In this document: piece by piece, positions 1 to 64,000 of the stretch | Position numbering within the stretch: the first letter of the stretch is position 1 | Layout of the letters: every line of letters begins with the position of its first letter | Source of the DNA: Solirubrobacter pauli | Lineage (GTDB): Bacteria; Actinomycetota; Thermoleophilia; Solirubrobacterales; Solirubrobacteraceae | Assembly (NCBI RefSeq): GCF_003633755.1 | Contig: NZ_RBIL01000001.1 | Coordinates: 1-64,000 of the forward strand | Reading direction: 5' to 3' | Length of the DNA: 64,000 bases | Translations under genes and position numbers: made by a program | Notes under the pieces: model-generated | Told to the model about the DNA's origin: nothing | The model's input: the letters and a program-made list of their open reading frames with translations, nothing else | The model's database searches: none

Positions 1-169
1 TGATGATCGAGACCGACATGCTCTGGTTGGCGAGCGTGTAGCGGTCGACCGGCTGGGTGCCGACCGTGCCGAAGCTCGACTTCGTGACCGACAACCCCTG
101 CGCCGCCGCAGGCGCGGCCATCACCCCCATGAGCAGCAGGGCGGCTACACCGCAAAACAATGCACGCAC
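1..169 (-). CDS. Secreted aldose 1-epimerase (galactose mutarotase), 5' end only
   Basis: Partial gene running off the left edge; only the N-terminal 56 codons are present. It starts at GTG 169-167. A purine-rich ribosome site (GGAGGAGAGGAG on the minus strand, about 174-185) sits 4-5 nt upstream. The first ~24 residues form a signal peptide with a Leu/Met/Ala core ending in APAAAQ. The mature start contains SSFGT and PVDRYTLAN followed by MSVSII. This is the strand pattern that opens the galactose mutarotase beta-sandwich (family consensus PVDxYTLxN...GMxVxIxxYG). The enzyme interconverts alpha and beta anomers of aldohexoses, here probably outside the membrane. The catalytic His/Glu residues lie beyond the window. 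Confidence 0.75.
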   Translation of the reverse strand, partial: MRALFCGVAALLLMGVMAAPAAAQGLSVTKSSFGTVGTQPVDRYTLANQSMSVSII

Positions 170-502
170 AATTTCTCCTCTCCTCCAACGAACCGCTGCA
201 AGCCTCAGCGCTACACGCGCCCCTGTCAAGTCCAGGATTTGGCGGCGACCCTCGCCCAGGGCTCGCCGCAGAGCGAGCAGGGACCCACGCGAATCGACAG
301 CGCACACGGGCAGGTGCTTACAGCGTCACCACCCGTGGACCGACGGCTGCGACTAGCTCGGATCAGCTACACAACGAGACCCAGACCCCGCTGTCTCCGC
401 GTTCAACGATACGTCGCACCGCTCACCAAAAGGATCCATTTCGACGAACTCGCTACACGCGTCCGGCATGCACGGAACCAGCCTCGCAGGCGGGCAGCGG
501 TC
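170..502. other. Non-coding stretch of 333 bp
   Basis: No convincing coding frame. It contains the ribosome site and presumably the promoter of the leftward epimerase gene. A TTGACA is present on the minus strand (rc of 224-229), but no TANNNT box stands at a good distance from it. The rest shows nothing recognisable. Confidence 0.5.
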
Positions 503-952
503 ATGACGCATGTCTCGTCCGACGAACGGATCCCTTTCGACGCATACGCCCCAGCCTCGGACGCCGTGTCGTTTCCGCGCGCCCTGACAGCGACCGAGAG
601 ATCGATCGCGAGCAACCTCCTCGAAGGCGCAGGAGTGCCGGAGTTCGACGTCCTCGAGCAACAGCTGCGCGATGCCCACGCTGCGAGCAGGTGCGACTGC
701 GTGTGCCCAACGATCAGCATCGAGGTGGACAGAGCGCTGCCTACTCCGGTGTCCTACTCAGGCCAACCGGTGGCGACTGCCGACTACGACGGCGGCAGCG
801 TCATGGTCTGGATCAAAGACGGATGGCTGAGCCACCTCGAGATCTACTGGCGGTCAGACAGGGCGCCTATCGCGGTTGCGATTCGACGTCGCGCAGCAGA
901 GCGGACGCGGCCGACCTTGGTGGCCGCGAAACCGCGACCCGCGGGTCTCTAG
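503..952 (+). CDS. Hypothetical protein with CxCxC motif
   Basis: 149 residues from ATG 503. The frame stays open further upstream, but that part is Arg/Pro-rich and does not look like protein. The C-terminal half has a Cys-rich element (CDCVCPTI) followed by a hydrophobic beta-rich segment with GGSVMVWIKDGWLSHLEIYW. I associate this layout (an N-terminal helix with FDVLEQQL, a CGCGCPT-like strand, a DGWLSxLEI strand) with small uncharacterised actinobacterial proteins. No enzymatic motif is visible and the function is unknown. It is convergent with the next gene, leaving 134 bp without features. Confidence 0.55.
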   Translation: MTHVSSDERIPFDAYAPASDAVSFPRALTATERSIASNLLEGAGVPEFDVLEQQLRDAHAASRCDCVCPTISIEVDRALPTPVSYSGQPVATADYDGGSVMVWIKDGWLSHLEIYWRSDRAPIAVAIRRRAAERTRPTLVAAKPRPAGL

Positions 953-1086
953 CCGGCCACCGGGCACGATCTTGGCGTGCTGCCACACGCCAATCGGGCG
1001 AGCGACTCAGTGGCCATGATGCGCTGAAGCCCTGGACGTGCCCTCCGGCTGCTCAGTCGGACTTGATCCAGGACGCCGTGATCGCC

Positions 1087-2049
1087 TTAGGGGAGTGGCG
1101 CCGTGCGCTCTAGGCCGTCTTTGACCCAGACGAGCTCGTTCCCACGCCGGACGAGCGAGTCCAGGCTCAGGCCGGGGCCTTGATCGAGTACGTCGTTCTC
1201 GGCGCGGATCTGCAACTGGTCGCCGTCTGCGCGCATGGCGCAGACGGCTCGGCCGCTGGGCGCGAGCACGAACCTCTGCACATAGCCACTCACGGTCTCG
1301 CATACGTTTCGTGCAGCGCGGGTGCTGAGATCGACGATCCGGAGAAGCGCGCCCGCGCTCGTGCCGCTTCGATCGGCGCTGTACCGGGCAGCGACGAACT
1401 GTCCCTCGATGGCGAGGGCGTCCACGCCATCGCCGCCGCTGCTGGTGTCGCCGCTGTCGTACGGCGCGCCAAGCGGGACGGCGGCGCCGTCACCCAGCCT
1501 GGCTCGCAGCTTCCGATCGGCCTCGATACGCACCTCGCCCGCACGGACGAGGACGCCCGCCGGCGTCAAACGGCCGAGCCGCACGCGGATCATGCCGGCT
1601 GCACGCCACGCGACCACCGACCCTCCCACGCCGACGTACCCCGGGTCGATGCCAACGGCGTGTTCAAGGAGCCGCCCACCGCTCTGGGCCACCATGCGAG
1701 CGCCGCCGGTGCCGGCCTGCTGCCAGGTAGCCACCCCGTTGCGCGCAAGCCGGACGGCGGAGAAGTCCACGCCCGGCACGCGCTCGATCTCGCGGCCACG
1801 ACGCACGTCGTAGACGGTCAGCAGCTGCTGCGTCCCACGAGTCCGTGTGATCGCGACGAACTGACTCGAAATCCGGACGCCGCGGAGTTGATCTGCCCCG
1901 CCAAGCTTGATCGTTCGTCGCCCGTGACGCGCGCAGGCGTACGCCGTTCCCGCGCGCGTGTAGAGCCGCGTCTGCGCCCCCGAATGGAGGGTCGTCGCCG
2001 ACGACGGCCCGCACACGACGGACGCTAGGACCAACGCTTCGGCCAACAC
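1087..2049 (-). CDS. Secreted beta-propeller-like hypothetical protein
   Basis: 320 residues from GTG 2049. The start is supported by a TACCCT box 7 nt upstream. The N-terminus (LAEALVLASVVCGPSSATTLH) is hydrophobic and could be a short signal peptide or lipoprotein leader. The body is a run of short beta-strand units (VYDVRRG, LRIVDLST, VAWRAAGMIRVRLG, ELVWVKDG). They resemble the repeating blades of WD40/TolB-like propellers, though no strict repeat consensus is visible. Pairs of Cys suggest an oxidising location. No catalytic motif; a binding or scaffold role outside the membrane is a guess. Confidence 0.55.
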   Translation of the reverse strand: MLAEALVLASVVCGPSSATTLHSGAQTRLYTRAGTAYACARHGRRTIKLGGADQLRGVRISSQFVAITRTRGTQQLLTVYDVRRGREIERVPGVDFSAVRLARNGVATWQQAGTGGARMVAQSGGRLLEHAVGIDPGYVGVGGSVVAWRAAGMIRVRLGRLTPAGVLVRAGEVRIEADRKLRARLGDGAAVPLGAPYDSGDTSSGGDGVDALAIEGQFVAARYSADRSGTSAGALLRIVDLSTRAARNVCETVSGYVQRFVLAPSGRAVCAMRADGDQLQIRAENDVLDQGPGLSLDSLVRRGNELVWVKDGLERTAPLP

Positions 2050-2056
2050 ACCGGGG

Positions 2057-2062
2057 AGGGTA
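2057..2062 (-). promoter_or_regulatory. TACCCT -10-like box for the secreted propeller gene
   Basis: Minus-strand TACCCT ends 7 nt before GTG 2049, the spacing expected for a leaderless transcript. It is one of the recurrent TANNNT boxes in this window. Confidence 0.45.
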
Positions 2063-2092
2063 GTCCGGCCCCGATCAACGTCACGCGCGACG

Positions 2093-2466
2093 GGCTATCC
2101 GCCGGACCCGCCGCGGCCCGAGGAGATCATCGTGGTCATGCGTCAGAGCACAGCGACCAGACCGCGAGCGCGCTTGATCTGAACGAGCTCCACCTAGACC
2201 GGCGCCGTGGGTCGCTGCTGGTGCGACGCGGCAAGGGCGGCCGGCGTCGGGAAGTCGGCATGGACGACTGGGGCTTCGAGCCATTGGAACCGTGGCTGCG
2301 GGCGCGCGAGCGGATGCCGGTCGGCCCGCTGTTCTGCGTGATCAACGGTCGTTCGTGGGGTCGCCCCTGGCGTGCGTCAGCGGCGCAGATCATCGAGACC
2401 GTCCACGCACGACGACCACCCGTGGTCCCGGCGAGCGTAGGCCTACTGCTGCCACTCGCGCGCTGA
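2093..2466 (+). pseudogene. Gutted tyrosine recombinase (integrase) remnant
   Basis: Three pieces of one tyrosine recombinase are recognisable. Frame 1 (2093-2158) reads GYPPDPPRPEEIIVVMRQ, the start of the catalytic domain. A shifted frame (about 2167-2406) reads LDLNELHLDRRRGS, then VRRGKGGRRREVGMDDWGFE, then PVGPLFCVINGRSWGRPW, the beta-hairpin region carrying the active-site Lys (GKGG). It then passes in frame to QIIETVHARRPPVVPAS (about 2389-2445), which normally follows the catalytic Tyr helix. The conserved Arg (GLRIxEAL), the HxxR and Tyr boxes, and some 90 residues between them are gone. No start codon is present. This is therefore a dead integrase with at least one frameshift and two internal losses. 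Confidence 0.75.
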
Positions 2467-2519
2467 CATCTCGAGCTGTCAGCAGGAGCGCGTATCGACC
2501 AACGACTCCGCCGAAGCCC

Positions 2520-2525
2520 TACGTT
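2520..2525 (+). promoter_or_regulatory. TACGTT -10-like box for small membrane protein
   Basis: TACGTT ends 6 nt before ATG 2532. It supports that start and a leaderless transcript. Confidence 0.45.
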
Positions 2526-2531
2526 GTGCGG

Positions 2532-2744
2532 ATGCCGCCCGGTCGTCCGCTGCGCCCCACGTATCTCATGGTCCTGGTTGCCGTGCTGTGGCTGCTTGTC
2601 GACCGGGTGCTGCAGAGCCCGTGGTTCGTGACGTTGCTCGTGTCCGCGATTGCCCTTCAGGGCGCGCTGTGGCTGCACGCTCGTTGGGAGCGCCGGCGGA
2701 CGGCGCGCGCACACGATGCATCGCAGCCGTACTCCTGGGACTGA
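2532..2744 (+). CDS. Small two-helix membrane protein
   Basis: 70 residues from ATG 2532. Two hydrophobic segments (LMVLVAVLWLLVD, about 11-24, and WFVTLLVSAIALQGALWLH, about 29-48) are joined by a very short turn. A basic cytoplasmic tail follows (RWERRRTARA) and ends in SYSWD-like residues (QPYSWD). The positive tail suggests both ends are inside. No family recognised. The -10-like box just upstream and the clean hydrophobicity pattern favour a real gene, although it lies in a degenerate region. Confidence 0.55.
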   Translation: MPPGRPLRPTYLMVLVAVLWLLVDRVLQSPWFVTLLVSAIALQGALWLHARWERRRTARAHDASQPYSWD

Positions 2745-2809
2745 ATGAGATCTCGAGGTACTTGTCACAGTGGCGGTTCTCGACGGGTGCGGCCAGGTAA
2801 GTCGCGCTC

Positions 2810-3202
2810 GTGCACGAAGCCGCGCCCGATCTTCCGTCAGGCAACCATTTCCGGCTCGTGGCCGCCCTCACTCTTCGGACCAAAGCCGAAGGTGGTCGGC
2901 AAAGGCCAGTGGCCTCCGGCTACCAGCCCGACTGCTGGTTCGGTGGCGAGGCCGAGCCGGGCCCGCGCCACTTGACGGGGTGCCTCGTCTTCATACGACC
3001 TGGTGAGGACGTGTTCGAGTACGACAACACGTTGTGGGTCCCGCCGGGCGGGCAGTGCATCGCGGACGTGCTTATCCGGTACCCGTTATACGTGCGGCAG
3101 CTTGTGCGCGTCGGCGGCGTGTTCGACGTCCACGAAGGCCATCGCGTGGTCGCGGCAGGGAAGATCCTGTCGATCAGCGACCCTGGACCGGGACATCGCT
3201 AG
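2810..3202 (+). CDS. Stand-alone EF-Tu domain III-like protein
   Basis: 130 residues from GTG 2810; similarity begins around residue 13. The sequence follows the C-terminal beta-barrel (domain III) of elongation factor Tu. It has an EGGRQRPVASGYQPDCWFGG block (EF-Tu: EGGRxTPFxxxYxPQFYF), then LTGCLVFI, a PGG/GQCIADVLI strand and a final strand with FDVHEGHRVVAAGKILSI (EF-Tu: FAIREGGRTVGAGVVTKI). There is no GTPase domain, so it cannot act as an elongation factor. The fold may bind RNA or protein. It overlaps the convergent gene by 29 bp. Confidence 0.65.
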   Translation: MHEAAPDLPSGNHFRLVAALTLRTKAEGGRQRPVASGYQPDCWFGGEAEPGPRHLTGCLVFIRPGEDVFEYDNTLWVPPGGQCIADVLIRYPLYVRQLVRVGGVFDVHEGHRVVAAGKILSISDPGPGHR

Positions 3203-3461
3203 TTCCTGCTGAGCCCGCGCGTCGCCGCCACCAGATCTGCGTGGTCAGTTGCGTGAGCGCTGCGCCGAACAAGCCGAACGGCATGATCGCCCGGTCCCAC
3301 CCTGCACCGAGCGCGTACGCCACCAGGGCGACCAGCGCCCACGATCCGAAGTAGGTCCCGAGAGTGAGCGACAGCGGCGGCCGCGACGGTGTTCCAAGAC
3401 GGGACGGGTGGCCGGGCTGTCCCACGAGGTAGTCGTCAGGATTCTTCGATGGCGCCCACAT
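3174..3461 (-). CDS. Small membrane protein, function unknown
   Basis: 95 residues from ATG 3461. Residues ~33-50 (GTYFGSWALVALVAYALGAG) and ~57-72 (AIMPFGLFGAALTQLTTQIWW) are two membrane segments, followed by a basic WWRRRAG tail. The N-terminal third is Pro/Ser-rich and polar. No family recognised. It ends inside the 3' end of the convergent EF-Tu-III-like gene. Confidence 0.45.
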   Translation of the reverse strand: MWAPSKNPDDYLVGQPGHPSRLGTPSRPPLSLTLGTYFGSWALVALVAYALGAGWDRAIMPFGLFGAALTQLTTQIWWRRRAGSAGTSDVPVQGR

Positions 3462-3994
3462 CGCCGAGCGGGTACCCGGAGACCGTTGGCCTCACGCGAC
3501 TGCTGCAGGCGGAGCCACCCTGTCGCCGGACACACGGCGCTGACGGTCCGCCGCCGCCGCGCACGCGTGCGGTGAGCGGCGGTCTCTGGCGGTCCGTCGA
3601 TGCCCAATTTCGTCGTCGAAGCGCAGCCGGAGCTTCGCGTTTCGACGATGGCGCATGACGACGGGGCGCTGCGAGCCCGCGCGCCCGCCACCTCATTGGG
3701 CGGCTCACGTCACGTCTCGCCCGAGCCTCTGCTTGCGCTGCGGGCCTCACGGCATACGCTTTCAACATCCCTGGCCGGTAGCCGGTAAGGGTCGACTCCC
3801 GCGAGGGCTACTACGGGATCGGCCAGGTCGGGAACTACGCTCGACCTTTAGACGAAGCCAGGCTCTCGCGCTCGCGCCGACGCGCAGATGCTGCCCCTCG
3901 AAGCCCGACGGGAAGTAGCGCTTGTCGACGATCCCGTCCTGTTGCCGGGCGACCTGCAGCGAAAAGCGACGGCGCGTGCGGAACACTCACGGGC
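3462..3994. other. Gene-poor stretch of 533 bp with coding fragments
   Basis: No complete gene is supported. A plus-strand fragment around 3785-3856 reads VRVDSREGYYGIGQVGNYA, and a minus-strand fragment around 3895-3975 contains DGIVDKRYFPSGFEG. Both read like real protein but have no credible start or continuation. They look like debris of decayed genes, in keeping with the integrase remnant nearby. Confidence 0.4.
3916..3931. repeat. 16-bp direct repeat, copy 1
   Basis: TAGCGCTTGTCGACGA occurs here and again, identically, at 4382-4397, on either side of the small gene at 3995-4327. On the minus strand both copies encode (I/V)VDKRY, so they may be remnants of two related coding sequences or a short duplication. 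Confidence 0.5.
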
Positions 3995-4327
3995 GTGCAG
4001 AGCATGCTCGAGATCAGGTCGCCCTCGAACGGGACCGGCTGGGCCGATCACTGGACGTTCAGCGGAGCAGACGACCGCCTCCTCCGCGCCTGCCTGGAGG
4101 AGCTTGCGGAGTACGTGACGGAGCCACCGGTCACGAAGGCCGATCGCTGGCGTGCCGCGATGCTGTTCACGGATGACGAGAACGCGCTGCGGCTGGGACT
4201 GGGCGCTGCTCCGAGCAGCGACATCCGAGCTTGGACGTCGGATGGGGCGCTGCAGCTCGCCGAGATCCTGCCTGAACGGCTTTCATCCGTGCGCGACGCG
4301 ATCATTCAGCGGTTCGCTCAGACGTAA
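3995..4327 (+). CDS. Hypothetical protein
   Basis: 110 residues from GTG 3995; ATG 4004 is an alternative start. It is mostly alpha-helical and acidic, with LRACLEELAEYV, DRWRAAMLFTDDENALRLGLG and LAEILPERLSSVRDAIIQRF, and no membrane segment or metal motif. Amino-acid composition looks like a genuine soluble protein. No family recognised. It is flanked on both sides by the same 16-bp sequence and sits in an otherwise decayed region, so it may be passenger DNA. Confidence 0.45.
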   Translation: MQSMLEIRSPSNGTGWADHWTFSGADDRLLRACLEELAEYVTEPPVTKADRWRAAMLFTDDENALRLGLGAAPSSDIRAWTSDGALQLAEILPERLSSVRDAIIQRFAQT

Positions 4328-4774
4328 CCGACGCGCCGCACGTGAGACACCGGTCTGCGGCCGATGGACGGCGTCAAGAGATAGCGCTTGTCGACGACTG
4401 ATGCCTTCGCGGCCGGCGGACGGCGCACGGCGACCTCGCCATCGGTCTGACCGCTACCGCGGGGGCTCTGGCGATTGCGGGGAATAGCCCGGGCCGTACC
4501 TGCGTCGCCGCGACGTTGTGGAGATGTCAGGGAAGACCGCCCGAGGGCGCGGCCCCAGAGGAGCGCCGCGGCGATCAAGCGGGAGGGCTGACTTGATCTC
4601 TGGGAAGCCAAGCCGCAACACAACGCCAAACCGGCTCCTGGGCGGCACGCGGCGGTACCTCCCGGCACACTTAAGAGCCCCGCGGACGACACACATCGAG
4701 ACGCGATGCCAGGGGCGAGTGCAGGGAGGTGCCGACGCGGGCCGCCTGCCAACGGCGACCGCCCAGCACGACGC
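4328..4774. other. Non-coding stretch of 447 bp
   Basis: No supported gene. The minus strand near 4318-4400 could encode a C-terminal fragment (VDKRYLLTPSIG, then RPVSHVRRVGYV, stop) that shares VDKRY with the fragment near 3916. Nothing else is recognisable up to the peroxidase stop codon. Confidence 0.4.
4382..4397. repeat. 16-bp direct repeat, copy 2
   Basis: Exact second copy of the 16-mer at 3916-3931; see that entry. Confidence 0.5.
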
Positions 4775-5788
4775 CTAGTCGCGAAGCGAGCCGATGCCCA
4801 GCGAGGAATCGGCGGGCGGCTGCGCAGCGGCCGCCGGCGGCTCGGCCAGCGCCTCGAGCATGGCGACGGTGGGCACGAAGAACGTGGACCCCGTGAGCGC
4901 GGTCGAGAAGTCCAGCAGCCGGTCGTAGGCGCCCTCGGGCACGCCGACGAACATGCGCTCGAGCATCTGCTCGATCACCCACAGGCGGCCGGCGTAGCCG
5001 ATGAAGTAGGTGCCGAACTCCCCCGCGCCGGGGCGGCCGAACGGCATGTTGTCGCGCAGGATCGCGAGCTCGCCGCCGGTTTCGTCCTCGATCGTCGCGA
5101 GGGACTTGTGGGAGAGCTGGGGCGCGCCGTCGTCGTCGAGCTCGATGTTGTCGAGCTTCGTGCGGCCCATGATCGCCTCTTGGCGCTCGGTGGACAGGGC
5201 GGCCCAGCCGGCCATATCGTGGACGTACTTCTGGACGACGACGTAGCTGCCGCCCGCGAAGTCGCCGTCCGCGATCAGGGCTGCTTCCGGGAGCTCGGCC
5301 CCGACCGGGTTCGCGGTGCCGTCGACGAAGCCGAGCAGGTCGCGCGCATCGAAGTAGCGGAAGCCGACCGTCTCGTCGATGACGCGCGCCGCGTCGCCGA
5401 TCTGGTCGAGCAGCTGGCGCTCGAGCTCGAAAGTCATGTCCTCGCGCTCCGCGCGGAGGTGGAAGAGCAGGTCGCCCGGCGTGGACGGCGCGCTGTGGAC
5501 CGGGCCGCGGATCGGCGTGAAGGGGTGCAGCTCCGCGGGCCGTGCGCCCGGCGAGAGGCGGTCCCACAACTCGGCGCCGATGCCGACCACGCACGACAGC
5601 CGGCCGCCCAGGTCGCGGAAGCCGACGTTCTTGACGAGGTCGCCGACCGCGCCGAGGACCTCGCGGATCTGCGCGAGCGCGGCTTCGCCTTCGCGCACCT
5701 CCAGCACGAGGAAGACGGCCGCGCGCGAGAGCGGGGCGTCGACGCTCTGCGCCTCGATCGGGACACGTTCCCACGCTCGCTGGTCCAT
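4775..5788 (-). CDS. Dye-decolorising (DyP-type) heme peroxidase with encapsulin cargo tag
   Basis: 337 residues from ATG 5788; a minus-strand TACGAT box 6 nt upstream supports this start over longer forms. It belongs to the YfeX/DyP class of heme peroxidases, which use H2O2 to oxidise phenolics and dyes. The hallmark GFVDGT (153-158, distal Asp) is present. The likely proximal heme ligand is His227 (QLSHKSLA) and the distal Arg is Arg245 (ILRDNMPFG). The tail after residue ~315 is an Ala/Pro-rich linker ending in SSLGIGSLRD, a textbook encapsulin cargo-loading peptide. The shell gene is at 7895-8704, so this enzyme is predicted to be packaged inside the nanocompartment. Adjacent to, and divergent from, the hydrolase gene. 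Confidence 0.93.
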   Translation of the reverse strand: MDQRAWERVPIEAQSVDAPLSRAAVFLVLEVREGEAALAQIREVLGAVGDLVKNVGFRDLGGRLSCVVGIGAELWDRLSPGARPAELHPFTPIRGPVHSAPSTPGDLLFHLRAEREDMTFELERQLLDQIGDAARVIDETVGFRYFDARDLLGFVDGTANPVGAELPEAALIADGDFAGGSYVVVQKYVHDMAGWAALSTERQEAIMGRTKLDNIELDDDGAPQLSHKSLATIEDETGGELAILRDNMPFGRPGAGEFGTYFIGYAGRLWVIEQMLERMFVGVPEGAYDRLLDFSTALTGSTFFVPTVAMLEALAEPPAAAAQPPADSSLGIGSLRD

Positions 5789-5794
5789 GCCGCG

Positions 5795-5800
5795 ATCGTA
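5795..5800 (-). promoter_or_regulatory. TACGAT -10-like box for the DyP peroxidase
   Basis: Minus-strand TACGAT ends 6 nt before ATG 5788, consistent with a leaderless transcript. Confidence 0.5.
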
Positions 5801-5841
5801 TTGGGCCGATGAGTTTCGGGGCGGCCGGGCGTCCTGGCGGT

Positions 5842-6702
5842 ATGAAGACAACGCACGTCCTCCAGCACGCGCAGGCCGAGATCACGTACGACGTCCATGG
5901 TCCACTCCCCGCCGAGGACGGACGGCCACCGCTGCTGATGATCGGGCAGCCGATGGACGCGAGCGGGTTCCGCGCGCTGGCGGCGCGGTTCGCCGACCGC
6001 ACCGTGATCACCTACGACCCGCGCGGGATGGGCCGCAGCACGCGCCACGACGGGCGCGTGGACGCGTCCCCGGAGGTGCAGGCCGAGGACGTGCACGCGG
6101 TGATCGAGGCCGTCGGCGGGCCGGTCGACCTGTTCGCGAGCAGCGGCGGCGCGGTCACGGCGCTGGCGCTCGTCGCGGCGTACCCGGACGACGTCGTCAC
6201 GCTCGTCGCGCACGAGCCTCCGCTGATCGACATGCTGGCCGACAAGGAGGCCGCGCGGCAGGCCACCGACGCCGTCGAGCAGACCTATCAGGCCAAGGGC
6301 TGGGGCCACGGCATGGCGGCGTTCATCACGCTGACCTCCTGGCAGGGCGAGTACACCGAGGCGTACTTCGCCCAGCCCGCGCCGGACCCGGCGATGTTCG
6401 GCATGCCGACCGAGGACGACGGCACGCGCGACGACCCGCTGCTCACCGACCGCGGCGCCGCGATCCGGGACTACCACCCCGACCGGGACGCGCTGGCGGC
6501 CGCGCAGACGCGGATCGTGATCGCCGTCGGCGAGGAGTCGCGCGCGACCTTCACCGGCCGCACGGCCGACGGCACCGCCGCCTTCCTCGGGCTGCGCGCC
6601 ACGGTGTTCCCCAGCCACCACGGCGGCTTCCTCGACGGGGAGTTCGGGTGGGCCGGCCAGCCCGACGCGTTCGCGGCCAAGCTGCGCGAGGTGCTCGGAT
6701 GA
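5842..6702 (+). CDS. Alpha/beta-fold hydrolase
   Basis: 286 residues from ATG 5842. It has the alpha/beta hydrolase layout: an oxyanion strand (LLMIGQPMDASGF), YDPRGMGRS near 58-66, a nucleophile elbow ASSGG with Ser101, and a C-terminal catalytic His in FPSHHGGF followed by FLDGEFG. An acidic residue is expected after strand 6 (VIAVGEES). The substrate is not predictable. Close relatives in actinobacteria are often labelled haloperoxidase- or lactonase-like, but no cofactor site is visible. Divergent from the encapsulin-tagged peroxidase and followed after 15 bp by the MFS gene. Confidence 0.8.
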   Translation: MKTTHVLQHAQAEITYDVHGPLPAEDGRPPLLMIGQPMDASGFRALAARFADRTVITYDPRGMGRSTRHDGRVDASPEVQAEDVHAVIEAVGGPVDLFASSGGAVTALALVAAYPDDVVTLVAHEPPLIDMLADKEAARQATDAVEQTYQAKGWGHGMAAFITLTSWQGEYTEAYFAQPAPDPAMFGMPTEDDGTRDDPLLTDRGAAIRDYHPDRDALAAAQTRIVIAVGEESRATFTGRTADGTAAFLGLRATVFPSHHGGFLDGEFGWAGQPDAFAAKLREVLG

Positions 6703-6704
6703 GC

Positions 6705-6710
6705 TAGCGT
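6705..6710 (+). promoter_or_regulatory. TAGCGT -10-like box for the MFS gene
   Basis: TAGCGT ends 7 nt before ATG 6718, suggesting the MFS gene has its own leaderless promoter just after the hydrolase stop. Confidence 0.45.
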
Positions 6711-6717
6711 CATACGT

Positions 6718-7950
6718 ATGAAGGCGGGCGTTGGCCGCTACAAGGCGCTCCTGGCGATCCGCGGTGCTCGCGCGCCGCTGGTGTTCTCGACCGCCGGCTC
6801 GATGCCGATCGGCATGTACACGCTCGCGATCCTGCTGCTCGCGCGCGACGCGGGCGGGTCGTTCGGGGAGGCCGGGCGTGTGGTCGGCGCGTTCAGCCTG
6901 GCGAACGCGTTCGGCGCGGTCGCGCAAGGCCGGTTGATGGACCGGTTCGGCCAGACGCGCGTGCTCCGGCTCGCCGCCGTCGGCCACCTGCCGGCGTTGA
7001 TCGCGCTGGTGCTGGCCGCACGCTCGGAGGAGTCGGCGTGGGTGCTCGCGGGGATCGCCGTGTGCGGCGGACTGACGCTGCCGCAGCTCCCGGCCGCGAT
7101 GCGCTCGCTGTGGAACCACCTCGTGCCGGACGCCGGACTGCGCGCCACCGCGTACGCGCTCGTGGCGGTCGTCTTCGAGGTGGCGGTCGTGACGGCGCCG
7201 GCGCTCGTGGCCGGGATCGTCGCCCTCGCCTCGCCGGCGGTCGCCGTGGTGCTGGCCGGCGCGCTTGGCTCCGGCTCGGCGCTCGCGTTCACCGCGACCC
7301 GGGCGTCGCGCGGCTGGCGCGGTGCGCCGCACGACATCGGCTGGCTCGGGCCGCTCGTCGCGCCCGGGATGCGCACGGTGATCGGCGTGCTGGCGCTGTT
7401 CGGGGTGGGCGTCGGGATCGTGCAGGTCGCGGTGCCCGCGTTCGCCGACGAGCAGGGCTCGGCCGCCACCGGGGGTGTCCTGCTCGCGGCGCTGTCGGCC
7501 GGCAGCCTCGCCGGCGGGCTCGTCTACGGGCTGCGGACGTGGCCGGGCACGTCCGCGCACCGGCTGACCGCGCTGCTGCTCATGCTCGGCGCCGCCTTCG
7601 CGCTGCTCTCGATCGCGAGCAGCTACGTGCTGCTCGCGCTGCTGCTCGTCCTGTGCGGGCTGCTGGTCGCGCCGACCGCGGTGGTCGGCTCGACCCTGCT
7701 GGACACCGTCGCGCCGGCCGGTACCGTCACCGAGGCCTTCGCGGCCATGGTCATGGGGATCGTCGCCGGCAACGCGGTCGGCAACGCGCTCGGCGGCAGC
7801 GTCGTCGAGTCGGTGTCCTACGAGGCGGCCGCGCTCGCCGCGGGCGCGGTCGCCGTGACGGGCGCGCTGCTCGCCCTCGCCCGCGGGCGCACGCTCAGCT
7901 CGGCGGCACCAGCGAGCACGCCGCCTCCGGCGTCGTCACCCGGAAGCTGA
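6718..7950 (+). CDS. MFS transporter
   Basis: 410 residues with about 12 hydrophobic segments, a cytoplasmic loop with GRLMDRFGQTRVLR between TM2 and TM3 (the MFS signature GxLaDrxGrr), and internal pseudo-symmetry of two six-helix halves. It resembles the drug/sugar efflux MFS members of actinobacteria; the substrate is unknown. The last ~18 codons (Ala/Pro/Ser-rich) run antisense into the end of the encapsulin gene, a 56-bp convergent overlap. Confidence 0.85.
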   Translation: MKAGVGRYKALLAIRGARAPLVFSTAGSMPIGMYTLAILLLARDAGGSFGEAGRVVGAFSLANAFGAVAQGRLMDRFGQTRVLRLAAVGHLPALIALVLAARSEESAWVLAGIAVCGGLTLPQLPAAMRSLWNHLVPDAGLRATAYALVAVVFEVAVVTAPALVAGIVALASPAVAVVLAGALGSGSALAFTATRASRGWRGAPHDIGWLGPLVAPGMRTVIGVLALFGVGVGIVQVAVPAFADEQGSAATGGVLLAALSAGSLAGGLVYGLRTWPGTSAHRLTALLLMLGAAFALLSIASSYVLLALLLVLCGLLVAPTAVVGSTLLDTVAPAGTVTEAFAAMVMGIVAGNAVGNALGGSVVESVSYEAAALAAGAVAVTGALLALARGRTLSSAAPASTPPPASSPGS

Positions 7951-8704
7951 AGCTCTCCTCGAGGTAGAGGTAGACCGACTGCGCGTCGTGATGGCTGTAG
8001 CCGATCGACAGGTCCTGCCCGGACTCGAACAGGAAGTCGCCGCCGCGCAGGGAGACGACGACCGCGCTGTCGACGCCGGGCGCCCAGACGATCGGGCCGC
8101 CCTGGAGGATCTTGCGCAGATGGTCGAACAGCAGGTAGCCGCCGTGCTCCGTGCTCTGGACGACGCCCGTGTACTGCTCGGGCGCGAGGGCGAGCGCGTA
8201 CGGGCCCTTGATGCCGTTGCGAAGGAGCGTCTCGACCGCCTCGGCGACGTGCCGCGTGTAGGCGTTGAAGTCGCCGGACAGGGCGATCGCGTCGTGCGTG
8301 CAGGACTCCGCGATGCCCTTGAAGCCCGCCGCCGCCCAGCCGTGGAACACGGCGCGGTTCTCCGCCCGGGCCATCCGCCGGGCGGCCTGCTCGAGCGGCT
8401 CGAGGTCGATGTCCTCGGCCCCGCGCTCGAGGTCGGCGAGCTCCGCACGCGAGAGCGCGAAGTCCACGCGCATCTCGACCAGCGGGAGCACGCGCCGGCG
8501 TGCGCTCGTGAGCCCGTCGGCGCCGTCCGGCAGCGGCTCGATCCGGCCGAGGTTGGTGGCGCTGTAGTCCCAGCCCAGCGGGCCGGAGAAGTCGACGACC
8601 TTGCGGGCCGCCAGGCCCGGCTCCAGGCGCGTCCGCGCCTCCTCGTCGAGCTCCGCCCACCCCTCGTCGGTGATCGGCGCACGCTCGCGCAGCAGATGGT
8701 TCAC
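7895..8704 (-). CDS. enc: Family 1 encapsulin shell protein
   Basis: 269 residues, the usual size for the HK97-fold shell protein of the linocin/CFP29 group. Diagnostic segments are the N-terminus LLRERAPITDEGWAELDEEA, then KVVDFSGPLGWDYSATNLGR, the middle VFHGWAAAGFKGI, and the C-terminal E-loop/A-domain strands with QDLSIGYSHHD and VYLYLEESFSFRV. The N-terminal helix and the P-domain groove normally bind the LGIGSLK cargo tag, and two proteins here carry that tag. The start is GTG 8704, which overlaps the ferritin stop (GTGA), so shell and cargo are translationally coupled. It self-assembles into an icosahedral cage in the cytoplasm. Confidence 0.95.
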   Translation of the reverse strand: MNHLLRERAPITDEGWAELDEEARTRLEPGLAARKVVDFSGPLGWDYSATNLGRIEPLPDGADGLTSARRRVLPLVEMRVDFALSRAELADLERGAEDIDLEPLEQAARRMARAENRAVFHGWAAAGFKGIAESCTHDAIALSGDFNAYTRHVAEAVETLLRNGIKGPYALALAPEQYTGVVQSTEHGGYLLFDHLRKILQGGPIVWAPGVDSAVVVSLRGGDFLFESGQDLSIGYSHHDAQSVYLYLEESFSFRVTTPEAACSLVPPS

Positions 8705-9084
8705 AGCCCGGCCCCCTTCAAGCTCCCGATGCCCAACGACCCCGGCTGGCCTCCGCCACCCGATCCACCCAGGCCGGCGCCCTCCTCGGCCTCCTCGCCC
8801 GCCTCCACGATGTCACCCTCCTGGAAGAGGACGCCGCGCGCGATCTCGCGCCACACCGGCGTGCGCCGGAGCAGGAACTCCAGGTCCATCGCGAAGTGCT
8901 TGAACTCCTCCGTCTGCGCGTTGCGCATGACCGCGAGCGCCTCCGGGTCCTGCTCGACCGCCAGCCGCTGCTCATACCAGCCGATCGCCTCGGCCTCCTC
9001 GGTCAGCGAAGCGCACAGGCGGGCAAACGTTCGGGTCCGCGCCGGCAGCTCCTCGGGCGGCTCGTGGTACTGGTCGAAGCCCAT
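8701..9084 (-). CDS. Encapsulated ferritin-like cargo (EncFtn)
   Basis: 127 residues from ATG 9084. A two-helix ferritin-like protein: helix 1 has EEAEAIGWYEQR and helix 2 has AQTEEFKHFAMDLEFLLRR. The pattern of Glu32, Glu60 and His63 matches the iron ligands of encapsulated ferritins, which form the ferroxidase centre at a subunit interface. After an acidic, then Gly-rich linker (about 94-115) the protein ends in GSLGIGSLKGAGL, the encapsulin targeting peptide. It oxidises Fe(II) inside the shell, which stores the mineral. First gene of a two-gene operon with the shell protein; the long form upstream of ATG 9084 is not protein-like. Confidence 0.93.
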   Translation of the reverse strand: MGFDQYHEPPEELPARTRTFARLCASLTEEAEAIGWYEQRLAVEQDPEALAVMRNAQTEEFKHFAMDLEFLLRRTPVWREIARGVLFQEGDIVEAGEEAEEGAGLGGSGGGGQPGSLGIGSLKGAGL

Positions 9085-9091
9085 GCTCGGC

Positions 9092-9097
9092 ACAGTA
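9092..9097 (-). promoter_or_regulatory. TACTGT -10-like box for the EncFtn-encapsulin operon
   Basis: Minus-strand TACTGT ends 7 nt before ATG 9084. The intergenic region to the divergent Crp/Fnr gene (9085-9166) is the likely control region for both. Confidence 0.5.
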
Positions 9098-9166
9098 CGG
9101 CACGAGGGGTCGGGCCGCGGCGCCGGTGGACAACCGCCGCGAGCGGGACTATTTTTCACGCCCGAG

Positions 9167-9970
9167 GTGACCGGGGTGACGGAGCCATCTCGATTCGGCG
9201 GAGCGCGGCGCGGAGTGCGGCTGCTCGAGCATGATCCCGAGCTGGGGCAGTTGCTGGACGCGCAGCGGCGGGAGCAGGCGACGCACGAGCTGATCGCGCA
9301 CGTCACCGCGGTCGAGGTCGGCGAGTGGGACGGCGCGCGGCTCGCGGACGTCGATCCGCGCAACCTCGGGCTGATCGTGCTGGAAGGCGTGCTAGCGCGC
9401 GAGGTCGTGCTCGAGGAGTTCGTCAGCACCGAGCTGCTCGGCGCCGGGGACATCATCCGCCCGTGGCCGCTGGACCCCGAGCCGTCGCTGCTCCCCGTGC
9501 AGACGCGCTGGAACGCGCTGTCGCCGGCGCGTCTGGCGCTGCTTGACCAACGCGCGGCCGCCGTCATCGCGCGCTACCCGGAGATCAACGCCGTGATCGT
9601 CGACCGGCTGATCGCCCGCTCCCGGCGGCTGGCGATCGAGCAGGCGATCTCGCAGATGAAGCGCGTAGACGATCGGATGTTGGCGCTGTTCTGGCATCTC
9701 GCCGAGCGCTTCGGCCGCGTCGTGCCCGACGGCGTGCAGGTGCCGCTGGTGCTGTCGCACCGGCTGGTCGGCGAGCTCGTCGGCGCGACCCGGCCGTCGG
9801 TCTCCACGGCGCTCGCCGAGCTGACCGCGCGGGGCGAGCTCACACGGCGCGACGACGGCACCTGGCTGCTCCTCGGGCACCCTCCCGCGGTACCGGACGT
9901 GCCGGGGCCGGAGCTGATCCGCCAGCGCCGGCGGCTGACGCCGGCCCGCGCGCAGGGAGCGTCCGGCTAG
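9167..9970 (+). CDS. Crp/Fnr-family transcription regulator
   Basis: 267 residues from GTG 9167 (GTG 9176 is an alternative); a TATTTT lies 11 nt upstream. The N-terminal cyclic-nucleotide-binding-type beta-barrel is divergent and lacks obvious cAMP-contact residues or an Fe-S Cys cluster (it has no Cys). A long dimerisation helix (AIEQAISQMKRVDDRMLALFWHLAERFG) follows, then a clear Crp winged helix (LSHRLVGELVGATRPSVSTALAELTARGEL). Divergent from the encapsulated-ferritin operon with 82 bp between starts, so it is the obvious candidate regulator of the nanocompartment. The inducing signal is unknown. Confidence 0.85.
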   Translation: MTGVTEPSRFGGARRGVRLLEHDPELGQLLDAQRREQATHELIAHVTAVEVGEWDGARLADVDPRNLGLIVLEGVLAREVVLEEFVSTELLGAGDIIRPWPLDPEPSLLPVQTRWNALSPARLALLDQRAAAVIARYPEINAVIVDRLIARSRRLAIEQAISQMKRVDDRMLALFWHLAERFGRVVPDGVQVPLVLSHRLVGELVGATRPSVSTALAELTARGELTRRDDGTWLLLGHPPAVPDVPGPELIRQRRRLTPARAQGASG

Positions 9971-11034
9971 CGGCGGTTCGCGGCGACGCCCTCGGTGCTC
10001 ACGAGGACGACGTCGTCGGTGGGCTTCAGGGGCAGCGGCGCGGCCTGCAGGCCGGCGAGGGACGCGGCGCCGCACGGGCCGGCGTGCAGGCCGGCGGCGG
10101 CGAGCGTCGACAGCGCCGCGCGGGTCTCCTCGTCGGTCACTCCGACGGCCGCGTCGAGGCCCGCGCGCACGGCCGGCCAGGCGAGCGTCGACACCGTGCC
10201 GCAGTTCAGGCCGGCCATGATCGTCGGTGTGCTGGTGTCGACCGAGATCGGGGCGCCGGTCGCCAGCGACGCCGTCACACACGCCGCCGTCGACGGCTCG
10301 ACCGCCAGCACGGCCGGCCGCTGCGTGCGGCCCGGCGCGCGGTAGTGCTCGAGCGCGGCTTGCAGGAGCGAGCCGACGCCGGTCGGGACGACGACGAGGT
10401 CGGGGCTGCGCGGGTGCTGCGCGTCGATCTCGGCGAACAGCGTCGTGTAGCCGCTGACGATCCAGCCCGGGACGTCCTCGTAGCCCGCCCACGCCGTGTC
10501 TTGGATCAGCAGCTCGCCGGTCCCCACGCTGTCGGTGGCGAGGCGCACGGCCTCGTCGTACACGACGTCCGTGTCCACCACCTCGGCGCCCTCGTCGCGG
10601 ATCGCCTGCAGCGTCGAGTCCGGGAGGCCGCCCGCGACGTAGATGCGGCTGGCGAGCTGCAGCCGGCTCGCGATGTACGCGAGTGCGCGGCCGTGGTTGC
10701 CGTCGGTGGCGGTGACCAGCGTCAGGCGCGCGGCCGCGGCCCGGTCCGCCAGCTCGGCGAACGTGGCGGACACGGGCACGCCGAGGTGCGCCGTGATCGC
10801 CCGGTTGGCGGCCCAGGACGCCCCGAGCACCTTGAAGGCGGGCAGGCCGAAGCGGTCGGACTCGTCCTTGACGCGGACACGCGCGACGCCAAGCCGTTGC
10901 GCGAGCTCGCCCGGCAGCTCGACGAGCGGCGTCGGCGCGTAGCCGGGGAGGCTGCGGTGGAACGCGAGCGCGGCGGCGTCGCGGGGCGGCGCCGTCCACT
11001 CGGAGGCGCGCGGGTTCGTGGCGGTCGGTCGCAT
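9967..11034 (-). CDS. PLP-dependent diaminopropionate ammonia-lyase-like enzyme
   Basis: 355 residues from ATG 11034. Fold type II PLP enzyme: the Schiff-base Lys lies in GLPAFKVLGASWA, the Asn-Gly phosphate loop in ATDGNHGRALAY, and the C-terminal glycine loop in GPCGAASLAGL. The extended insert with IQDTAWAGYEDVPGWIVSGY and the PTIMAGLNCG segment point to diaminopropionate ammonia-lyase (YgeX type), which converts 2,3-diaminopropionate to pyruvate and ammonia. It is coupled to the upstream M20 peptidase by a TGATG overlap, the same pairing as ygeX-ygeY of Escherichia coli. Its last codons overlap the end of the convergent Crp gene. Confidence 0.8.
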   Translation of the reverse strand: MRPTATNPRASEWTAPPRDAAALAFHRSLPGYAPTPLVELPGELAQRLGVARVRVKDESDRFGLPAFKVLGASWAANRAITAHLGVPVSATFAELADRAAAARLTLVTATDGNHGRALAYIASRLQLASRIYVAGGLPDSTLQAIRDEGAEVVDTDVVYDEAVRLATDSVGTGELLIQDTAWAGYEDVPGWIVSGYTTLFAEIDAQHPRSPDLVVVPTGVGSLLQAALEHYRAPGRTQRPAVLAVEPSTAACVTASLATGAPISVDTSTPTIMAGLNCGTVSTLAWPAVRAGLDAAVGVTDEETRAALSTLAAAGLHAGPCGAASLAGLQAAPLPLKPTDDVVLVSTEGVAANRR

Positions 11035-12173
11035 CAGGCGCAGAAGGTCGTCGCGATCCGGGTGAGCGTACGCGTCACGGCCTCCAGCGAGGCGACGCTG
11101 ACCCATTCCTCGAGCGCGTGCTCGCCCTCGCCGGTCGGGCCGAACAGCAGCGCCGGGATGCCGGCGGCGGCGATGAACGCGGCGTCCGTCCAGTACGGCG
11201 CGCCGGTCAGCGCGGGCGTCGCGCCGAGCTCGTGCGCGGCGGCGTCGCGGGTCAAGCCGACCAGCTCGTGCTCCGGGTCGATCGCGAACGGCTCGCGGCT
11301 GAGGCCGAGCGCGAACGACGCGCGCAGACCCGGCTGAGCGGCCGTGGCGCGTTCGAGCACCGCCTCGAGCTCGCGCGCGAGGGTCGCCTCGCCCTCCCCC
11401 GGCAGCGTGCGCCGCTCGACGGTGATCGCGCAGCGCCCGGGGTACGAGGACGCCTCGATGCCGCCGGAGATCGTGCCGGCGTGCACGGAGCCGCGACCGA
11501 GGACCGGATGCGGCTCGCGCCCGATCAGCTCCGCGTCCAGCGCGCCGAGCGCGGTGAGCACGGCGCCCGCGTGCACGATCGCGTCGACGCCGAGCTCGGG
11601 CCGCGAGCCGTGGGCCGCGAAGCCCTCGACGAGCACGTCGGCCCAGACGAAGCCCTTGTGGGCGACGATGATCGCCTCGCGGGTGGGCTCCGTGATGATC
11701 GCCGCGTCCGCGCGCACGTGCGTGAGCGCCTCCTGCACGCCGAGCGAGGCGTGCTCCTCGTCCGCCACGCACGCGACGACGACGTCGCCGGCGAGCCCGG
11801 CTGCAGCCGCGTCCCGCGCGGCGACGAGCGCCGCCGCCAGCCCCGCCTTCATGTCGCAGGTGCCGCGCCCGTAGAGGCGATCGCCGTCGCGCCTCGGGGT
11901 GTGCGGGGCGGTCATGCCGTCGACGCCGACCGTGTCGGTGTGGCCGCACAGCAGCAGCGTGCGTCCTCCCCCGCTCCCGCGCGCGGTGATGATCACCGAC
12001 GGCCGGCCCGGCGTCGCCTCCAGCACCTGCGCGTCCAGCCCGTTCTCGGCCGCCCAGCGGACGAGGAACCCGGCGATCTCGGCTTCCCCGGCACCGCCGG
12101 GGACCAGCGCGGGGTTCACGGAGTCGATGGCCACGAGCGCGGCGGTGAGGTCAGCGGCGGTCACGCGCACCAT
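11034..12173 (-). CDS. M20 family metallopeptidase (ArgE/DapE/YgeY type)
   Basis: 379 residues. Di-zinc M20 signature in order: LLCGHTDTVG (first metal His and Asp), YGRGTCDMKAG (bridging Asp), VADEEHASLG (catalytic Glu and metal Glu), ITEPTRE, and a C-terminal ligand in the LLFGPTGEGEHALEEWV segment (His). The lid-domain insert starts with KGFVWADVLVEGFAAHGS. It hydrolyses an amide or N-acyl amino-acid bond; the exact substrate is unknown. Upstream of and translationally coupled to the diaminopropionate ammonia-lyase-like gene, so it may release the amino acid that the lyase degrades. A TGATCAGATCA palindrome lies 16 bp upstream at 12189-12199. Confidence 0.85.
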   Translation of the reverse strand: MVRVTAADLTAALVAIDSVNPALVPGGAGEAEIAGFLVRWAAENGLDAQVLEATPGRPSVIITARGSGGGRTLLLCGHTDTVGVDGMTAPHTPRRDGDRLYGRGTCDMKAGLAAALVAARDAAAAGLAGDVVVACVADEEHASLGVQEALTHVRADAAIITEPTREAIIVAHKGFVWADVLVEGFAAHGSRPELGVDAIVHAGAVLTALGALDAELIGREPHPVLGRGSVHAGTISGGIEASSYPGRCAITVERRTLPGEGEATLARELEAVLERATAAQPGLRASFALGLSREPFAIDPEHELVGLTRDAAAHELGATPALTGAPYWTDAAFIAAAGIPALLFGPTGEGEHALEEWVSVASLEAVTRTLTRIATTFCA

Positions 12174-12188
12174 GGTGCGGACCGGGGA

Positions 12189-12199
12189 TGATCAGATCA
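12189..12199. promoter_or_regulatory. 11-bp palindrome upstream of the M20 gene
   Basis: TGATCAGATCA is a perfect 5-bp inverted repeat around one base, 16 bp ahead of ATG 12173 on the minus strand. It could be an operator, but a palindrome of this length can occur by chance. Confidence 0.25.
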
Positions 12200-12287
12200 A
12201 GCGACATTCCCTGATCTGCCGATGAGCCCGGCTGATGCAGTCGGCCACGGCTGGCGACGAGCGCGTCGCGGGACGGCTGACCGCCGC

Positions 12288-12293
12288 TACGCT
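12288..12293 (+). promoter_or_regulatory. TACGCT -10-like box for the DUF4184 gene
   Basis: TACGCT ends 11 nt before ATG 12305; the transcript would have almost no leader. Confidence 0.4.
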
Positions 12294-12304
12294 CGCCGCG
12301 GCGC

Positions 12305-13060
12305 ATGCCGTTCACGTTCAGCCACCCGGCGGCGGCCCTCCCGCTGCTGCCGCTCCGCCTCGTGCCGTCCGCGCTCGTCATCGGCAGCATGACCCCGGAC
12401 TTCCCGTACTACCTCCCGGGACGCCCGCTCTCGTCGGCGGACACGCACGCCGCGGACGGGATCGTCGGGCTCGACCTCGTGCTGGGCGTGCTGGCGTTCG
12501 CCCTCTGGCACGTGCTGCTCGCGCCGACGCTGGTCGCGCTCGCGCCCGCGCCGCTGCGCGACCGGCTCGCCCCCGACCTGCCGCTGCCGGCGCGCCGGCA
12601 CGTGCGCAGCATCGGAGCCGTCGCGGTCGTGCTCGTCTCGCTGATGGCCGGCGCGGCGACGCACGTGGTGTGGGACTCGTTCACGCACCCCGGCCGCTGG
12701 GGCACCGACCGCATCGGCTGGCTGACCGAGACCCACGGCCCGTTCGCGGGCCACACATGGGCGCAGTACACGAGCAGCGCGGTCGGGCTGCTGCTGCTCG
12801 CGCTCGTCGTCGGCCGGTGGTGGCTGCGCACGCCGCCGCAGCCGGGCCGCCAGCGCGTGCCCGCGCTGCACCGGCGAGCGGTGACAAGAGCCGCGGCGGT
12901 CGTGGCGGCCGCGGGCGTCCTCGGCGCCGTCGCCGGGCTCGCCACCGCTGACGGTGGCCTGTTCGCGCTCGGCTTCCGGGCGCTCACCTGGGGCTGTGGC
13001 GCAGCGGCCGCGGGCCTGCTGGCGCTCGCGGTCCTTCACTCGGCACGCAGCTCGGCGTAG
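12305..13060 (+). CDS. DUF4184 family membrane protein
   Basis: 251 residues. The opening MPFTFSHPAAALPLL and the following SMTPDFPYYL are the signature of DUF4184. The family has conserved His residues (SHPA near 6-8, HVVWDSFTHPGRWG near 120-133) and about 5-6 membrane segments. The SHP...D...THxxWDxFTH pattern resembles metal-dependent membrane hydrolases, but no activity is established. Genome-neighbourhood evidence is absent: it stands alone between the M20 gene and a convergent cupin gene. Confidence 0.8.
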   Translation: MPFTFSHPAAALPLLPLRLVPSALVIGSMTPDFPYYLPGRPLSSADTHAADGIVGLDLVLGVLAFALWHVLLAPTLVALAPAPLRDRLAPDLPLPARRHVRSIGAVAVVLVSLMAGAATHVVWDSFTHPGRWGTDRIGWLTETHGPFAGHTWAQYTSSAVGLLLLALVVGRWWLRTPPQPGRQRVPALHRRAVTRAAAVVAAAGVLGAVAGLATADGGLFALGFRALTWGCGAAAAGLLALAVLHSARSSA

Positions 13061-13069
13061 CCCCACCTC

Positions 13070-13432
13070 CTACGACGGCGGGGTGCCGCCGTCCCGGCTC
13101 CAGGCCGGCTTCCCGCCCGCCGCGTTCGACGTGATCTGCGTGCCGACGATCAGGAAGCGCGCCTCGCCGTCGGTCCGCGGGCGGTGCTCGACCCCGCGCG
13201 GGACGATGTACAGCTCGCCCTCCCGCACGTGCACGTCGCCGGAGCGCAGCTCCACCACCAGCTCACCGTGGGTGACGACGAAGACCTCGTCCTGGTCGTC
13301 GTGCGCGTGCCACTCGGTCGACCCGATCCCCTTGGCGACGCGGTACACGCTGCCGTTGGCCTCCCCGATGACATGTTGCGACCAGTATTCGCCGAGTGCC
13401 TCGGCCGTGGCGTCCAACGCGATTGCCGTCAT
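13070..13432 (-). CDS. Cupin-domain protein
   Basis: 120 residues from ATG 13432. Single small cupin barrel. Motif 1 is TEWHAHDDQDEVFVVTHGEL (His-His-Glu metal ligands) and motif 2 is GELYIVPRGVEHRPRTDG with a distal His. A mononuclear metal site is therefore likely. Its neighbours give no substrate. It shares a 38-bp divergent intergenic region, with back-to-back TANNNT boxes, with the NTF2-like gene. Confidence 0.8.
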   Translation of the reverse strand: MTAIALDATAEALGEYWSQHVIGEANGSVYRVAKGIGSTEWHAHDDQDEVFVVTHGELVVELRSGDVHVREGELYIVPRGVEHRPRTDGEARFLIVGTQITSNAAGGKPAWSRDGGTPPS

Positions 13433-13439
13433 GCACCGA

Positions 13440-13445
13440 ACGCTA
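13440..13445 (-). promoter_or_regulatory. TAGCGT -10-like box for the cupin gene
   Basis: Minus-strand TAGCGT ends 7 nt before ATG 13432. Confidence 0.5.
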
Positions 13446-13458
13446 GTCGCATCGGCCG

Positions 13459-13464
13459 TACGCT
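13459..13464 (+). promoter_or_regulatory. TACGCT -10-like box for the NTF2-like gene
   Basis: TACGCT ends 6 nt before ATG 13471, 13 bp away from the divergent TAGCGT box of the cupin gene. Confidence 0.5.
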
Positions 13465-13470
13465 CTCGGC

Positions 13471-13845
13471 ATGGATCTCCACCCCGCCATGGCCGGACAC
13501 CTCCACGCCGTCACGCAGGACGCCCACGCATTGCGCGACGTGTGGGCGACCGACGGCGTCCTGGAGTTCCCGTACGCCACGGCGGACATGACGGCGCGGA
13601 TCGAGGGCGTCGACGCGCTGGTCGCGTACTTCGACGGCGCTCGCCGCTGGGGCGACTGGACGTTCACGCTGGTGGACGAGGTCCAGGACGAGGCGCGACG
13701 GCTGATCGTCGCGGAGATCCACGCCGAAGCCGTGTGGGTCGAGACCGGGCGCCCGTACGTCCAGGACTACGTCATCTGGATGCGGCTCGACGAAGCCGGC
13801 CGCATCCGCTCCTGGCGCGAGTACTGGGACAAGGCGCGCGTCTAG
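13471..13845 (+). CDS. SnoaL/NTF2-like protein
   Basis: 124 residues with the cone-shaped NTF2/SnoaL pattern: an N-terminal helix (HAVTQDAHALRDVW), DGVLEFPYA, a VDALVAYFDGARRW helix, and C-terminal strands ending YVIWMRLDEAGRIRSWREYWD. The fold covers ketosteroid-isomerase-like enzymes and binding proteins. Asp/His residues in the pocket are compatible with catalysis, but the substrate is unknown. It is followed by a strong hairpin. Confidence 0.75.
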   Translation: MDLHPAMAGHLHAVTQDAHALRDVWATDGVLEFPYATADMTARIEGVDALVAYFDGARRWGDWTFTLVDEVQDEARRLIVAEIHAEAVWVETGRPYVQDYVIWMRLDEAGRIRSWREYWDKARV

Positions 13846-13854
13846 CGTCGTGCG

Positions 13855-13887
13855 CGGCCGGGGAAGCACGATCGGCTTCCCCGGCCG
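13855..13887. terminator. Perfect 13-bp hairpin
   Basis: CGGCCGGGGAAGC pairs with GCTTCCCCGGCCG across a 7-nt loop, starting 10 bp after the NTF2-like stop codon. There is no T-run, as is common in GC-rich actinobacteria. It probably ends transcription from the left and could also serve the leftward gene whose stop is at 14041. Confidence 0.7.
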
Positions 13888-14040
13888 GCGACGTCACTCC
13901 GCGGCTCGAGGCGTGCCGTGCGGCGCCGCTGGTCAGACGGCGAGGGAGCAGAGGGCGCGCGGAGGCTCGTACGGCGGGCCGTACACCCCTTAGATGTCGC
14001 GGGACGCCCGATCTGTGACGCGGGGCGTCCGCTTGCGGAC

Positions 14041-15192
14041 CTAGCGCTGACGTATGCGGATCGTCTTCAGATCCGGCTGCACCGTGACGCTGATCCCGTT
14101 CTTGCCGTCGGAAGGCGTCAGGCCCACGTACGCTCCGCGGCTCTGGAATCGCGTGTCGGGCACGCAACCGACGCCGCGTTCGACGTCCGGCTGGTCCGTC
14201 AGCGGGTCAGGGACGCTCAGGCACCACTCGGCGCCCTTGCGCGTCAGGAGGACATGGCCCTGCAGGCCGCGGACCTTCCAGGCGCGCACGACCTCGTGGC
14301 GGTCGTCGAGCAGGCTGAGCGCCTTCTTCAAGCTCGAATCGCCGGGCGCGACGGGTGTGGCGCGCAGGTCGCTCGGCGCGAGCTCGGGCATCGAACGGCC
14401 GGCTCCGCCGGGCGCCGTCGGCGGCGTGGTCGTCGGGCGGTACTCGCTGCCCTGGGCGTTGAGCCATCTTGGCGGCTGGATGCCGACGAGGGACGGATCG
14501 ACGGCGGCGGCGTCGTAGTAGTTGTTGCGTGGCGTGAGCGTGATCGTCCGTCCACCGCGCACCCGCAGACGCACGCGCGCGGCGAAGTCGGGCGCCAGGC
14601 CGGCCGGCGGCCGCGTCCACCGGACCCGCCCGCTGAGCACCTCCGCGAGCGTGCCGCAGGTGAGGCCGTAGCCGACCGACTGGGCCCCGCGCAGCAGGCA
14701 CAGGGGATCGAGCACGTCCTTGGACCGGTCACGACCGAAGGGGCCGCGCTCCAGCGGGACGAGGGCGACGATCTCACCGCGCGCCCGGGACAGGACGCGG
14801 ATCCCGTTCGCGCGGATCCCGTCGTGCCGCTGGACCAGGTCTTCGAGCAGCGCGAGGACGTCGGACCGCTCGTCCCGCGTCTGCGGCCGGCGCAGCACCG
14901 CGAAGGCCGCGAGCTGATCGGCGGGCACGGGCGTCTGCGACAGGCGCAGGCCGGTCGGCGTCCCCGACGGTGTCGCCGTGGTCGTGCCCACGGACCGCTC
15001 ATCGGCGGGGATCGTCCCCGGACCGTCACCGCGCACGACGACCAGCAGCACGACCACCGCCGCCGCCAGCCCGGCGGCCAGCGCCAACCACGGTCCGCGA
15101 CGGCGATGCGGCGCGAAGCGCGGGAAGCGCCGTGCTCCGGCACGCCGGGTCGCGGCGCGCAGCTCGTCCTCGAGGCTGTCCCAGGCGTTCAT
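14041..15192 (-). CDS. Membrane-anchored hypothetical protein coupled to an ECF sigma factor
   Basis: 383 residues from ATG 15192, which overlaps the sigma-factor stop (ATGA). A short Arg-rich cytoplasmic N-terminus (about 1-33) precedes a single membrane helix (WLALAAGLAAAVVVLLVVV, about 35-53). A long extracytoplasmic region follows, with paired Cys (LCLLRGA...LTCGTL, WCLSVPD...GCVPDT). Position and topology are those of an anti-sigma or sensor partner, but the N-terminus lacks the HxxxCxxC zinc anti-sigma motif. Function as a partner is inferred from coupling alone. Confidence 0.6.
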   Translation of the reverse strand: MNAWDSLEDELRAATRRAGARRFPRFAPHRRRGPWLALAAGLAAAVVVLLVVVRGDGPGTIPADERSVGTTTATPSGTPTGLRLSQTPVPADQLAAFAVLRRPQTRDERSDVLALLEDLVQRHDGIRANGIRVLSRARGEIVALVPLERGPFGRDRSKDVLDPLCLLRGAQSVGYGLTCGTLAEVLSGRVRWTRPPAGLAPDFAARVRLRVRGGRTITLTPRNNYYDAAAVDPSLVGIQPPRWLNAQGSEYRPTTTPPTAPGGAGRSMPELAPSDLRATPVAPGDSSLKKALSLLDDRHEVVRAWKVRGLQGHVLLTRKGAEWCLSVPDPLTDQPDVERGVGCVPDTRFQSRGAYVGLTPSDGKNGISVTVQPDLKTIRIRQR

Positions 15193-15740
15193 CGGCGTTC
15201 TCCCAGCTGGGCGCGCAGCGTTCTCAACCCGCGTGAGACGCGCTGGCGGATGACCTGCGGCGAGCTCTCCAACTCACGCGCGATGTCGGTGTACTCGCGC
15301 TCGTCGAGCACCCGCGCCCGGATCGCCGCGCGCTGGTCCTGCGGCAAGGACTCGAGCAGCCGCTCGAGCGACGCCTGCCCGGCGACCGCCTGCGCCTCGA
15401 TCGCGAGCAGGTCCTCGTCGTCGACCGCGATCGGCTCCATCGCCAGCCGCGTCCGGGCGCGCGCTTCCACGCGCCCGCGGCGGAAGCTCTCCAGCAGCTT
15501 GTTGCGCGCGATGCCGAGCAACCACGCGGCCGCCGCGCCCTCGGCCGGCCGGTAGCGGCGCAGCGCGACCAGCGCGGCCGCGAACGTCTCGGCGGTCAGG
15601 TCGAACGCGTGCTCGGGCTCGGAGACCCGCTGGCGCAGATAGCCGACGACGAGCCCTCGATGCCGCCGGTAGAAGAGCGCGAAGGCGTCGTCGTCGCCCG
15701 TGGCGGCCCGTCGCAGCAGCTCGTCGTCGTCGGTGACCAT
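15189..15740 (-). CDS. ECF-type sigma-70 factor
   Basis: 183 residues from ATG 15740. Region 2 is clear (ALFYRRHRGLVVGYLRQRV, then AFDLTAETFAAAL and AAAWLLGIARNKLLESFRRG, the -10 recognition helix). A linker and region 4 follow (LPQDQRAAIRARVLDEREYTDIARELESSPQVIRQRVSRGLRTLR), the -35 recognition helix-turn-helix. It directs RNA polymerase to a specific regulon. The coupled downstream membrane protein is the likely signal partner. Confidence 0.9.
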   Translation of the reverse strand: MVTDDDELLRRAATGDDDAFALFYRRHRGLVVGYLRQRVSEPEHAFDLTAETFAAALVALRRYRPAEGAAAAWLLGIARNKLLESFRRGRVEARARTRLAMEPIAVDDEDLLAIEAQAVAGQASLERLLESLPQDQRAAIRARVLDEREYTDIARELESSPQVIRQRVSRGLRTLRAQLGERR

Positions 15741-15780
15741 CTACAAGCCATCTTGCGCAACCCCCGCGCCGTGTGACCGA

Positions 15781-16050
15781 CTAGCGGAAATACGCGGCGT
15801 TGCGCTCGACGAACGCCTCCCACTCGGGTGGCACGCCGTTGCCCGACGTGATCGCCCCCACCGGGCAGACCTCGTAGCACGCGTGGCAGTCGATGCACTC
15901 GTCCGGGTCGATGTAGAGCTGCTCCGCGGCCTCGAACTCCGGCGCGTCCGGACGCGGGTGGATGCAGTCGACCGGGCACACGTCCACGCAGGTCGCGTGC
16001 TTGGCGCCGATGCACGGCTCGTTGATGACGTACGGCACGGCCTCGACCAT
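15781..16050 (-). CDS. 7Fe ferredoxin ([3Fe-4S][4Fe-4S])
   Basis: 89 residues from ATG 16050. The first cluster motif is C-x7-C-x3-CP (CIGAKHATCVDVCP), typical of a [3Fe-4S] site. The second is CIDCHACYEVCPV (C-x2-C-x2-C-x3-C), a [4Fe-4S] site. The acidic insert between them and the C-terminal WEAFVERNAAYFR match the mycobacterial/actinobacterial FdxA-FdxC group of low-potential electron carriers. The gene is alone, divergent from the GH15 gene with 42 bp between starts, so its redox partner is not identified by context. Confidence 0.92.
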   Translation of the reverse strand: MVEAVPYVINEPCIGAKHATCVDVCPVDCIHPRPDAPEFEAAEQLYIDPDECIDCHACYEVCPVGAITSGNGVPPEWEAFVERNAAYFR

Positions 16051-16092
16051 GGCACACGGCGTCTTCTCATCGACGCTGGGTATCCGGTAGTC

Positions 16093-17892
16093 GTGGCGTC
16101 ACGGATCGAGGACTACGCGCTGATCGGGGACACGCGGACGGCCGCGCTCGTCGGACGTGACGGATCGATCGACTGGTTGTGCGTCCCGCGGTTCGACTCG
16201 GGCGCGTGCTTCGCCGCGTTGCTGGGTGAGCCGCGTCACGGGCGATGGCAGCTCGCACCCCGCGACGACGTCGTGTCGGTACGGCGCCGGTACCGCGACG
16301 GGACGCTCGTGCTCGAGACCGAGCTCGAGACCGCGACGGGCGTGGTGCGCGTGATCGACTGCATGCCACTGCCCGATGACACGACCACCGAGGTCGCGCG
16401 GCTGGTCGAGGGCGTGCGCGGCGAGGTCGCGATGGCGATGGAGCTGATCGTGCGCTTCGACTACGGCCGCGTCGTGCCCTGGGTACGGCGGCTGGACGGC
16501 GGCGTGTCGGCGACGGCGGGGCCGGACGCGCTGCTGCTTCGTTCCCCGGTGCCCACGCGCGGCGCCGATCTGACCACGCGCGCGGACTTCACCGTGCGCG
16601 CCGGTGACGCGGTGCCGTTCCTGCTCAGCTGGTACCCGTCCGCCCAACGACCGCCGGGCCCGCTCGACGTCGCCCGGACCATCGCGGAGACCGAGCGCTG
16701 GTGGGCGGATTGGTCGCAGCGATGCACTGTCGGCGGCGACTGGCAGGCTCTCGTCAAGCGCTCGCTGGTGACGCTGAAGGCGCTCACGTACGGCCCGACC
16801 GGCGGGATCGTCGCTGCGCCGACCACCTCGCTTCCGGAGCAGATCGGCGGCGTGCGCAACTGGGACTACCGCTACTGCTGGCTGCGCGACGCCACGCTGA
16901 CGCTGCTGGCGCTCATCCACGCCGGCTACCTGAACGAGGCGGCCGCGTGGCGCGACTGGCTGCTGCGCTCGGTCGCCGGCCGGCCCGCCGACACGCAGAT
17001 CATGTACGGCCCCGCGGGCGAGCGGCGGCTGACCGAGCTCGAGCTGGACTGGCTGCCGGGCTACGAGGGCTCGACCCCCGTACGTGTCGGGAACGCCGCG
17101 TCGGAGCAGTTCCAGCTGGACGTCTACGGCGAGGTCATGGACGCGCTGCTGCAGGCGCGGCGGGCGGGCCTCGACCTGGACGCGAACGCGTGGCGGCTGC
17201 AGGTCGCCCTCGTCGGCCACGTCGAACGGGCCTGGCGTGACCCGGACGAGGGCATCTGGGAGGTGCGCGGACCGCGCCGGCACTTCGTGCACTCGAAGGT
17301 GATGGCCTGGGTCGCTCTCGACCGTGCGATCAAGACCGCCGAGCGCTACGGCCTCGACGGCCCCGTGCAACGCTGGCGGGCGGCGCGCGACGAGATCCAC
17401 GCCGAGGTGTGCGACCGCGGATTCGATCGCGACCGCGGCACGTTCACGCAGTCCTACGGCTCCCGCGCGCTCGACGCCGCGTTGCTGCTCATGCCGGCGG
17501 TCGGCTTCCTCGCCGGGACCGACGAGCGCGTCGTCGGCACGATCGACGCGGTCGAACGCGAGCTGTCGCACGACGGCTTCCTCCTGCGCTACTCCACCGA
17601 GGAGGCCGACGACGGCCTGCCGCCCGGCGAAGGCGCGTTCCTGCCGTGCTCGTTCTGGCTCGTCGACGCGCTCGTGCTCAGCGGCCGTCGCGACCGCGCG
17701 CTCGCCCTGTTCGAGCGGCTGAGCTCGCTCACCAACGACCTCGGCCTGTTGTCGGAGGAGTACGACCCCGTGGCTCGCCGCCAGGTCGGCAACTTCCCCC
17801 AGGCCTTCAGCCACCTCGCGCTGGTCAACAGCGCGCTCCTGCTCAGCCGCGACGAGCGCGCGGCACCCGCCGACGAAAGGGCCAACGTCTGA
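16093..17892 (+). CDS. GH15 family glycosidase (trehalase/glucoamylase-like)
   Basis: 599 residues from GTG 16093. The opening IEDYALIGDTRTAALVGRDG and SIDWLCVPRFDSGACFAALLG are the standard N-terminal beta-domain of bacterial GH15 proteins. The (alpha/alpha)6 barrel starts near residue 215 with LKALTYGPTGGIVAAPTTSLPE and NWDYRYCWLRDATLTL, and continues through LPGYEGSTPVRVGNAASEQ. No signal peptide: cytoplasmic. The closest characterised relatives include mycobacterial GH15 trehalases, which release glucose. It is coupled by a TGATG overlap to a glucose dehydrogenase gene, so liberated glucose is probably oxidised next. Confidence 0.85.
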   Translation: MASRIEDYALIGDTRTAALVGRDGSIDWLCVPRFDSGACFAALLGEPRHGRWQLAPRDDVVSVRRRYRDGTLVLETELETATGVVRVIDCMPLPDDTTTEVARLVEGVRGEVAMAMELIVRFDYGRVVPWVRRLDGGVSATAGPDALLLRSPVPTRGADLTTRADFTVRAGDAVPFLLSWYPSAQRPPGPLDVARTIAETERWWADWSQRCTVGGDWQALVKRSLVTLKALTYGPTGGIVAAPTTSLPEQIGGVRNWDYRYCWLRDATLTLLALIHAGYLNEAAAWRDWLLRSVAGRPADTQIMYGPAGERRLTELELDWLPGYEGSTPVRVGNAASEQFQLDVYGEVMDALLQARRAGLDLDANAWRLQVALVGHVERAWRDPDEGIWEVRGPRRHFVHSKVMAWVALDRAIKTAERYGLDGPVQRWRAARDEIHAEVCDRGFDRDRGTFTQSYGSRALDAALLLMPAVGFLAGTDERVVGTIDAVERELSHDGFLLRYSTEEADDGLPPGEGAFLPCSFWLVDALVLSGRRDRALALFERLSSLTNDLGLLSEEYDPVARRQVGNFPQAFSHLALVNSALLLSRDERAAPADERANV

Positions 17893-18932
17893 TGCGCGCA
17901 CTGACCGTCGAACCCGGCACGTCCGGAACCGCCCGCGTCGAGGACGTGCCCGAACCACCCGCCGAGGCCGGAGCCGTGCTGGTCGCCGCGCTGGCCCTCG
18001 GCATCTGCGGCACCGACCGCGAGATCGCCGCCGGCGAGTACGGCTGGGCGCCCGAGGGCCGCGACCGCCTGATCCTCGGCCACGAGTCGCTGGGACGCGT
18101 CCTGGACGCACCCGACGACGCGCCCGTCGCCCCCGGCGACCTCGTCGCGGGCGTCGTCCGTCGCCCGGACCCGCAGCCGTGCGAGTGCTGCGCGGCGGGC
18201 CGGTTCGACCTGTGCCGCAACGGCGAGTACACCGAGCGTGGGATCAAGGCGATCGACGGCTACGGCTCCGAGCGGTGGCGCGTGGAGCCCGAGTACGCCG
18301 TGCGCCTGGACCCGTCGCTCGAGCGCGTCGGCGTGCTGATCGAGCCGACGAGCGTCGTGGCGAAGGCGTGGGACGAGCTCGACGCGATCTACGGCCGCCT
18401 ATGCGCGCGCCCGCGCACAGCCGTCATCACCGGCGCCGGCCCGATCGGCCTGCTCGCGGCGTTGCTGGCCGTGCAGCGCGGACTCGAGACGCACGTGCTG
18501 GACGTCGTCAGCGACGGGCTCAAGCCCGAGCTCGTGGACCGTCTCGGCGCCACCTACCACGCGGAGCCGCTGCCCAAGACGGGTCTGCGGCCGGACGTCG
18601 TGGTCGAGTGCACCGGCGTCGGGCAGGTCGTCTTCGACGCGATGGCCTGCACGGCGGCGCCCGGCGTCGTCTGCCTCACGGGCGTCTCGCCGAAGGGTCG
18701 CTCGCTCGAGGTGGACGCGGGGGCGCTCAACCGGGCGCTCGTGCTGGAGAACGACACGGTCTTCGGGTCGGTCAACGCCGCCCACCGGCACTACCGGCTC
18801 GCGGCCGAGGCGCTCCAGCAGGCGGACCACACGTGGCTCGAGCGCCTGCTCACGCGGCGCGTCCCGCTCGAGGACGCCCCGTCCGTCCTCGGCGCGTCCG
18901 GCGACGACATCAAGGTCGTGATCGAGTTCTGA
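17892..18932 (+). CDS. Zinc-dependent glucose 1-dehydrogenase (MDR family)
   Basis: 346 residues. Medium-chain dehydrogenase: the catalytic zinc site is ICGTDREI plus LILGHESLGRV, and the structural lobe is CECCAAGRFDLCRNGEYTERG, where IKAIDGYGSE resembles the archaeal/actinobacterial glucose dehydrogenase motif GIKGxDGYGSE. The Rossmann domain has VITGAGPIGLLAALLA. The E-P-T-S-V-V-A-K-A-W helix after IEP is also typical of this glucose dehydrogenase group. It oxidises D-glucose to gluconolactone with NAD(P)+. The partner GH15 gene lies immediately upstream. Confidence 0.82.
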   Translation: MRALTVEPGTSGTARVEDVPEPPAEAGAVLVAALALGICGTDREIAAGEYGWAPEGRDRLILGHESLGRVLDAPDDAPVAPGDLVAGVVRRPDPQPCECCAAGRFDLCRNGEYTERGIKAIDGYGSERWRVEPEYAVRLDPSLERVGVLIEPTSVVAKAWDELDAIYGRLCARPRTAVITGAGPIGLLAALLAVQRGLETHVLDVVSDGLKPELVDRLGATYHAEPLPKTGLRPDVVVECTGVGQVVFDAMACTAAPGVVCLTGVSPKGRSLEVDAGALNRALVLENDTVFGSVNAAHRHYRLAAEALQQADHTWLERLLTRRVPLEDAPSVLGASGDDIKVVIEF

Positions 18933-18939
18933 GCTCCGG

Positions 18940-18971
18940 CCGGGGCACACGCCGAGCGGCGCGTGCCCCGG
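18940..18971. terminator. Hairpin between converging operons
   Basis: CCGGGGCAC (18940-18948) pairs with GTGCCCCGG (18963-18971); inner bases CGCC/GGCG extend the stem across one mismatch. It sits between the glucose dehydrogenase stop and the converging ABC permease stop, and could terminate both directions. No T-run. Confidence 0.6.
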
Positions 18972-18980
18972 CGCCGGGCG

Positions 18981-19778
18981 TCAGACGGGATCGGCCGCGA
19001 CCTGGTCCTCGAGCCCACCGACGCGCTTGAGCTTCGTGCCCGTGATCTTGCGCTCACGGATCTCCAGCCGGCGCGACAGGCGCGAGAGCAGGTAGTTCAC
19101 CACCACGAACAGGAATCCGATGAAGATGAACACCTGCAGGATCGGCGCGGTGACGTCCTGGAAGAAGCCGGACGAGGTGACGATCCGCCCGCGGCGCATC
19201 ACCTCGGTGATGGCGATGATGGACACCAGCGTCGTGTCCTTGTTGAGCGTGATCAGCTGCGAGACCGTCGCCGGCACCATCCGGCGCAGGCCCTGCGGCA
19301 GGATCACGTAGCGCAGCGCCTGACGGCGCGTCATGCCGAGCGCGGACGCGGCCTCGCCCTGCCCCTTCGGCAGCGAGAGGATGCCCGCCCGCATGATCTC
19401 CGCGAGGACCGCGCTGTTGTAGAGGATCAGGCCCAGGAAGGCGCCGAGCACCAGACCGGACTGGAACGCCTCGGGCGCCCAGCCGGGCATCGCGTCCTCC
19501 CACGCGTCCTTCCACGACTTGGGCAACGCCAAGGCGAAGTAAAGGATCAGGAAGATCAGCGGCAGGTTGCGGAACAGGTCCACCCACGCGCCCGCGAGCA
19601 CGCTCACGGGCTTGACGCTGGACAGGCGCAGCAAGGCGAGCGCCAGCCCCACGATCAGCGCGAAGATGATCGAGATGAGCGCGATCTCGAGGTTGATGAT
19701 GAAGCCCTCGATGATGAACCGGGCGTTGTTGCCGGTCCACAGCCACTCCCAGTTGTCCGGGCTGAAGAGATAGCTCAT
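18981..19778 (-). CDS. Polar amino-acid ABC transporter permease 2
   Basis: 265 residues from ATG 19778. HisM/GltK-type permease with about five membrane helices (FIINLEIALISIIFALIVGLALALL at the start). The cytoplasmic EAA loop AEIMRAGILSLPKGQGEAASALGMTRRQALRYVILPQGLR contacts the ATPase. Start and stop overlap the neighbouring permease by 4 bp. Last gene of the four-gene importer operon. Confidence 0.9.
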   Translation of the reverse strand: MSYLFSPDNWEWLWTGNNARFIIEGFIINLEIALISIIFALIVGLALALLRLSSVKPVSVLAGAWVDLFRNLPLIFLILYFALALPKSWKDAWEDAMPGWAPEAFQSGLVLGAFLGLILYNSAVLAEIMRAGILSLPKGQGEAASALGMTRRQALRYVILPQGLRRMVPATVSQLITLNKDTTLVSIIAITEVMRRGRIVTSSGFFQDVTAPILQVFIFIGFLFVVVNYLLSRLSRRLEIRERKITGTKLKRVGGLEDQVAADPV

Positions 19779-20428
19779 CGGGCGATCGCGAACCGCTTCT
19801 CGAGGACCCGGAACGCCAGCGTCGCGAGCCCGGTCAGGATGATGTAGCCGACGGCCGCCCAGAAGAACGTCTCGTCGGTCTGGAACGTGCGCGCCGACAC
19901 GACGCGCGCCTGCTTCAACAGGTCAGGCAGCGCGAGCAGCGAGACGCCCACGATCGCCGAGTTCTTGATCATCGCGATGGTCAACGAGCCCAGGGGCGCG
20001 ATCACCGTCCGGAACGCCTGCGGCAGCACGATCCTCCGCAACGTCTCGGCGTAGCTGAACCCCAGGGACAGCGACGCCTCGACCTGGCCCTTGCCGACCG
20101 AGAAGACGCCCGAGCGCAGCGCTTCGGCCACGTAGGCCGCCGTGTACAGCCCCAAGGAGGCGATACCGGCGACCCACGGTCCGATGTCCACACCCGCGCG
20201 CCGCAGCCCCGCGAACGAGATGAACAAGAGCACGAGCAGCGGGATGTTCCGGAACACCTCGACGTAGATCCCGCCGAGGCGCTGGAGCCACTTGTTCGGC
20301 GCGATCCGGAACGCCGCCACGAAGGTGCCGACGACCATCGCGATCCCGAAGGAACCCGCGATGATGCGCACGGTCACCCAGAAGCCCGAGCTGAACTCGG
20401 ACCAGTGCTCTGTGAGTACGTCGAACAA
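19775..20428 (-). CDS. Polar amino-acid ABC transporter permease 1
   Basis: 217 residues from a TTG start at 20428 (no in-frame ATG/GTG fits better). Hydrophobic segments begin with WVTVRIIAGSFGIAMVVGTFVAAF. The EAA loop is AEALRSGVFSVGKGQVEASLSLGFSYAETLRRIVLPQAFR. It forms a heteromeric channel with the second permease. Preceded by the binding protein with a 9-bp gap. Confidence 0.9.
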   Translation of the reverse strand: MFDVLTEHWSEFSSGFWVTVRIIAGSFGIAMVVGTFVAAFRIAPNKWLQRLGGIYVEVFRNIPLLVLLFISFAGLRRAGVDIGPWVAGIASLGLYTAAYVAEALRSGVFSVGKGQVEASLSLGFSYAETLRRIVLPQAFRTVIAPLGSLTIAMIKNSAIVGVSLLALPDLLKQARVVSARTFQTDETFFWAAVGYIILTGLATLAFRVLEKRFAIAR

Positions 20429-20437
20429 GCGACGCTT

Positions 20438-21358
20438 CTAGTTGTTCTTGACCAGCTCGACGGCTTCGTCGACGCCGATGGTCGGCGGCTCGCCCGGCTC
20501 CTTGGTGTACTTGCCGACCCACTCGTCGTAGACCTTCATCCAGGTGCCGTTGTCCTTGATCTCCTGGAAGGTGCTGTTGACGAAGTCGGTCATCTCCTGA
20601 TCGTCCTTCTTGATGCCGGCGCCGTACGGCTCCTGCGTCAGCTGATCGCCGACGAGCGAGAGCGTCGGGTCCTGGATGATCATGCCCGTGAGGATCACGT
20701 CGTCCGTGGAGACCGCGTCGACGGCACCGTTCTGCACGAGCTCGAAGCACTCCGAGTAGGAGTCGACGAGCTTGAGCTTGGCGTCCGGCGCCTGCTTCTT
20801 GAGGTTCGCCTCGTAGGTCGAGCCGAGCGCCGTGCAGACGTTCTTGCCTCCGAGGTCGGCCACGCCCGTGATGTCCGAGCCTTCCGGCACGAGCACGCGG
20901 CCGCGCGCGATGAAGTACGGATCGGAGAAGTTGATCTGCCCGACCCGCTCCTCGTTGATGGTCATCGTCGAGAGGATCAGGTCCGCCGTGCCGTTCTCGA
21001 GGAACGGGATTCGGTTGTCCGAGATCGCCTCGATGAACTTCGGCTTGACGCCGAGCTTGGCCGCGACGGCCTTGCCCATCTCGATGTCGAAGCCCTCGAC
21101 CTCACCCGACTGCGGGTTCTTGATGCCGAACGGCGGCACGTCGAACTTGACGCCGATCGTGATCTCGCCCTTGGCCTGGATCTTCCCCAGCGACGTGTCC
21201 GCCGCGAACTTCTCGGCCGTCGCCGCCGGAGTCGCCTCCGTCGTCGCCTCCCCTCCGGCCGCCCCACTGCCCGAAGTGGGCTCTTCGTCGTCCCCACACC
21301 CCGCGAACGCCAACGCGCCCACGGTCAGCGCTACTCCCAGCCAACGCAAACCCTGCAT
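20438..21358 (-). CDS. Polar amino-acid ABC transporter substrate-binding lipoprotein
   Basis: 306 residues. The lipoprotein signal peptide ends in LAFAGC, with the acylated Cys near 20, then a Gly/Thr/Ala-rich linker to about 50. The mature domain is a class II periplasmic binding protein of the glutamate/glutamine group: ITIGVKFDVPPFG, VEGFDIEMGKAVAAKLG, FSDPYFIARGRVLVP, and a Cys pair in the second lobe (NVCTALGS, SYSECFELV). It delivers a polar amino acid or a related small acid to the permeases. The neighbouring operon hints that the ligand could instead be the substrate of the molybdenum hydroxylase. Confidence 0.9.
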   Translation of the reverse strand: MQGLRWLGVALTVGALAFAGCGDDEEPTSGSGAAGGEATTEATPAATAEKFAADTSLGKIQAKGEITIGVKFDVPPFGIKNPQSGEVEGFDIEMGKAVAAKLGVKPKFIEAISDNRIPFLENGTADLILSTMTINEERVGQINFSDPYFIARGRVLVPEGSDITGVADLGGKNVCTALGSTYEANLKKQAPDAKLKLVDSYSECFELVQNGAVDAVSTDDVILTGMIIQDPTLSLVGDQLTQEPYGAGIKKDDQEMTDFVNSTFQEIKDNGTWMKVYDEWVGKYTKEPGEPPTIGVDEAVELVKNN

Positions 21359-21375
21359 GTCCTCCGCCCTTCCCC

Positions 21376-22116
21376 CTAGTGGTGGATGATCTTGTCGACG
21401 AATTCCCGCGCCCGCTCGCTCTGGGCGTTCGCGAAGAACTCCGCAGGCGGCCCCTCCTCCACGATCAGGCCACCGTCGATGAACACCAGCCGGTCACACA
21501 CCTCGCGGGCGAAGCCCATCTCGTGCGTGACGACCAGCATCGTCATGCCCTCGCGTGCGAGGTCGCGCATGACGTCGAGCACCTCCCGGATCATCTCCGG
21601 GTCCAACGCCGAGGTCGGCTCGTCGAACAGCATCAGCTTCGGGTCCATGGCGAGCGCTCGCGCGATCGCCACCCGTTGCTGCTGCCCGCCCGACAGCTCG
21701 GCCGGGAACTGATGCGCCTTCTCGGCGATCCCCACACGCTCGAGCAGCTCCTGCCCGCGCGTGCGCGCCGCGTCCCGCGCGACGCCTTTCACCTTCGTCG
21801 GCGCCAGGACGATGTTGTCCAGGACCGACATGTGGGGAAACAGATGGAACTGCTGAAACACGAACCCGATCTCCGCTCGCAACGCCGATAAGCCCTTCCC
21901 CGGCTTGACGGGACGTCCGTCGAACGTGATCTCGCCACGGTCCGGTGTCTCCAGACCGTTGACGCAGCGCAACATCGTCGACTTCCCGGACCCCGAAGGC
22001 CCGGCGATGACGATGACCTCACCACGCGCGACCGAGAGGTCTACGCCTGCGAGGACGACGTTGTCGCCGAACGCTTTATGGATGCCCTGAAGTTCGACCA
22101 GATTCTGGTCACTCAT
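21376..22116 (-). CDS. Polar amino-acid ABC transporter ATPase
   Basis: 246 residues from ATG 22116, with a GAGGGG ribosome site. Walker A GPSGSGKST (about 38-46), Q-loop FQQFHLFPHMSVLDNI, signature LSGGQQQRVAIARAL, Walker B LMLFDEPTSALDPE, and switch His in VTHEMGFAREV. This is the GlnQ/HisP/GluA pattern. First gene of the importer operon, divergent from the GntR regulator with a 73-bp intergenic region. Confidence 0.93.
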   Translation of the reverse strand: MSDQNLVELQGIHKAFGDNVVLAGVDLSVARGEVIVIAGPSGSGKSTMLRCVNGLETPDRGEITFDGRPVKPGKGLSALRAEIGFVFQQFHLFPHMSVLDNIVLAPTKVKGVARDAARTRGQELLERVGIAEKAHQFPAELSGGQQQRVAIARALAMDPKLMLFDEPTSALDPEMIREVLDVMRDLAREGMTMLVVTHEMGFAREVCDRLVFIDGGLIVEEGPPAEFFANAQSERAREFVDKIIHH

Positions 22117-22174
22117 TTACCCCTCACCCTGTTTTCAACCCTATACGGATGGACGGCAGACGTCACCTTCCTGG

Positions 22175-22180
22175 TAGCCT
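22175..22180 (+). promoter_or_regulatory. TAGCCT -10-like box for the GntR-led operon
   Basis: TAGCCT ends 9 nt before ATG 22190. A TGGTCC-AA-TGGTCC direct repeat at 22183-22196 covers the start codon and might be part of an autoregulatory site. Confidence 0.4.
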
Positions 22181-22189
22181 TGTGGTCCA

Positions 22190-22888
22190 ATGGTCCGGCC
22201 AATTGCCTTCGGCACGGTGCAGCGCGATGCGCTCCCCGACCAGATCGCCGCGCGGCTGATCGCGCTCATCACCGAGCGCCAGCTCAAGCCCGGAGATCGG
22301 CTGCCGCCGGAGCGCGAGCTGGCGACCACCATGGGCGTGAGCCGGTCGTCGCTGCGCGAGGCGCTGCGCGCGCTCGCGATGCTCGGCGTCGCCGAGATGC
22401 GCCAGGGCGACGGCACGTACCTGACGGCACTGGAACCGGAGCAACTACTTCGGCCGGTCGGGCTAGTGCTCAGCCTCAGCGACGCCGGGCTGGCGGAGCT
22501 CTTCGAGGCGCGCAAGCTCGTCGAGCCCGGCCTGGCGGCGCTGGCCGCGCAGCGGATCGACATCGCCGCGGCGGAGGAGCTGCTGCGCTGCGCGCAGGCG
22601 TCGCCCAAGGAGCTCGAGGACGCCGAGGCGTTCATGTGGAACGACATCGAGCTGCACGGGCTGATCGCCCGCGCCGCCGACAACGCGCTGCTCAGCCGGC
22701 TGCTGGACTCGGTGGCGAGCATGGGCATCGCGAGCCGCCGCCGGACCGGGCGGCTGGCGCAGGTACGCGCGCAGAGCGCGCAGGATCACATCGAGATCGC
22801 CGCGGCCATCGCCGCGGGTGATGCGGAGGAGGCCAGGGCAGCGATGTTGCGGCACCTGGAGAACGTCGAAAGTGCGGTGACCGGATGA
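22190..22888 (+). CDS. GntR/FadR-type transcription regulator
   Basis: 232 residues. Winged helix 15-80 (LPDQIAARLIALITERQLKPGDRLPPERELATTMGVSRSSLREALRALAMLGVAEMRQGDGTYL). An all-helical FCD ligand domain follows, with the metal/acid-binding Asp and His residues (WNDIELHGLIARAADN and a final HIEIAAAIAAGDAEEARAAMLRHL). FCD regulators usually sense small carboxylates. It opens the catabolic operon (ATGA overlap to the FAH-family gene) and faces the ABC importer, so it probably represses both until the substrate or an intermediate appears. Confidence 0.9.
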   Translation: MVRPIAFGTVQRDALPDQIAARLIALITERQLKPGDRLPPERELATTMGVSRSSLREALRALAMLGVAEMRQGDGTYLTALEPEQLLRPVGLVLSLSDAGLAELFEARKLVEPGLAALAAQRIDIAAAEELLRCAQASPKELEDAEAFMWNDIELHGLIARAADNALLSRLLDSVASMGIASRRRTGRLAQVRAQSAQDHIEIAAAIAAGDAEEARAAMLRHLENVESAVTG

Positions 22889-23523
22889 TCGAGCGGCCGG
22901 GCAAGATCGTGGCGATCGGGCTCAACTACATGGACCACGTGCGCGAGTCGGGGGCTGAGCCGCCGAAGCAGCCGCTCGTGTTCTGCAAGTTCACGACGTC
23001 GCTGATCGGCGACGGCGAGGAGATCAAGATCCCTCGCTCCCTCACGGAGCGGGTGGACTGGGAGGTCGAGCTCGCCGCGATCATCGGCAAGACCGCCCGC
23101 AACGTGTCGGTCGAGGACGCGCTGTCCTACGTCGGCGGCTACACGGTCGCCAACGACGTGTCCGCGCGTGACCTCCAGTTCGCCGACGTGCAATGGGTGC
23201 GGGCGAAGAGCCTGGACACGTTCTGCCCGATCGGGCCGAAGGTCGTCCAGCTCGACGACCCGCAGAACCTCAAGCTGATCACGCGCGTGAACGGCGAGAC
23301 CGTCCAGGACTCCAACACGAGCGAGATGATCTTCGGCGTCGCCGAGCTGGTGAGCTTCTGCTCGCACTCGTTCACGCTCGAGGAGGGCGACATGATCCTC
23401 ACCGGCACGCCGTGGGGCTGCGGTGAGTTCATGGACCCCAAGCGCTCGCTCAAGGGCGGGGACGTCGTCGAGTGCGAGATCGAGGGCATCGGCGTCCTGC
23501 GCAACCCGGTCGTGGAGATCTAG
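22885..23523 (+). CDS. Fumarylacetoacetate hydrolase-family protein
   Basis: 212 residues. It has the short FAH fold: GKIVAIGLNYMDHVRE at the N-terminus, metal ligands in DWEVELAAIIGK (Glu-x-Glu) and YTVANDVSARDLQ (Asp), and the C-terminal GDMILTGTPWGCG. FAH-family members act on 2-keto acids or acylpyruvates (hydrolysis, decarboxylation or hydration) with Mg/Mn. In this operon it would act late in degradation, after ring opening or oxidation. The specific reaction cannot be assigned. Confidence 0.88.
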   Translation: MIERPGKIVAIGLNYMDHVRESGAEPPKQPLVFCKFTTSLIGDGEEIKIPRSLTERVDWEVELAAIIGKTARNVSVEDALSYVGGYTVANDVSARDLQFADVQWVRAKSLDTFCPIGPKVVQLDDPQNLKLITRVNGETVQDSNTSEMIFGVAELVSFCSHSFTLEEGDMILTGTPWGCGEFMDPKRSLKGGDVVECEIEGIGVLRNPVVEI

Positions 23524-23525
23524 CC

Positions 23526-24192
23526 GTGCAGGTCCACGTTCCCACCTCGGTCGACGAGGCCGCGGGGCTGCTCGCGAACGGCGAGGGCGTGCTCGTCGCC
23601 GGCTGCACCGGCCTCTACCCGCACCTGCAGCCCGACCAGTCGATCATCAGCCTGCGCAAGGCCGGGCTCTCCGGCGTCGAGACCGACGGCGACAGCGTGC
23701 GCGTCGGCGCCACCACCACGCTGACCGAGCTCGCGCGTGCGGTGCCGTTCCTGCGCGAGTCGATCGACTCGATCGCCTCCCCCACGATCCGCAACATGGC
23801 CACGGTCGGCGGCAACCTGTTCGCGCCCCAGCCGCACGGCGACCTCGCGGTCTGCCTGCTCGCGCTGGACGCCCAGGTCGACAAGACCGGCGACGTGGTC
23901 ACCAGCATCAGCTTCAAGGTGCCCGAGCGCTGGTACTACACGAAGGCGATGCGGCGCAAGCAGAACAGCGCCTCGATCGTCACCGTCGCCTCCGACGGCG
24001 TGCGCCTCGCGCTCGGCGGCGTCGCGCCGCAGCCCGTCCGCGCGCACGCGGCCGAGGCCCGGCTCGCGGAGGGCGACATCGACGGCGCGGCCGAGGCCGC
24101 CCTCGAGGCCGCCGACCCCTTCGACGACGCGTACGCCAGCGCGTGGTACCGCCGTCGTGTGCTTCCCGTCCATGTCCGGAGGGCTTTGACCA

Positions 24193-24203
<11 letters not shown>
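23526..24203 (+). CDS. Molybdenum hydroxylase FAD subunit (CoxM/XdhB-like)
   Basis: 225 residues from GTG 23526, right after the FAH-family stop. FAD-binding PCMH-type domain: AGCTGLYPHL (pyrophosphate loop), IASPTIRNMATVGGNLFAPQPHGD (second FAD loop). The C-terminal CO_deh_flav_C-like part has VRLALGGVAPQPVRA. At 225 residues it is somewhat shorter than the usual 270-290, with a compact C-terminal domain. It passes electrons from the [2Fe-2S] subunit to an acceptor. Overlaps the next gene by 11 bp. Confidence 0.87.
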
Positions 24204-24659
<456 letters not shown>

Positions 24660-24663
<4 letters not shown>

Positions 24664-26000
24664 GCGCCATCGACGAGAAGCCCTTCAACGTCATCGGCAA
24701 GCCGGTCCAGCGCCTGGACTCGCTCGGGCACGTGACCGGCCGCACGCAGTTCTTCGAGGACGTCAACCCCGCCGGGCTGCTGCATCTGAAGATGCACCGC
24801 TCCGAGCGCCACCACGCGAACATCGTGTCGGTGGACACGTCGGCCGCCGAGGCCGTCAAGGGCGTCGTGAAGATCCTCACGCACGAGGACGTGCCCAAGA
24901 ACTGGTACACGGTCCTCACGCTCATCAACGTCGGCTACCCCGAAGAGCTGGTGCTCGCCGAGAAGAAGGTGCTTTGGTACGGCGAGCCGATCGTGGCCGT
25001 GGTGGCCACGAGCGAGCGCGCCGCCCGTGAGGGCGCCGCCGCGGTGAAGGTCGTCTACGAGGACCTGGAGCCGATCTTCGACGTCGAGGAAGCGATCAAG
25101 CCGGACGCCTTCCCGCTCAAGCCGCACGGCACGAACTACTTCGAGTACGAGGGCCACCACTGCCGGCGCGTGCGTCTGGGGGACGTGGAGAAGGGGTTCG
25201 CCGAGGCGGACCACATCTTCGAGTTCAAGTACCAGTCCAAGCCGATCGAGCAGGCCCCGACCGAGACGACGGGCTGCATCGTCGAGCCCAAGGCCGACGG
25301 GCGTCTGAAGATCTACTCCAACACGCAGGCGGCGTTCTTCACCCTCGACAACACGGCGCTCATCCTCGACGTGCCGTTCGGCAAGCTGCAGCTGGTGGGC
25401 GGCACGGTCGGCGGCGGCTTCGGCGGCAAGGTGGACGTCACCGTCGAGCCGATCACGTGCATCGCGGCGATGAAGACCGGCAAGCCGGTCAAGTACGTCT
25501 ACGACCGCTACGAGGAGATGCAGGTCTCCTCCCCCCGCGCGGCGGAGCGCATCTACATCAAGGACGGCGTGATGGATGACGGGACGATCGTCGCCCGTCA
25601 GGTCACGCTCTACGCCGACGCCGGCGCGTACAGCCGCCACAGCCCGTACGCCACCACGAAGGCCGCCGCGCACATGCCGGGCCCGTACAACATCCCGAAC
25701 GTGCACATCGACTCCTGGTGCGTCTACACCAACCGCACACCGTCTTCGGCCATGCGCGGCTTCGGCGTGACCATCGGGGACTTCGCGCTGGAGACGTCGA
25801 TGGACCGGATCGCGCGCGCGCTGAACCTCGATCCGCTGCAGCTGCGCCTCAAGAACGCCTACCGCGACGGTGACATGAAGGCGCACCACAAGGTGGCGGA
25901 GGGCACCGCGATCATCGAGGTCATCCAGAAGGCGGCCGAGCAGGTCGGCCACGAGCTGCCCGACGAGTACCGGGCGATGTCGTCGAAGGAGGCTCGCTAG
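24660..26000 (+). CDS. Molybdenum hydroxylase large subunit, N-terminal half
   Basis: 446 residues. It covers the aldehyde oxidase/xanthine dehydrogenase a/b hammerhead domain (IGKPVQRLDSLGHVTGRTQFFEDV to about residue 150) and the first molybdopterin-binding domain (GGTVGGGFGGKVDV, SAMRGFGVTIGDFALETSMD). It lacks the CO dehydrogenase active-site loop AYxCSFR; the equivalent MRGFG is of the xanthine/nicotinate-dehydrogenase type. It ends at TAG 25998-26000 in EEYRAMSS-KEAR-like sequence, exactly where the second half begins in the same frame. The cofactor is bound only if both halves associate. Confidence 0.88.
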
Positions 26001-27008
26001 ATGGCCAAGCTCCGCGGACGCGGCTACGCCGCCGTCAACTACCCGACCGGCATGAACCTCGGTGGCGACCCCACCCAGGCGCTCGTGCACTCCACCACCA
26101 CGGGCAACTTCGTCGTCTCGCTGTCGTCGGTGGACCTCGGCCAGGGCCTGAAGACCGTCGCCGCGCAGGTGGCGGCGGAGACGCTCGGCCTGCCGTACGA
26201 GAACATCATCGTCGACACCGCCGACACCGACACGGGCCCGCACTGCATGGGCACGTTCGCCTCCCGCGGCACGCACCGCGTCGGCAACGCCGTGATCATG
26301 GCCGCGCAGGAGGCGCGCGAGGCGATGCTGGCGGCGGCCGCCGAGGAGCTCGAGGTCGACGCCGAGGACCTGGAGACCGATGGCACCGGCTTCATCAAGC
26401 TCAAGGGCTCCGAGGAAGTCAAGATCCACGTCGTCGACCTGGCGATGGCCGCGCACTTCAAGCTCGGCCGCACGATCGCGGGCCGCGGCATCTTCCTCAA
26501 GGAACGCTCGTACCCGGACCCGGAGACGGGCAAGATGGACCCCGACTCCGCGCAGGCCCACGCCTGCACGGTGGCCGACGTCGAGGTCGACGACGAGACC
26601 GGCGTCATCGAGGTGCTCGCGCTGCACAACGTGTACGAGGTCGGTCGCGCGATCAACCCCAGGATGGCCAAGCAGCAGATCGAGGGCGGCGCCTGGATGG
26701 GCATCTCCCACGCGCTGTTCGAGGCGACGGACCCGTATTACCCGCAGCGCGACCACGGCCCGCGGGACTTCGAGGAGTACCTGATGCCCGGGCCGGCGGA
26801 CAACGCCGTGATGGAGTCCGACATCATCGAGTTCCCGGCGGCGAACGGGCCGTACGGCGCGAAGGGCATCGGCGAGATGACCGCCAACGCGCCGATCCCG
26901 GCGATCGCCAACGCGGTGTTCGACGCGTGCGGCGTGCGGCTCACCGAGATGCCGTTCACGCCGGAGTCGGTCCTGCGTGGCCTCGACGAGCTGCGAGCAC
27001 GTGCCTGA
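26001..27008 (+). CDS. Molybdenum hydroxylase large subunit, C-terminal half
   Basis: 335 residues from ATG 26001, which follows the TAG of the previous gene without a single base between and in the same frame. An AAGGAGG ribosome site lies 8 nt upstream, inside the end of the first half. It contains the second molybdopterin-binding domain: GRGYAAVNYPTGMNLGG, SVDLGQGLKTVAAQVAAE, GTFASRGTHRVGNAV, and near the end GAKGIGEMTANAP, whose Glu is the catalytic base of the family. Together the halves make ~781 residues, the normal length of one subunit. Confidence 0.88.
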   Translation: MAKLRGRGYAAVNYPTGMNLGGDPTQALVHSTTTGNFVVSLSSVDLGQGLKTVAAQVAAETLGLPYENIIVDTADTDTGPHCMGTFASRGTHRVGNAVIMAAQEAREAMLAAAAEELEVDAEDLETDGTGFIKLKGSEEVKIHVVDLAMAAHFKLGRTIAGRGIFLKERSYPDPETGKMDPDSAQAHACTVADVEVDDETGVIEVLALHNVYEVGRAINPRMAKQQIEGGAWMGISHALFEATDPYYPQRDHGPRDFEEYLMPGPADNAVMESDIIEFPAANGPYGAKGIGEMTANAPIPAIANAVFDACGVRLTEMPFTPESVLRGLDELRARA

Positions 27009-27849
27009 TCCGATCGAGGCTCTGGGACGGCGGTTGGCGGCGGAGCAGTACTTCGCCGACGAAGGCCTGCTGACCGCCGCCCACCTCTCGCTGACGCTCG
27101 GCCGGCCGCTCCTGCTGGAGGGCGAGCCGGGCGTCGGCAAGACGGAGATCGCCAAGGTGCTCGCCCGCGTGCACGACCGCGAGCTGATCCGCCTGCAGTG
27201 CTACGAGGGCCTCGACGCCGCGCAGGCGCTGTACGAGTGGGACCACCCCAAGCAGCTGCTGGCGATCCGCACGTGCGAGGCCGAGAACCGTCCGGTCGGC
27301 GAGCTCTACGACGAGTCGTTCCTGATGGAGCGGCCGCTGCTGCGCGCGCTGCGCGTGCCGTGCGTGCTGCTGATCGACGAGATCGACCGCGCGGACTCGG
27401 AGTTCGAGGCGTTCCTGCTCGAGTTCCTCAGCGACTTCCAGATCACGATCCCCGAGCTCGGGACGATCGCCGCCGCCGAGCGGCCGATCGTGATCATGAC
27501 GTCCAACCGCACGCGGGAGCTGCACGACGCGCTCAAGCGCCGCTGCCTCTACCACTGGATCGCGTTCCCGGACTCCAGCCGCGAGAAGCGGATCATCGAG
27601 TCGCGCGTGCCGGGCCTGCCGGAGGACGCGGCCAAGACGCTCGTGGCGGCGGTGGCCGGCGTGCGCGACCTGGACCTGATCAAGCCGCCGGGGATCGCGG
27701 AGTCGATCGAGTGGGGCCAGGCGGCGAAGGTGCTCCTGCACGAGGGGGCCGACTGGCCGAGCGCGCTCAAGCGGTCGCTCGGGCTGCTCGTCAAGGAGCA
27801 GGAGGACACCGAGACGGTGCTGGCGCACGCGGAGGGCCTCGGGCTGTGA
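27001..27849 (+). CDS. MoxR-type AAA+ ATPase (CoxD-like)
   Basis: 282 residues from GTG 27001, chosen because it overlaps the upstream stop by 8 bp; a GTG at 26977 is possible. Walker A GEPGVGKTEIAK, Walker B VLLIDEIDRADSEFEAFLLE, sensor 1 IVIMTSNRTREL, Arg finger region KRRCLYHWIAFPD. The MoxR/CoxD group works with VWA proteins to mature or load metal sites; in carboxydotrophs CoxD is needed for the sulfurated Mo-Cu centre. Position between hydroxylase and VWA genes matches cox/xdh maturation loci. Confidence 0.88.
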   Translation: MPDPIEALGRRLAAEQYFADEGLLTAAHLSLTLGRPLLLEGEPGVGKTEIAKVLARVHDRELIRLQCYEGLDAAQALYEWDHPKQLLAIRTCEAENRPVGELYDESFLMERPLLRALRVPCVLLIDEIDRADSEFEAFLLEFLSDFQITIPELGTIAAAERPIVIMTSNRTRELHDALKRRCLYHWIAFPDSSREKRIIESRVPGLPEDAAKTLVAAVAGVRDLDLIKPPGIAESIEWGQAAKVLLHEGADWPSALKRSLGLLVKEQEDTETVLAHAEGLGL

Positions 27850-28877
27850 GCACGGTCGCGGGCACGCTGCTGGAGGACTTCGTGACCGCGCTGCACGTGG
27901 GCGTCGAGCGGCGCGCGGACTTCCTCACCGCGCTGCGTGACAACCCGCCGCAGGACATCCAGCGGCTCTACTGGCTCGCGCGCGTGACGCTGGTCGACCG
28001 GCTCGAGACCATCCCGGCGTTCGACGCCGTCTTCTCCGCCTACTTCCTGGGCGCGCCGCCCCAGCCCTCCCCGCAGCGGGACGGCGAGAGCGAGGCGCCC
28101 GACCCGCAGGACGGCGGCGAGCTCGAGCCGATCGTGATGGGCGAGGGCACGGGCAAGGAGGCGAGCGTCCACGACCTGCGCCACCGGCGCGCCTACGCCG
28201 GCGGCACCGAGGACCTGGCCGAGCTGCGCCGCGCGCTGGCCGAGCACCTGCCGAAGATCCGCTCGCGCCGGCGCCGCCCGCACCGCCGCGGGCAGCTGGA
28301 CGTGCGCCGGACGCTGCGCCACGCGACCCGCACGGGCGAGATCACGATGCTCGCCCGCCGCGGCCGGCCGCACCGCACGCGGCCGATGCTGCTGCTGATC
28401 GACGTGTCCGGCTCGTTGCGCGAGCACACGCCGGACTACCTGCGCTTCGCCTGGGCGGCGCAGTGCGAGACGTTCACGTTCGGCACGCACCTGACCCGGG
28501 TCACGCGCCAGCTGCGCCAGCGTGAGCTGCACACCGCGCTGGCCGAGGTCAGCGCGGTGGTCGAGGACGCCGACGGCGGCACGCGCATCGGCCCCTCCCT
28601 GCACGAGTTCGTGACCACGCCGCGCTACGCCGACCGGGCGCGCGGCGCGCTCACGATCGTCCTCTCGGACGGCCTCGAGCGCGGCGCCCCCGAGCAGATG
28701 GTCGCCGCCGTGCATCGCCTCGCGAAGCTGTCCCACAGGTTGCTGTGGTGGTCTCCGCTGGCGCTCCACCCGGAGTACCGCCCGGTCACCCGCGCGATGG
28801 CCGCGATCGTCGACGACGTCGACCTCGCGGGCGCGCGCGACCTGAAGTCGTTGCTGGAAAGGGTGCGTGAGCTGTGA
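27846..28877 (+). CDS. VWA-domain protein (CoxE-like)
   Basis: 343 residues from GTG 27846 (GTGA overlap with the ATPase). The N-terminal helical part is basic and includes RSRRRRPHRRGQLD. The C-terminal von Willebrand A domain starts at RPMLLLIDVSGSLREHTPDYLRFA with the MIDAS motif DVSGS, and continues with GGTRIGPSLHEF and the Asp in LTIVLSDGLERG. It partners with the MoxR ATPase in metallocofactor maturation. Confidence 0.87.
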   Translation: MSTVAGTLLEDFVTALHVGVERRADFLTALRDNPPQDIQRLYWLARVTLVDRLETIPAFDAVFSAYFLGAPPQPSPQRDGESEAPDPQDGGELEPIVMGEGTGKEASVHDLRHRRAYAGGTEDLAELRRALAEHLPKIRSRRRRPHRRGQLDVRRTLRHATRTGEITMLARRGRPHRTRPMLLLIDVSGSLREHTPDYLRFAWAAQCETFTFGTHLTRVTRQLRQRELHTALAEVSAVVEDADGGTRIGPSLHEFVTTPRYADRARGALTIVLSDGLERGAPEQMVAAVHRLAKLSHRLLWWSPLALHPEYRPVTRAMAAIVDDVDLAGARDLKSLLERVREL

Positions 28878-29767
28878 GCGGATACGTGGATGCCCATCAC
28901 CACATCTGGCGGGTCCAGGACCTGCCGTGGCTGAGCGGGCCGATGATCCCGCGCATCTTCGGGCCCTACGAGTCCTTGCAGCAACGCGACTACCTGGGCC
29001 GCGAGTACGGCGCCGAGGCGGCCGCGCACGGCTTCACGCAGTCGGTCTACACGCAGGCCAACTGGCCGTTGGACCGCTCGGTGGACGAGGTCGAGTGGGT
29101 CCAGGCCCAGCACGAGGAGTCGGGCTGGCCGAGCGCGATCGTCGGGTCGGCCGACCTGTTCAGCCCGCGCGCGTCTGAGACCTTCGACGCGCAGACCGCC
29201 GCGTCCCCGCTGATGCGCGGCTGCCGCCTGCAGGTGCACTGGCATGAGCACGAGGCGTTCCGGTTCGCCAAGTCCGCCGACGCCATGCTCGACCCGATCT
29301 TCAACGAGAACCTCGAGCGGATCGCCGAGCGTGGCTGGGTGTTCGAGCTGCAGGCGTTCCCGAACCAGCTGCCGTACGTGCGCGAGCTGCTCGGCAACCA
29401 CCCGGACCTGACGTTCGTGATCATCCACGCCGGCATGCCGATCGAGGGCGAGCCGTGGCGCGAGTTCCTGCACGAGCTGGCGACGTTCCCGAACCTCAAC
29501 GTCAAGCTCAGCGGCCAGGGCACGTTCATCCACCGCGTCGACCCGGACTGGATCAGGACCGTCACGCAGGTCGTCGTCGACGCGTTCGGCTCCGACCGCG
29601 CGATGTTCGGCACGAACTTCCCGGTGGAGAGCATCTGGACCGACTTCTCTAGCCTGGTCAAAGCGTGGTTCGGCGTGTTGGCCGACTTCCCGCAGGCGGT
29701 CCAGGACGACGTCCTGGGCCGGACCGCGCGCCGCGTTTACAGGCTCGCCGAGGAGGGACCCCGATGA
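28874..29767 (+). CDS. Amidohydrolase-2 family metal-dependent hydrolase
   Basis: 297 residues from GTG 28874 (GTGA overlap). TIM-barrel hydrolase: metal-binding HxH in VDAHHHIW at the N-terminus, VHWHEHEAF, VIIHAGMP (strand 6 His), and MFGTNFPVES near the C-terminus, where the usual Asp in the SDWP-like motif is replaced by Asn/Pro. The family includes lactonases (2-pyrone-4,6-dicarboxylate and sugar lactonases) and decarboxylases. In this operon a ring-opening lactone or amide hydrolysis step is plausible; it is not proven. Confidence 0.82.
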   Translation: MSGYVDAHHHIWRVQDLPWLSGPMIPRIFGPYESLQQRDYLGREYGAEAAAHGFTQSVYTQANWPLDRSVDEVEWVQAQHEESGWPSAIVGSADLFSPRASETFDAQTAASPLMRGCRLQVHWHEHEAFRFAKSADAMLDPIFNENLERIAERGWVFELQAFPNQLPYVRELLGNHPDLTFVIIHAGMPIEGEPWREFLHELATFPNLNVKLSGQGTFIHRVDPDWIRTVTQVVVDAFGSDRAMFGTNFPVESIWTDFSSLVKAWFGVLADFPQAVQDDVLGRTARRVYRLAEEGPR

Positions 29768-30924
29768 CACGTCCAGTCCAGCACACCGCCTCCGCCGTGC
29801 AGGGTTGGCTGCGTGAGGGACGACGGGTCGCGGCGGGGTTGCTCGTCGAAGTCGAAGGGTCCTCGCCGCTGGACGTCGGCGCGTCGATGTACATCGACGA
29901 CCAGGGCGGCATCGAGGGGTCGATCACGGGCGGCTGCGTCGAGGGCGCGGTCGCCGCGGCGGCGATGGAGATGCTCGAGCGCGGCGGCCCGCCGCAGCTC
30001 GTCACCTACGGGATCAGCGACGAGCTGGCCGGCACGGTCGGGCTGATGTGCGGCGGCATCGTCCACATCTTCATCCACGAGATCCGCCCGGAGCACCAGG
30101 AGGCGGTGCTCGCCGACCTGCAGGCGACCGTCGACCACTCCCCCGCCGGCCTCGTGACGCTGCTCGACGGCGAGCACGCGGGCGCGAAGCTGTACGTCGA
30201 CCACGACCGCGTGCTCGGCTCGCTCGGGGTCGGCGAGCTGCTCGACAAGAACGCCACGCGCGAGGCGCAGGGCCTGCTCGACGAGGGCCGCTCGTCACTG
30301 CGCGACTTCGGTGAGGACGGTGCCTCGCTCGGCTCCGGCTTGCGCGTCTACAACTCGATCCAGGCCGAGCCGCCGCGGATGGTCGTGTTCGGCGCGATCG
30401 ACTTCTCGAGCGCGCTCGCGCCGCTCGCCAAGGGCCTCGGCTACCGCGTGACGATCGCCGATCCCCGCTCCGCCTTCCTGAAGTCGCGCCGCTTCAGCGC
30501 CGCCGCCGAGACCGAGGTCGGCTGGCCGGACGCCGTGCTCGACGGCGTCGAGCTCGGCCCCCGCGACTCGGTCCTGATCTTCACGCACGACCCGAAGCTC
30601 GACGTGCCCGCCGTGCAGGCGGCGCTGAAGACGAACGCCGGCTACATCGGCGCGCTCGGCTCGCGCAACACCACCGCGGACCGCAACCGGCGGCTCCGCG
30701 ACGTCGGCGTCACCGACGCCGAGATCGACCGCATCTTCGCGCCCTGCGGGCTGGACATCGGCGCCTCCACCGTGGAGGAGACGGCCGTCGCCGTCCTGGC
30801 CGAGATCATAGCCCACCGTGCGGGGCGCCACGGAATGCCGCTGCGGGAGGCCGAAGGGCCGATCCGCCACGCGGATGTGATCAACGAAAGGGAAGAGCAA
30901 GCATGGCCTACACCGTCGCGGTGA
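29764..30924 (+). CDS. XdhC/CoxI family molybdenum hydroxylase maturation protein
   Basis: 386 residues from ATG 29764 (ATGA overlap). The N-terminal XdhC_CoxI domain has GSSPLDVGASMYID, then GSITGGCVEGAVAAAA and GLMCGGIVHIFI, with the conserved Cys residues thought to handle Mo-cofactor sulfuration. The C-terminal Rossmann domain begins at RMVVFGAIDFSSALAPLAKGLGYRVTIADPR and ends with GYIGALGSRNTTADR and GLDIGAST. XdhC-type proteins bind and deliver the sulfurated cofactor. The last 22 bp overlap the next gene. Confidence 0.9.
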   Translation: MTRPVQHTASAVQGWLREGRRVAAGLLVEVEGSSPLDVGASMYIDDQGGIEGSITGGCVEGAVAAAAMEMLERGGPPQLVTYGISDELAGTVGLMCGGIVHIFIHEIRPEHQEAVLADLQATVDHSPAGLVTLLDGEHAGAKLYVDHDRVLGSLGVGELLDKNATREAQGLLDEGRSSLRDFGEDGASLGSGLRVYNSIQAEPPRMVVFGAIDFSSALAPLAKGLGYRVTIADPRSAFLKSRRFSAAAETEVGWPDAVLDGVELGPRDSVLIFTHDPKLDVPAVQAALKTNAGYIGALGSRNTTADRNRRLRDVGVTDAEIDRIFAPCGLDIGASTVEETAVAVLAEIIAHRAGRHGMPLREAEGPIRHADVINEREEQAWPTPSR

Positions 30925-31196
30925 CCTGGATCGCCAAGCCCGGCGAGGAAGACGAAGTCGCACGCTGCCTGTCCGAGCTGGTCGAGCCTTCACGCGCCGA
31001 GGAAGGCGTGCTCGTCTACATCCCCAACCGGGATCCCGAGGACCCGACCAAGTTCTTCATCTACGAGCAGTACGTGGATGAGGCGGCCTACACGGCGCAC
31101 ACCGAGACCGAGCACTTCAAGCGGCTCGGCTTCGGCGACGCGATCCCGCGCCTCGCCGAGCGCAAGCGCGAGTTCTTCGCGCCGATGGTCGACTAG
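30903..31196 (+). CDS. ABM-domain (quinol monooxygenase-like) small protein
   Basis: 97 residues; a GGGAAGAG ribosome site lies inside the XdhC gene. Ferredoxin-like ABM fold: TVAVTWIAKPGEEDEVARCLSELV, GVLVYIPNRDPEDPTKFFIYEQYVDEAAYTAHTETEHFKRL. The Glu-Gln-Tyr strand and His-x-x-T/S-H-F helix fit cofactor-less monooxygenases such as YgiN. It closes the catabolic operon and could oxidise an aromatic intermediate or detoxify quinones made by the pathway. Confidence 0.82.
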   Translation: MAYTVAVTWIAKPGEEDEVARCLSELVEPSRAEEGVLVYIPNRDPEDPTKFFIYEQYVDEAAYTAHTETEHFKRLGFGDAIPRLAERKREFFAPMVD

Positions 31197-31208
31197 AAGA
31201 CCTTCACC

Positions 31209-31235
31209 GGGGATGCCCTCACGGGCATCCCCGTT
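31209..31235 (+). terminator. Rho-independent terminator of the catabolic operon
   Basis: A perfect 10-bp stem (GGGGATGCCC / GGGCATCCCC) with loop TCAC is followed by GTTT, starting 12 bp after the stop codon. It is the cleanest intrinsic terminator in the window. Confidence 0.85.
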
Positions 31236-31241
31236 TCGGCT

Positions 31242-31247
31242 TATGCT
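31242..31247 (+). promoter_or_regulatory. TATGCT -10-like box for the PAS histidine kinase
   Basis: TATGCT ends 9 nt before GTG 31257, directly after the terminator. Confidence 0.5.
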
Positions 31248-31256
31248 GGAACGGCC

Positions 31257-33428
31257 GTGTCGGAACTGCTGCTGTCCGACCTCTTCGCGGCCGCCGTGAA
31301 GAGCCTGCCGCTCGCGATCGTGTTCGGTGACCGCGACGGTCGCGTGCTGTATGCGAACCCGGCCGCGGACCGGCTGCTCGCCCTTGACGGCGCCGACGTG
31401 CGCGGCGTGGAGGCGGCGTCGTTCGCCGCCCCCGGCAAGGAGGACGAGGCGCGCGCGATCGTGCGCCGGCTGCTCGCCGGAGAGACGGTCGAGGACTCGG
31501 TGACGCTCGAGCTGCGCCGCGAGGACGGCTCCCGGTTCCTCGCCGAGCTGACGATCTCCCCGCTGTTCGACGACGCGGGCGGCGTCGTCGGCACGGTCGG
31601 GCTCGCGCGCGACGTGACCGAGCGGGTGGCGACCGAGGACGAGGCCGCGCGGTTGCGCGCCGTCGTCGACGCCACGGCGCAGGCGATCCTCGGCGTCGAC
31701 GCCGACGGCAAGATCCTCTTCTTCAGCTCGTCCGCGGAGCGCCTGTTCGGCTGGCGCGCGGAGGAGGTCATCGGCCGCTCCGGCGACCTGCTGGTGGTGC
31801 CGGAGCACCGGCTCGGCGCCCCCGCGCTGTTCGCGGCGTTGGCGAGCAAGGGCATGCTGCGCCGCGAGACCGTGGCGCGGCGACGCGACGGCTCGCCGGT
31901 CGAGGTCGAGGTGTGCTCGGCACCGATCCGCGACGCCACCGGCGCGATCACCGGCGCGGCGATCACCGTGCTCGACGTGTCCGAGCACCGGCGCGAGCAC
32001 CGGCTGCTGGAGCGCATCGTCGAGAACGCGCCGAACGCGATCGGCATCAAGGACCTCGACGGGCGCTACCTGCTCTTCAGCTACGGGGCCGGGGAGGCGC
32101 CGTCACCGGAAGCGGTCGGACGCACGGACGCCGAGCTCTTCGCGCCCGACGTCGCGGCGCGCAGCGCCGAGCAGGACCGGACCGTGCTCGAGCGCGGCGC
32201 ACCGACCACCTTCCGCGAGACGATCAGGTTCCGGGACGGCACGGACCACCAGTTCGTCACCACCAAGTTCCCATTGGTCGCTTCCGACGGCCGCTACGAG
32301 GGCGTCGGCGTGATCGCCGCCGACGTCACCGAGCTGCGGCAGGCCGAGCTCGACCAGGCGCGGCTCGCGGCGCTCGTCGAGGCGGCGCCCGACGCGATCG
32401 TGGCGCGCGACGAGCATGGCCGGATCGTGACCTGGAACCCCGGCGCCGAGATCGTGTTCGGGCTGCGCGCCGAGGACGCGATCGGCCGGTCCTACGCCGA
32501 TCTGGTCGTGCCCGACGAGGAGCGGGCGCGGTTCGACGCGCTGCTCGCCGAAGCGCAGGGCGGACGCACGCTGACGATCCGCGCGATGCGCCGCCGCGGC
32601 GACGGGTCGCAGTTCCCCGCCCAGGTCTCGGTCGCTCCGCTCACGCTGCTCGACGGCACCTGGAGCGGGACGTTGGCGATGATCCGCGACATCACGGACC
32701 TCGTCGAGGCCGAGGTGGCACTGCGCGAGCGCGCGACCCAGCTCGAGCGGTCCAACGCGGAGCTCGAGCGCTTCGCCTACGCGGCGAGCCACGACCTCCA
32801 GGAGCCGCTGCACTCGATCATGCTCAGCGCGGGCGCGGTGAGCCACGCCGCCGAGGACCGCCTGGCCGACGACGAGCGCGAGCTGCTCGCGAACATCGAC
32901 GCGGCCGCGAGTCGGCTCAGCGCGCAGATCCGCGGGCTGATGCAGGTCGCGCGCGTGGCCATCGGAGAGGCGGCGGGCGAGCTCGTCCCGGTCTCGGTCG
33001 CGGTGGCCGACGCCCTCGACGCGCTCCGAGCCGCCACCGTGGAAGCGCTCGCGGAGGTGATCGTGGACGAGCCGCTGCCACCGATCGAGGTGCCGCGCTC
33101 GGAGGTCGGGCTCGTGCTGCAGAACGTGATCGCCAACGCGATCAGGTACCGCCGCGAAGGCGTCCCCCCACGGGTGCACGTGACGGCCGAGGACGCGGGG
33201 GACCTCGTGGCGATCCGCGTCGCCGACAACGGCGTCGGCCTCTCCGAAGCGGATCTGACCCGGGTGTTCGGCCTGTTCGAGCGCGGCTCGACGACCGCGC
33301 CGGGCACCGGGATGGGCCTGGCCGTCGCCCGGCGGATGATCGAACGCCTCGGCGGCTCACTCGAAGCCAGCTCGGACGGACCGGGCCGCGGGAGCGTCTT
33401 CACGCTCCGCGTGCCGTATGCGCGCTAG
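31257..33428 (+). CDS. Multi-PAS sensor histidine kinase, orphan
   Basis: 723 residues from GTG 31257. Four consecutive PAS domains (about 10-125, 130-245, 250-365 and 370-485), each with a YANPA/FSSSAERLFGW/YLLF/VTWNPGAEIVFG strand. No membrane helix: a soluble sensor. A DHp helix pair follows with the phospho-acceptor His512 in YAASHDLQEPLHS. The HATPase has an N-box (NVIANAIRYR), G1 (VADNGVGLS), F/G2 (FGLFERGSTTAPGTGMGLAVARRM). PAS pockets show no Cys, so flavin-Cys photochemistry is unlikely. No response regulator gene adjoins it. Confidence 0.9.
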   Translation: MSELLLSDLFAAAVKSLPLAIVFGDRDGRVLYANPAADRLLALDGADVRGVEAASFAAPGKEDEARAIVRRLLAGETVEDSVTLELRREDGSRFLAELTISPLFDDAGGVVGTVGLARDVTERVATEDEAARLRAVVDATAQAILGVDADGKILFFSSSAERLFGWRAEEVIGRSGDLLVVPEHRLGAPALFAALASKGMLRRETVARRRDGSPVEVEVCSAPIRDATGAITGAAITVLDVSEHRREHRLLERIVENAPNAIGIKDLDGRYLLFSYGAGEAPSPEAVGRTDAELFAPDVAARSAEQDRTVLERGAPTTFRETIRFRDGTDHQFVTTKFPLVASDGRYEGVGVIAADVTELRQAELDQARLAALVEAAPDAIVARDEHGRIVTWNPGAEIVFGLRAEDAIGRSYADLVVPDEERARFDALLAEAQGGRTLTIRAMRRRGDGSQFPAQVSVAPLTLLDGTWSGTLAMIRDITDLVEAEVALRERATQLERSNAELERFAYAASHDLQEPLHSIMLSAGAVSHAAEDRLADDERELLANIDAAASRLSAQIRGLMQVARVAIGEAAGELVPVSVAVADALDALRAATVEALAEVIVDEPLPPIEVPRSEVGLVLQNVIANAIRYRREGVPPRVHVTAEDAGDLVAIRVADNGVGLSEADLTRVFGLFERGSTTAPGTGMGLAVARRMIERLGGSLEASSDGPGRGSVFTLRVPYAR

Positions 33429-34795
33429 GAGCGCGCGGCCAGCTCGCGCGCCGACATGACGCCCTGCTCGGCGAACAGCCGCTCGCCGGTGACGAGCACG
33501 TCGCGCAGGGTGCGGTCGCCCGCGGCGGCCTGATGGCGGCGGTAGGCGTCGGCCACCACCTCGCGGACCGCGGGCTCGAGGTCCTCGCCGACCTGCAGCC
33601 AGCCGCGGAGCATGCGCGTCTGGGTGGCGATCGCCTCGGCCATGACGGTGTTGACGATCGTCATCGTCAGCGCGTCGAGCCGGCCGAGCGCGAAGCCCGC
33701 GCCGGTGAAGCCCGCCGCGGTCTCGCGGCCGGGGACGAACGGCAGCGGCTCGGCGCCGGCGACCAGCTCGGCGTCGCTGCCCGCGAACAGCTCGCCACGG
33801 GCGATCGCAGCGAGGATCGCCGTGAGCTCGTGGCCGAGGTCGAGGGCACGCAGGTCGTGGGCGGCGAACGCCCGGACGACCGCGGCCGCGAAGAACAGGA
33901 AGCGCAGGTTGGCGTGGCTGGTCACGCCCGGCGCGAGCAGGTTGCCGCCCTCGGCGGTCATCAGCGACCACACGTCCGGGCGTGTCTGACCGACCTCGTC
34001 GGCGCTGAGGCCGTAGCGGCGCGCGGTGTCGCGCAGCGCGTCCCACGCCAGCCCGAGCGCGTCGGTCGCGGCGACCGCGGGCGACGGCAGCACGGTGAGC
34101 TCGTGGCGGTCGCCGGCGAAGCGCAGGCGGGCGCGGACCCCGATCCGCGCGAGCTCGCGCTCGGCGGCGCTGAGGCACGCGCGGGAGCGGTCCTCGAAGG
34201 TGCGCAGCGCGACGAGCTCCGCGTCGCGGAAGGCGAAGCCGCGCGTGAGGGCGACGGTCGACAGCGCACGGTGCGTCGCGTCCTCGCTGAGCAGCTCGAG
34301 CGCGCGCACGGCCGCGCCGGACAGCGCGTCGGTCGAGCGCAGCAGCGGCAGCCGCTCGTCGAGCGCCTCACCGAGCCCGGACGCCAGCACGCTCGGCAGG
34401 CACAGCACGGCGCCGCTCGCCTCCACCCGGATGTGCGCAGGAGCCGCCGGGTCCCACGTCAGGCCGCCCGGGGCGTCCGTGCGCAGGCCACCGACCAGGT
34501 CCGCGCCCGTGAGCCACTTGAGCTCCATCCCGTAGTGGGCGATGCCGCCCGCGAGCGTCTGCACGCGGAAGGCGACGCGCGTTGCGCCGCGGCTGCCCGC
34601 CCAGCCGCGGAGCGCCCGCGCCACCTCGTCGGCGAGCGACGGCTCGAGACCACGGCCGTCGGCGATCGCCGCCTGCAGGAGCGCGTGTCCGGCGGGAGTG
34701 AGCCACTCACGCTGCGCAGAGCCCACGAAGGCGTACGGCGCCGGGGCGACGCAGACGCGGGAATGGTGGGCTCTGGCGGTGTGGGGCTCGGACAC
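33425..34795 (-). CDS. Catalytically degenerate type-III glutamine synthetase-like protein
   Basis: 456 residues from GTG 34795 (GGAG 8 nt upstream; an ATG 26 codons earlier is possible). The order of blocks follows GSIII (GlnN): RALRGWAGSRGATRVAFRVQ, then GGLRTDAPGGLTWDP and PAHIRV, then LCLPSVLASGLGEALDERLPLLRSTDALS, a helix with ELARIGVRARLRF, WSLMTAEGGNLLAPG followed by NLRFLFFAAAVVRAF, and FTGAGFALGRLDALTMTIVNTVMAEAI. The metal-binding and active-site motifs are replaced: GPEQEYFL, NEVAPGQ(Y/H)E, KHNNWS and NDHRLGANEAP have no intact counterparts. At 456 versus ~700 residues, it should be a pseudoenzyme of unknown role. Convergent with the kinase, sharing a TAG. Confidence 0.7.
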   Translation of the reverse strand: MSEPHTARAHHSRVCVAPAPYAFVGSAQREWLTPAGHALLQAAIADGRGLEPSLADEVARALRGWAGSRGATRVAFRVQTLAGGIAHYGMELKWLTGADLVGGLRTDAPGGLTWDPAAPAHIRVEASGAVLCLPSVLASGLGEALDERLPLLRSTDALSGAAVRALELLSEDATHRALSTVALTRGFAFRDAELVALRTFEDRSRACLSAAERELARIGVRARLRFAGDRHELTVLPSPAVAATDALGLAWDALRDTARRYGLSADEVGQTRPDVWSLMTAEGGNLLAPGVTSHANLRFLFFAAAVVRAFAAHDLRALDLGHELTAILAAIARGELFAGSDAELVAGAEPLPFVPGRETAAGFTGAGFALGRLDALTMTIVNTVMAEAIATQTRMLRGWLQVGEDLEPAVREVVADAYRRHQAAAGDRTLRDVLVTGERLFAEQGVMSARELAARS

Positions 34796-34922
34796 GGGGG
34801 CGGCTCCGGTTGCGGGGAACTGCTCCGGTATACGTGCTCGCGCGACGTGCTGCGAGTGCGTAGTCCCCCGCAACGGGGAGGGCGAAGCTGCGAGGACTCG
34901 CCTAGAGGCTCATCCTCCCGCT

Positions 34923-35897
34923 CTACGGCTGCACGGTCTCGATGGTGTCGATCGGCTCCAGCTGGGAGATCTCCGCGCGGCGGTCCTCCCAGTGCGGCGG
35001 GATGCACATGTGCGTGCCGAGCTCGTCCTCGGACTCGTCGATCGTGAAGCCCTGCGGCGTCGAGTAGGCGAGCTCGAACAGCGCGCCGCCCGGCGTGCGC
35101 AGGTAGACGCTGAAGAAGTAGCCGCGGTCCTTGACGTCGGACACGTCCGTGTAGCCGAGGCCGACGATGTAGTCCTTGACCACGAGCTGGTTCTCGGCCG
35201 AGCCGACGTCGAACGCGTGGTGGTGGATCGTGCCCTCGCCGAAGCGCCACGTGCCCTGCGGCAGGTCCGGCTCCTCCACGAGCTCCAGCGTGCGGCCGTG
35301 GCCGTCGCCCTTGATCTCGTACTGGTGGTGCGCGCCGTCGGAGGCGATGTGCTCGCAGTTGAACGCCTCGCGCAGGAACTCGTCCTGCAACTCGGGCGCG
35401 CGGACGCTCGTGGTGGTGCCGTAGGCGCCGCGGATCGCGTGCTCGGCCGGCACGTCACCGCCGCCGTAGGGCTCGCGCGTGTCGTTGCGCGTCTCCCCCA
35501 CGATCTGGTACGGGATGCCGGACGGGTGGCGCAATTCCAGCCGCTCGGTGCCGAAGCGCTCGACCTGGGTCGCCTCGACGCCGGCGGCCTTCAGGCGGTC
35601 CGCCCAGTACCCGATCGACTCGGCCGGCACGGCGACGTTGATCGACTTCGCCTGGTTGGTCCCGCGCTTGCCCATCCAGCCCGCCTGGCGGTACGGGAAG
35701 CTCGTCAGGATCGTGCTCGCGTCCCCGACGCGGTTGGCGTAGTAGAGGTGGTAGATCGGGATCTCGCCGTCGAAGAGCACCGTCTTCTTGACGCTCTTGA
35801 GGCCGAGCGTCCGGACGTGGAAGTCGTAGTCCTCCTGCGCGCCGCCGACGCAGAACGTCAGGTGATGGGTGCCGTTGATGGTTCCCGGGTTGGGCAT
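34923..35897 (-). CDS. VOC-family ring-cleaving dioxygenase
   Basis: 324 residues from ATG 35897, chosen for the strong GGAGGAGAG ribosome site 7 nt upstream. Two tandem VOC (glyoxalase) modules: GTHHLTFCVGG and YDFHVRTLGLKSVKKTV in the first; a second with IHHHAFDVGS and LFELAYSTPQGF. The metal triad would be His (HHLTF), His (HHHAF) and Glu (FELAYS). This matches the PcpA/LinE/MhqO type of hydroquinone or catechol dioxygenases, which open para- or ortho-diphenols with Fe(II). Divergent from a SnoaL-like gene with 28 bp between starts. Confidence 0.85.
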   Translation of the reverse strand: MPNPGTINGTHHLTFCVGGAQEDYDFHVRTLGLKSVKKTVLFDGEIPIYHLYYANRVGDASTILTSFPYRQAGWMGKRGTNQAKSINVAVPAESIGYWADRLKAAGVEATQVERFGTERLELRHPSGIPYQIVGETRNDTREPYGGGDVPAEHAIRGAYGTTTSVRAPELQDEFLREAFNCEHIASDGAHHQYEIKGDGHGRTLELVEEPDLPQGTWRFGEGTIHHHAFDVGSAENQLVVKDYIVGLGYTDVSDVKDRGYFFSVYLRTPGGALFELAYSTPQGFTIDESEDELGTHMCIPPHWEDRRAEISQLEPIDTIETVQP

Positions 35898-35913
35898 CGC
35901 GGTCTCTCCTCCG

Positions 35914-35919
35914 TAGTCT
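35914..35919 (+). promoter_or_regulatory. TAGTCT -10-like box for the SnoaL-like gene
   Basis: TAGTCT ends 6 nt before ATG 35926, within the 28-bp divergent gap to the dioxygenase. Confidence 0.45.
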
Positions 35920-35925
35920 TCGCCA

Positions 35926-36282
35926 ATGTCCAGGCACGCAGACCTTTTCAAAGACATCGACTCGATGGAACCGGATGCGTTCACGCGTCATCTGTCCGAC
36001 GATGTCCGGTTCACGTTCGGCAACGCGGAGACCGTGGTCGGACGCGACGCCGTCCGTGACGTCTGGGCCGGGTTCTGCGACGGGATCGACGGCGTCCACC
36101 ACGACGTGATCGAGACGTTCGAGCAAGGCGCCGCGACGATCGTCGAGTCGACCGTCACCTACACGCGCAAGGACGGGTCGACGATCGCCCTCCCCGTGGT
36201 CACGATCTACCGCGGCGAGGGCGAGCTCATCGAGGACTACCGGATCTTCATGGACGTCGCGCCGTTGTTCGCGGCCCCGTGA
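35926..36282 (+). CDS. SnoaL/NTF2-like protein
   Basis: 118 residues. NTF2 cone: ADLFKDIDSMEPDAFTRHLSDDVRFTFGN, VVGRDAVRDVWAGFCDGI, a strand EQGAATIVESTVTYTRKDGS and ending IYRGEGELIEDYRIFMDVAPLF. The common SnoaL domain arrangement (GxxAxxxF..F...I.G..H) is present. It may isomerise or hydrate a product of the neighbouring dioxygenase, but that is inferred only from the divergent pairing. Its last 35 bp overlap the 3' end of the converging PKD gene. Confidence 0.75.
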   Translation: MSRHADLFKDIDSMEPDAFTRHLSDDVRFTFGNAETVVGRDAVRDVWAGFCDGIDGVHHDVIETFEQGAATIVESTVTYTRKDGSTIALPVVTIYRGEGELIEDYRIFMDVAPLFAAP

Positions 36283-39169
36283 TCCCGCTCGGGCTCACGG
36301 CCTGGACCGAGACGCGCTGGGCGCCACGGACGGCGAGCCTGGGCCGGGCGACGTGCTTGACCACCGTGCGGCCGCCCGGCAGCGTCGCGCTGACCGTGTA
36401 GGCCGCGGCACCCGGCAGGCGCTTCCAGCGGGCGCCGCCGCGGCCGACCTTCAGGCCCTTGACCTTGCCGGGACGCTTGGCCTTCGGCGCCTGGTAGGCG
36501 CCGAGGTCGAGCTCCTCGCGCAGCACGCCATCCTGCTCGACGAGCGCGACCAGCTGGCGCTTGCCACCCGCGCCCTCCGCGGGCATCCAGCGCAGCACGC
36601 CGTGCTCGCCCGTGGCGACGCCGACGACGCCCCCGGCCTCGCCGCCGCGCTCGACGATCGTGACCTTCTGGCCCGCGGCCGGCTTGACCGTGTAGGTCAG
36701 CACGCCCGGACGCTGCACCTGCACGGAGACCTCCGGCTTGGCGAGGCCGTCGGCGGCGAGCACCTCGGTGATCGCGGCCGAGCCGAGCTGCGGCGTGATC
36801 GTCCACCGACCGGCGGCGGGCTTGGCGATCAGCACCTGCGTCGAGTTGGTCCGCGCGTCCTCGATCAGCACGAACCCGTCGCCCAGCGTCTTGGGCGCGC
36901 CCGGCGTCGCGCTGATCGCTTTGCCGCCGGGCCCCGTGATGGTGACCTTCGGGGGCGCGCCGGCGCCCTGGATCAGCAGTGACGTGCCCGGCAGCCCGGC
37001 GCCGAGGTCGACCGAGCGGGCCTCGCCCGTGAACTGGGCGGCGGCCGCCTTCGGACGGCTGATCGCGACGCGGTAGTCGCCGATGTCGCAGCCGTCGAAG
37101 TAGCCGCGCGGGAAGCCCTTGCCCCAGTAGTAGCCGACGCCCGGGGTCCAGTCGCCGAAGCCGAGGTCGATCTCCAGGCAGGCGGCGATGCCACGCGAGG
37201 AGATGATCGCCCGCGCGCCGGCGCACCAGTCCACGAGCTCGATGCACGCGTCCACGCGCGCGGTCGCGTTGAACTTCGTCTTGAGCATCTCGAGGCTCAG
37301 GCCGCCGCTGATGGACGCGATCCCGTCCACACCCCAGCGGAACTTGCCGGTGGCGCGGATGTAGCCGTCGCCGTGCACCGCGAAGTCGACCTCGGCCACC
37401 TTGACCTCGACGAGCTCGAGGTCGCCGAACGTGCGCAGGACCCAGGGCCGGTCGGCATACGTCGCCCAGCCGAGGCCGGCGGTGACGCGTGCCGCGGCGC
37501 TGCCGCCGACGGACGGGCCGGCGGTGAAGGCGACCTCGCCGCACATCGCGAACGTCGGGTGCCCGAAGTCGACCGTCTTGGGCAGGTTCGCGGGGCGCGG
37601 CCCGAGGAAGTCGAACCACGGCACCGGCTTGACGCCGACCATCGGGACGCACTCGCTCTCCGGCGGGTCGACCTCGATGCGGAACTTGATGCGCTCCAGG
37701 AACACGGGCACGGGTCCACCGAGGGCGAGGCCGCCGTTGGTCCACTTGGCCTCGGCCTGCCCGTAGGCGAACGTGCCGTTGGAGCGGATCCCGACGCCGC
37801 CCTCGATGTCCACCGAGGCGGGCGCGGGCAGCTTCACGCGGGCGTTGACCTCCCACAGGTTGATGCCGTCGTAGGAGACGACGAGCGTGTCGAGGCCGAT
37901 CGGCCCGAGCGCGGCGGACGGGACCGTGAAGCTGAACGCGTCGTCGGCGCCGGCGGCCTTGGCGACGCCGCCGAGCGTGACGGGGCTGCCGGACGTGGCG
38001 CCGCCGAACTGCGCCGGCAGGGCGACGAACACCTTCGCGCGCAGCTGGCTGCCCGAGAGCGCCGGGGTGCCGGAGACGCCCGTGACCCTCAGACCGTTGA
38101 CCTTGGCGTCCGGGTCGGGCTTGAAGCCGTTGAGCTTGCCGCCCGACGGCGTCCACGCGAACTCGCCGTTCACGATCGTGGCGAACGTGCCGCCCGCGTT
38201 CATCGAGACGATCGCGCGCTTGGACGCGATCCGGTCCTTCGACAGGCTCACCCACTGGCCGCCCTGCGGCTCGATCGCGACGCCATTGAGGCTGACCGGC
38301 TCGCTCGAGCGGTGGTGGTCGCCGAAGTCGCGCAGGCAGCTGCCGGTCGCGGTGAACGCGCCGAGCTTGACCTCCTGCTCGCACTTGGGCTCCTTGACGG
38401 TGATCTTGAAGCCCTGGGTGGCCTGCGCGCCTCGGTCGTCGGTCACACGCACGGACACGGTCCACTCGCGGACGATCGGCGCGATCGTGCGCCGCGGCTT
38501 GGGCGCGAACGTGTGCGTGACGGTCGGCGTGGCCTGCGTCGACTGCTCGAACGTGCCGTCGCCGTCGAGGTCCCACTCGTAGGCCACGATCTGGCCGTCG
38601 GGGTCGGAGGACGGCGCGGCGCTGATCGTCTTCGGCGTGCCCTGGTAGGCGTTGCCGAGCCCGCACAGCGTCATCTGGCCGTGGCGCGTGCAGTCGCGGT
38701 CGAAGCGCGCGACGGGCGGGGCGTTGGCCGGCGGCGCGGGGGTCGGGGTCGTCTCGGGTGTGGCCGTCGGCGTCGTCTCGGGCGTGGCGGTCGGCGTGGG
38801 CGTCGGCGCATTGAGGACGAACGTCTTCTCGGCGACGCTCGTGCGGATCGCGCCGTCCCACGGTTGTGAGGCGCGCACGCGGACCACGTGGGCACCGCCC
38901 GTGTCGAAGCGCGTCTTCGCGGTGGTGCCGCCGGCGTCGTCGAACTCGCCGTCGCCGTCGAGGTCCCACGTGTGCGTGATCGGCGCCGCGTTCGTCCCGC
39001 CGGTGCTGGTCGCCGCCAGTGCGACGGACTGGCCCAGCGCGGGCTGCTCCGGCGTGGCCGTGAAGGCGGCTTTGAACGGCTGTTGGGCGAGGGCCTGCGG
39101 GGTCGCGAGGAGCGTCACGGCCGCCGTGGTCAGCAGCAGCCGTCGAAGGGTCGAGTGCATGGGCCGCAT
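36248..39169 (-). CDS. Large secreted protein with PKD domains
   Basis: 973 residues from ATG 39169 (ATG 39160 also possible). The signal peptide (LRRLLLTTAAVTLLATPQALAQQ) ends near 28. Two PKD-type Ig-like domains have the Ca-binding turn THTWDLDGDGEFDD and YEWDLDGDGTFEQ. Between them lies a Thr/Pro linker with two exact ATPETTPT repeats. The remaining ~700 residues are beta-rich with repeated VTGVSG/VNGEFAWTPSG strands and Cys pairs, and the C-terminus contains a fibronectin-like unit (GLKVGRGGARWKRLPGAAAYTVSATLPGGRTV). No catalytic motif: probably a cell-surface structural or adhesive protein. Confidence 0.8.
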   Translation of the reverse strand: MRPMHSTLRRLLLTTAAVTLLATPQALAQQPFKAAFTATPEQPALGQSVALAATSTGGTNAAPITHTWDLDGDGEFDDAGGTTAKTRFDTGGAHVVRVRASQPWDGAIRTSVAEKTFVLNAPTPTPTATPETTPTATPETTPTPAPPANAPPVARFDRDCTRHGQMTLCGLGNAYQGTPKTISAAPSSDPDGQIVAYEWDLDGDGTFEQSTQATPTVTHTFAPKPRRTIAPIVREWTVSVRVTDDRGAQATQGFKITVKEPKCEQEVKLGAFTATGSCLRDFGDHHRSSEPVSLNGVAIEPQGGQWVSLSKDRIASKRAIVSMNAGGTFATIVNGEFAWTPSGGKLNGFKPDPDAKVNGLRVTGVSGTPALSGSQLRAKVFVALPAQFGGATSGSPVTLGGVAKAAGADDAFSFTVPSAALGPIGLDTLVVSYDGINLWEVNARVKLPAPASVDIEGGVGIRSNGTFAYGQAEAKWTNGGLALGGPVPVFLERIKFRIEVDPPESECVPMVGVKPVPWFDFLGPRPANLPKTVDFGHPTFAMCGEVAFTAGPSVGGSAAARVTAGLGWATYADRPWVLRTFGDLELVEVKVAEVDFAVHGDGYIRATGKFRWGVDGIASISGGLSLEMLKTKFNATARVDACIELVDWCAGARAIISSRGIAACLEIDLGFGDWTPGVGYYWGKGFPRGYFDGCDIGDYRVAISRPKAAAAQFTGEARSVDLGAGLPGTSLLIQGAGAPPKVTITGPGGKAISATPGAPKTLGDGFVLIEDARTNSTQVLIAKPAAGRWTITPQLGSAAITEVLAADGLAKPEVSVQVQRPGVLTYTVKPAAGQKVTIVERGGEAGGVVGVATGEHGVLRWMPAEGAGGKRQLVALVEQDGVLREELDLGAYQAPKAKRPGKVKGLKVGRGGARWKRLPGAAAYTVSATLPGGRTVVKHVARPRLAVRGAQRVSVQAVSPSGITGPRTTARRP
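38748..38795. repeat. Two 24-bp tandem repeats in the PKD gene
   Basis: Two consecutive 24-bp units (38748-38771 and 38772-38795, two mismatches) each encode ATPETTPT in the Pro/Thr linker of the secreted PKD protein. A likely length-variable linker. Confidence 0.7.
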
Positions 39170-39205
39170 GCTCGTTCCGCACCGCCGCCTCGACATCGGG
39201 GTCGA

Positions 39206-39229
39206 CCCTGAACGACGGGAAGTTCAGGG
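39206..39229 (-). terminator. 8-bp hairpin at the stop of the CFCGCG gene
   Basis: CCCTGAAC and GTTCAGGG form an 8-bp stem with an 8-nt loop, overlapping the stop codon of the small gene at 39224. It may separate that operon from the downstream PKD gene. ACCCTGAAC recurs at 39481-39489, so part of this could be coincidence. Confidence 0.4.
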
Positions 39230-39436
39230 AGCGGATAACCACACCCGCAGGGTGCGGACGACATCCCGCGCGCAGGCGTCGTCGTGCAGGACGGTCAGCG
39301 CGAGCGCGAGCAGCCGCTCCGCGTCGGCGGTCTGCGGGCGCACCCCGGCGACACGACGGGCGGCGTCGTTGACGGCCCGCGCCTGTCCGAACGCGGCGGA
39401 CCGACCACAGCCGCAGAAGCAGTTGGTCTCGGGCAC
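39224..39436 (-). CDS. Small CFCGCGR-motif protein
   Basis: 70 residues from GTG 39436; a slightly longer form from 39460 is possible. The N-terminus carries ETNCFCGCGRSAAF, a compact Cys cluster likely to hold zinc. A helical remainder follows (ARAVNDAARRVAGVRP, ADAERLLALALTVLHDDACARDVVRTLRVWL). I have seen the CFCGCGR start in small uncharacterised actinobacterial proteins; no function is known. It lies 34 bp downstream of the tandem-paralogue pair and may belong to their operon. Confidence 0.5.
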   Translation of the reverse strand: MPETNCFCGCGRSAAFGQARAVNDAARRVAGVRPQTADAERLLALALTVLHDDACARDVVRTLRVWLSAP

Positions 39437-39470
39437 GTGGCCATGGTCCCGGTCGCGCACCCGGATGGCA

Positions 39471-40142
39471 TCAGGGTGCCACCCTGAACTGCGCGCCGCG
39501 GACCGTGAACGTCGTGGCCGCGTCCGGCGCGGGCGGCTGGTAGCGCCAGCCGCCCGAGACGACGAGCGGCCGCGCCGGGTCGGGCGGGCCGCCGGCGACG
39601 TGCGCGCCGACCGGGCGCTCGCTCACGAGCGTGTAGGCCGTGCCGGCGTCGTCGGTCAGCGGTGGCGGGACGAGCCGCTCGAGCAGGGCGACGAGCGCGG
39701 CCAGGTCATCGTCGCCGCGTGCACCGGCGACGCAGTGGAAGCGCACCTCGGTGCACTCGGTGCGGGTGATGACCGCGACGATCGCGAGGCCGTCGCGGCG
39801 GCTGACCGTCGGCGCGGTGTGCACACGCCGTGCGCGACCGCGGCGGGCGATCCGCTCGTGGTCGGCGAGCCGGGCGGCGGCTCGTGCGTCGGCCTCCTCG
39901 CGCGAGAGGCCCGGGCCGCGGATGAGCGCGTGGCCCGTGCCGGTCTCCAGCGCGGCCAGCTCGTCCGGCTCGAGCCACGGCGCCTGCGCCGCGGTGGCGC
40001 GCGTGCGCCAGCGCTTGGCGGCGTCGTCGTCCAGCACGCCGGCGCTGTGCAGCGCGCTCAGCGCGCCGTGGAAGCGCTGCCCCTCCGACGTCGGCGTCAG
40101 CTCGGCCAGCAGCTGCTCGAGGTGCTGCTCGGCGGCGTTCAC
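39471..40142 (-). CDS. Hypothetical protein, paralogue of the upstream gene
   Basis: 223 residues from GTG 40142 (GTGA overlap). The N-terminal helices (FHGALSALHSAGVLDDDAAKRWRTRA) are followed by a His/Arg-rich middle. The C-terminal beta domain has DDAGTAYTLVSERPVG, PPDPARPLVVSGGWRY and TTFTVRGAQFRV. The same two-part plan is seen in the gene immediately upstream, so the two look like tandem duplicates that diverged. A beta-sandwich with a G-T-x-Y strand suggests ligand or surface sensing, but no function is known. Confidence 0.55.
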   Translation of the reverse strand: MNAAEQHLEQLLAELTPTSEGQRFHGALSALHSAGVLDDDAAKRWRTRATAAQAPWLEPDELAALETGTGHALIRGPGLSREEADARAAARLADHERIARRGRARRVHTAPTVSRRDGLAIVAVITRTECTEVRFHCVAGARGDDDLAALVALLERLVPPPLTDDAGTAYTLVSERPVGAHVAGGPPDPARPLVVSGGWRYQPPAPDAATTFTVRGAQFRVAP

Positions 40143-40678
40143 GTCCGCACCCGGAAGACGACGTCGTCGCGGCCGCCGAGCCGGAGCTCGACCCACCCCA
40201 CCCCATCCGGAACGCCGGGCGAGAACGCCACGGACACGTCGGTGTCGCTGCCGCCCTCCCCGCCGGTGTCGTACACGGTGCCGGTGGCGTCGACGAGGAT
40301 CCACTCGGGCCAGTCGTCGTCCTCGGCGTCGTCCTTGTCGAGCTGGCAGACGACGCCGTCCGCGAACCGCAGGAGCAGCAGCAGCCGATAGCCGCCGCGC
40401 GGCTCGTCCGGCCCGGTCAGCACCTGCAGCAGCTCGGCCTCGGTGCTGTCGGTCGCGGGCTCTCCCACGTACCGGTCCGGCTCGCGCGGCCGGGCGGCCT
40501 CGCGCTCGAGCCTGCCGCGCCACGTGTCGGCGGCCTCGGGCGAGAGCACGCCGGCCGCCTCGAGCGCGGCCACCCCGGCGAGCGGCGCGACGAGCGCCTC
40601 GCCGGCGTCGTCCCACAGCAGGTGCCAGCGGTAGAGGGCGTCCAGCTGGTGCTGGAGCCAGTCGTCGGCGGCGGTCAC
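40139..40678 (-). CDS. Hypothetical protein, paralogue of the downstream gene
   Basis: 179 residues from GTG 40678, overlapping the aminotransferase stop by 4 bp. Helical N-terminus (LDALYRWHLLWDDAG, ALEAAGVLSPEAADTWRGRL), then an acidic beta-rich region (VVCQLDKDDAEDDDWPEWILVDATGTVYDTGGEGG), ending VGWVELRLGGRDDVVFRV. Shared plan with the gene at 39471. Translational coupling at both ends ties the pair to the DegT/epimerase genes, hinting at a common process. Confidence 0.55.
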   Translation of the reverse strand: MTAADDWLQHQLDALYRWHLLWDDAGEALVAPLAGVAALEAAGVLSPEAADTWRGRLEREAARPREPDRYVGEPATDSTEAELLQVLTGPDEPRGGYRLLLLLRFADGVVCQLDKDDAEDDDWPEWILVDATGTVYDTGGEGGSDTDVSVAFSPGVPDGVGWVELRLGGRDDVVFRVRT

Positions 40679-41754
40679 GAAGCGGCCGCGAGGGTGGTGG
40701 TCACGAGCTCGACCTCGGCGTCGGTGAGGTAGGCGTGGATCGGCAGGGAGAGCACCTCGCGGCACGCCGTCTCGGCCGCGGGGCACGCGCGCCCTCGGTG
40801 GCCGAAGACGGGCTCACGGTACAGCGGGCGGTCGTAGTGCACGCGGGTGGGGACGCCCGCCGCGGCGAGGGCGGCCGCGAGCGCGGTGCGGTCAGGCGTG
40901 CGCAGGACGTACTTGTGGAAGACGTGGTCGCGCCCGGGGGCGACGCCGACCGGCCGGTGCGGCGTGCCGGCGAGCGCCGCGTCGTAGGCGGCGGCGATCG
41001 CGCGCCGGCGCTCCGTCCACCGCGCGTCGGACGCGAGCTTGGCGTGCAGCACCGCCGCCGCGGCGGTCGGCAGCTGCGAGTTGTGCCCGAGCGTGGCGAA
41101 GCGGCCCGCATCGTCGCGGCCGTGCCAGCGCAGGCGCCGCAGCGCGGCCGCCAGCGCGTCGTCGTCGCACAGCACCGCGCCGCCGCTGCCCGGCGCGGCG
41201 ATCGTCTTCGTCGGGTCGAACGAGCAGCACGACAGCGCGCCGATCGCCCCGGCGTGCGTGGCGCCGAGTGCCTGCGCCGCGTCCTCGACGAGCGTCAGGC
41301 CGTGCTCGTCCGCGAAGCGCTCGAAAGCCACGTGATCGACCGTCTGCCCGTAGAGGTCGACCGCGAGCAGCGCGCGCGTGGCGGGCGTGACCAGGGCGCG
41401 CGCGGCGTCGAGGTCCAGCCGCAGCCACGGGTCCACGTCCACGAACACCGGCACCGCGCCCACGCGCAGCACGCACGAGGCGGTCGCGATGAACGAGATC
41501 GCCGGCACGAGCACCTCGTCTCCCGGCCCCACCCCCGCCGCCAGGAGCGCGAACGCCAACGCGTCGGTCCCGGACCCGACCGCGACCGCGTGGGCGCGCC
41601 CACACCGCGCGGCCAGCGCCGCTTCGAACGCGCGCACCGCGGGCCCCTGCAGCGCCTGGCCGCCCGCGAGCGCCTCGGCCATCAGCTGCGCGTACCGCTC
41701 GCCGTGCTCGGCCCACGTGCGCTCGGCCGCGAAGAACGGCACCGCGGCGTTCAC
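40675..41754 (-). CDS. DegT/DnrJ/EryC1-type PLP aminotransferase
   Basis: 359 residues from GTG 41754. Sugar-aminotransferase features: VGSGTDALAFALLAAGVGPGDEVLVPAISFIATASCVLRVGAVPVFVDVDP at the N-terminus, LVEDAAQALGA (pyridine Asp), the PLP Lys in CSFDPTKTIAAPGSGGAV, then RWHGRD, LGHNSQLPTAAAAVL and a final YRPLY-like segment (YDRPLYREPVF). It aminates a keto-sugar nucleotide, or related substrates, at C3 or C4. Coupled to the epimerase upstream, so a nucleotide-sugar path for glycan decoration is likely. Confidence 0.9.
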   Translation of the reverse strand: MNAAVPFFAAERTWAEHGERYAQLMAEALAGGQALQGPAVRAFEAALAARCGRAHAVAVGSGTDALAFALLAAGVGPGDEVLVPAISFIATASCVLRVGAVPVFVDVDPWLRLDLDAARALVTPATRALLAVDLYGQTVDHVAFERFADEHGLTLVEDAAQALGATHAGAIGALSCCSFDPTKTIAAPGSGGAVLCDDDALAAALRRLRWHGRDDAGRFATLGHNSQLPTAAAAVLHAKLASDARWTERRRAIAAAYDAALAGTPHRPVGVAPGRDHVFHKYVLRTPDRTALAAALAAAGVPTRVHYDRPLYREPVFGHRGRACPAAETACREVLSLPIHAYLTDAEVELVTTTLAAAS

Positions 41755-42698
41755 GCCGGCGCGAGCGCCACGTCGAGGTGCGCGGCCAGGCCGGCTTCGA
41801 GGCTGAAGCGCGGCGCGTATCCGAGCACGTCGCGGGCGTGGGCGATGTCGAGCGTCCCACGGCGCGGGCGGACGGCCGGCGCGACCACCGGCTCGACCGC
41901 GACGGGGAAGCCGAGGGCGCGTACGGCGTCGATCGCCTCGACGAGCGAGCGCGCCCGTCCCGCCGCGAGGTTGAACGTGCCGCGCTCGGCGGCCGGGGAC
42001 AGCGCCGCGTCGGCGAGGCCGCGCGCCACGTCCGCGACGTGCGTGAAGTCCAGCCGCACGTCCGGGTCGGCGGTCAACCGCAGCGGGTGCTCGTCGACGG
42101 CCGCCTCGACGAGCCGCGTGATGAAGCGGCGGTGGCCGTCGCCGGGGCCGTAGACGGCTGACGGGCGCACGATCGTCCAGCTCGTCCACGAGTCGCGGAC
42201 GAGCCGCTCGGCGTCGAGCTTGGCCTGGCCGTACGGCTCGCGCGGCGCGAGGCGCGCGGTCTCCGGCTGCGGGTCGCGTACGAAGTCGCCGTAGACCATG
42301 CTCGAGGACACATAGGTCAGCCGTGCGTGCGGCGCGTGCCGCGCGACGGCCGCGACCACGGCGGCGGTCGTGCCGACGATCGCCGCGCGCGCCCGCGCCG
42401 GGTCGCGGTCGGCGACCGCGACGAGCGGCAGGTTGGCCAGGTGCACCACCGCGTCCGGCGGCGTCGTGGTGAGCACCTCCGCGAGCGCGAGCGGGTCGTC
42501 GGCAGCCCCGTGGCGGAGGTCCGCGTCGCGCAGCAGGGTCCGCCGGCGCCACGCGCGCGCCCGGACGGCGGCCTCGTCGTCATCGGTCCACGCCCGGTCG
42601 TCGTCGAGCACGACGACGTCCCGCCCGCGCTCGGACAGCTCGCGCGCGAGGTGGGCGCCGATGAAGCCTGCACCTCCAATGAGCAGGATGCGTCCCAA
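41751..42698 (-). CDS. NAD-dependent epimerase/dehydratase (extended SDR)
   Basis: 315 residues from a TTG start at 42698; no in-frame ATG/GTG lies closer to ILLIGGAGFIGAH (GxxGxxG NAD motif, residues 8-13). Catalytic Ser/Tyr/Lys: YVSSSMVYGD and REPYGQAKLDAE (YxxxK). The substrate-binding part has RPSAVYGPGDGHRRFITRLVEAA. GalE/dTDP-sugar type. The four-base overlap with the DegT gene indicates a shared pathway in nucleotide-sugar metabolism. Confidence 0.88.
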   Translation of the reverse strand: MGRILLIGGAGFIGAHLARELSERGRDVVVLDDDRAWTDDDEAAVRARAWRRRTLLRDADLRHGAADDPLALAEVLTTTPPDAVVHLANLPLVAVADRDPARARAAIVGTTAAVVAAVARHAPHARLTYVSSSMVYGDFVRDPQPETARLAPREPYGQAKLDAERLVRDSWTSWTIVRPSAVYGPGDGHRRFITRLVEAAVDEHPLRLTADPDVRLDFTHVADVARGLADAALSPAAERGTFNLAAGRARSLVEAIDAVRALGFPVAVEPVVAPAVRPRRGTLDIAHARDVLGYAPRFSLEAGLAAHLDVALAPA

Positions 42699-42726
42699 GT
42701 TCCGGGCATGTTGCCATCATCCGCGC

Positions 42727-43347
42727 GTGCCCGCAGCACCGACGGTCGAGCCCTATCCGGGGAACGTCTACGACAAGTACGACACGCGCAACCCGGTCGT
42801 CCGCCACCTCATGCGGCGGTTCTTCGCCGAGCTGGACGCGCTGGTCGACCCGCTTGCGCCGGGCGACCTGCTGGACGTCGGCTGCGGCGAGGGCCGCGTC
42901 ACCGAGCACCTCGCGGAGCGCTTCGCGCCGGACGCGCGCGTCGTCGGCCTCGACCGGGACGTGCCCGAGCTGCGCGCCGCCTGGGCCGCCCGCGAGGCAC
43001 CGCGCATCGAGCGGATGACCGGAGACGCGCACGCGCTCCCCTTCGCCGACGACGCGTTCGACGTCGTCACGCTGATCGAGATGCTGCAGCTGGTCACCGA
43101 CCCGCCGCGTGCGCTGGACGAGGCCCTGCGCGTCGCGCGCCGCGCGATCGTCGTCACCGTGCCCGACGAGCCGCTGTGGCGCGCGCTCAACCTCGCCCGC
43201 GGCGCGTACGTCCGCGAGCGCGGCAACACGCCGGGGCACATCCACCACTGGTCGCGCGCCGCGTTCGCCGACCTGCTCGCCGCGCGCGGCGAGGTCGTGT
43301 CACTCCGCCGCTGCCGCCCCTGGCTGCTCGCGGTCGTCCGGCTCTGA
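42727..43347 (+). CDS. Class I SAM-dependent methyltransferase
   Basis: 206 residues from GTG 42727, divergent from the epimerase with 28 bp between. SAM motif I LLDVGCGEGRVTEHL, acidic end of strand 2 VVGLDRDVPEL, motif for strand 4 ALPFADDAFDVVTLIEMLQLVTDP. Methyltransf_11 group with a C-terminal HIHHWSRAAFADLLAARGE, as found in glycan or lipid methylases. The substrate may be linked to the neighbouring sugar genes; that is inferred from position. Confidence 0.85.
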   Translation: MPAAPTVEPYPGNVYDKYDTRNPVVRHLMRRFFAELDALVDPLAPGDLLDVGCGEGRVTEHLAERFAPDARVVGLDRDVPELRAAWAAREAPRIERMTGDAHALPFADDAFDVVTLIEMLQLVTDPPRALDEALRVARRAIVVTVPDEPLWRALNLARGAYVRERGNTPGHIHHWSRAAFADLLAARGEVVSLRRCRPWLLAVVRL

Positions 43348-43461
43348 GTCGGACGTCTCGGTCCCGCCGACGTTCGTCTCGTCGACCTCGTAGTAGTGGA
43401 CCGCGTCGTCGTCGCGCTGCGCTTCGCCGGGCTCGGGCACGGGCTTGCTCTCGTCAACCAT
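43300..43461 (-). CDS. Small acidic protein, 53 residues
   Basis: ATG 43461 to TGA 43302-43300. Strongly acidic and disordered-looking: it starts MVDESKPVPEPGEAQRDDD, followed by AVHYYEVDETNVGG and a tail rich in Glu/Asp/Ser ending GAAAAE. Its 3' 48 bp are antisense to the end of the methyltransferase gene. HYYEVDE is a plausible short ordered motif. The codon pattern and a clean start after a 30-bp gap argue that it is translated, but without homology this stays tentative. Confidence 0.45.
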   Translation of the reverse strand: MVDESKPVPEPGEAQRDDDAVHYYEVDETNVGGTETSDSEPDDREQPGAAAAE

Positions 43462-43520
43462 GGGACGCATCTACCCGGTCCGTTGCCGAACGGTTCACGA
43501 GACGTTCAAACGGTGCCCCG

Positions 43521-44132
43521 CTCGACCTCGACCGCACCGCCGCAGCGATCACGGCCACCGGCGCCGACGTGATCGGCCTGCAGGCGGTCGACAAGTTCTG
43601 GAGCGCCCGCAGCGGCAACCTGGACGAGCCGGCGGAGCTGGCGCGGCGGCTGGACATGCACGTCGGGTTCGCGCCCAACCTCGACAGCGCGCCCGCGAGC
43701 GAGGGCCAGCCGCGGCGCCAGTACGGCGTGGCGATCCTGTCGAAGCTCCCGATCCTCGAGTCGCGCAACACGCTGCTGCCCAAGCCGGGCAACACGCCGG
43801 ACCGGCGGATCGACTTCATCGCGCTCTCGCCCGGCGTCGACGTCCGCTCGGCGCAGGTGGTCGACACGCTGGCGTCCGACCTCCGCCCGTACACGGGGAA
43901 GCTCGCGATCACGACGAGCACGTCCGCGGCGGCGACGGTCGGCGGCGACGTCCCGGCGACGCTCGCGCTGGACCTCGGCCCCGCGGCCGCGTTCCCGACC
44001 TTCGTCCCCGGCGTGGACCGGACGTACGACGTCAGCACCACCGCGACGGTCACGAGCACCGCGGACGACGCGCTGCGCACCGGCACCTACGCGCAGACGC
44101 TGACGTTCACGTTGTCGACGACGACCCCCTAG
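43521..44132 (+). pseudogene. Inactivated endonuclease/exonuclease/phosphatase-fold remnant fused to a surface domain
   Basis: The frame has no credible start; the N-terminal strand with the first metal ligand (MTFNIHHG) is absent. What remains reads LDLDRTAAAITATGADVIGLQAVDKFWSARSG, GELARRL-like and QPRRQYGVAILSKLPILES with NTLLPKPGNT, then jumps in frame to PDRRIDFIALSPGVDVRSAQVVDTLASDLRP. Active members have LQE(V/T)D and SDH; here they are LQA and SDL, so metal-binding Glu and catalytic His are lost, with ~100 residues missing between. The end (about 43935-44132) is a TVGGxVPATLxLxLG domain finishing TLTFTLSTTTP, also found at the end of the 54851 gene but shortened here. Confidence 0.65.
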
Positions 44133-44142
44133 GCCGCTCGCG

Positions 44143-44505
44143 TCACTTGATCGCGCACTCGAGATCGGCCGTGACGCGCGCTTGGGCGACCTCCACGACG
44201 CGCTCGCACGGGAGGTCGCCGAGATCGGTGCGCAGCCGGTACGTCCCGCGGCGCACGTGGAACTCGAAGGGCTCGCCGTCATCGAGCTTCGTCGCCGTGA
44301 TCTTGCCGTCCCCGTCGTACAAGCTGACGGTGCCCGACTTGTAGTCCGTGCCCTGCTCGGCCATGCCACCCGGTCCGGCGGGACCTCCGAAGTACAGGAT
44401 GCCGCCACGCAGCACGCGGTCGCCGCGCACGTCGTCCGTCCGGTCGCCGCAGCCCGCGGCGACCAGCGCCGCGCCGGCGAGCAGCGTCAGGGCAAGTGGT
44501 CGCAT
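44143..44505 (-). CDS. Small lipoprotein
   Basis: 120 residues from ATG 44505. The lipoprotein signal is RPLALTLLAGAALVAAGC with the acylated Cys at 19. The mature part is a single small beta domain (GTVSLYDGDGKITATKLDDGEPFEFHVRRGTYRLRTDLGDLPCERVVEV) ending in a Cys, so Cys pairs may form a disulfide. The fold recalls carboxypeptidase-regulatory-like/PEGA sandwich domains. Exported and membrane-anchored; function unknown. Confidence 0.65.
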   Translation of the reverse strand: MRPLALTLLAGAALVAAGCGDRTDDVRGDRVLRGGILYFGGPAGPGGMAEQGTDYKSGTVSLYDGDGKITATKLDDGEPFEFHVRRGTYRLRTDLGDLPCERVVEVAQARVTADLECAIK

Positions 44506-44512
44506 CGGCGCA

Positions 44513-44519
44513 TACGCTA
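44513..44519. promoter_or_regulatory. Shared bidirectional -10-like element TACGCTA
   Basis: TACGCTA reads as TACGCT on the plus strand (8 nt before GTG 44527) and TAGCGT on the minus strand (8 nt before ATG 44505). The two divergent genes, only 21 bp apart, therefore appear to share one overlapping -10 site. Confidence 0.55.
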
Positions 44520-44526
44520 TTCGGCC

Positions 44527-45087
44527 GTGGCGGCTGCCAGCATGCCGGTCATGGGTTCGCCGCAGACGCTGAGCGAGAGCGACCGGCGGACCGTGGCCGC
44601 GTGGGCGGCCGACTGCGCCGAGCGGGTCCTGTGGATGTTCGAGGCCGAGGCCCCGGAGGACCTCCGGCCGCGGGAGGCGATTACGCGCACCCGGGCGTTC
44701 GCGCGCGGTGAGCTGGACGTCGCCGACGAGATCCGCCGGCGGTTCGTCGGCGGCGGTGCGCCCAACGCGGTGCCGGCGCCCGCCGCCGCGGCGGCCCGCG
44801 CGGCGGGGCAGGCGGCGGCCGTCGCGCACATGGGCGCGCACGCCCTCGGCGCCGCCGGGTACGCCGCCAAGGCCGCCGGCCTGGCCGCCGACGACCAGGA
44901 CGTCGCGGTGGAGGCGGAGATCCGCTGGCAGCTGAGCCACATGTCGGCGAGCGTGGCGGATGCCCTGGGGCGCCTTCCACCGCTGGGCGCGGACCGCTCC
45001 GGCCCGCTCGGCCCGGGCCTGCTCGCGTCGGGCCTGCAGGGTGCGGCCATCCGCCGGTTGCAAGCCGGCCTGGCCGGGGGCTGGTAG
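44527..45087 (+). CDS. Imm-5-like domain protein
   Basis: 186 residues from GTG 44527. The sequence DRRTVAAWAADCAERVLWMFEAEAPEDLRPREAI and RTRAFARGEL, followed by the Ala-rich helices AAAARAAGQAAAVAHMGAHALGAAGYAAKAAGLA, is the helical Imm-5-like pattern (WAADCAExxLxxFE..xPxDxRPRxAI). Some members sit beside polymorphic toxins, but no toxin gene is present here. It may be an orphan immunity-type protein or have an unrelated role. Shares its promoter region with the lipoprotein gene. Confidence 0.7.
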   Translation: MAAASMPVMGSPQTLSESDRRTVAAWAADCAERVLWMFEAEAPEDLRPREAITRTRAFARGELDVADEIRRRFVGGGAPNAVPAPAAAAARAAGQAAAVAHMGAHALGAAGYAAKAAGLAADDQDVAVEAEIRWQLSHMSASVADALGRLPPLGADRSGPLGPGLLASGLQGAAIRRLQAGLAGGW

Positions 45088-45122
45088 ACCTCCGGCGAGT
45101 CAACGCTTCGCGAAAGGCGGCC

Positions 45123-45728
45123 ATGCCGGACACCACCTGTCACATGTCGATCTCGCTCGACGGCTTCGTCGCCGGGCCTGACCAGCGTCGCGACCAGCCG
45201 CTGGGCGAGCGCGGACGCGAGCTGCACGGCTGGCACCTCGGCGACGAGCGCGCCAACGCGGCCGACGAGACCGCGGCGGGCTGGCTGATGCGCCCGCGGG
45301 GCGCCTACGTGATGGGCCGCAACATGTTCGGTCCGATCCGCGGGGCGTGGGACGAGGACTGGAGCGGCTGGTGGGGACCGGAGCCGCCGTATCACGCCCC
45401 GGTGTTCGTGCTCACCCACCATGCCCGCGAGCCGATCGAGCTGGAGGGCGGGACGACGTTCCACTTCGTGACCGACGGCTTCGAGGCCGCCTACGCGCAG
45501 GCGGTCGCCGCGGCCGGTGACGACGGCGTGGACATCGCGGGCGGCGCGTCCACGGTGCGCCAGGCGCTGATCGCCGGGGTCATCGACGAGCTCACGCTCG
45601 ACATCGCCCCGGTCCTGCTCGGCGCGGGCGAGCGCATCTTCGACGGCGTCGACACGTTCGGCTTCGAGCCCGTCGAGGTGCTGCACTCGCCGCTGTCCAC
45701 CCACATCCGCTACCGCCGCCCCGTCTAG
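45123..45728 (+). CDS. Dihydrofolate reductase-fold (RibD C-terminal) protein
   Basis: 201 residues. The DHFR/RibD_C-like fold has MSISLDGFVAGPDQ at the N-terminus, GAYVMGRNMFGPIRG, a VFVLTHHAREP strand, the nucleotide-binding DIAGGASTVRQALIAGVIDEL, and LGAGERIFDG near the C-terminus. The NADPH-binding Gly-Gly loop is intact, so it may reduce a pterin- or flavin-like substrate. Members of this stand-alone group are widespread in actinobacteria; no specific role is established. Confidence 0.85.
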   Translation: MPDTTCHMSISLDGFVAGPDQRRDQPLGERGRELHGWHLGDERANAADETAAGWLMRPRGAYVMGRNMFGPIRGAWDEDWSGWWGPEPPYHAPVFVLTHHAREPIELEGGTTFHFVTDGFEAAYAQAVAAAGDDGVDIAGGASTVRQALIAGVIDELTLDIAPVLLGAGERIFDGVDTFGFEPVEVLHSPLSTHIRYRRPV

Positions 45729-45731
45729 GAC

Positions 45732-46772
45732 GTGTTCAGGCGTCGCGCCCGGTTGAGCGCCGCGCGCGTCGCGGCCTCGGTCGCGGCGCAGGACGAGCGG
45801 GCGTTCGACGCGGACTTCGTCGTCGGCGTGGCGTTGCGCTGCCATCAGGCGTTGGAGCGCGCGCGGGCGAGCCGTGACTGGCGGCCGCTCGAAGCGGTGA
45901 TCGCGCCCGGCCTGCTGGAGCAGCTGCGCGCGGGCTGGAGCGTCCGCAACCCGGCGGTCGGCCCCCGGACGTTGCAGACGCCGCGCGTGCGGGTCGTGAG
46001 CGTCGAGAACACGCGCGATCCGACGGCGGCGCGCTGCGTGCTCGAGCTCGGGTTCGAGGGCGGGGTGTCGCCGCTCTCCGGGCAGTTGCGGCCGCTGCGC
46101 GCGCTGGAGTACTGGACGTTCCGGCGCGACGACGGGCGCTGGAAGCTCGCCGCGGTCGACGCGTCCCGGGACGCCGGGCATCACTGGGACGAGCGCCTGA
46201 TCGCGGACGCGGCCGATGACCCGGCGATGCGCAGCGAAGCGGTGTTCGAGCTCGCCGCCGACGACGCGGTGGACGACCCGGCGCTGGCGTCCGGGCTCGT
46301 GAGCGCGGGTGCCGGCGTGCGGACGGCCCTGGCCGACCTCGCGCTCGTCGACGAGCGGTTCGCGTGGCACGTGGTCGTGCTGGCCGTCGAGCGCTGCGTC
46401 GGGGCGTGGACGGCCGCGAGCGAGCACGGCGCGCCGGGCCCGTTGCTGGCGCTCGCGTCCGAGTCGTGCACGAAGACGCTGCTGCACCCGCCCGGCGCGC
46501 CCGGGCCGGTCGTGGTGCGCGCGCTGCGGGTCGTCGACGTCGCGCCCGTCACGCTGCGCGCGCGCTCGCACCCGGTGAGCCTCACGGTCGCGGTGACGTT
46601 GCGCGGCAAGCTCGCGGTCCGGACGCCGGACGGCAATGGGCTCGTGCGCGGGTCGGCCCGGCGCAGGACCACGTTCACGCTGCGGTGGAGGCTCGCGGTG
46701 GACGCGCAGCGACCGTCCGGCTGGCGGCTGGACGCCGTCGCCTCGGGCTGGCTCGACCGCGCCGTCAGCTGA
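45732..46772 (+). CDS. Hypothetical protein with two Tim44/NTF2-like modules
   Basis: 346 residues from GTG 45732. Two alpha+beta modules seem to be present: DADFVVGVALRCHQALERARASRDWRPLEAVIAPGLLEQLRAGW, with ALEYWTFRRDDGRWKLAAVD, in the first; a shorter LASESCTKTLLH unit with FTLRWRLAVDAQRPSGWRLDAVASG in the second. That pattern (a helix around rows of Arg/Trp, then strands ending W-x-L-x-x-V) resembles Tim44-like domains of bacterial proteins. No signal or membrane segment and no catalytic motif. Confidence 0.5.
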   Translation: MFRRRARLSAARVAASVAAQDERAFDADFVVGVALRCHQALERARASRDWRPLEAVIAPGLLEQLRAGWSVRNPAVGPRTLQTPRVRVVSVENTRDPTAARCVLELGFEGGVSPLSGQLRPLRALEYWTFRRDDGRWKLAAVDASRDAGHHWDERLIADAADDPAMRSEAVFELAADDAVDDPALASGLVSAGAGVRTALADLALVDERFAWHVVVLAVERCVGAWTAASEHGAPGPLLALASESCTKTLLHPPGAPGPVVVRALRVVDVAPVTLRARSHPVSLTVAVTLRGKLAVRTPDGNGLVRGSARRRTTFTLRWRLAVDAQRPSGWRLDAVASGWLDRAVS

Positions 46773-46774
46773 CG

Positions 46775-46793
46775 AGCCCGGCGCCCTCGGGCT
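46775..46793. terminator. Weak hairpin
   Basis: AGCCCG / CGGGCT with a 7-nt loop right after the Tim44-like stop codon. Only six base pairs and no T-run; a possible weak terminator. Confidence 0.3.
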
Positions 46794-46830
46794 GATCGGA
46801 CCGCGCTGTCGCGCGTGAGAGACTTGGCTC

Positions 46831-47190
46831 ATGCGCGACAAGGTCAACCTCGCCGAGAAGTTCGCCCAGCTGCCCGCCGCCTATCAGCCCGCGATCGTCG
46901 GCTACATGAACGACTACAAGCTCGTGGTCGTGAAGATCGAGGACGAGTTCGTCTGGCACAAGCACGACGAGACCGACGAGCTGTTCGTGGTCACGAAGGG
47001 ACGGTTGACGATCCAGTTCCGCGACCGCGACGTCGTGCTCGAGCCGGGTGAGCTGCTCGTCGTCCCCCGCGGCGTCGAGCACTGCCCCAAGGCCGACGAG
47101 GAGACGCATGTCCTGCTGATCGAGCCACGCGAGACGGTCAACACGGGCGACGCGGGCGGCGACCGCACGGTCGAGCCGATCGAGCTCTGA
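46831..47190 (+). CDS. Cupin-domain protein
   Basis: 119 residues. Cupin motif 1 is FVWHKHDETDELFVVTKGRL (His, His, Glu) and motif 2 GELLVVPRGVEHCPKADEETHVLLIEP (His). The N-terminal NLAEKFAQLPAAYQPAIVGYMNDYKLVVVKI matches a common group of small metal-binding cupins annotated as mannose-6-phosphate isomerase-like, though no isomerase activity is proven. The gene is alone. Confidence 0.85.
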   Translation: MRDKVNLAEKFAQLPAAYQPAIVGYMNDYKLVVVKIEDEFVWHKHDETDELFVVTKGRLTIQFRDRDVVLEPGELLVVPRGVEHCPKADEETHVLLIEPRETVNTGDAGGDRTVEPIEL

Positions 47191-47215
47191 CCCCGCCGCC
47201 GCGCCGAGCCGCGTC

Positions 47216-47533
47216 TCAGCCTCCGTGCACGCCCTCCTCGAGGTCCTGCGCGTAGGTCGAGTAGTCGTAGATCGCGAGGGCCTCGGTGGTCACGCCGGGG
47301 CCGAGCTCGCGGATGATCGGCAGGCCGCCGAGCGCGCGGTCGAGGGTCTCGTGGGAGTCGACTTCGATGATCGCGAACACCGTGCGCTGGCCCGCGACCT
47401 TCCACAGGTGCTTGACCGCGCCGGCGTCGACGGCGCCCTGGGCGGCGACGGCCTCGCGCCGCCAGATCGCGATCAACTCCTCGTTGCTGACGTTCGCGGG
47501 CTGCTTGACGTCGAACCGGACGATGAACTGCAT
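47216..47533 (-). CDS. Muconolactone delta-isomerase-like protein
   Basis: 105 residues from ATG 47533, with AAGGAGGAG 7-8 nt upstream. MIase domain: QFIVRFDVKQPANVSNEELIAIWRREAVAAQ, HLWKVAGQRTVFAIIEVDSHETLDRALGGLPI and a YDYSTYAQDL end. It keeps the ferredoxin-like decamer-forming pattern of CatC. CatC moves the double bond of muconolactone in the beta-ketoadipate pathway; no other catechol genes are adjacent, so this could be a related but different isomerase or a stress protein. Confidence 0.8.
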   Translation of the reverse strand: MQFIVRFDVKQPANVSNEELIAIWRREAVAAQGAVDAGAVKHLWKVAGQRTVFAIIEVDSHETLDRALGGLPIIRELGPGVTTEALAIYDYSTYAQDLEEGVHGG

Positions 47534-47580
47534 CTCTCTCTCCTCCTTGGCGGGGTGCGAGCGCGAATCTACCTGTCGGT

Positions 47581-47586
47581 TACGCT
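47581..47586 (+). promoter_or_regulatory. TACGCT -10-like box for the LuxR-family regulator
   Basis: TACGCT ends 7 nt before GTG 47594, in the 60-bp divergent gap. Confidence 0.5.
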
Positions 47587-47593
47587 GCCGTGA

Positions 47594-50386
47594 GTGCTGC
47601 TGGACAGGGATGTCGAGATCGCCGCGCTGGACCGCGGATTGGAGTCGGCGCGGGCCGGGCACGGCGCGGTCGTCTGGATCGAGGGCGAGGCCGGCGCCGG
47701 CAAGACGCGGCTGCTCGGCGCGTTGCGGGATCGTGCCCGTGAGCAGGGAGCGCACGTGCTCAGCGCGCGCGGCGGCCCGCTCGAGCAGGGCTACGCGTGG
47801 GGCGCGGTGCGCCAGCTGCTCGACCCGCTGCTGAGCACGCTCGACGACGCGCAACGCGCGGAGCTGACCACGGGGGCCGCGGGCCTGTCACTCGCGATCC
47901 TCGACGGCGCCCACGCGACCGCCCCGCCCGCCACCGACCAGCAGCTGATGCACGGGCTGCACTGGCTCGTCGCCAACCTCACGGACGCGGCTCCGGTCGT
48001 GCTGATCGTCGACGACCTGCAGTGGGCCGACCTCGTCTCGCTGCACTGGCTCAGCTACCTGGTGCGGCGCGCCGAGAGCCTGCCGCTCCTCGTCGCGCTG
48101 AGCACGCGCCCGGAGGCGCACAGCGACGCGGCACCGGTGCTCGACGCGCTCGCCGACGACCCGCTCACCCGCCACCTGCGCCCGCGCGCGTTGAGCGGCG
48201 CGGCCATCACCACGCTCACGGCCGAGGCGCTCGCCACCCAGCCCGAGCCGGCGTTCGCGACCGAGGTGGAGCGCGTCACGGCCGGCAACCCGTTCTACGT
48301 CGGCGCGCTCCTGCGCGAGGCGCGCGACGCCGGCCTGAAGGGCCGCGCGCAGGAGGCGCCCAGGCTGCTCGCGCTCGGCCCGGACAGCATCGCGCGCAGC
48401 GTCCTGCGCCGGATCACCGCGGTCGGCCCCGACGCGCTCACCGTCGCCCGCGCGCTCGCCGCGCTGGAGGAGCCCGCCGCGCCCGAGGCGGTCGCGCTCG
48501 TCGCCGACCTCGAGCCCGCCGAGACGCGCACGCTCGCGGAGCGCCTGATGGACATCGGCATCCTCGACGAGCGGCTGCCGCTGGACTTCGCGCACCCGAT
48601 CGTCCGCGCGGCCGTCGCCGACGGCGTCCCGCTCGCCGAGCGGCCGGCGCTCAACGCCCGCGCCGCGGCGGCGTTCGCCGGGCAGGGCGCCGGCGCCGAG
48701 CGGATCGCCGCGCGGCTCGTGCACGTGCCCGCGCGCACCCCGCTCCCGCCCCCGCTCGACACCGCCTGCGCGCACCTGGGCGACGCGGCCGCCGCGGCGC
48801 TCGACCGGGGCGCTCCGAGCGCCGCGCTCGTGTACGCGCGCCGCGCGCTGGAGGAGGACACGAGCCCCGCGCGCCGCGTCGAGCTGGACCTGCTCGCCGC
48901 CCGTGCGGAGGCGCTCGAGCACGCGCCCGGCTGGGAGGAGCGCTGGACCGGCGTCGTCGCGCGGATGGCCGACCCCGACCTGCGCGCCCGCGCGCGGCTG
49001 CAGGTGGTCGGCGTGCTCGCCTCGATCGGCGAGTGGGAGCGCGCGACCGCGCTCGCCCGTGAAGCGCTCGAGGACCTCAACGACCCCGCGCTGCGCACCA
49101 TGCTCGAGGCGCACGCGCTGCAGACCGGGCTGGTGCACGCCGACTACGCGCCGAGCGTCGCCGCCGGCGTGCAGACGCTGATCGACCAGGAGGCCACGGG
49201 CGCGGTGCTGACGCTCTACGAGCGCGCGATCGTCGCCTTCGCGTTGCAGCTGTGGGGCGCGGACGCCGCCCGCGCCGGTGATCTGGCGGAGGCGCTCGTG
49301 GCCGACCCCGCCCTGTTCGCGTCCGGGGACGCGAGCGCCGCGCACATCACGATGACGACGCTGATGTTCACCGGACGCCACCACACCGTGATGGCGGCGT
49401 TCGACGCGTTGTGCGGGTTCGCGGCGCAGACGGGGTCACGCGCGATGATGCTCGGCGGCGCGTCCGGGCGCGCGATGGGCCGGATGCTCGTCGGCGACCT
49501 GCTGGCCGCCGACGGCGACGCGGACGCCGTGCTCGACCTGCTCGACGACGCCGCCCAGGGCAGCTTCGACCCGTTCCACCTGACCTCGGTCGGGCACGTC
49601 CTGATCGAACGTGGCCGCGCGGCCGACGCGCTCGCGCTGATCGCCGAGCGCGCCGCCCCCGAGCCGTGGCCCGCCGCCTACCAGTTCGCGTTCCTGCACA
49701 ACGTCCGCGCCGCCGCCCGGCTCGCCGCGGGCGACGCCGAGGGCGCGCTCGCCGGCGCGCTGCACGCCGGCGCGGTCGCGCAGGCGCTCAACTGCGGCCC
49801 GATCCCCGAGTGGCGGCTCACGGCCGCGCACGCGCAGCTGCGGCTCGGAGCGAAGGCCGAGGCCGAGCAGCTCGCCGCCGACCAGCTCGAGGCCGCGCGC
49901 CGCGCCGGCCTCCCCCGCGCGACGGGCGCCGCACTCGCCACGCTCGGGCTCGCCCGGGCCGACCTCGACCTGCTCGAGGAGGCGGTGGCGCAGCTTCCGC
50001 ACGACGAGCTGGACCTCACGCGCGCCGAGCTGTTCCTCGGCGGCGCGCTGCGCCGGGCGGGCAAGCGCAGCGAGGCGCTGGAGGTGCTCCACCGCGCCGC
50101 CGAACGCGCCCAGCGGCGCGGGATGACGCTGCTGGCCGGGGCGCTCGCCGACGAGCTGCGCGTCGCCGGGGCACGGCCGCGCCGCACGCTCGCCGACGGC
50201 GTGGAGGCACTCACGGCCGCCGAGCGGCGCGTGATCGAGGTGGCGATCGCCGGCAAGACGAACCGCGAGATCGCCCAGACGCTCTTCCTGACCCAGAAGA
50301 CCGTCGAGACGCACCTGTCGAGCGCCTACCGCAAGCTCGACATCTCCAAGCGCAGCCAGCTCGCGGACGCGATGAGCGCCACATGA
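47594..50386 (+). CDS. LuxR-family transcription regulator with AAA ATPase domain
   Basis: 930 residues. The N-terminal STAND-type ATPase has Walker A GEAGAGKT (31-38), Walker B VVLIVDDLQWADLVSLHWLSYL, and a winged-helix part. The middle ~450 residues are Ala-rich TPR-like helices (LYARRALEEDTS, LARADLDLLEEAV and similar). The C-terminal LuxR HTH is LTAAERRVIEVAIAGKTNREIAQTLFLTQKTVETHLSSAYRKLDI. This is the LAL/MalT-like class that binds an inducer, uses ATP to oligomerise and activates nearby operons. The target here is not obvious; the divergent isomerase-like gene or the CBS gene are candidates. Confidence 0.92.
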   Translation: MLLDRDVEIAALDRGLESARAGHGAVVWIEGEAGAGKTRLLGALRDRAREQGAHVLSARGGPLEQGYAWGAVRQLLDPLLSTLDDAQRAELTTGAAGLSLAILDGAHATAPPATDQQLMHGLHWLVANLTDAAPVVLIVDDLQWADLVSLHWLSYLVRRAESLPLLVALSTRPEAHSDAAPVLDALADDPLTRHLRPRALSGAAITTLTAEALATQPEPAFATEVERVTAGNPFYVGALLREARDAGLKGRAQEAPRLLALGPDSIARSVLRRITAVGPDALTVARALAALEEPAAPEAVALVADLEPAETRTLAERLMDIGILDERLPLDFAHPIVRAAVADGVPLAERPALNARAAAAFAGQGAGAERIAARLVHVPARTPLPPPLDTACAHLGDAAAAALDRGAPSAALVYARRALEEDTSPARRVELDLLAARAEALEHAPGWEERWTGVVARMADPDLRARARLQVVGVLASIGEWERATALAREALEDLNDPALRTMLEAHALQTGLVHADYAPSVAAGVQTLIDQEATGAVLTLYERAIVAFALQLWGADAARAGDLAEALVADPALFASGDASAAHITMTTLMFTGRHHTVMAAFDALCGFAAQTGSRAMMLGGASGRAMGRMLVGDLLAADGDADAVLDLLDDAAQGSFDPFHLTSVGHVLIERGRAADALALIAERAAPEPWPAAYQFAFLHNVRAAARLAAGDAEGALAGALHAGAVAQALNCGPIPEWRLTAAHAQLRLGAKAEAEQLAADQLEAARRAGLPRATGAALATLGLARADLDLLEEAVAQLPHDELDLTRAELFLGGALRRAGKRSEALEVLHRAAERAQRRGMTLLAGALADELRVAGARPRRTLADGVEALTAAERRVIEVAIAGKTNREIAQTLFLTQKTVETHLSSAYRKLDISKRSQLADAMSAT

Positions 50387-50412
50387 CATAGTGGCAATTG
50401 ACACAGTATGGT
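50383..50412 (+). promoter_or_regulatory. Possible sigma-70-type promoter for the CBS gene
   Basis: ATGACA (50383-50388, overlapping the LuxR stop codon) and TATGGT (50407-50412) are 18 bp apart. They would give a ~28-nt leader carrying the AAGGAG site before GTG 50446. Spacing is good, -35 and -10 are imperfect. Confidence 0.35.
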
Positions 50413-50445
50413 CTTGGTGGACAGCCAGGTAGGGAAGGAGCCGTC

Positions 50446-50838
50446 GTGAAGGTCCGAGACGTGATGACCGAAGAGGTGCTGACGTTCACCCCGGCGCGAA
50501 GCCTGCGGGAGGCCGCGAAGTTCATGGCCGACCACAACGTGGGCTCGCTGGTGGTCATGGACCCCGAGCAGCCCGGGCCCGGGATCATCTCCGAGCGCGA
50601 CCTGGTGCGTTCGCTCGGCAAGGGCGAGGATCCGGACGCCGAGCGCGTGTCCGAGCACCTGACCTCGAACGCCGCCTTCGCCGACTGCGACTGGGACCTC
50701 GAGGAAGCCGCCGACACGATGGCCAAGGGCGGGTTCCGGCACCTCGTCGTGGTCGACAACGGCGAGCTGACCGGGATCATCTCGATGCGCGACATCATGA
50801 AGGTCTGGCGGCCGAGCGCGCGGCTCGCGCCACGCTAG
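50446..50838 (+). CDS. CBS-pair domain protein
   Basis: 130 residues from GTG 50446, chosen for the AAGGAG 5 nt upstream. Two CBS motifs: VRDVMTEEVLTFTPARSLREAAKFMADHNVGSLVVMD...GIISERDLVRSL, and VSEHLTSNAAFADCDWDLEEAADTMAKGGFRHLVVVDNGELTGIISMRDIM. It is a free-standing Bateman module that probably binds adenine nucleotides. It may sense energy status for an unidentified partner. Confidence 0.9.
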   Translation: MKVRDVMTEEVLTFTPARSLREAAKFMADHNVGSLVVMDPEQPGPGIISERDLVRSLGKGEDPDAERVSEHLTSNAAFADCDWDLEEAADTMAKGGFRHLVVVDNGELTGIISMRDIMKVWRPSARLAPR

Positions 50839-50884
50839 CCGAACGACCAGCTCAGGTTTCCGCTCCAGGTGCCGATAGGAGGGC

Positions 50885-52219
50885 GTGGACCGATCCGTCC
50901 CGCCCGTCCCCGCACGCGTGCTCGCGCTGCTCGCGTGCGTGACCGTGCCGCTGATGCTGGCGGCCGCGCTGACGACGGACCCGGCGCGCCACCAGACGCT
51001 GATCACCGCCGCCGCGCTCGTCGCGACGCTCGTCGCCGGCCAGTCCGCCCACCGCGTCCGCTCGCCCGCGCAGCTCGCGCTGTTCGCCGGGATCGCCCTG
51101 TGGACCGCCGGCTCGACGGTGTCCTCCGTGCTGCTGCTGACGGACAGCTACACCGCCTACCCGACGCTCGCCGAGTGGCTCTGGCTGTCCTCCTACCCCG
51201 CCTTCTGGATCGCGGTGATGCTGATGATCCCGCGCTGGGGTGCCGGGCACTGGCTGGACGGCGTCGTCGCGTGCCTGGGCGTCGCCGCCGCGGCCGCCGC
51301 CGTGCTGATGCCGAAGCTGACCACCACCGGCCTGCCCCCGCTCGGGACCGCGGTCGCCGGGGCGTTCGCGATCGGCGACCTGCTGCTGATCGGCTTCACC
51401 TTCGCCGCGCTCGTGATCGCGCGCCGCCCGGCCTCGACCGAGTGGCGGCGGCTCGCCTTCGGCATCCTGCTGCTCGCCGGCACCGACCTGCTGTTCGCGC
51501 TGCGCATGGCCGGCATGGCCGACGTCGCCTTCGCGAGCTGGATGGACATCGGCTGGATCTTCGGGCTCGTGGCGCTCGCCGTCGTGCGCCCGCGCTGCCC
51601 GCGCGCCGAGCCGGCGGTCAGCCGCCAGCCGCTCACGCCGGTCCTCGCATCCGCCGCCGCGCTGGTCGTGCTCGTCGTCGACCACTACCACCGGGTCGCC
51701 GACGGTGCGCTCTGGCTCGCCGTCGCCGCGCTGGCGCTGGGCGTCGCCCGCACGGTCGACGCGGCCCGGGCAAGCGGTCGCCTGGCCGAGGCCGAGCGGC
51801 TGGCGCTGACGGATGACCTGACCCGCGTCGGCAACCGCCGCCGGCTCTTCCGTGACCTCGGCGACGCGTTCGAGCGCGGTGCCGGCGCCCACCTCGCGCT
51901 GTTCGACCTCAACGGCTTCAAGGCGCTCAACGACAGCCAGGGCCACGCCGCCGGCGACGCCCTGCTGGCCGAGTTCGGCCTCCGCCTGCGCGAAGCGGTC
52001 GCCGGCGTCGGCAGCGCCTACCGCCTCGGCGGCGACGAGTTCTGCGTGCTGGTGGACGCGAACGCCCAGGACGCGCTCGCACGCGCGAGCGCCGCCCTGC
52101 GCAGCGACGGCGTCACCGCTTCCACCGGCGCGGTCGTCCTCGGCATCGAAGCGAGCTCGCCGACCCAGGCGCTGCGCCTCGCCGACGCGCGCATGTACGC
52201 GGACAAGACGCGCAACTAG
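50885..52219 (+). CDS. Membrane diguanylate cyclase (GGDEF)
   Basis: 444 residues from GTG 50885; the AGGAGG site is unusually close, so a later GTG could be used. About eight hydrophobic segments (residues ~10-290) form an integral-membrane sensor. The GGDEF domain starts with ALTDDLTRVGNRRRL, has the nucleotide motif FDLNGFKALNDSQGH, and the active site RLGGDEF at 380-386. The usual RxxD inhibitory site five residues before GGDEF is absent (GVGSAY instead). The enzyme makes cyclic di-GMP. It lacks an EAL domain. Confidence 0.9.
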   Translation: MDRSVPPVPARVLALLACVTVPLMLAAALTTDPARHQTLITAAALVATLVAGQSAHRVRSPAQLALFAGIALWTAGSTVSSVLLLTDSYTAYPTLAEWLWLSSYPAFWIAVMLMIPRWGAGHWLDGVVACLGVAAAAAAVLMPKLTTTGLPPLGTAVAGAFAIGDLLLIGFTFAALVIARRPASTEWRRLAFGILLLAGTDLLFALRMAGMADVAFASWMDIGWIFGLVALAVVRPRCPRAEPAVSRQPLTPVLASAAALVVLVVDHYHRVADGALWLAVAALALGVARTVDAARASGRLAEAERLALTDDLTRVGNRRRLFRDLGDAFERGAGAHLALFDLNGFKALNDSQGHAAGDALLAEFGLRLREAVAGVGSAYRLGGDEFCVLVDANAQDALARASAALRSDGVTASTGAVVLGIEASSPTQALRLADARMYADKTRN

Positions 52220-52223
52220 AAGT

Positions 52224-52242
52224 TAAACGTCCTGGACGTTTA
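52224..52242. promoter_or_regulatory. Perfect 19-bp palindrome (operator)
   Basis: TAAACGTCCTGGACGTTTA is a perfect inverted repeat of 9 bp around one base. It overlaps the first two bases of the TATGTT box (52241-52246) and ends 11 bp before ATG 52254. Length and position fit a TetR-type dimeric repressor site, although no tetR gene is in the window. Confidence 0.7.
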
Positions 52243-52246
52243 TGTT
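52241..52246 (+). promoter_or_regulatory. TATGTT -10-like box for the monooxygenase gene
   Basis: TATGTT ends 7 nt before ATG 52254; its first bases lie within the 19-bp palindrome, so repressor binding would block the polymerase. Confidence 0.5.
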
Positions 52247-52253
52247 TGCGGAC

Positions 52254-53678
52254 ATGACGTCAGTAGCGGTCGTCGGTGGAGGGTTCGCGGGCATCGGGGC
52301 CGCGGCGATGCTCGCGCGGGCGGGCTATCGGGACGTGACGGTGTTCGAGCGCGAGCCGCGGCTCGGGGGCGTGTGGAACGCGAACACGTACCCGGGCGCG
52401 GCGTGCGACATCCCGTCGCACCTGTACGAGTTCTCGTTCGCGCCCAACCCGCGCTGGTCACGCCGGTACGCGCCGCAGGCCGAGATCCAGGCCTACCTGG
52501 AGGACGTGGCGCGGCCGTTCGACGTCCGCGTGAGCACCGACGTCCGGTCCGCGCACTTCGCCGACGGGCGCTGGACGCTCGACACCAGCGGCGGGGAGCA
52601 CACCGCCGACGTGCTGATCACCGCGTGCGGTCAGCTGACCACGCCCGCCGTGCCGCCGCTCCCCGGCCTCGAGGACTTCGCCGGCCCGGCGTTCCACACC
52701 GCCCGCTGGGACCACGACGTCGACCTGTCCGGCAAGCGCGTCGCGGTCATCGGGACGGGCTGCAGCGCGATCCAGGTCGTGCCCGCCATCCAGCCGGAGG
52801 TGGAGCGGGTCACCGTCTTCCAGCGCTCGCCGGGCTGGACGATCCCGAAGGGCGACTTCCCCTACCCGCCGTGGGCGCAGCGGCTGTTCGAGCGCGTCCC
52901 GCTGGTGCAGCGGCTCGACCGCGCCGCCAACTACGCCTTCCACGACTTCGCCGCCTACGCGCTCTCCCGGCGCAAGACCAGGCTGCTGCGGCCGTTCCGC
53001 GCGCTCGGGCAGCTGCAGATCCGGCTCGCCATCAAGGACCGTGCGCTCCGCCGCACGGTGACGCCGACGGACGAGATCGGCTGCAAGCGGATCATGCTCA
53101 CGGACAACTGGTATCCGACGCTCGCCAAGCCCAACGTCACGCTGACCGACCGGCGGATCGAGCGGATCGGCGCGCACGGGATCCGCACCGCGGACGGCGT
53201 CGAGCACCCCGCGGACGTGCTCGTCCTGGCCACCGGCTTCCGCGCGCACGACTTCGTGGCGCCGATGGAGATCAGCACGCACGACCGCACGCTCGCGCAG
53301 GAGTGGGCGGCCGTCCCACGCGCGTACCTCGGCGTCACCGTGCCGGGGTTCCCGAACCTGTTCCTGCTCTACGGGCCGAACACGAACGGCGGGTCCGGGT
53401 CGGTCGTGGCGACGATCGAGGCGCAGCTGACGCACGTGATCGCCGCGCTGCGTGAGCGTGAGCGGCGCCGCGCGCGGACCATCGTCGTCCGCCGCGAGGC
53501 CGCGCAGGCGTTCGACGCCGAGCTGCGGACGGCGCTCGCCGGCACGGTCTGGCACAGCGGCTGCACGAACTGGTACGTCGACGAGCACGGCAACGACCCG
53601 AGCCAGTGGCCGTGGTCGTGGACCGAGTACCGCCGCCGCACGGCGCGGCTGGACCCGCAGGCCTACGAGACCGGCTGA
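52254..53678 (+). CDS. Flavin-containing (Baeyer-Villiger-type) monooxygenase
   Basis: 474 residues from ATG 52254; ATG 52242 would sit inside the operator/-10 and is less likely. FAD motif VVGGGFAGIGAA at the N-terminus, the CDIPSHLYEFSF patch with NPRWSRRYAPQAEIQAYLEDV, and the Baeyer-Villiger fingerprint FAGPAFHTARW (FxGxxxHxxxW). NADPH motif VIGTGCSAIQVVPAI, then VFQRSPGWTIPK and the late LATGFRAHDFVAP. It inserts one oxygen from O2 into a ketone or lipid substrate using NADPH. The operator upstream suggests it is induced by its substrate, as is common for detoxifying monooxygenases. Confidence 0.88.
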   Translation: MTSVAVVGGGFAGIGAAAMLARAGYRDVTVFEREPRLGGVWNANTYPGAACDIPSHLYEFSFAPNPRWSRRYAPQAEIQAYLEDVARPFDVRVSTDVRSAHFADGRWTLDTSGGEHTADVLITACGQLTTPAVPPLPGLEDFAGPAFHTARWDHDVDLSGKRVAVIGTGCSAIQVVPAIQPEVERVTVFQRSPGWTIPKGDFPYPPWAQRLFERVPLVQRLDRAANYAFHDFAAYALSRRKTRLLRPFRALGQLQIRLAIKDRALRRTVTPTDEIGCKRIMLTDNWYPTLAKPNVTLTDRRIERIGAHGIRTADGVEHPADVLVLATGFRAHDFVAPMEISTHDRTLAQEWAAVPRAYLGVTVPGFPNLFLLYGPNTNGGSGSVVATIEAQLTHVIAALRERERRRARTIVVRREAAQAFDAELRTALAGTVWHSGCTNWYVDEHGNDPSQWPWSWTEYRRRTARLDPQAYETG

Positions 53679-54643
53679 AGCTCGCCGGTGCCACGCTCGA
53701 TCAGGACCGGCCGGCGCACGACTTCACGCGCGCGCCCGTTGAAGCCGTCCAGGCGCGAGAACAGCAGCTCGGCCGCGGTCTGCCCGAGGTCGGCCGCGTC
53801 GTGCGCGACCATCGTCACCGGCGGGGCGATCGCGCCGCGCAGCGGGATGTCGTCGAAGCCGACGTGCGCCACGACACGGTCCAGGCCCAGCCGGAAGAGC
53901 GTGCGCATGACCTCGACCGTGACGAGGTTCTGCGCGGAGAAGACCGCGGTCGGCGCCTCGTCGCCGGCGAGCAGCGGCTCCAGGTCGCCGTGGACGACGA
54001 TGTCCTCCTCGAGCCCGTCCATGCCCTCGCGGTAGCCGGCGAGCCGCTCGGCCGCCGCGAAGCCCTCGTCCGGCCCGGGCCCGACGAACGCGATCCGCTC
54101 GTGCCCGTGCGCGCGCAGGTGCGCGACCGCCTGGCGCGCGCCGCCGCGATGATCCGTGATGACGCAGTCCGTGTCGATCGTCTTCGGCGGGCGGTTGACG
54201 AACACGAGCCCCGTCCCCGTCGCGACGTCGCGCCGCAGGTAGGAGTGGTCCTTGCCGGTCGGGATCAGCAACAGCCCGTCCACGCGGCGCCCGAGCATCG
54301 TCTCGATGATCTCGCGCTCGTACTCCGGGTTGCCGTCGGAGCTGGCCGCGAAGGTCACCACCGAGCGCTCGCGCGCGACCTGCTCGGCGCCGCGATGGAA
54401 GGCGGCGAAGAACGGATCGCCGATGTCCTCGCCGATCAGGCCGATCGTGGAGGACAGCCCGCTCGACCGCCGCAACGACCCCGCCGCGTGGTTGTGGCGG
54501 TAGCCGAGCAGCTCGACGGCGCGCTGCACCTTCGCCGTCAGGTCGGCGTCCACGCCCTGGCCGTTGACGACGCGCGAGACCGTGCTGAGGCTCACGCCGG
54601 CCATGGCGGCCACGTCTTTCATGGTCGGCCGCCGCCCGGTCAT
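53663..54643 (-). CDS. LacI-family transcription regulator
   Basis: 326 residues from ATG 54643 (second ATG at 54622). The HTH is MKDVAAMAGVSLSTVSRVVNG with the hinge helix AAGSLRR. The periplasmic-binding-type domain contains IGLIGEDIGDPFFAAFHRGAEQVA, VDGLLLIPT, VVFVNRPPK-like, HERIAFVGPG, DDIPLRGAIAPPVTMVAHDA. It should respond to a sugar or nucleoside. No sugar operon borders it; its 3' end overlaps the monooxygenase end by 16 bp (convergent), so the two genes are not co-transcribed. Confidence 0.9.
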   Translation of the reverse strand: MTGRRPTMKDVAAMAGVSLSTVSRVVNGQGVDADLTAKVQRAVELLGYRHNHAAGSLRRSSGLSSTIGLIGEDIGDPFFAAFHRGAEQVARERSVVTFAASSDGNPEYEREIIETMLGRRVDGLLLIPTGKDHSYLRRDVATGTGLVFVNRPPKTIDTDCVITDHRGGARQAVAHLRAHGHERIAFVGPGPDEGFAAAERLAGYREGMDGLEEDIVVHGDLEPLLAGDEAPTAVFSAQNLVTVEVMRTLFRLGLDRVVAHVGFDDIPLRGAIAPPVTMVAHDAADLGQTAAELLFSRLDGFNGRAREVVRRPVLIERGTGELQPVS

Positions 54644-54655
54644 CTCGTTGTCAGG

Positions 54656-54661
54656 AAAATA
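54656..54661 (-). promoter_or_regulatory. TATTTT -10-like box for the LacI gene
   Basis: Minus-strand TATTTT ends 12 nt before ATG 54643, within the 207-bp divergent region to the LVIVD-repeat gene. Nothing else is recognised in that region apart from the downstream ribosome site. Confidence 0.35.
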
Positions 54662-54850
54662 GCGGGTGCCGGATCGAGAAGAACCGGAATCACAGGCCCG
54701 CAATGGGTGCGCCGACCCATCACCACAGAAGATCGGACGAAAGGGTGATGCGCGCGCTTCCGCTCAACCATCCAGCTGTGGTTCACTTCCGGGCACCGGG
54801 GCCCGCTCTCATCGGCGGCCCATGGAGGGGTACACGGGGAAGGGGACACT

Positions 54851-56827
54851 ATGAGGGGTGCCAGGGCGCGCCGAACGGCGGCGGCAGTCGTCACGCTCGC
54901 GCTTGCCGTACCAGTAGCCACCGCGGGGGCGCACTCCGCGGACTTCATGTTCACGGGCGACGTCGCCCGGCAGATCGGCGCCTACCAAGGCGGCGCGAGC
55001 ATGTTCATGCAGCGCGCGCCCGAGACGCCCGGGGCGCTCACGCTCGTGGGCCACAACCCGCTCGAGAACCGCGGCATGAACGCCGCGATCGCGGTCAACA
55101 AGGGCTTCGTCTACGTCGGCAGCCGCACGGACGGCTCGCAGGGACGCGACAACGCCGGCATCAAGATCATCGACGCGAGCAACCCCGCGCGGCCGGTCGA
55201 GGCGGGTGAGATGCTGCCGCCTCTGGAGGGCAACAAGCAGGAGTCCTCGCGCGAGCTGCGCGTCTGGCGTTCGCAGGACGTGCTGATCGTCCTGCACACG
55301 AACTGCGGCGGGCAGTCGGCGCACCTGTGCGAGCAGCCCAGCAAGAGCTCGATGCGCTTCTACGACATCAAGGGCAAGCACGCCGCCGACCCGCAGCTGC
55401 TGCACCAGAACACGCGTGACACGCACGAGTTCTTCATCTGGGAGGACCCGAAGAACCCGCAGCGCGCGCTGATGTTCGAGGCCAGCGCCGGTCGCAACCT
55501 GAAGATCTACGACCTCTCGCCCCTGCTCAACGCGGACGCGGCGACGCGTGAGCCGAAGCTGCTGTTCGACGGCCCGCACGGCTTCGGCAACTCGAGCGGC
55601 TCGGGCATCCACTCGTTCTCGGTCTCCAACGACGGCACACGCGCGTACTTCGCGCTGCTCACGCGCGGCTTCGGCGTCGTCGACGTGTCCGACTTCACGG
55701 ACACCGACCCGGCGACGAACACCTACCGGCTGGTCACGCCACCGGCCAACCGCGTGCAGTGGGAAGGGCCGGGCGCGCACAGCGCGATCAAGCTCTGGAA
55801 CAAGGACGCGGTGTACGTGTCCGACGAGGTGTACGGCACCGCCACCGCGGCCGGGCACGGCTGCCCGTGGGGCTGGACGCGCTTCGTCGACATCGCCGAC
55901 CCGACCAAGCCGGCGGTGGTGGGCGACTACCGGCTGCCCGAGAACCAGCCGCTCGGATGCGCGACGTTCAACCCGCCGCGCACGTCCTACTCCGCGCACA
56001 ACCCGACGCTGACGCCGAACATCGCGTTCAGCACCTGGCACTCGGGTGGCGTGCAGGCGATGGACATCTCCGACCCGCGCAACGTCAGGCAGCTGGCGGA
56101 GTTCAAGCCGCAGCCGCTCGCGACGGTCGGCGCCGAGGACCCGCGCCTCTCGAGCGACACCCTGCCCGACCGCACCGACAACAAGGTCGTGATGTGGAGC
56201 TACCCCGTGATCGAGGACGGGTTGATCTACGTCGTCGACCTGCGCAACGGCCTCTACATCCTCGAGTACACCGGCCCGTACGAGCGCGAGGTGCGCGACG
56301 TCAAGTTCCTCGAGGGCAACTCGAACCAGGGCGACGCGCTCTGCTTCGAGCCGGTCCCGGGGGCGGCACGGGCGGACTGCTCGCGGTCGGCCGAGGGCAC
56401 GGTGGGCGGGTCGGTGCCCGCGACGCTGTCGCTCACGCTCGGCGCGCCCGGGTCGTTCGGCACGTTCGTGCCCGGCACCGCCGGCGACTACTTCGCCAAG
56501 ACCGACGCGAAGGTCACCTCCACCGTCGGCGCCGCGCTGCTGACCGCGGCGGACCCGAGCGCGGCGGCGACCGGCCACCTGGTCAACGGCGCGTTCTCCC
56601 TGCCGCAACCCGTGCAGGTGAAGGCCGGCAGCGGTGCGGCCACGCCGTCGCCGTTCGCCCCGGTCGGGTCGTCGGCCGCGCCGACGCCGCTACTTTCGTA
56701 CTCGGGACCGGTGTCCAACGACGAGGTGACGTTCGACTTCAAGCAGTCGATCGCCGCCGGTGACGCGTTGCGAACCGGCACGTACTCGAAGCCGCTGACG
56801 TTCACCTTGTCGACGACCACCCCTTGA
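54851..56827 (+). CDS. Secreted LVIVD/beta-propeller repeat protein with C-terminal surface domain
   Basis: 658 residues from ATG 54851 with GGGAAGGGGA 5-8 nt upstream. The signal peptide (TAAAVVTLALAVPVATAGAHS) ends near residue 28. Residues ~60-500 form a propeller of LVIVD-type repeats (GIKIIDASNPARPV, FVDIADPTKPAVVGDYRLP, VQAMDISDPRNVRQLAEF, LIYVVDLRNGLYILEYT). The last ~140 residues (DNA 56399-56827) start TVGGSVPATLSLTLG, pass FGTFVPG, VTFDFKQSIAAGDALRTGTY, and end LTFTLSTTTP. The same end is seen at 44132. It is probably surface-exposed and binds or displays rather than catalyses. Confidence 0.78.
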   Translation: MRGARARRTAAAVVTLALAVPVATAGAHSADFMFTGDVARQIGAYQGGASMFMQRAPETPGALTLVGHNPLENRGMNAAIAVNKGFVYVGSRTDGSQGRDNAGIKIIDASNPARPVEAGEMLPPLEGNKQESSRELRVWRSQDVLIVLHTNCGGQSAHLCEQPSKSSMRFYDIKGKHAADPQLLHQNTRDTHEFFIWEDPKNPQRALMFEASAGRNLKIYDLSPLLNADAATREPKLLFDGPHGFGNSSGSGIHSFSVSNDGTRAYFALLTRGFGVVDVSDFTDTDPATNTYRLVTPPANRVQWEGPGAHSAIKLWNKDAVYVSDEVYGTATAAGHGCPWGWTRFVDIADPTKPAVVGDYRLPENQPLGCATFNPPRTSYSAHNPTLTPNIAFSTWHSGGVQAMDISDPRNVRQLAEFKPQPLATVGAEDPRLSSDTLPDRTDNKVVMWSYPVIEDGLIYVVDLRNGLYILEYTGPYEREVRDVKFLEGNSNQGDALCFEPVPGAARADCSRSAEGTVGGSVPATLSLTLGAPGSFGTFVPGTAGDYFAKTDAKVTSTVGAALLTAADPSAAATGHLVNGAFSLPQPVQVKAGSGAATPSPFAPVGSSAAPTPLLSYSGPVSNDEVTFDFKQSIAAGDALRTGTYSKPLTFTLSTTTP

Positions 56828-57717
56828 GAAAACACGCCCTCATCCTCATCACGCTCGCACTCGCGGGCTGCGGAAGCTCCTCCTCGTCGGCCGAGGAGGA
56901 CCTCCCGCCGGAGCCGACCGCGGACGCCGCGCTGGAGGTCGGCTCCCTGGCGACCCGGCCCGGCGACGGCGAGCTGCTGATCGGCTCGACCAGCGGCACC
57001 TACCGGCTCCCGAAGGGCGCGAAGGCGCCCACGGAGCTCGAGCCGTCGCTGTCGGCGCCGGGCAAGGGTGAGGGCCCGCTGCTCGACCTGGTGCTCCGCT
57101 ACACGGGCCCGACCACGCTGCTGGCGTCCGGCCACTCCAAGGGTGGGACGCTGCCGCTGAACGTCGGGCTCGTGAGCTCACCCGATGACGGCAAGACGTG
57201 GCAGGCGGTGTCGGGCATCGGCGAGATCGACTACCACGACCTCGAGATCATCGACGCCCGGAACGTCCTCGCGCTGCGCACGGACGACCCCAACTCCGTC
57301 CAGGTGTCGACCGACGGCGGGAAGACGTTCGAGAGCCGCGCCGCGCCGGCCGCGGCCGCGACGACGGACATCACGGTCAACCCCGACAACCCGAAGCAGT
57401 GGGCGGCGGGCACCGAGCAGGGCACGTGGGTGTCGTCCAACGAGGGCAACTCCTGGCGCCAGCGGGACACGACGCCGAAGGCCCGCGTCTCCTGGGCCGG
57501 GCCGGGCAAGCTCTACAGCGCCGGGCTGGACGGGAAGATCCGCCTCTCGGCCGACGACGGCAAGACCTTCAACGAGGTCGGCGGCTCGATCGGCAGCGGC
57601 CCGAAGGACTTCCTCGCGACGCCCGACGGCACGCTCTACGCCTACCTCACGGGCGGCAAGCTGCGCACGTCGGCGGACGGCGGCAAGACCTGGTCGGACC
57701 TCGCCTCGTTGCGGTGA
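56824..57717 (+). CDS. Lipoprotein with BNR/Asp-box propeller repeats
   Basis: 297 residues from TTG 56824, whose TTGA overlaps the previous stop. The lipoprotein signal is ALILITLALAGC with the acylated Cys at 16. The mature protein has repeated Asp-box turns: SPDDGKTWQAVSG, STDGGKTFESR, SSNEGNSWRQRD, SADDGKTFNEV and SADGGKTWSDL. This is the sialidase/photosystem-stability propeller pattern, but no sialidase catalytic residues are evident. It is translationally coupled to the LVIVD-repeat protein, so the two likely act together at the cell surface. Confidence 0.85.
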   Translation: MRKHALILITLALAGCGSSSSSAEEDLPPEPTADAALEVGSLATRPGDGELLIGSTSGTYRLPKGAKAPTELEPSLSAPGKGEGPLLDLVLRYTGPTTLLASGHSKGGTLPLNVGLVSSPDDGKTWQAVSGIGEIDYHDLEIIDARNVLALRTDDPNSVQVSTDGGKTFESRAAPAAAATTDITVNPDNPKQWAAGTEQGTWVSSNEGNSWRQRDTTPKARVSWAGPGKLYSAGLDGKIRLSADDGKTFNEVGGSIGSGPKDFLATPDGTLYAYLTGGKLRTSADGGKTWSDLASLR

Positions 57718-57742
57718 AGCCGGGCTGACGGGTCCGACCCTT

Positions 57743-57748
57743 TAACCT
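57743..57748 (+). promoter_or_regulatory. TAACCT -10-like box for the zinc-ribbon gene
   Basis: TAACCT ends 8 nt before ATG 57757. Confidence 0.45.
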
Positions 57749-57756
57749 GGGGGTGG

Positions 57757-58023
57757 ATGGCGTTTCACCGCGACGGGGCGGACCCGATCGGAGGCGAGCG
57801 GGTCGGCCGGACGCACCAGGAGATCCGGGTGCGGTCGCGCGTGGTCGCGGCGGCGACGCTCGCCTGCCCGCGTTGCGACGCGCCGATCGCTCCCGGCGAC
57901 CGGCCCCTGACCCCGGCTGAGCACATCCAGTGCCCGTTCTGCGGCGAGGCCGGCCGCGTGCGTGACTTCCTCTCGCTCGCCGCGCCGACGCGTGCGGCGC
58001 ACGTCGAGATCCGGATCAGGTAG
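57757..58023 (+). CDS. Small zinc-ribbon protein
   Basis: 88 residues. Two CxxC knuckles (LACPRCDAP and IQCPFCGEA, ~20 residues apart) form one zinc ribbon, flanked by basic helices and an end rich in Arg/His. No DNA-binding domain beyond that is apparent. The final 8 bp overlap the converging TM2 gene. Function unknown. Confidence 0.65.
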   Translation: MAFHRDGADPIGGERVGRTHQEIRVRSRVVAAATLACPRCDAPIAPGDRPLTPAEHIQCPFCGEAGRVRDFLSLAAPTRAAHVEIRIR

Positions 58024-58519
58024 GCGTCGACACGCCGTGGCGGCGGTTGAAGTCGAGCGCCGACCGGCGCGCGTCGATGGCCGCCCAGATCACGAGCGGG
58101 ATCCAGCCGAGGATGCCGACGAAGCAGAACAGGAACAGCACCCACAGCACGGCGTTGCCGACCGCCAGCAGGATCGCGGTCGTGTCGCTGCGGCCGGCGT
58201 AGAAGTGCCCGGCGCCGAGCCACAGGATCGTCAGCACGATCGCGAGCGCCGGCGACTTGGCCGAGACGTGGGTCTGCGGCACCGGCTGGAACGACGCGGG
58301 CGGCGGCTGGAAGCCGGGCGACTGCTGGCCGTACGGCGGCAGCGGGTCGCCGAAGGCGGATGTCGGCGCGGCGGTCTGAGCACCGCCCTCGACCCGCGTC
58401 TGGTCGGTCCAGCGCGTGCCGTCCCAGTACCGCTCTCCGCCTGACCCGCCCGGGTCCGTGTACCAGCCCGCGGCCGGGCTCCCGCCGTCGCTGTCCGCAA
58501 AGAAGCCACCGTCGCTCAT
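58016..58519 (-). CDS. DUF2510/TM2-domain membrane protein
   Basis: 167 residues from ATG 58519. The N-terminal DUF2510 motif AGWYTDPGGSGGERYWDGTRWTDQTR (about 17-42) is followed by a Pro/Gln-rich linker. A TM2 domain (KSPALAIVLTILWLGAGHFYAG, then AILLAVGNAVLWVLFLFCFVGILGWIPLVIW) contributes two or three membrane helices. DUF2510 often caps actinobacterial membrane proteins; the role of the combination is unknown. Confidence 0.85.
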   Translation of the reverse strand: MSDGGFFADSDGGSPAAGWYTDPGGSGGERYWDGTRWTDQTRVEGGAQTAAPTSAFGDPLPPYGQQSPGFQPPPASFQPVPQTHVSAKSPALAIVLTILWLGAGHFYAGRSDTTAILLAVGNAVLWVLFLFCFVGILGWIPLVIWAAIDARRSALDFNRRHGVSTPT

Positions 58520-58528
58520 GTAGCGGCG

Positions 58529-58534
58529 AGCCTA
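58529..58534 (-). promoter_or_regulatory. TAGGCT -10-like box for the TM2 gene
   Basis: Minus-strand TAGGCT ends 9 nt before ATG 58519. Confidence 0.4.
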
Positions 58535-58560
58535 TCCGCGATGCGTGCGACCATGCCGCG

Positions 58561-59886
58561 ATGGCCGAGGGGGAACCGGGCGCGCTGGACGCGACCGAGC
58601 AGGCGTTGGTCGCCCGCATCGCGCAGCGGCGGGACGAGATCGTCGCGCTCGCGTGCGAGCTGATCGCCTTTGACACGACAAGCCGGTCCGGGATCGAGGC
58701 GCCGGCACGCGACGAGGCGGCGCTGCAACGGACGCTGGCCTCGCGCCTGGAGCGCGCGGGCGCCGAGATCGACCTGTGGGAGCCGGCGCCCGAGGACGTG
58801 GCGGACCATCCGCTGAGCGTCCCGGGGATCGCCTTCGCGGGGCGTCCGCAGCTCGCGGCGACGCTGCGCGGGAGCGGCGGCGGTGCCTCGCTCCTGCTCA
58901 ACGGGCACATCGACGTCGTACCCGCGCGGCGTGAGGAGGGCTGGACGGCCGACCCGTTCGATCCACAGGTCTCCGGCGGCCGGATCGTCGGGCGCGGCGC
59001 GTGCGACATGAAGGGCGGCATCGCGTCGATGGTCGTGGCCGCGGAGGCGCTGGCCGAGCTGGGCGAGCTGCGCGGCGACGTCATCGTCTGCACGAACACG
59101 GACGAGGAGTCCAGCGGGGTCGGCGGGCTCGCGTGCGCGCGCCGCGGCGTGCGCGCCGACTACGCGATCGTCCCGGAGCCGAGCTCGCTGCACGTGTGGC
59201 CGGCCTGCCGCGGGACGGTCTACTGCACGATCGAGATCGCCGGGCGCGCGGGGCACGCCGAGCAGGAGCACCCGCACTGGCGCGACGGCGGCGCCGTCAA
59301 CGCGATCGAGAAGGGGCGCTTCCTGCTCGACGGCGTCGACCGGCTGCGGGCGGAGTGGCGCTCGCGGGCCGACCTGCGCCATCCGCTGCTCGACCCGCCG
59401 GACATCGTCCCGACGCGCTTCGTCGGCGACGCCGGCTGGCACGTGACGATCCCCGACCGGGCCGAGATCGACCTGTCCGTGCTGATCCTGCCCGCGCAGG
59501 CCGACGCGCGGGGCTGGACGTCGGACGCGCAGGCCGAGGTCGAGGACTTCCTCCAGCGCTGGTGCGCGACGGACTCGTGGCTGGCCGAGCACCCGCCGAC
59601 CTTCCGCTGGTATACGGAGGTCAACCCGTCCGAGACGCCGACCGACGCGGCGAGCGTGCAGGCGCTGCTCGCGGCCAACCGGGCGCTCGGGCTGCCGACC
59701 GAGCTGGGCGGGCTCGGCTCCTGGTACGACGGCGCGACGTTCGCGCTGGAGGCCTCCACGCCCGCGCTGATGTACGGCCCGCGCGCGATCGACTGGGCGC
59801 ACACGGTCGACGAGTACGTGCCGGTCGACGACCTGGTCGCCTGCGCGCAGGGGATCGCGATCGCGGGGTGGCGGCTGTGCCGGTGA
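58561..59886 (+). CDS. M20 family deacylase (ArgE/DapE-like)
   Basis: 441 residues from ATG 58561. Metal and active-site motifs in order: LLLNGHIDVVP, GRGACDMKGGIASM, CTNTDEESSGVGG (catalytic Glu, metal Glu), AIVPEPSSLHV, and the terminal His in AIDWAHTVDEYVPVDDL. The lid domain starts RGTVYCTIEIAGRAGHAE. The length and the acidic mid-section match acetylornithine deacetylase/succinyl-diaminopimelate desuccinylase. It releases an N-acyl group from an amino acid or peptide. It opens a tightly coupled operon with a zinc alcohol dehydrogenase and an APC permease. Confidence 0.87.
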   Translation: MAEGEPGALDATEQALVARIAQRRDEIVALACELIAFDTTSRSGIEAPARDEAALQRTLASRLERAGAEIDLWEPAPEDVADHPLSVPGIAFAGRPQLAATLRGSGGGASLLLNGHIDVVPARREEGWTADPFDPQVSGGRIVGRGACDMKGGIASMVVAAEALAELGELRGDVIVCTNTDEESSGVGGLACARRGVRADYAIVPEPSSLHVWPACRGTVYCTIEIAGRAGHAEQEHPHWRDGGAVNAIEKGRFLLDGVDRLRAEWRSRADLRHPLLDPPDIVPTRFVGDAGWHVTIPDRAEIDLSVLILPAQADARGWTSDAQAEVEDFLQRWCATDSWLAEHPPTFRWYTEVNPSETPTDAASVQALLAANRALGLPTELGGLGSWYDGATFALEASTPALMYGPRAIDWAHTVDEYVPVDDLVACAQGIAIAGWRLCR

Positions 59887-60956
59887 AGGCGGCGGTGCTG
59901 CGGGCGCCGGGCGCGGCGATCGAGATCGCGTCGGTCGAGCTGGACGCGCCGCGGGCCGGGGAGGTCGAGGTGCGGATCGCCGCGGCGGGCGTGTGCCACT
60001 CCGACCTGCACGTGGTGCGCGGCGAGTGGGACGTGCCGATGCCGGTCGTGCTCGGGCACGAGGGCTCCGGCGTCGTCACGCGGCTGGGCGAAGGCGTGAC
60101 CGACCTCGAGGTCGGCGACCACGTGATCCTCTCCTGGATGCCGCAGTGCGGGCACTGCCGCCAGTGCCGGCTGGGCCGGCCGTGGCAGTGCGAGGTCGTG
60201 GCGAACGTGGTGGCGGCCAAGGGCACGCTGCTCGACGGCACCTCGCGCTGGGGTGACGGCTTCCACCACTACCTGGGCGTGTCGTCGTGGGCCGAGCGGG
60301 TGGTCGTGCCGCGGTCGGGTGCGATCAAGATCCGGCGTGACGTCCCGCTGGACGTGGTCGCGATCGTCGGCTGCGCGGTGGCCACCGGCGTGGGCGCCGT
60401 GCGCAACACGGCGGGTGTGCCGCCGGAGGCGACCGTCGGCGTGATCGGCTGCGGCGGCGTCGGGCTGTCGGTGATCCAGGGCGCGCGCCTGGCGGGCGCG
60501 TCGCGGATCGTCGCGTGCGACCTGAACCCGGCCAAGCTCGAGGTGGCGGTGCAGCTCGGCGCCACGGAGACCGTCGAGGACGCGCGGGCGCTCGAGGACC
60601 TCGACTACGTGTTCGACGCGATCGGGCGGATCGAGACCACCGAGGCCGCGATCGACGCGCTCGCGCTCGGCGGCGCGGCGGTGATCGTCGGGCTGCCGCC
60701 GACCGGGAGGACCGCGCGCTTCGACCCGCTCGCGCTGGCCGAGGCCAACCAGCGGATCCTCGGCTCCAACTACGGGTCGATCGACCCCCAGCGCGACGTC
60801 CCGTGGATCGTCGACCTCTACAAGGCCGAGATGCTCGACCTGGACACGATGATCTCCGGGCGCCGGCCGCTCGAGGAGGCCGCCGAGGCGCTCGAGGACC
60901 TCGCGGCCGGAAGGACGTTGCGCACGTTGCTGACGATGGATGGAGGCGTGGCATGA
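59883..60956 (+). CDS. Zinc alcohol dehydrogenase (class-III-like MDR)
   Basis: 357 residues from GTG 59883 (GTGA overlap with the deacylase; GTG 59877 is an alternative). Catalytic zinc site AAGVCHSDLHVVRGEW plus VLGHEGSGVV, structural zinc CGHCRQCRLGRPWQC, third catalytic-site Cys in VGCAVATGVGAV. Rossmann motif GVIGCGGVGLSVIQGARLAGA. This combination is that of NAD-dependent Zn-ADHs such as mycothiol- or formaldehyde-linked and aryl-alcohol types. It would oxidise an alcohol or aldehyde generated in the same pathway as the deacylase. Confidence 0.9.
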   Translation: MKAAVLRAPGAAIEIASVELDAPRAGEVEVRIAAAGVCHSDLHVVRGEWDVPMPVVLGHEGSGVVTRLGEGVTDLEVGDHVILSWMPQCGHCRQCRLGRPWQCEVVANVVAAKGTLLDGTSRWGDGFHHYLGVSSWAERVVVPRSGAIKIRRDVPLDVVAIVGCAVATGVGAVRNTAGVPPEATVGVIGCGGVGLSVIQGARLAGASRIVACDLNPAKLEVAVQLGATETVEDARALEDLDYVFDAIGRIETTEAAIDALALGGAAVIVGLPPTGRTARFDPLALAEANQRILGSNYGSIDPQRDVPWIVDLYKAEMLDLDTMISGRRPLEEAAEALEDLAAGRTLRTLLTMDGGVA

Positions 60957-62326
60957 GCACGGTCATGGGTTCGCAGCAGGAGACGCACTTCAAGCGCGTG
61001 CTCGGGCTGCCCGCCCTCGTCTTCTTCGGGCTGGCGTACATGGTCCCGCTCACGGTCTGGACCACGTACGGGCTCGTGACCACCGAGACGAAGGGCCACC
61101 TCCCGCTCGCCTACACGGTCACGACGATCGCGATGCTGCTGACCGCGTACTCGTACGGGCGCATGGTCGTGGTGCACCCGATCGCCGGGTCGGCCTACAG
61201 CTACGCGTCGCGCTCGTTCGGGCGCCCCGTCGGCTTCATGGTCGGGTGGGCGCTGCTGCTCGACTACGTCTTCCTGCCGATGATCAACTACCTGGTCATC
61301 GGGATCTACATGAACGACTACTTCCCGAGCACGCCCGAGTGGATGTGGGTCGTGCTCGCGGTGATCCTCGTGACCGGGCTCAACATCCTCGGCATCAAGC
61401 TGCTCGCCAACGCGAACCTGATCTTCGTCGCCGTGCAGTTCGTCTTCATCGCCGTCTTCGCGGCGATGGCGATCGGCAAGATCACCGGCGACGTGGAGGT
61501 GCAGTCCTGGACGGCGCCGTTCTACGACTCTGACACCGAGCTCGGGCTCGTGTTCGCCGGCGCGGCGATCCTCGCGCTGTCCTTCCTCGGCTTCGACGCG
61601 GTGTCGACGCTGTCGGAGGAGACGGAGAACCCGCGCACGAAGATCCCGCGCGCGATCATCCTGTGTGCGCTCGTCGGCGGCCTCGTCTACATCTTCCAGT
61701 CCTACCTCGGGCACCTCGCGTTCCCGGACTGGCAGTCGTTCACCGACGTGGACTCGGCGAGCGCCGACGTCATGAAGTTCATCGGCGACGACTTCCTGAA
61801 CTCGTTCTTCACGGCCGCGTACGTGGCCGGCGCGTTCGCCTGCGCGATGGCGTCGCAGGCGAGCGTGTCGCGGATCCTGTTCGCGATGGGCCGTGACGGC
61901 TCGCTCCCACGGCCGATCTTCTTCCGCCTGCACCCGCGCTTCCGCACGCCCGTCACCGGCAACCTGCTGGTCGGCCTGTTCGGGCTGACCGCGCTGTTCA
62001 TCAGCCTCGCGACGGTGTCCTCGATGATCTCGTTCGGCGCGCTCGCGGCGTTCTCGTTCGTGAACCTGTCGGTGATCAAGACGTACCTGATCGACCGCGA
62101 GGACCGCTCGGGCGCGGCCATCTTCAAGTTCGGCGTGATCCCGTTCCTCGGGTTCGCGTTCACGATCTACCTGTGGACGAAGCTGAGCGGGATCGCGTTC
62201 GAGGTCGGCCTCGCCTGGCTCGCCGTCGGCTTCATCTACCTGCTCGTGCTCACGCGCGGCTTCCGGAAGGCGCCGCCGGCGATGTACACGGGCGAGGAGG
62301 ACGAGAACGAGGTCGCTACCGCGTGA
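60953..62326 (+). CDS. APC-family amino acid permease
   Basis: 457 residues from ATG 60953 (ATGA overlap). About 12 membrane helices. APC hallmarks: FKRVLGLPALVFFGLAYMVPLTVW in TM1, HPIAGSAYSYASRSFGRPVGFMVGWALLLDY in TM2-3, GFDAVSTLSEETENPRTKIPRAIILC around TM6, and RILFAMGRDGSLPR in TM8. It imports an amino acid or polyamine. Operon context (deacylase, dehydrogenase) suggests uptake of the compound to be degraded. Confidence 0.9.
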   Translation: MSTVMGSQQETHFKRVLGLPALVFFGLAYMVPLTVWTTYGLVTTETKGHLPLAYTVTTIAMLLTAYSYGRMVVVHPIAGSAYSYASRSFGRPVGFMVGWALLLDYVFLPMINYLVIGIYMNDYFPSTPEWMWVVLAVILVTGLNILGIKLLANANLIFVAVQFVFIAVFAAMAIGKITGDVEVQSWTAPFYDSDTELGLVFAGAAILALSFLGFDAVSTLSEETENPRTKIPRAIILCALVGGLVYIFQSYLGHLAFPDWQSFTDVDSASADVMKFIGDDFLNSFFTAAYVAGAFACAMASQASVSRILFAMGRDGSLPRPIFFRLHPRFRTPVTGNLLVGLFGLTALFISLATVSSMISFGALAAFSFVNLSVIKTYLIDREDRSGAAIFKFGVIPFLGFAFTIYLWTKLSGIAFEVGLAWLAVGFIYLLVLTRGFRKAPPAMYTGEEDENEVATA

Positions 62327-63305
62327 GCTTGCGGACCAGCACGCGCTGACCGGCGTCCAGCTTGGCGTCGACCGCCGTCGGCCAGGACGAGAGGATCGTG
62401 AGCACGGTCCTCGCGTCCGGGTTGACGGCGACGAGCTGGCCGTGGATGCCGCGTGCGCAGATCGCGCCGTCGCGGCGCCACCACTGGTTCGCGTAGCCCT
62501 GCGCGCTCACGGGGACGGTCGGGTCCTGAATCGGCTGCGTGCCGAGGTTCATGTCCCGCTCGGCGACGAAGATCCCGAGCCGTGCGTAGTCGCGCAGCGT
62601 GGCGCAGAAGCCGCCGCTGATCACGGCGGTACCGCGCGGGTCGACCGCCAGCTCGGCGTCGCGCTCGGCGCCGATCGCGCTCCACAGCACGTCGGCGATC
62701 ACGGACGCGAGGGGCTTGCGCGCCGCTCGCTGCACCACGAGCCCGAGCAGATCCGTGTTCGGGCTGGCGTAGTGGAAGCGGGTCCCATGCGCCCAGTCCG
62801 CCTTGCCGATCGTCGGCAGGAACTCGAGGATCGAGCCGGGCGCGCCGTCGATCGGGTCGTGCCACCCGCAGACCGCGTCGTAGCGGACGAAGTGCTCGTA
62901 GTCCTCCACGAAGTCGACGGCGGCGGTCATGTCGAGCAGGTGCCGGACGGTCGCGCCGTCGTACCCGCTGCCCGCGACCTCGGGCACGAAGTCGGTCACC
63001 GGAGCCTGCGGATCGACGCCGACGAGCAGCGTCGTGAGGCCGAGCACCGACTTGGCCACCGACTGCGAGAGGTGCCGTGACGTCTCCCCCATCTCGCCGC
63101 CGTACGCCTCGTGGAGGAGCACGCCGTCGCGCACCAGCGCGAACCCGTCCGTGTACGGCGGCAACTCGAGCGCGAGCGGCGCCTCGGCGCGCGCCAGCTC
63201 GGTGACCGGACCGTCGCCGCGCGTGACCATGGTGGTCTCGACGACCTCGCCGACGTGCACGTAGGCCCAGCGGTTGCGGGGGCCGATCTGCCAGTCGTCG
63301 AGCAC
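62316..63305 (-). CDS. Beta-lactamase-fold serine hydrolase
   Basis: 329 residues from GTG 63305. The class C/PBP4* pattern: SQSVAKSVLG (SxxK with the nucleophile Ser in SVAK), YASPNTDLLG (YxN equivalent), and a C-terminal HGQLVAVNPDA (H/KxG equivalent). No signal peptide and no lipobox: cytoplasmic. Such proteins are often esterases or D-amino acid peptidases rather than beta-lactamases. Its stop overlaps the converging permease end by 11 bp. Confidence 0.85.
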   Translation of the reverse strand: MLDDWQIGPRNRWAYVHVGEVVETTMVTRGDGPVTELARAEAPLALELPPYTDGFALVRDGVLLHEAYGGEMGETSRHLSQSVAKSVLGLTTLLVGVDPQAPVTDFVPEVAGSGYDGATVRHLLDMTAAVDFVEDYEHFVRYDAVCGWHDPIDGAPGSILEFLPTIGKADWAHGTRFHYASPNTDLLGLVVQRAARKPLASVIADVLWSAIGAERDAELAVDPRGTAVISGGFCATLRDYARLGIFVAERDMNLGTQPIQDPTVPVSAQGYANQWWRRDGAICARGIHGQLVAVNPDARTVLTILSSWPTAVDAKLDAGQRVLVRKLTR

Positions 63306-63311
63306 TGGGCG

Positions 63312-63321
63312 AGTGTAGGTT
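63312..63321. promoter_or_regulatory. Overlapping divergent -10-like boxes
   Basis: Minus-strand TACACT (rc of 63312-63317) ends 6 nt before GTG 63305; plus-strand TAGGTT (63316-63321) ends 7 nt before GTG 63329. The boxes overlap by two bases, so the two genes may exclude each other. Confidence 0.5.
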
Positions 63322-63328
63322 GCGCGAC

Positions 63329-64000
63329 GTGATCTGGCCGAACGCCGACAGCGCCGTCAACAGCGACCCGTGGCTGGTCGAGCACCACGACCAGCTCCGG
63401 CGGATGCGGCCGCGCGTGCTCGGCGTGAACTTCGTGACCGGGCTGAGCGAGGCCGAGGCGCGCCGCCAGCTGGAGACGCTCAGCGCCGTGCTCGCGGAGT
63501 CCTCCCGCTGGCAGGGGTACCGCGACCCGTCCGCGCCGATCTTCCTCGACTACCAGGTGGGCGAGATCCTCGACTTCACCGAGCCGGCCGGGCACGTCGA
63601 CCGCAACTCCGCGCGGTTCCCGCGCGAGCCCAACGGGATCCACCTCGACTACGCCGCGCTCTACGAGCTGATCGACGCGGAGGCGCGCGTGGCGAGCGGC
63701 GACGTGCACGAGGTGTGGCTGCTCGCCGACCACACCGATCACACGTGGCCGTGGGAGACGATCGAGGTCAAGGCCGGCTACGACGCGGCGCTGGCGCCGA
63801 CGGGCGGGTTCGCGCGCTACGCCGGCAACTCCGGCGAGCACACCGCGCCGTGGATCGGCCGCAGCCTGCGGGTCCTGTTCGTGAACCACGCGCGCGGCGT
63901 CGGCTGCGCGATGGAGAGCCTCGGCCACTCGCTCGAGCGCATGGCGACCTGCGGCGCGATCCCCTACTACGAGCGCTACTTCCGCGACTACGCGATGCTG
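63329..64000 (+). CDS. Unrecognised gene, cut by the window end
   Basis: First 224 codons from GTG 63329; the stop is outside. The sequence looks like real soluble protein: VLGVNFVTGLSEAEARRQLETLSAVLAESSRW, FLDYQVGEILDFTEPAG, GIHLDYAALYELIDAEA, VHEVWLLADHTDHTWPWETIEV, WIGRSLRVLFVNHARGVGCAMESLGHSLERM. The run with VEVWLLADHT and the His/Glu residues hint at a metalloenzyme or glycoside-active protein, but I cannot place it in a family. Divergent from the serine hydrolase with 23 bp between starts. Confidence 0.6.
   Translation, partial: MIWPNADSAVNSDPWLVEHHDQLRRMRPRVLGVNFVTGLSEAEARRQLETLSAVLAESSRWQGYRDPSAPIFLDYQVGEILDFTEPAGHVDRNSARFPREPNGIHLDYAALYELIDAEARVASGDVHEVWLLADHTDHTWPWETIEVKAGYDAALAPTGGFARYAGNSGEHTAPWIGRSLRVLFVNHARGVGCAMESLGHSLERMATCGAIPYYERYFRDYAML

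What the first reader, a model, noticed from the sequence alone, without database searches (positions are those of the whole stretch)
4775..9970. Encapsulin locus with two tagged cargoes of different chemistry
Within 5 kb there are a shell gene, an encapsulated ferritin coupled to it, and a DyP peroxidase on its own ~2 kb away whose tail is SSLGIGSLRD. Both cargo tails carry LGIGSL, so one shell should house iron storage and H2O2-using peroxidase together. Encapsulins with one cargo are well known (EncFtn in Rhodospirillum; DyP in Brevibacterium/mycobacteria); pairing both at one actinobacterial locus could couple Fe(II) oxidation, which makes H2O2, to its removal.
Basis: partly seen in the sequence, partly recalled or inferred. 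Interest (0 to 1): 0.8.

Follow-up and report, generated by a model that had tools for sequence, protein, structure and literature searches.

The report
Encapsulin shell with two tagged cargoes
A soil actinobacterium carries one protein-shell gene and two enzymes, an iron-storing ferritin and a peroxidase, that bear the same shell-entry tag, and relatives suggest this two-cargo state is how the shell can change from ferritin to peroxidase cargo.

Summary
Window 7895-8704(-) is a family 1 encapsulin shell, translationally coupled to an EncFtn gene (8701-9084, tail GSLGIGSLKGAGL). A B-type DyP peroxidase (4775-5788, tail SSLGIGSLRD) lies 2.1 kb away, beyond two opposite-strand genes. The genome has one shell and one EncFtn, and its only two C-terminal LGIGSL tags are on these cargoes. 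The shell keeps the tag-binding residues mapped in Klebsiella. The close linkage is not conserved: a same-genus relative shares only the 1.19-kb EncFtn-shell unit and has no such DyP. Dual tagging does recur: EncFtn-shell operon plus a distant tagged DyP occurs in four other genomes. In 299 class genomes all 28 good shells have a linked EncFtn, a tagged DyP, or both; the three with no adjacent cargo all have a dispersed tagged DyP. Two of these keep the last codons of a deleted EncFtn beside the shell. So the DyP is most likely a real second cargo, and dual-cargo genomes look like intermediates of cargo replacement. Co-packaging in one particle and peroxide coupling remain inference; EncFtn and DyP are more often alternatives than partners. 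Core plus secondary cargo is already known; the EncFtn/DyP pairing and turnover evidence are new.

The parts
7895..8704 (-). Family 1 encapsulin shell, 269 aa, GTG start; R34, D38, D231 and L232 match the Klebsiella tag-binding residues R34, D38, D229, I230
   Evidence: residues from PMC10960027
8701..9084 (-). EncFtn (encapsulated ferritin-like protein), 127 aa, core cargo; stop overlaps the shell start
   Evidence: ferroxidase residues E30/Y37/E60/H63 and entry E29/E32 match R. rubrum E32/Y39/E62/H65 and E31/E34 (alignment; residue list)
8704..8742 (-). EncFtn C-terminal targeting peptide GSLGIGSLKGAGL
4775..5788 (-). B-type DyP peroxidase, 337 aa, second (unlinked) cargo; start ATG 5788 chosen, TTG 5851 possible
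4778..4807 (-). DyP C-terminal targeting peptide SSLGIGSLRD
   Evidence: same tag on the nearest orthologue in G270 (GGLGIGSLRD) although the linker has diverged
5809..6702 (+). Alpha/beta hydrolase between DyP and shell; bystander, orthologue on another contig in G232
6718..7950 (+). MFS transporter, 3' end overlaps the shell 3' end; bystander, orthologue on another contig in G232
9167..9970 (+). Divergent Crp-like regulator; not conserved next to EncFtn in relatives, so no regulatory role is claimed

Best explanation
The locus encodes one T=1-type family 1 encapsulin whose core cargo is EncFtn and whose secondary cargo is a B-type DyP peroxidase. Both carry the same LGIGSL(K/R) C-terminal peptide and so compete for the same pocket on the inner shell wall. 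EncFtn is made from the shell operon and oxidises Fe(II) for storage in the shell; DyP is made from its own gene and loads when expressed, reducing H2O2 with an unknown electron donor. The loading ratio would follow relative expression. Across the order the same shell lineage has carried EncFtn alone, both, or DyP alone, so the two-cargo genome is a functional and probably transitional state. Shown: genes, tags, single shell, conserved pocket residues, recurrence, nesting of DyP-cargo shells among EncFtn shells, fossil EncFtn ends. Inferred: actual loading, particle size, co-residence in one particle (about 0.5) and peroxide coupling (about 0.25).
For: One shell in the genome; only two C-terminal LGIGSL tags, on the two cargoes. 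Shell residues R34/D38/D231 conserved: R34 and D231 in 60 of 60 shells, D38 in 57, matching residues tested by mutagenesis in Klebsiella. In 299 class genomes, all 12 with a tagged DyP have a shell and none of the 15 with only an untagged DyP does. All 28 good shells have linked EncFtn, tagged DyP (12) or both (4: G000, G270, G208, G254); the three shells without adjacent cargo (G053, G286, G272) all have a dispersed tagged DyP. A fifth dual genome is the MAG of L161. Shell tree: the DyP-only shells G246, G252, G053, G286, G272 nest inside the EncFtn-shell clade (100/99), apart from the classic DyP-shell clade (100/100). G208 (dual) and G252 (DyP beside shell) fall together in the shell tree and are sisters in the DyP tree (94/86). 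G286 and G272 keep the last codons of EncFtn (...IGSMKGQGR) directly before the shell, at a site collinear with an intact EncFtn-shell locus (L147) on both sides.
Against: No expression, loading or structural data. Native M. tuberculosis and M. smegmatis shells held only DyP although other tagged candidates exist (PMC8635971, PMC8244302). EncFtn and DyP are more often alternatives than partners. The DyP gene is a separate transcription unit and is not conserved near the shell. Some dispersed DyP tags have drifted (G254 SLGIGNART, G272 SLGIGGRRD).
Confidence: 0.78

Rival explanations
1. Only EncFtn is loaded in the cell; the DyP tag is a relic of an ancestor or donor in which DyP was the core cargo, and the DyP now acts free in the cytosol.
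For: Tagged but unloaded candidates exist in native M. tuberculosis. DyP is not in the operon. G226, close to G270, has only a DyP remnant.
Against: The tag is unchanged from the G270 orthologue (67% identical) while the linker has diverged. Every genome in the class sample with a tagged DyP has a shell and none with only an untagged DyP does. DyP is the only detectable cargo of three shells of this lineage.
Confidence: 0.15
2. The shell makes two separate particle types, EncFtn-loaded and DyP-loaded, under different conditions, with no shared chemistry.
For: Separate transcription units; EncFtn is coupled to the shell while DyP is not; no DtxR-type box or shared inverted repeat found upstream.
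Against: Same tag and same pocket give no obvious means of sorting when both are expressed together; M. xanthus co-loads several cargoes (PMC8229669).
Confidence: 0.3
3. The 5-kb linkage is itself a functional cluster (DyP, hydrolase, MFS, shell, EncFtn, Crp regulator).
For: Proximity only.
Against: In same-genus G232 only 1.19 kb (EncFtn-shell) is shared at the shell locus; hydrolase, MFS and Crp orthologues lie on three other contigs and no close DyP is found. No named shell-linked EncFtn locus has DyP within the flank held, up to 10 kb.
Confidence: 0.05

Closest known systems
Myxococcus xanthus EncA with EncB, EncC and EncD
   Same: One shell, core cargo in the operon and tagged secondary cargoes encoded elsewhere; co-encapsulation shown (PMC8229669)
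   Different: EncB and EncC are ferritin-like proteins; the M. xanthus shell is T=3 and only distantly similar (E about 1e-11); no DyP
Mycobacterium tuberculosis Cfp29 with DyP, BfrB, FolB
   Same: Peroxidase and ferritin-type cargo tagged for one shell
   Different: There DyP is the core cargo and BfrB, a cage bacterioferritin, is encoded elsewhere; native shells held only DyP (PMC8635971). Here EncFtn is core and DyP secondary, and the shell is of the EncFtn lineage
Rhodospirillum rubrum and Haliangium ochraceum EncFtn encapsulins
   Same: EncFtn upstream of the shell, same tag (H. ochraceum GSLGIGSLR), nearest solved shells 9ry4 and 7odw
   Different: Different EncFtn subfamily (TIGR04535 below cut-off here); no DyP cargo reported in the papers read
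Classic actinobacterial DyP encapsulin operons
   Same: B-type DyP with a SLGIGSLK-type tag
   Different: There DyP is directly beside a shell of a separate clade

Membership tests
Family 1 encapsulin | Linocin_M18/HK97-fold shell matching the family 1 model | tested here: met
   NF041155 302 bits, cut-off 100
Family 1 encapsulin | Tag-binding residues on the inner wall (Klebsiella R34, D38, D229, I230) | tested here: met
   Window R34, D38, D231, L232 (Ile to Leu, common in the clade)
Family 1 encapsulin | Self-assembly into an icosahedral particle (T=1 expected) | not testable with these tools
   Nearest solved relatives include H. ochraceum and mycobacterial Cfp29 shells
EncFtn | EncFtn-like domain with ferroxidase and entry residues | tested here: met
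   PF22277 72.6 bits, cut-off 27; E30/Y37/E60/H63 and E29/E32 conserved
EncFtn | TIGR04535 subfamily cut-off (125 bits) | tested here: not met
   87 bits; belongs to the MGFDQYHEP subfamily, of which many members lack tag and shell
EncFtn | Decamer with ferroxidase activity | not testable with these tools
   none
B-type DyP peroxidase | DyP fold and conserved heme-pocket residues | tested here: met
   TIGR01413 270 bits; GFVDGT Asp, ILRDN Arg/Asn and the SH His align with R. jostii DypB (residue roles from general knowledge)
Secondary cargo | Targeting peptide on a protein encoded outside the core operon | tested here: met
   DyP tail SSLGIGSLRD; two opposite-strand genes separate it from the shell
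Secondary cargo | Found inside native particles | not testable with these tools
   none
Classic DyP encapsulin operon | DyP directly upstream of the shell, shell in the DyP clade | tested here: not met

The most novel reading that the evidence does not exclude
One nanocompartment natively co-packages a ferroxidase that can release H2O2 and a peroxidase that consumes it, and this two-cargo state is the route by which one encapsulin lineage switches from iron storage to peroxidase function.
Probability: 0.3. Interest if true: 0.7.

Novelty: new variant of a known kind. Interest (0 to 1): 0.5.

Why it matters
A published analysis reports that encapsulin shells cluster by cargo type, as if shell and cargo evolve as a unit (PMC6934571). 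Here one shell clade carries EncFtn, both, or DyP, with fossil EncFtn ends beside shells whose genomes now carry a tagged DyP. That makes cargo replacement through a shared tag directly testable, and gives candidate systems in which iron oxidation and peroxide use might share one compartment.

Tried and rejected
A conserved gene cluster (rejected: synteny lost within the genus). Chance tags (rejected). Further tagged cargoes in the genome (none convincing). A DtxR/IdeR-type box or a shared inverted repeat upstream of both cargo units (none). A hidden second cargo beside the shells of G053, G286 and G272: no intact EncFtn or tagged gene; G286 and G272 have the EncFtn tip, G053 nothing recognisable. 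Enrichment of EncFtn with DyP (not found: 4 observed, about 8.6 expected). The 2017 encapsulin survey was not held, so I cannot exclude that it lists an EncFtn core with a DyP secondary cargo.

Full report
OBSERVATION. On the minus strand EncFtn (9084-8701) and the shell (8704-7895) overlap stop-to-start, so they are translationally coupled. The shell matches the family 1 encapsulin model at E 3e-90 and EncFtn matches PF22277 at E 2e-20. DyP (5788-4775) is a B-type enzyme closest to R. jostii DypB. It is separated from the shell by an alpha/beta hydrolase and an MFS gene on the plus strand, so it is not part of the shell operon. EncFtn ends GSLGIGSLKGAGL and DyP ends SSLGIGSLRD. In the 7.1-Mb genome there is one shell, one EncFtn, and five matches to an LGIGSL DNA pattern, of which only these two are C-terminal. 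A looser pattern added no convincing tagged gene.

THE PARTS LOOK FUNCTIONAL. EncFtn keeps the ferroxidase residues of R. rubrum EncFtn (E30, Y37, E60, H63 for E32, Y39, E62, H65) and the entry pair E29/E32 (residue list in PMC5012862). DyP keeps the heme-pocket Asp, Arg, Asn and His by alignment to DypB. Klebsiella work shows that shell R34 and D229 are crucial for tag binding, I230 important and D38 less so, and that tag residues L, I and L fill three pockets (PMC10960027). The window shell has R34, D38, D231 and L232 at these places, and both cargo tags have the L-I-L pattern. The nearest solved shells include those of R. rubrum, H. ochraceum and the mycobacterial Cfp29; the M. xanthus shell is distant, so I expect a T=1 particle (inference).

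THE CLOSE LINKAGE IS NOT CONSERVED. In the same-genus genome G232 only 1.19 kb, exactly EncFtn plus shell, is shared at this site (88% identity); its surroundings are different, it has no such DyP, and the hydrolase, MFS and Crp-like orthologues lie on three other contigs. None of the named shell-linked EncFtn loci has DyP within the flank held, up to 10 kb. So the 5-kb proximity is probably incidental.

DUAL TAGGING IS REAL AND RECURS. In 299 genomes of the class I count 28 full-length shells. Twenty have a linked EncFtn, twelve genomes have a tagged DyP, four have both: G000, G270 (DyP tail GGLGIGSLRD), G208 (GSLGIGSLRSG) and G254 (GSLGIGNART). In the last three the DyP is on another contig. 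A fifth, the Solirubrobacterales MAG of L161, has DyP with GSLGIGSLKG; the other 17 named genomes with tagged EncFtn had none. Every one of the 28 shells is accounted for by EncFtn, DyP or both, and the three shells without adjacent cargo (G053, G286, G272) are in genomes with a dispersed tagged DyP. All 12 tagged-DyP genomes have a shell; none of the 15 genomes with only untagged DyP does. By simple counting that split has a chance of about 6e-8, but the untagged DyPs are a distant clade, so it is not an independent test. In 397 genomes of the phylum only the window genome had both a DyP at this threshold and a clear EncFtn.

SHELL AND CARGO HISTORIES. In a tree of 60 shells the classic DyP shells form one clade (100/100) and the window shell sits in a separate clade of EncFtn-type shells (100/99). 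Inside the latter lie five shells whose genomes have DyP and no intact EncFtn: G246 and G252 (DyP beside the shell) and G053, G286, G272 (DyP elsewhere). G208 (dual) and G252 fall in one supported shell group of four (99/90) and their DyPs are sisters (94/86). In G286 and G272 the bases just before the shell still spell the EncFtn end (IGSMKGQGR, stop overlapping the shell ATG), and the flanks on both sides are collinear at 80-89% identity with L147, a genome with intact EncFtn in the same place; an MFS gene and nearly all of EncFtn are missing. L147's genome has no such DyP. Conversely G226, close to dual G270, has only a DyP fragment. Loss has therefore gone both ways. The tree places L147 with G272 and G286 outside, and the break points differ, so two separate EncFtn losses are likely but not proven.

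MECHANISM. Most likely EncFtn is the core cargo, made from the shell operon, and DyP is a secondary cargo that uses the same pocket whenever it is made. I put about 0.78 on both being true cargoes of this shell, about 0.5 on their sharing one particle, and about 0.25 on peroxide from Fe(II) oxidation being used by DyP. Against coupling: EncFtn and DyP are more often alternatives than partners (4 together, about 8.6 expected if independent), DyP is a separate transcription unit, no shared regulatory element was found, and a review notes that H2O2 can itself serve as oxidant in the ferroxidase reaction. Native M. tuberculosis and M. smegmatis shells held only DyP although BfrB and FolB (M. tuberculosis) or BfrB (M. 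smegmatis) carry tags.

NOVELTY. Core plus secondary cargo on one shell is established, with up to four secondary cargoes reported in a genome (PMC8229669), and peroxidase plus ferritin on one shell was proposed for M. tuberculosis. The EncFtn-core/DyP-secondary pairing and the evidence for cargo replacement were not found in the papers I could read, but the main 2017 survey was not held. One published tree concludes that shell and cargo evolve as a unit with rare exceptions (PMC6934571); this clade is a clear exception. I rate it a new variant of a known kind.

RELATED: the EncFtn subfamily. The window EncFtn falls below the TIGR04535 cut-off and belongs to a subfamily marked by MGFDQYHEP. 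Across both EncFtn subfamilies retrieved, tag and shell go together in 50 loci and are both absent in 90, with few exceptions (some loci repeat). Short untagged forms (s-FLPs) are known (PMC11202242). The tagged members sit among untagged ones in the tree, but with only 93 columns the order of gain and loss is not resolved.

Noticed in passing
L178 10001-10369 (Mycolicibacillus trivialis): EncFtn with tail TLDVGSLKGQQQ and no shell within about 10 kb: possibly the mirror case, EncFtn as secondary cargo in a mycobacterium.
   Followed up: no
L151, L156, L160, L163-L169 and others: Untagged, shell-less EncFtn of the same subfamily (about 60-71% identity) in Bacteroidota, Pseudomonadota, Chloroflexota and Gemmatimonadota: free EncFtn is widespread.
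   Followed up: partly
L122 about 4130-4170 and L123 about 10500-10550: Fossil EncFtn C-terminal codons directly before the shell, where EncFtn and an MFS gene are deleted relative to L147.
   Followed up: yes
L116 and L117 (genome G053): Two tagged DyP genes on small contigs, both ending in SLGIGGLR plus two residues, in a genome with one shell and no EncFtn.
   Followed up: partly
L118 9803-10087 (genome G226): DyP remnant (about 95 residues, 68% identical) in an EncFtn-shell genome closely related to dual G270.
   Followed up: partly
window 9967-12173 (-): A PLP-dependent ammonia-lyase-like gene next to an M20-type peptidase/deacetylase gene, judged by eye from the translations.
   Followed up: no

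What the first reader, a model, noticed from the sequence alone, without database searches (positions are those of the whole stretch)
33425..34795. Degenerate type-III glutamine synthetase-like pseudoenzyme
The block order from RGATRVAFRVQ through GGLR...WDP, the LLRSTDALS stretch, NLLAPG...NLRFLFFAAAVVRA and FTGAGF...NTVMAEAI follows GSIII, but none of the metal-binding or active-site motifs survive, and it is ~250 residues short. The frame is intact and codon usage is normal, so it seems maintained. A catalytically dead GSIII relative might act as a regulator or ligand sensor of nitrogen metabolism; this is not a described family as far as I know.
Basis: partly seen in the sequence, partly recalled or inferred. 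Interest (0 to 1): 0.78.

Follow-up and report, generated by a model that had tools for sequence, protein, structure and literature searches.

The report
Dead glutamine-synthetase relative under selection
A soil bacterium of the genus Solirubrobacter carries, besides its working type III glutamine synthetase, a shortened copy that has lost its whole catalytic site yet is still kept intact by natural selection in its relatives, next to a two-component signalling system and behind a conserved control site, so it has probably been re-used for a job other than making glutamine.

Summary
Window 33425-34795 (minus strand, 456 aa) encodes a divergent paralogue of type III glutamine synthetase (Pfam GSIII_N E=4e-15; E=6e-43 to the genome's own intact 729-codon GSIII frame). 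The metal-binding and catalytic motifs (EQE, NEVAP, HEKPFAG, GSGKH, NEAPPAI, FEFR) are substituted or deleted in it and in three distinct orthologue sequences; only one arginine of the NRTSP motif persists. The gene is not decaying randomly: pairwise omega is 0.08, against 0.04-0.13 for neighbours and 0.06-0.07 for GSIII. It was found only in Solirubrobacter (five of seven genomes, four distinct sequences). A sixth genome has a 113-aa remnant of the C-terminal part in the same slot; the seventh has none. Beyond the finding: every copy has the palindrome CTCCCC-N4-5-GGGGGA (one mismatch in one genome) upstream. The same site lies upstream of a secreted CAP-domain gene that, with a NarL-type response regulator, is the ancestral neighbour; it stayed with both genes after they were separated by about 3 Mb. 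Best reading: a GSIII-derived pseudoenzyme re-used as a non-catalytic protein in a two-component regulon. A nitrogen-sensor role is not supported. What the protein binds is unknown.

The parts
33425..34795 (-). GSIII-derived pseudoenzyme gene (psGS), 456 aa, GTG start
   Evidence: Pfam GSIII_N; phmmer to own GSIII E=6e-43; catalytic motifs lost in all orthologues; omega 0.08
33524..33910 (-). C-terminal part of psGS that matches the 113-aa remnant in the sixth Solirubrobacter genome (G137)
   Evidence: tblastn 36% identity
34864..34880 (-). palindrome CTCCCCGTTGCGGGGGA, about 85 nt upstream of the psGS start; conserved upstream of every psGS and of the CAP gene
34827..34832 (-). TATACC element, 37 nt upstream of the start (-10-like; position conserved at -37 to -47)
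   Evidence: function not tested
34804..34808 (-). CGGAG, likely ribosome binding site, 13 nt upstream of the GTG; conserved position (-12 to -14) in the orthologues and the remnant
31257..33428 (+). PAS-domain histidine kinase, convergent with psGS and overlapping its end by 4 bp; its orthologue lies on the same side of psGS in the other species
   Evidence: Pfam PAS/HisKA/HATPase_c; synteny
34923..35984 (-). VOC/glyoxalase-fold protein, conserved neighbour on the other side of psGS
   Evidence: weak Pfam Glyoxalase match just below cut-off; synteny

Best explanation
Shown: the gene encodes a paralogue of type III glutamine synthetase that kept the GSIII core but lost the metal-binding residues, the glutamate flap loop and the nucleotide loop; it is confined to Solirubrobacter as far as searched and is under purifying selection. 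It has its own upstream region with a palindrome CTCCCC-N4-5-GGGGGA, a TATACC element and a ribosome binding site; the palindrome is shared with a secreted CAP-domain gene that is its ancestral divergent neighbour, beside a PAS histidine kinase and a NarL-family response regulator. Inferred: the protein is a non-catalytic, partner-binding product of a small two-component regulon, made together with the CAP protein when the kinase/regulator pair is active, with the regulator (or another factor) binding the palindrome. Because one species keeps only a 113-aa C-terminal part, the working part is more likely the C-terminal helical segment (about residues 293-424) than the former active-site cleft.
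For: Homology to GSIII; motif losses shared by four distinct sequences; 97 amino-acid differences seen against 161 +/- 6 expected if the same nucleotide changes fell at random; ML omega 0.084, LRT 210, like neighbours and GSIII; 30 positions invariant in psGS where GSIII is variable, which suggests new constraints; conserved synteny HK-(RR)-psGS-(CAP)-VOC; palindrome upstream of all four psGS sequences, the remnant and both relocated CAP genes, absent beside the RR of the genome lacking both genes; 113-aa remnant with open frame and GGAGG; fold match to GSIII, Z about 20.
Against: No partner, ligand or expression datum exists. Binding of the response regulator to the palindrome is guessed from gene neighbourhood; in the window genome the regulator orthologue lies 3 Mb away. 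Similar palindromes occur at other sites (3-8 per genome, one just upstream of a LeuA-like gene), so the site is not unique to this regulon. The model has only moderate confidence (pLDDT 62) and its alignment contained GSIII rows. The remnant in G137 could be a decaying end-stage rather than a functional core, and the C-terminal segment folded alone gave a poor model. No stretch of psGS stood out as more constrained than the rest in the close pair.
Confidence: 0.55

Rival explanations
1. Subunit-poison or assembly regulator of the true GSIII: psGS joins GSIII rings and disables the shared active sites at subunit interfaces.
For: Paralogue of an oligomeric enzyme whose active sites lie between subunits (general knowledge of GS); GSIII core and fold kept; every psGS genome also has a full-length GSIII frame.
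Against: psGS changes fast (60% identity between clades) while its would-be partner stays about 92-93% identical; the G137 version lacks the N-terminal half that would help form the interface; the C-terminal domain is lost in the window lineage.
Confidence: 0.15
2. Slow relic: a former GSIII duplicate on its way out, with no present function.
For: Step-wise shortening within one genus (585/545 to 456 to 113 aa to absent); fast protein divergence; no catalytic residues.
Against: omega 0.08-0.10 in both close pairs, no frameshift or stop in four lineages, conserved palindrome, ribosome binding site and start.
Confidence: 0.13
3. Nitrogen or ligand sensor as first proposed: psGS binds glutamate, glutamine, ATP or PII and reports nitrogen status.
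For: Origin from GSIII; one Arg of the NRTSP motif kept.
Against: Metal, nucleotide-loop and glutamate-flap residues deleted or replaced in all orthologues; no nitrogen gene seen in the conserved neighbourhood.
Confidence: 0.08
4. A new enzyme: a different catalytic site has evolved on the GS scaffold.
For: 45 GSIII-conserved positions are switched to another invariant residue.
Against: Most switched positions are hydrophobic or small; no new invariant His or Cys appears among them; most conserved cleft loops are deleted.
Confidence: 0.05

Closest known systems
Type III glutamine synthetase (GlnN; PDB 3o6x, 7u6o; Pfam PF12437/PF00120/PF18318)
   Same: Homologous over the N-terminal and catalytic-domain core, same block order, same predicted fold
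   Different: 260 residues shorter than host GSIII, no PF00120 or PF18318 match, catalytic motifs lost, fast evolving, different gene neighbourhood
Lengsin (vertebrate lens; class I GS remnant, described in PMC2667176 as dodecameric and not catalytically active)
   Same: GS-fold protein that lost activity and was kept for another role
   Different: Derived from class I GS in animals and said to keep conserved functionally important GSI regions; psGS derives from GSIII, is bacterial and lost the site wholesale
GlnA2/GlnA3/GlnA4 GS-like enzymes of actinobacteria (e.g. PMC6529630, PMC5403932)
   Same: Extra GS-like paralogues in an actinobacterium
   Different: Those are active gamma-glutamyl-amine ligases; psGS is GSIII-derived and lacks the site

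Membership tests
Type III glutamine synthetase (GSIII) | GSIII_N domain (PF12437) | tested here: met
   E=3.8e-15, 56.3 bits against a cut-off of 25
Type III glutamine synthetase (GSIII) | Gln-synt_C catalytic domain (PF00120) and Gln-synt_C-ter (PF18318) recognisable | tested here: not met
   No match at E up to 10 for the window protein; the control GSIII L035 matches both
Type III glutamine synthetase (GSIII) | Metal-binding Glu/His and catalytic motifs EQE, NEVAP, GSGKH, NEAPPAI, NRTSP, FEFR | tested here: not met
   Substituted or deleted in all four distinct sequences; only the Arg of NRTSP is kept
Type III glutamine synthetase (GSIII) | About 700-730 residues with C-terminal helical domain | tested here: not met
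   456 aa; 545-585 aa in two other lineages
Type III glutamine synthetase (GSIII) | GSIII fold | tested here: met
   AlphaFold2 model, Z 20.6/20.3 to 7u6o/3o6x (rmsd 10.7/9.9 over 390/365 residues), other GS at 11-13; model pLDDT 62 and GSIII rows in the alignment, so not wholly independent
Type III glutamine synthetase (GSIII) | Glutamine synthetase activity and double-ring oligomer | not testable with these tools
   needs protein
Pseudoenzyme (catalytically dead paralogue kept for another role) | Homologue of an enzyme with key catalytic residues lost | tested here: met
Pseudoenzyme (catalytically dead paralogue kept for another role) | Maintained by selection after the loss | tested here: met
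   omega 0.084 and 0.105 in the two close pairs, both after the shared losses; shuffle test
Pseudoenzyme (catalytically dead paralogue kept for another role) | Demonstrated non-catalytic function | not testable with these tools
   needs experiment

The most novel reading that the evidence does not exclude
A glutamine synthetase III scaffold, stripped of catalysis, has become a signalling or envelope-linked partner protein whose working part is a roughly 110-130-residue C-terminal helical segment, controlled with a secreted CAP-domain protein by a PAS-kinase/NarL-type regulator through one shared palindrome.
Probability: 0.25. Interest if true: 0.65.

Novelty: new variant of a known kind. Interest (0 to 1): 0.45.

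Why it matters
GS-fold pseudoenzymes are known (lengsin), but none derived from GSIII turned up in the papers searched. Here one genus holds a graded series (545-585, 456, 113 aa, absent) with purifying selection and a conserved control site, so one can ask directly which part of a dead enzyme is kept and for what. It also warns that GSIII_N hits in genome annotation need not mean a glutamine synthetase.

Tried and rejected
NCBIfam gave no family for the protein. Hits in other genera at first looked like relatives (G147, G139, G102, G352, Longimicrobium L035); the four read through (G147, G139, G102, L035) are ordinary GSIII with motifs present, and G352 carries the GSIII motifs used as a filter. 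An apparent read-through of the C-terminal domain past the stop in S. phytolaccae was antisense of the histidine kinase, not a relic. The idea that one deletion removed both the C-terminal domain and the RR gene in the window lineage was dropped, because the RR orthologue survives 3 Mb away with the CAP gene. Tandem operon with the VOC gene: not favoured, since the CAP gene lies between them in other species. Palindrome as terminator: not favoured, since in three genomes it lies between two divergent starts and has no T run. Origin within GSIII could not be placed: psGS is one clade (100/100) on a very long branch (4.27) with odd composition. Folding the C-terminal segment alone gave pLDDT 59, pTM 0.31, uninformative. 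The plasmid search found only GSIII-like hits. A plain Nei-Gojobori omega (about 0.35 in the close pair) is inflated by 96% GC3; the ML estimate with F3x4 is preferred, though for distant pairs dS is saturated and unreliable.

Full report
Identity. The finding's interval holds one ORF on the minus strand, 34795-33425, 456 aa, GTG start. The genome is a Solirubrobacter: its closest orthologue is in S. phytolaccae (79% identity, L034), which is genome G135. Pfam finds GSIII_N (E=3.8e-15), not the catalytic or C-terminal GS domains. The host has a separate intact GSIII (729-codon frame) to which the protein aligns with E=6e-43.

What is lost. In an alignment with 32 GSIII sequences, 295 columns are at least 95% conserved in GSIII; the window protein keeps 96, lacks 103 and differs in the rest. 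EQEYF reads TRGFA, NEVAP is gone, HEKPFAG is deleted, GSGKHNNWS reads GQTRPDVWS, the RASVANAGQDHRLGANEAPPA loop is deleted, NRTSPFAFTGNKFEFRA reads GRETAAGFTGAGFALGR. The same holds for the three other distinct sequences. Mapping these motifs to metal binding (Glu, His), the glutamate flap and phosphate-binding Arg rests on general knowledge of GS. One Arg (R357) and scattered structural residues survive. Thirty positions invariant in psGS lie where GSIII is variable, a hint of new constraints.

Distribution. Protein and profile searches found it in 5 of 7 Solirubrobacter genomes (G133 and G134 are identical at this gene) and in no other genus among 146 genomes of the family, 232 of the order, 399 drawn from the class and 396 drawn from the phylum; the other hits that were read are ordinary GSIII. 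G137 has, in the same slot, a 113-aa ORF matching residues 296-424, with GGAGG 13 nt before its ATG. G136 has neither. G134 and G138 have a further C-terminal part that aligns with the GSIII C-terminus and is absent in the window and S. phytolaccae.

Selection. Shuffling the observed nucleotide differences over sites with the same base gives 161 +/- 6 expected amino-acid differences; 97 are seen (window versus S. phytolaccae); 227 +/- 7 expected versus 138 seen for G134 against G138. Pairwise ML with F3x4 gives omega 0.084 (LRT 210) and 0.105; neighbours give 0.04-0.13 and GSIII 0.06-0.07. The protein itself diverges faster (60% identity between clades) than GSIII (92-93%).

Fold. AlphaFold2 with four rows (two psGS, two GSIII) gave pLDDT 62, pTM 0.57; the best PDB matches are the two solved GSIII (Foldseek E 2.5e-15 and 7.1e-15; VIA Z 20.6 and 20.3), other GS follow at Z 11-13. 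Since GSIII rows were in the alignment this supports rather than proves the fold independently.

Neighbourhood. On one side lie a PAS histidine kinase (convergent, 4-bp overlap in the window), then XdhC/CoxI, an amidohydrolase, CoxE/VWA, a MoxR-like ATPase and a molybdopterin-binding protein; on the other a VOC-fold protein and SnoaL. In G134, G138 and G137 the order is HK, NarL-type RR, psGS (or its remnant), CAP-domain gene (divergent), VOC. In the window genome and S. phytolaccae the RR and CAP genes sit together elsewhere (G000:C1 about 3.12 Mb) beside another PAS kinase.

Control site. The palindrome CTCCCC-N4-5-GGGGGA (one mismatch in G138) lies upstream of all four psGS sequences and the remnant (about -85 to -124), and between RR and CAP at the relocated sites in both genomes; it is absent after the RR of G136, which has neither gene. 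In local shuffles the observed score was reached 0 of 300 times in six of the seven regions and 4 of 300 in the seventh. Each genome has only 3-8 exact matches genome-wide against 0-2 for the reversed pattern. A second, similar copy about 20-30 bp away is present in G134, G138 and G137. A TATACC element at -37 to -47 and GGAG at -12 to -14 are also shared (S. phytolaccae has TACAAC). That the site stayed with both genes after they were separated is the best evidence that they share a regulator. That this regulator is the NarL-type RR is inference.

Mechanism. By its residues the protein cannot be a glutamine synthetase. The best reading is a re-used, non-catalytic protein made under a two-component system together with a secreted CAP protein, acting through binding to a partner. 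Against a GSIII-poison role speak its fast divergence and the half-missing form in G137; against a nitrogen sensor, the loss of the ligand sites and the lack of nitrogen genes nearby; against mere decay, the selection and control-site data. None of this names the partner.

Literature. Searches for GSIII with pseudoenzyme, GS-like inactive proteins in actinobacteria, and Solirubrobacter with glutamine synthetase returned nothing on a GSIII-derived pseudoenzyme in the titles and abstracts listed; lengsin is the nearest precedent (PMC2667176). Only open-licence papers were searched.

Noticed in passing
L068:9028-9366 (-) (G137:C7): 113-aa ORF with GGAGG before its ATG, retaining only the C-terminal part of psGS in the same syntenic slot; could be a minimal functional form or an end-stage relic.
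   Followed up: partly
L118:1787 (G000:C2:1847386): CTCCCCCGCTAGGGGGA just upstream of a LeuA-like (isopropylmalate synthase family by its motif) gene; the identical 17-mer occurs once each in G133, G134, G135 and G138, so it may be a separate control element or hairpin of the same shape (gene context checked only in G000).
   Followed up: no
L114:5532 (G000:C1:3608530): Palindrome TCCCCCGCTCGGGGGA, identical core also in G133, G134 and G135, in an intergenic stretch near a large surface-protein-like ORF; perhaps a hairpin or terminator.
   Followed up: no
L115:2974-4252 (G000:C1 about 3.12 Mb): NarL-type response regulator, palindrome and secreted CAP-domain gene next to a second PAS kinase; in other species the RR and CAP genes sit beside psGS, so the module was moved in the window lineage.
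   Followed up: partly
window 24204-30924: Conserved molybdenum-hydroxylase accessory cluster (MoCoBD_2, MoxR-like, CoxE, amidohydrolase, XdhC/CoxI) next to the psGS locus; its substrate is unknown.
   Followed up: no
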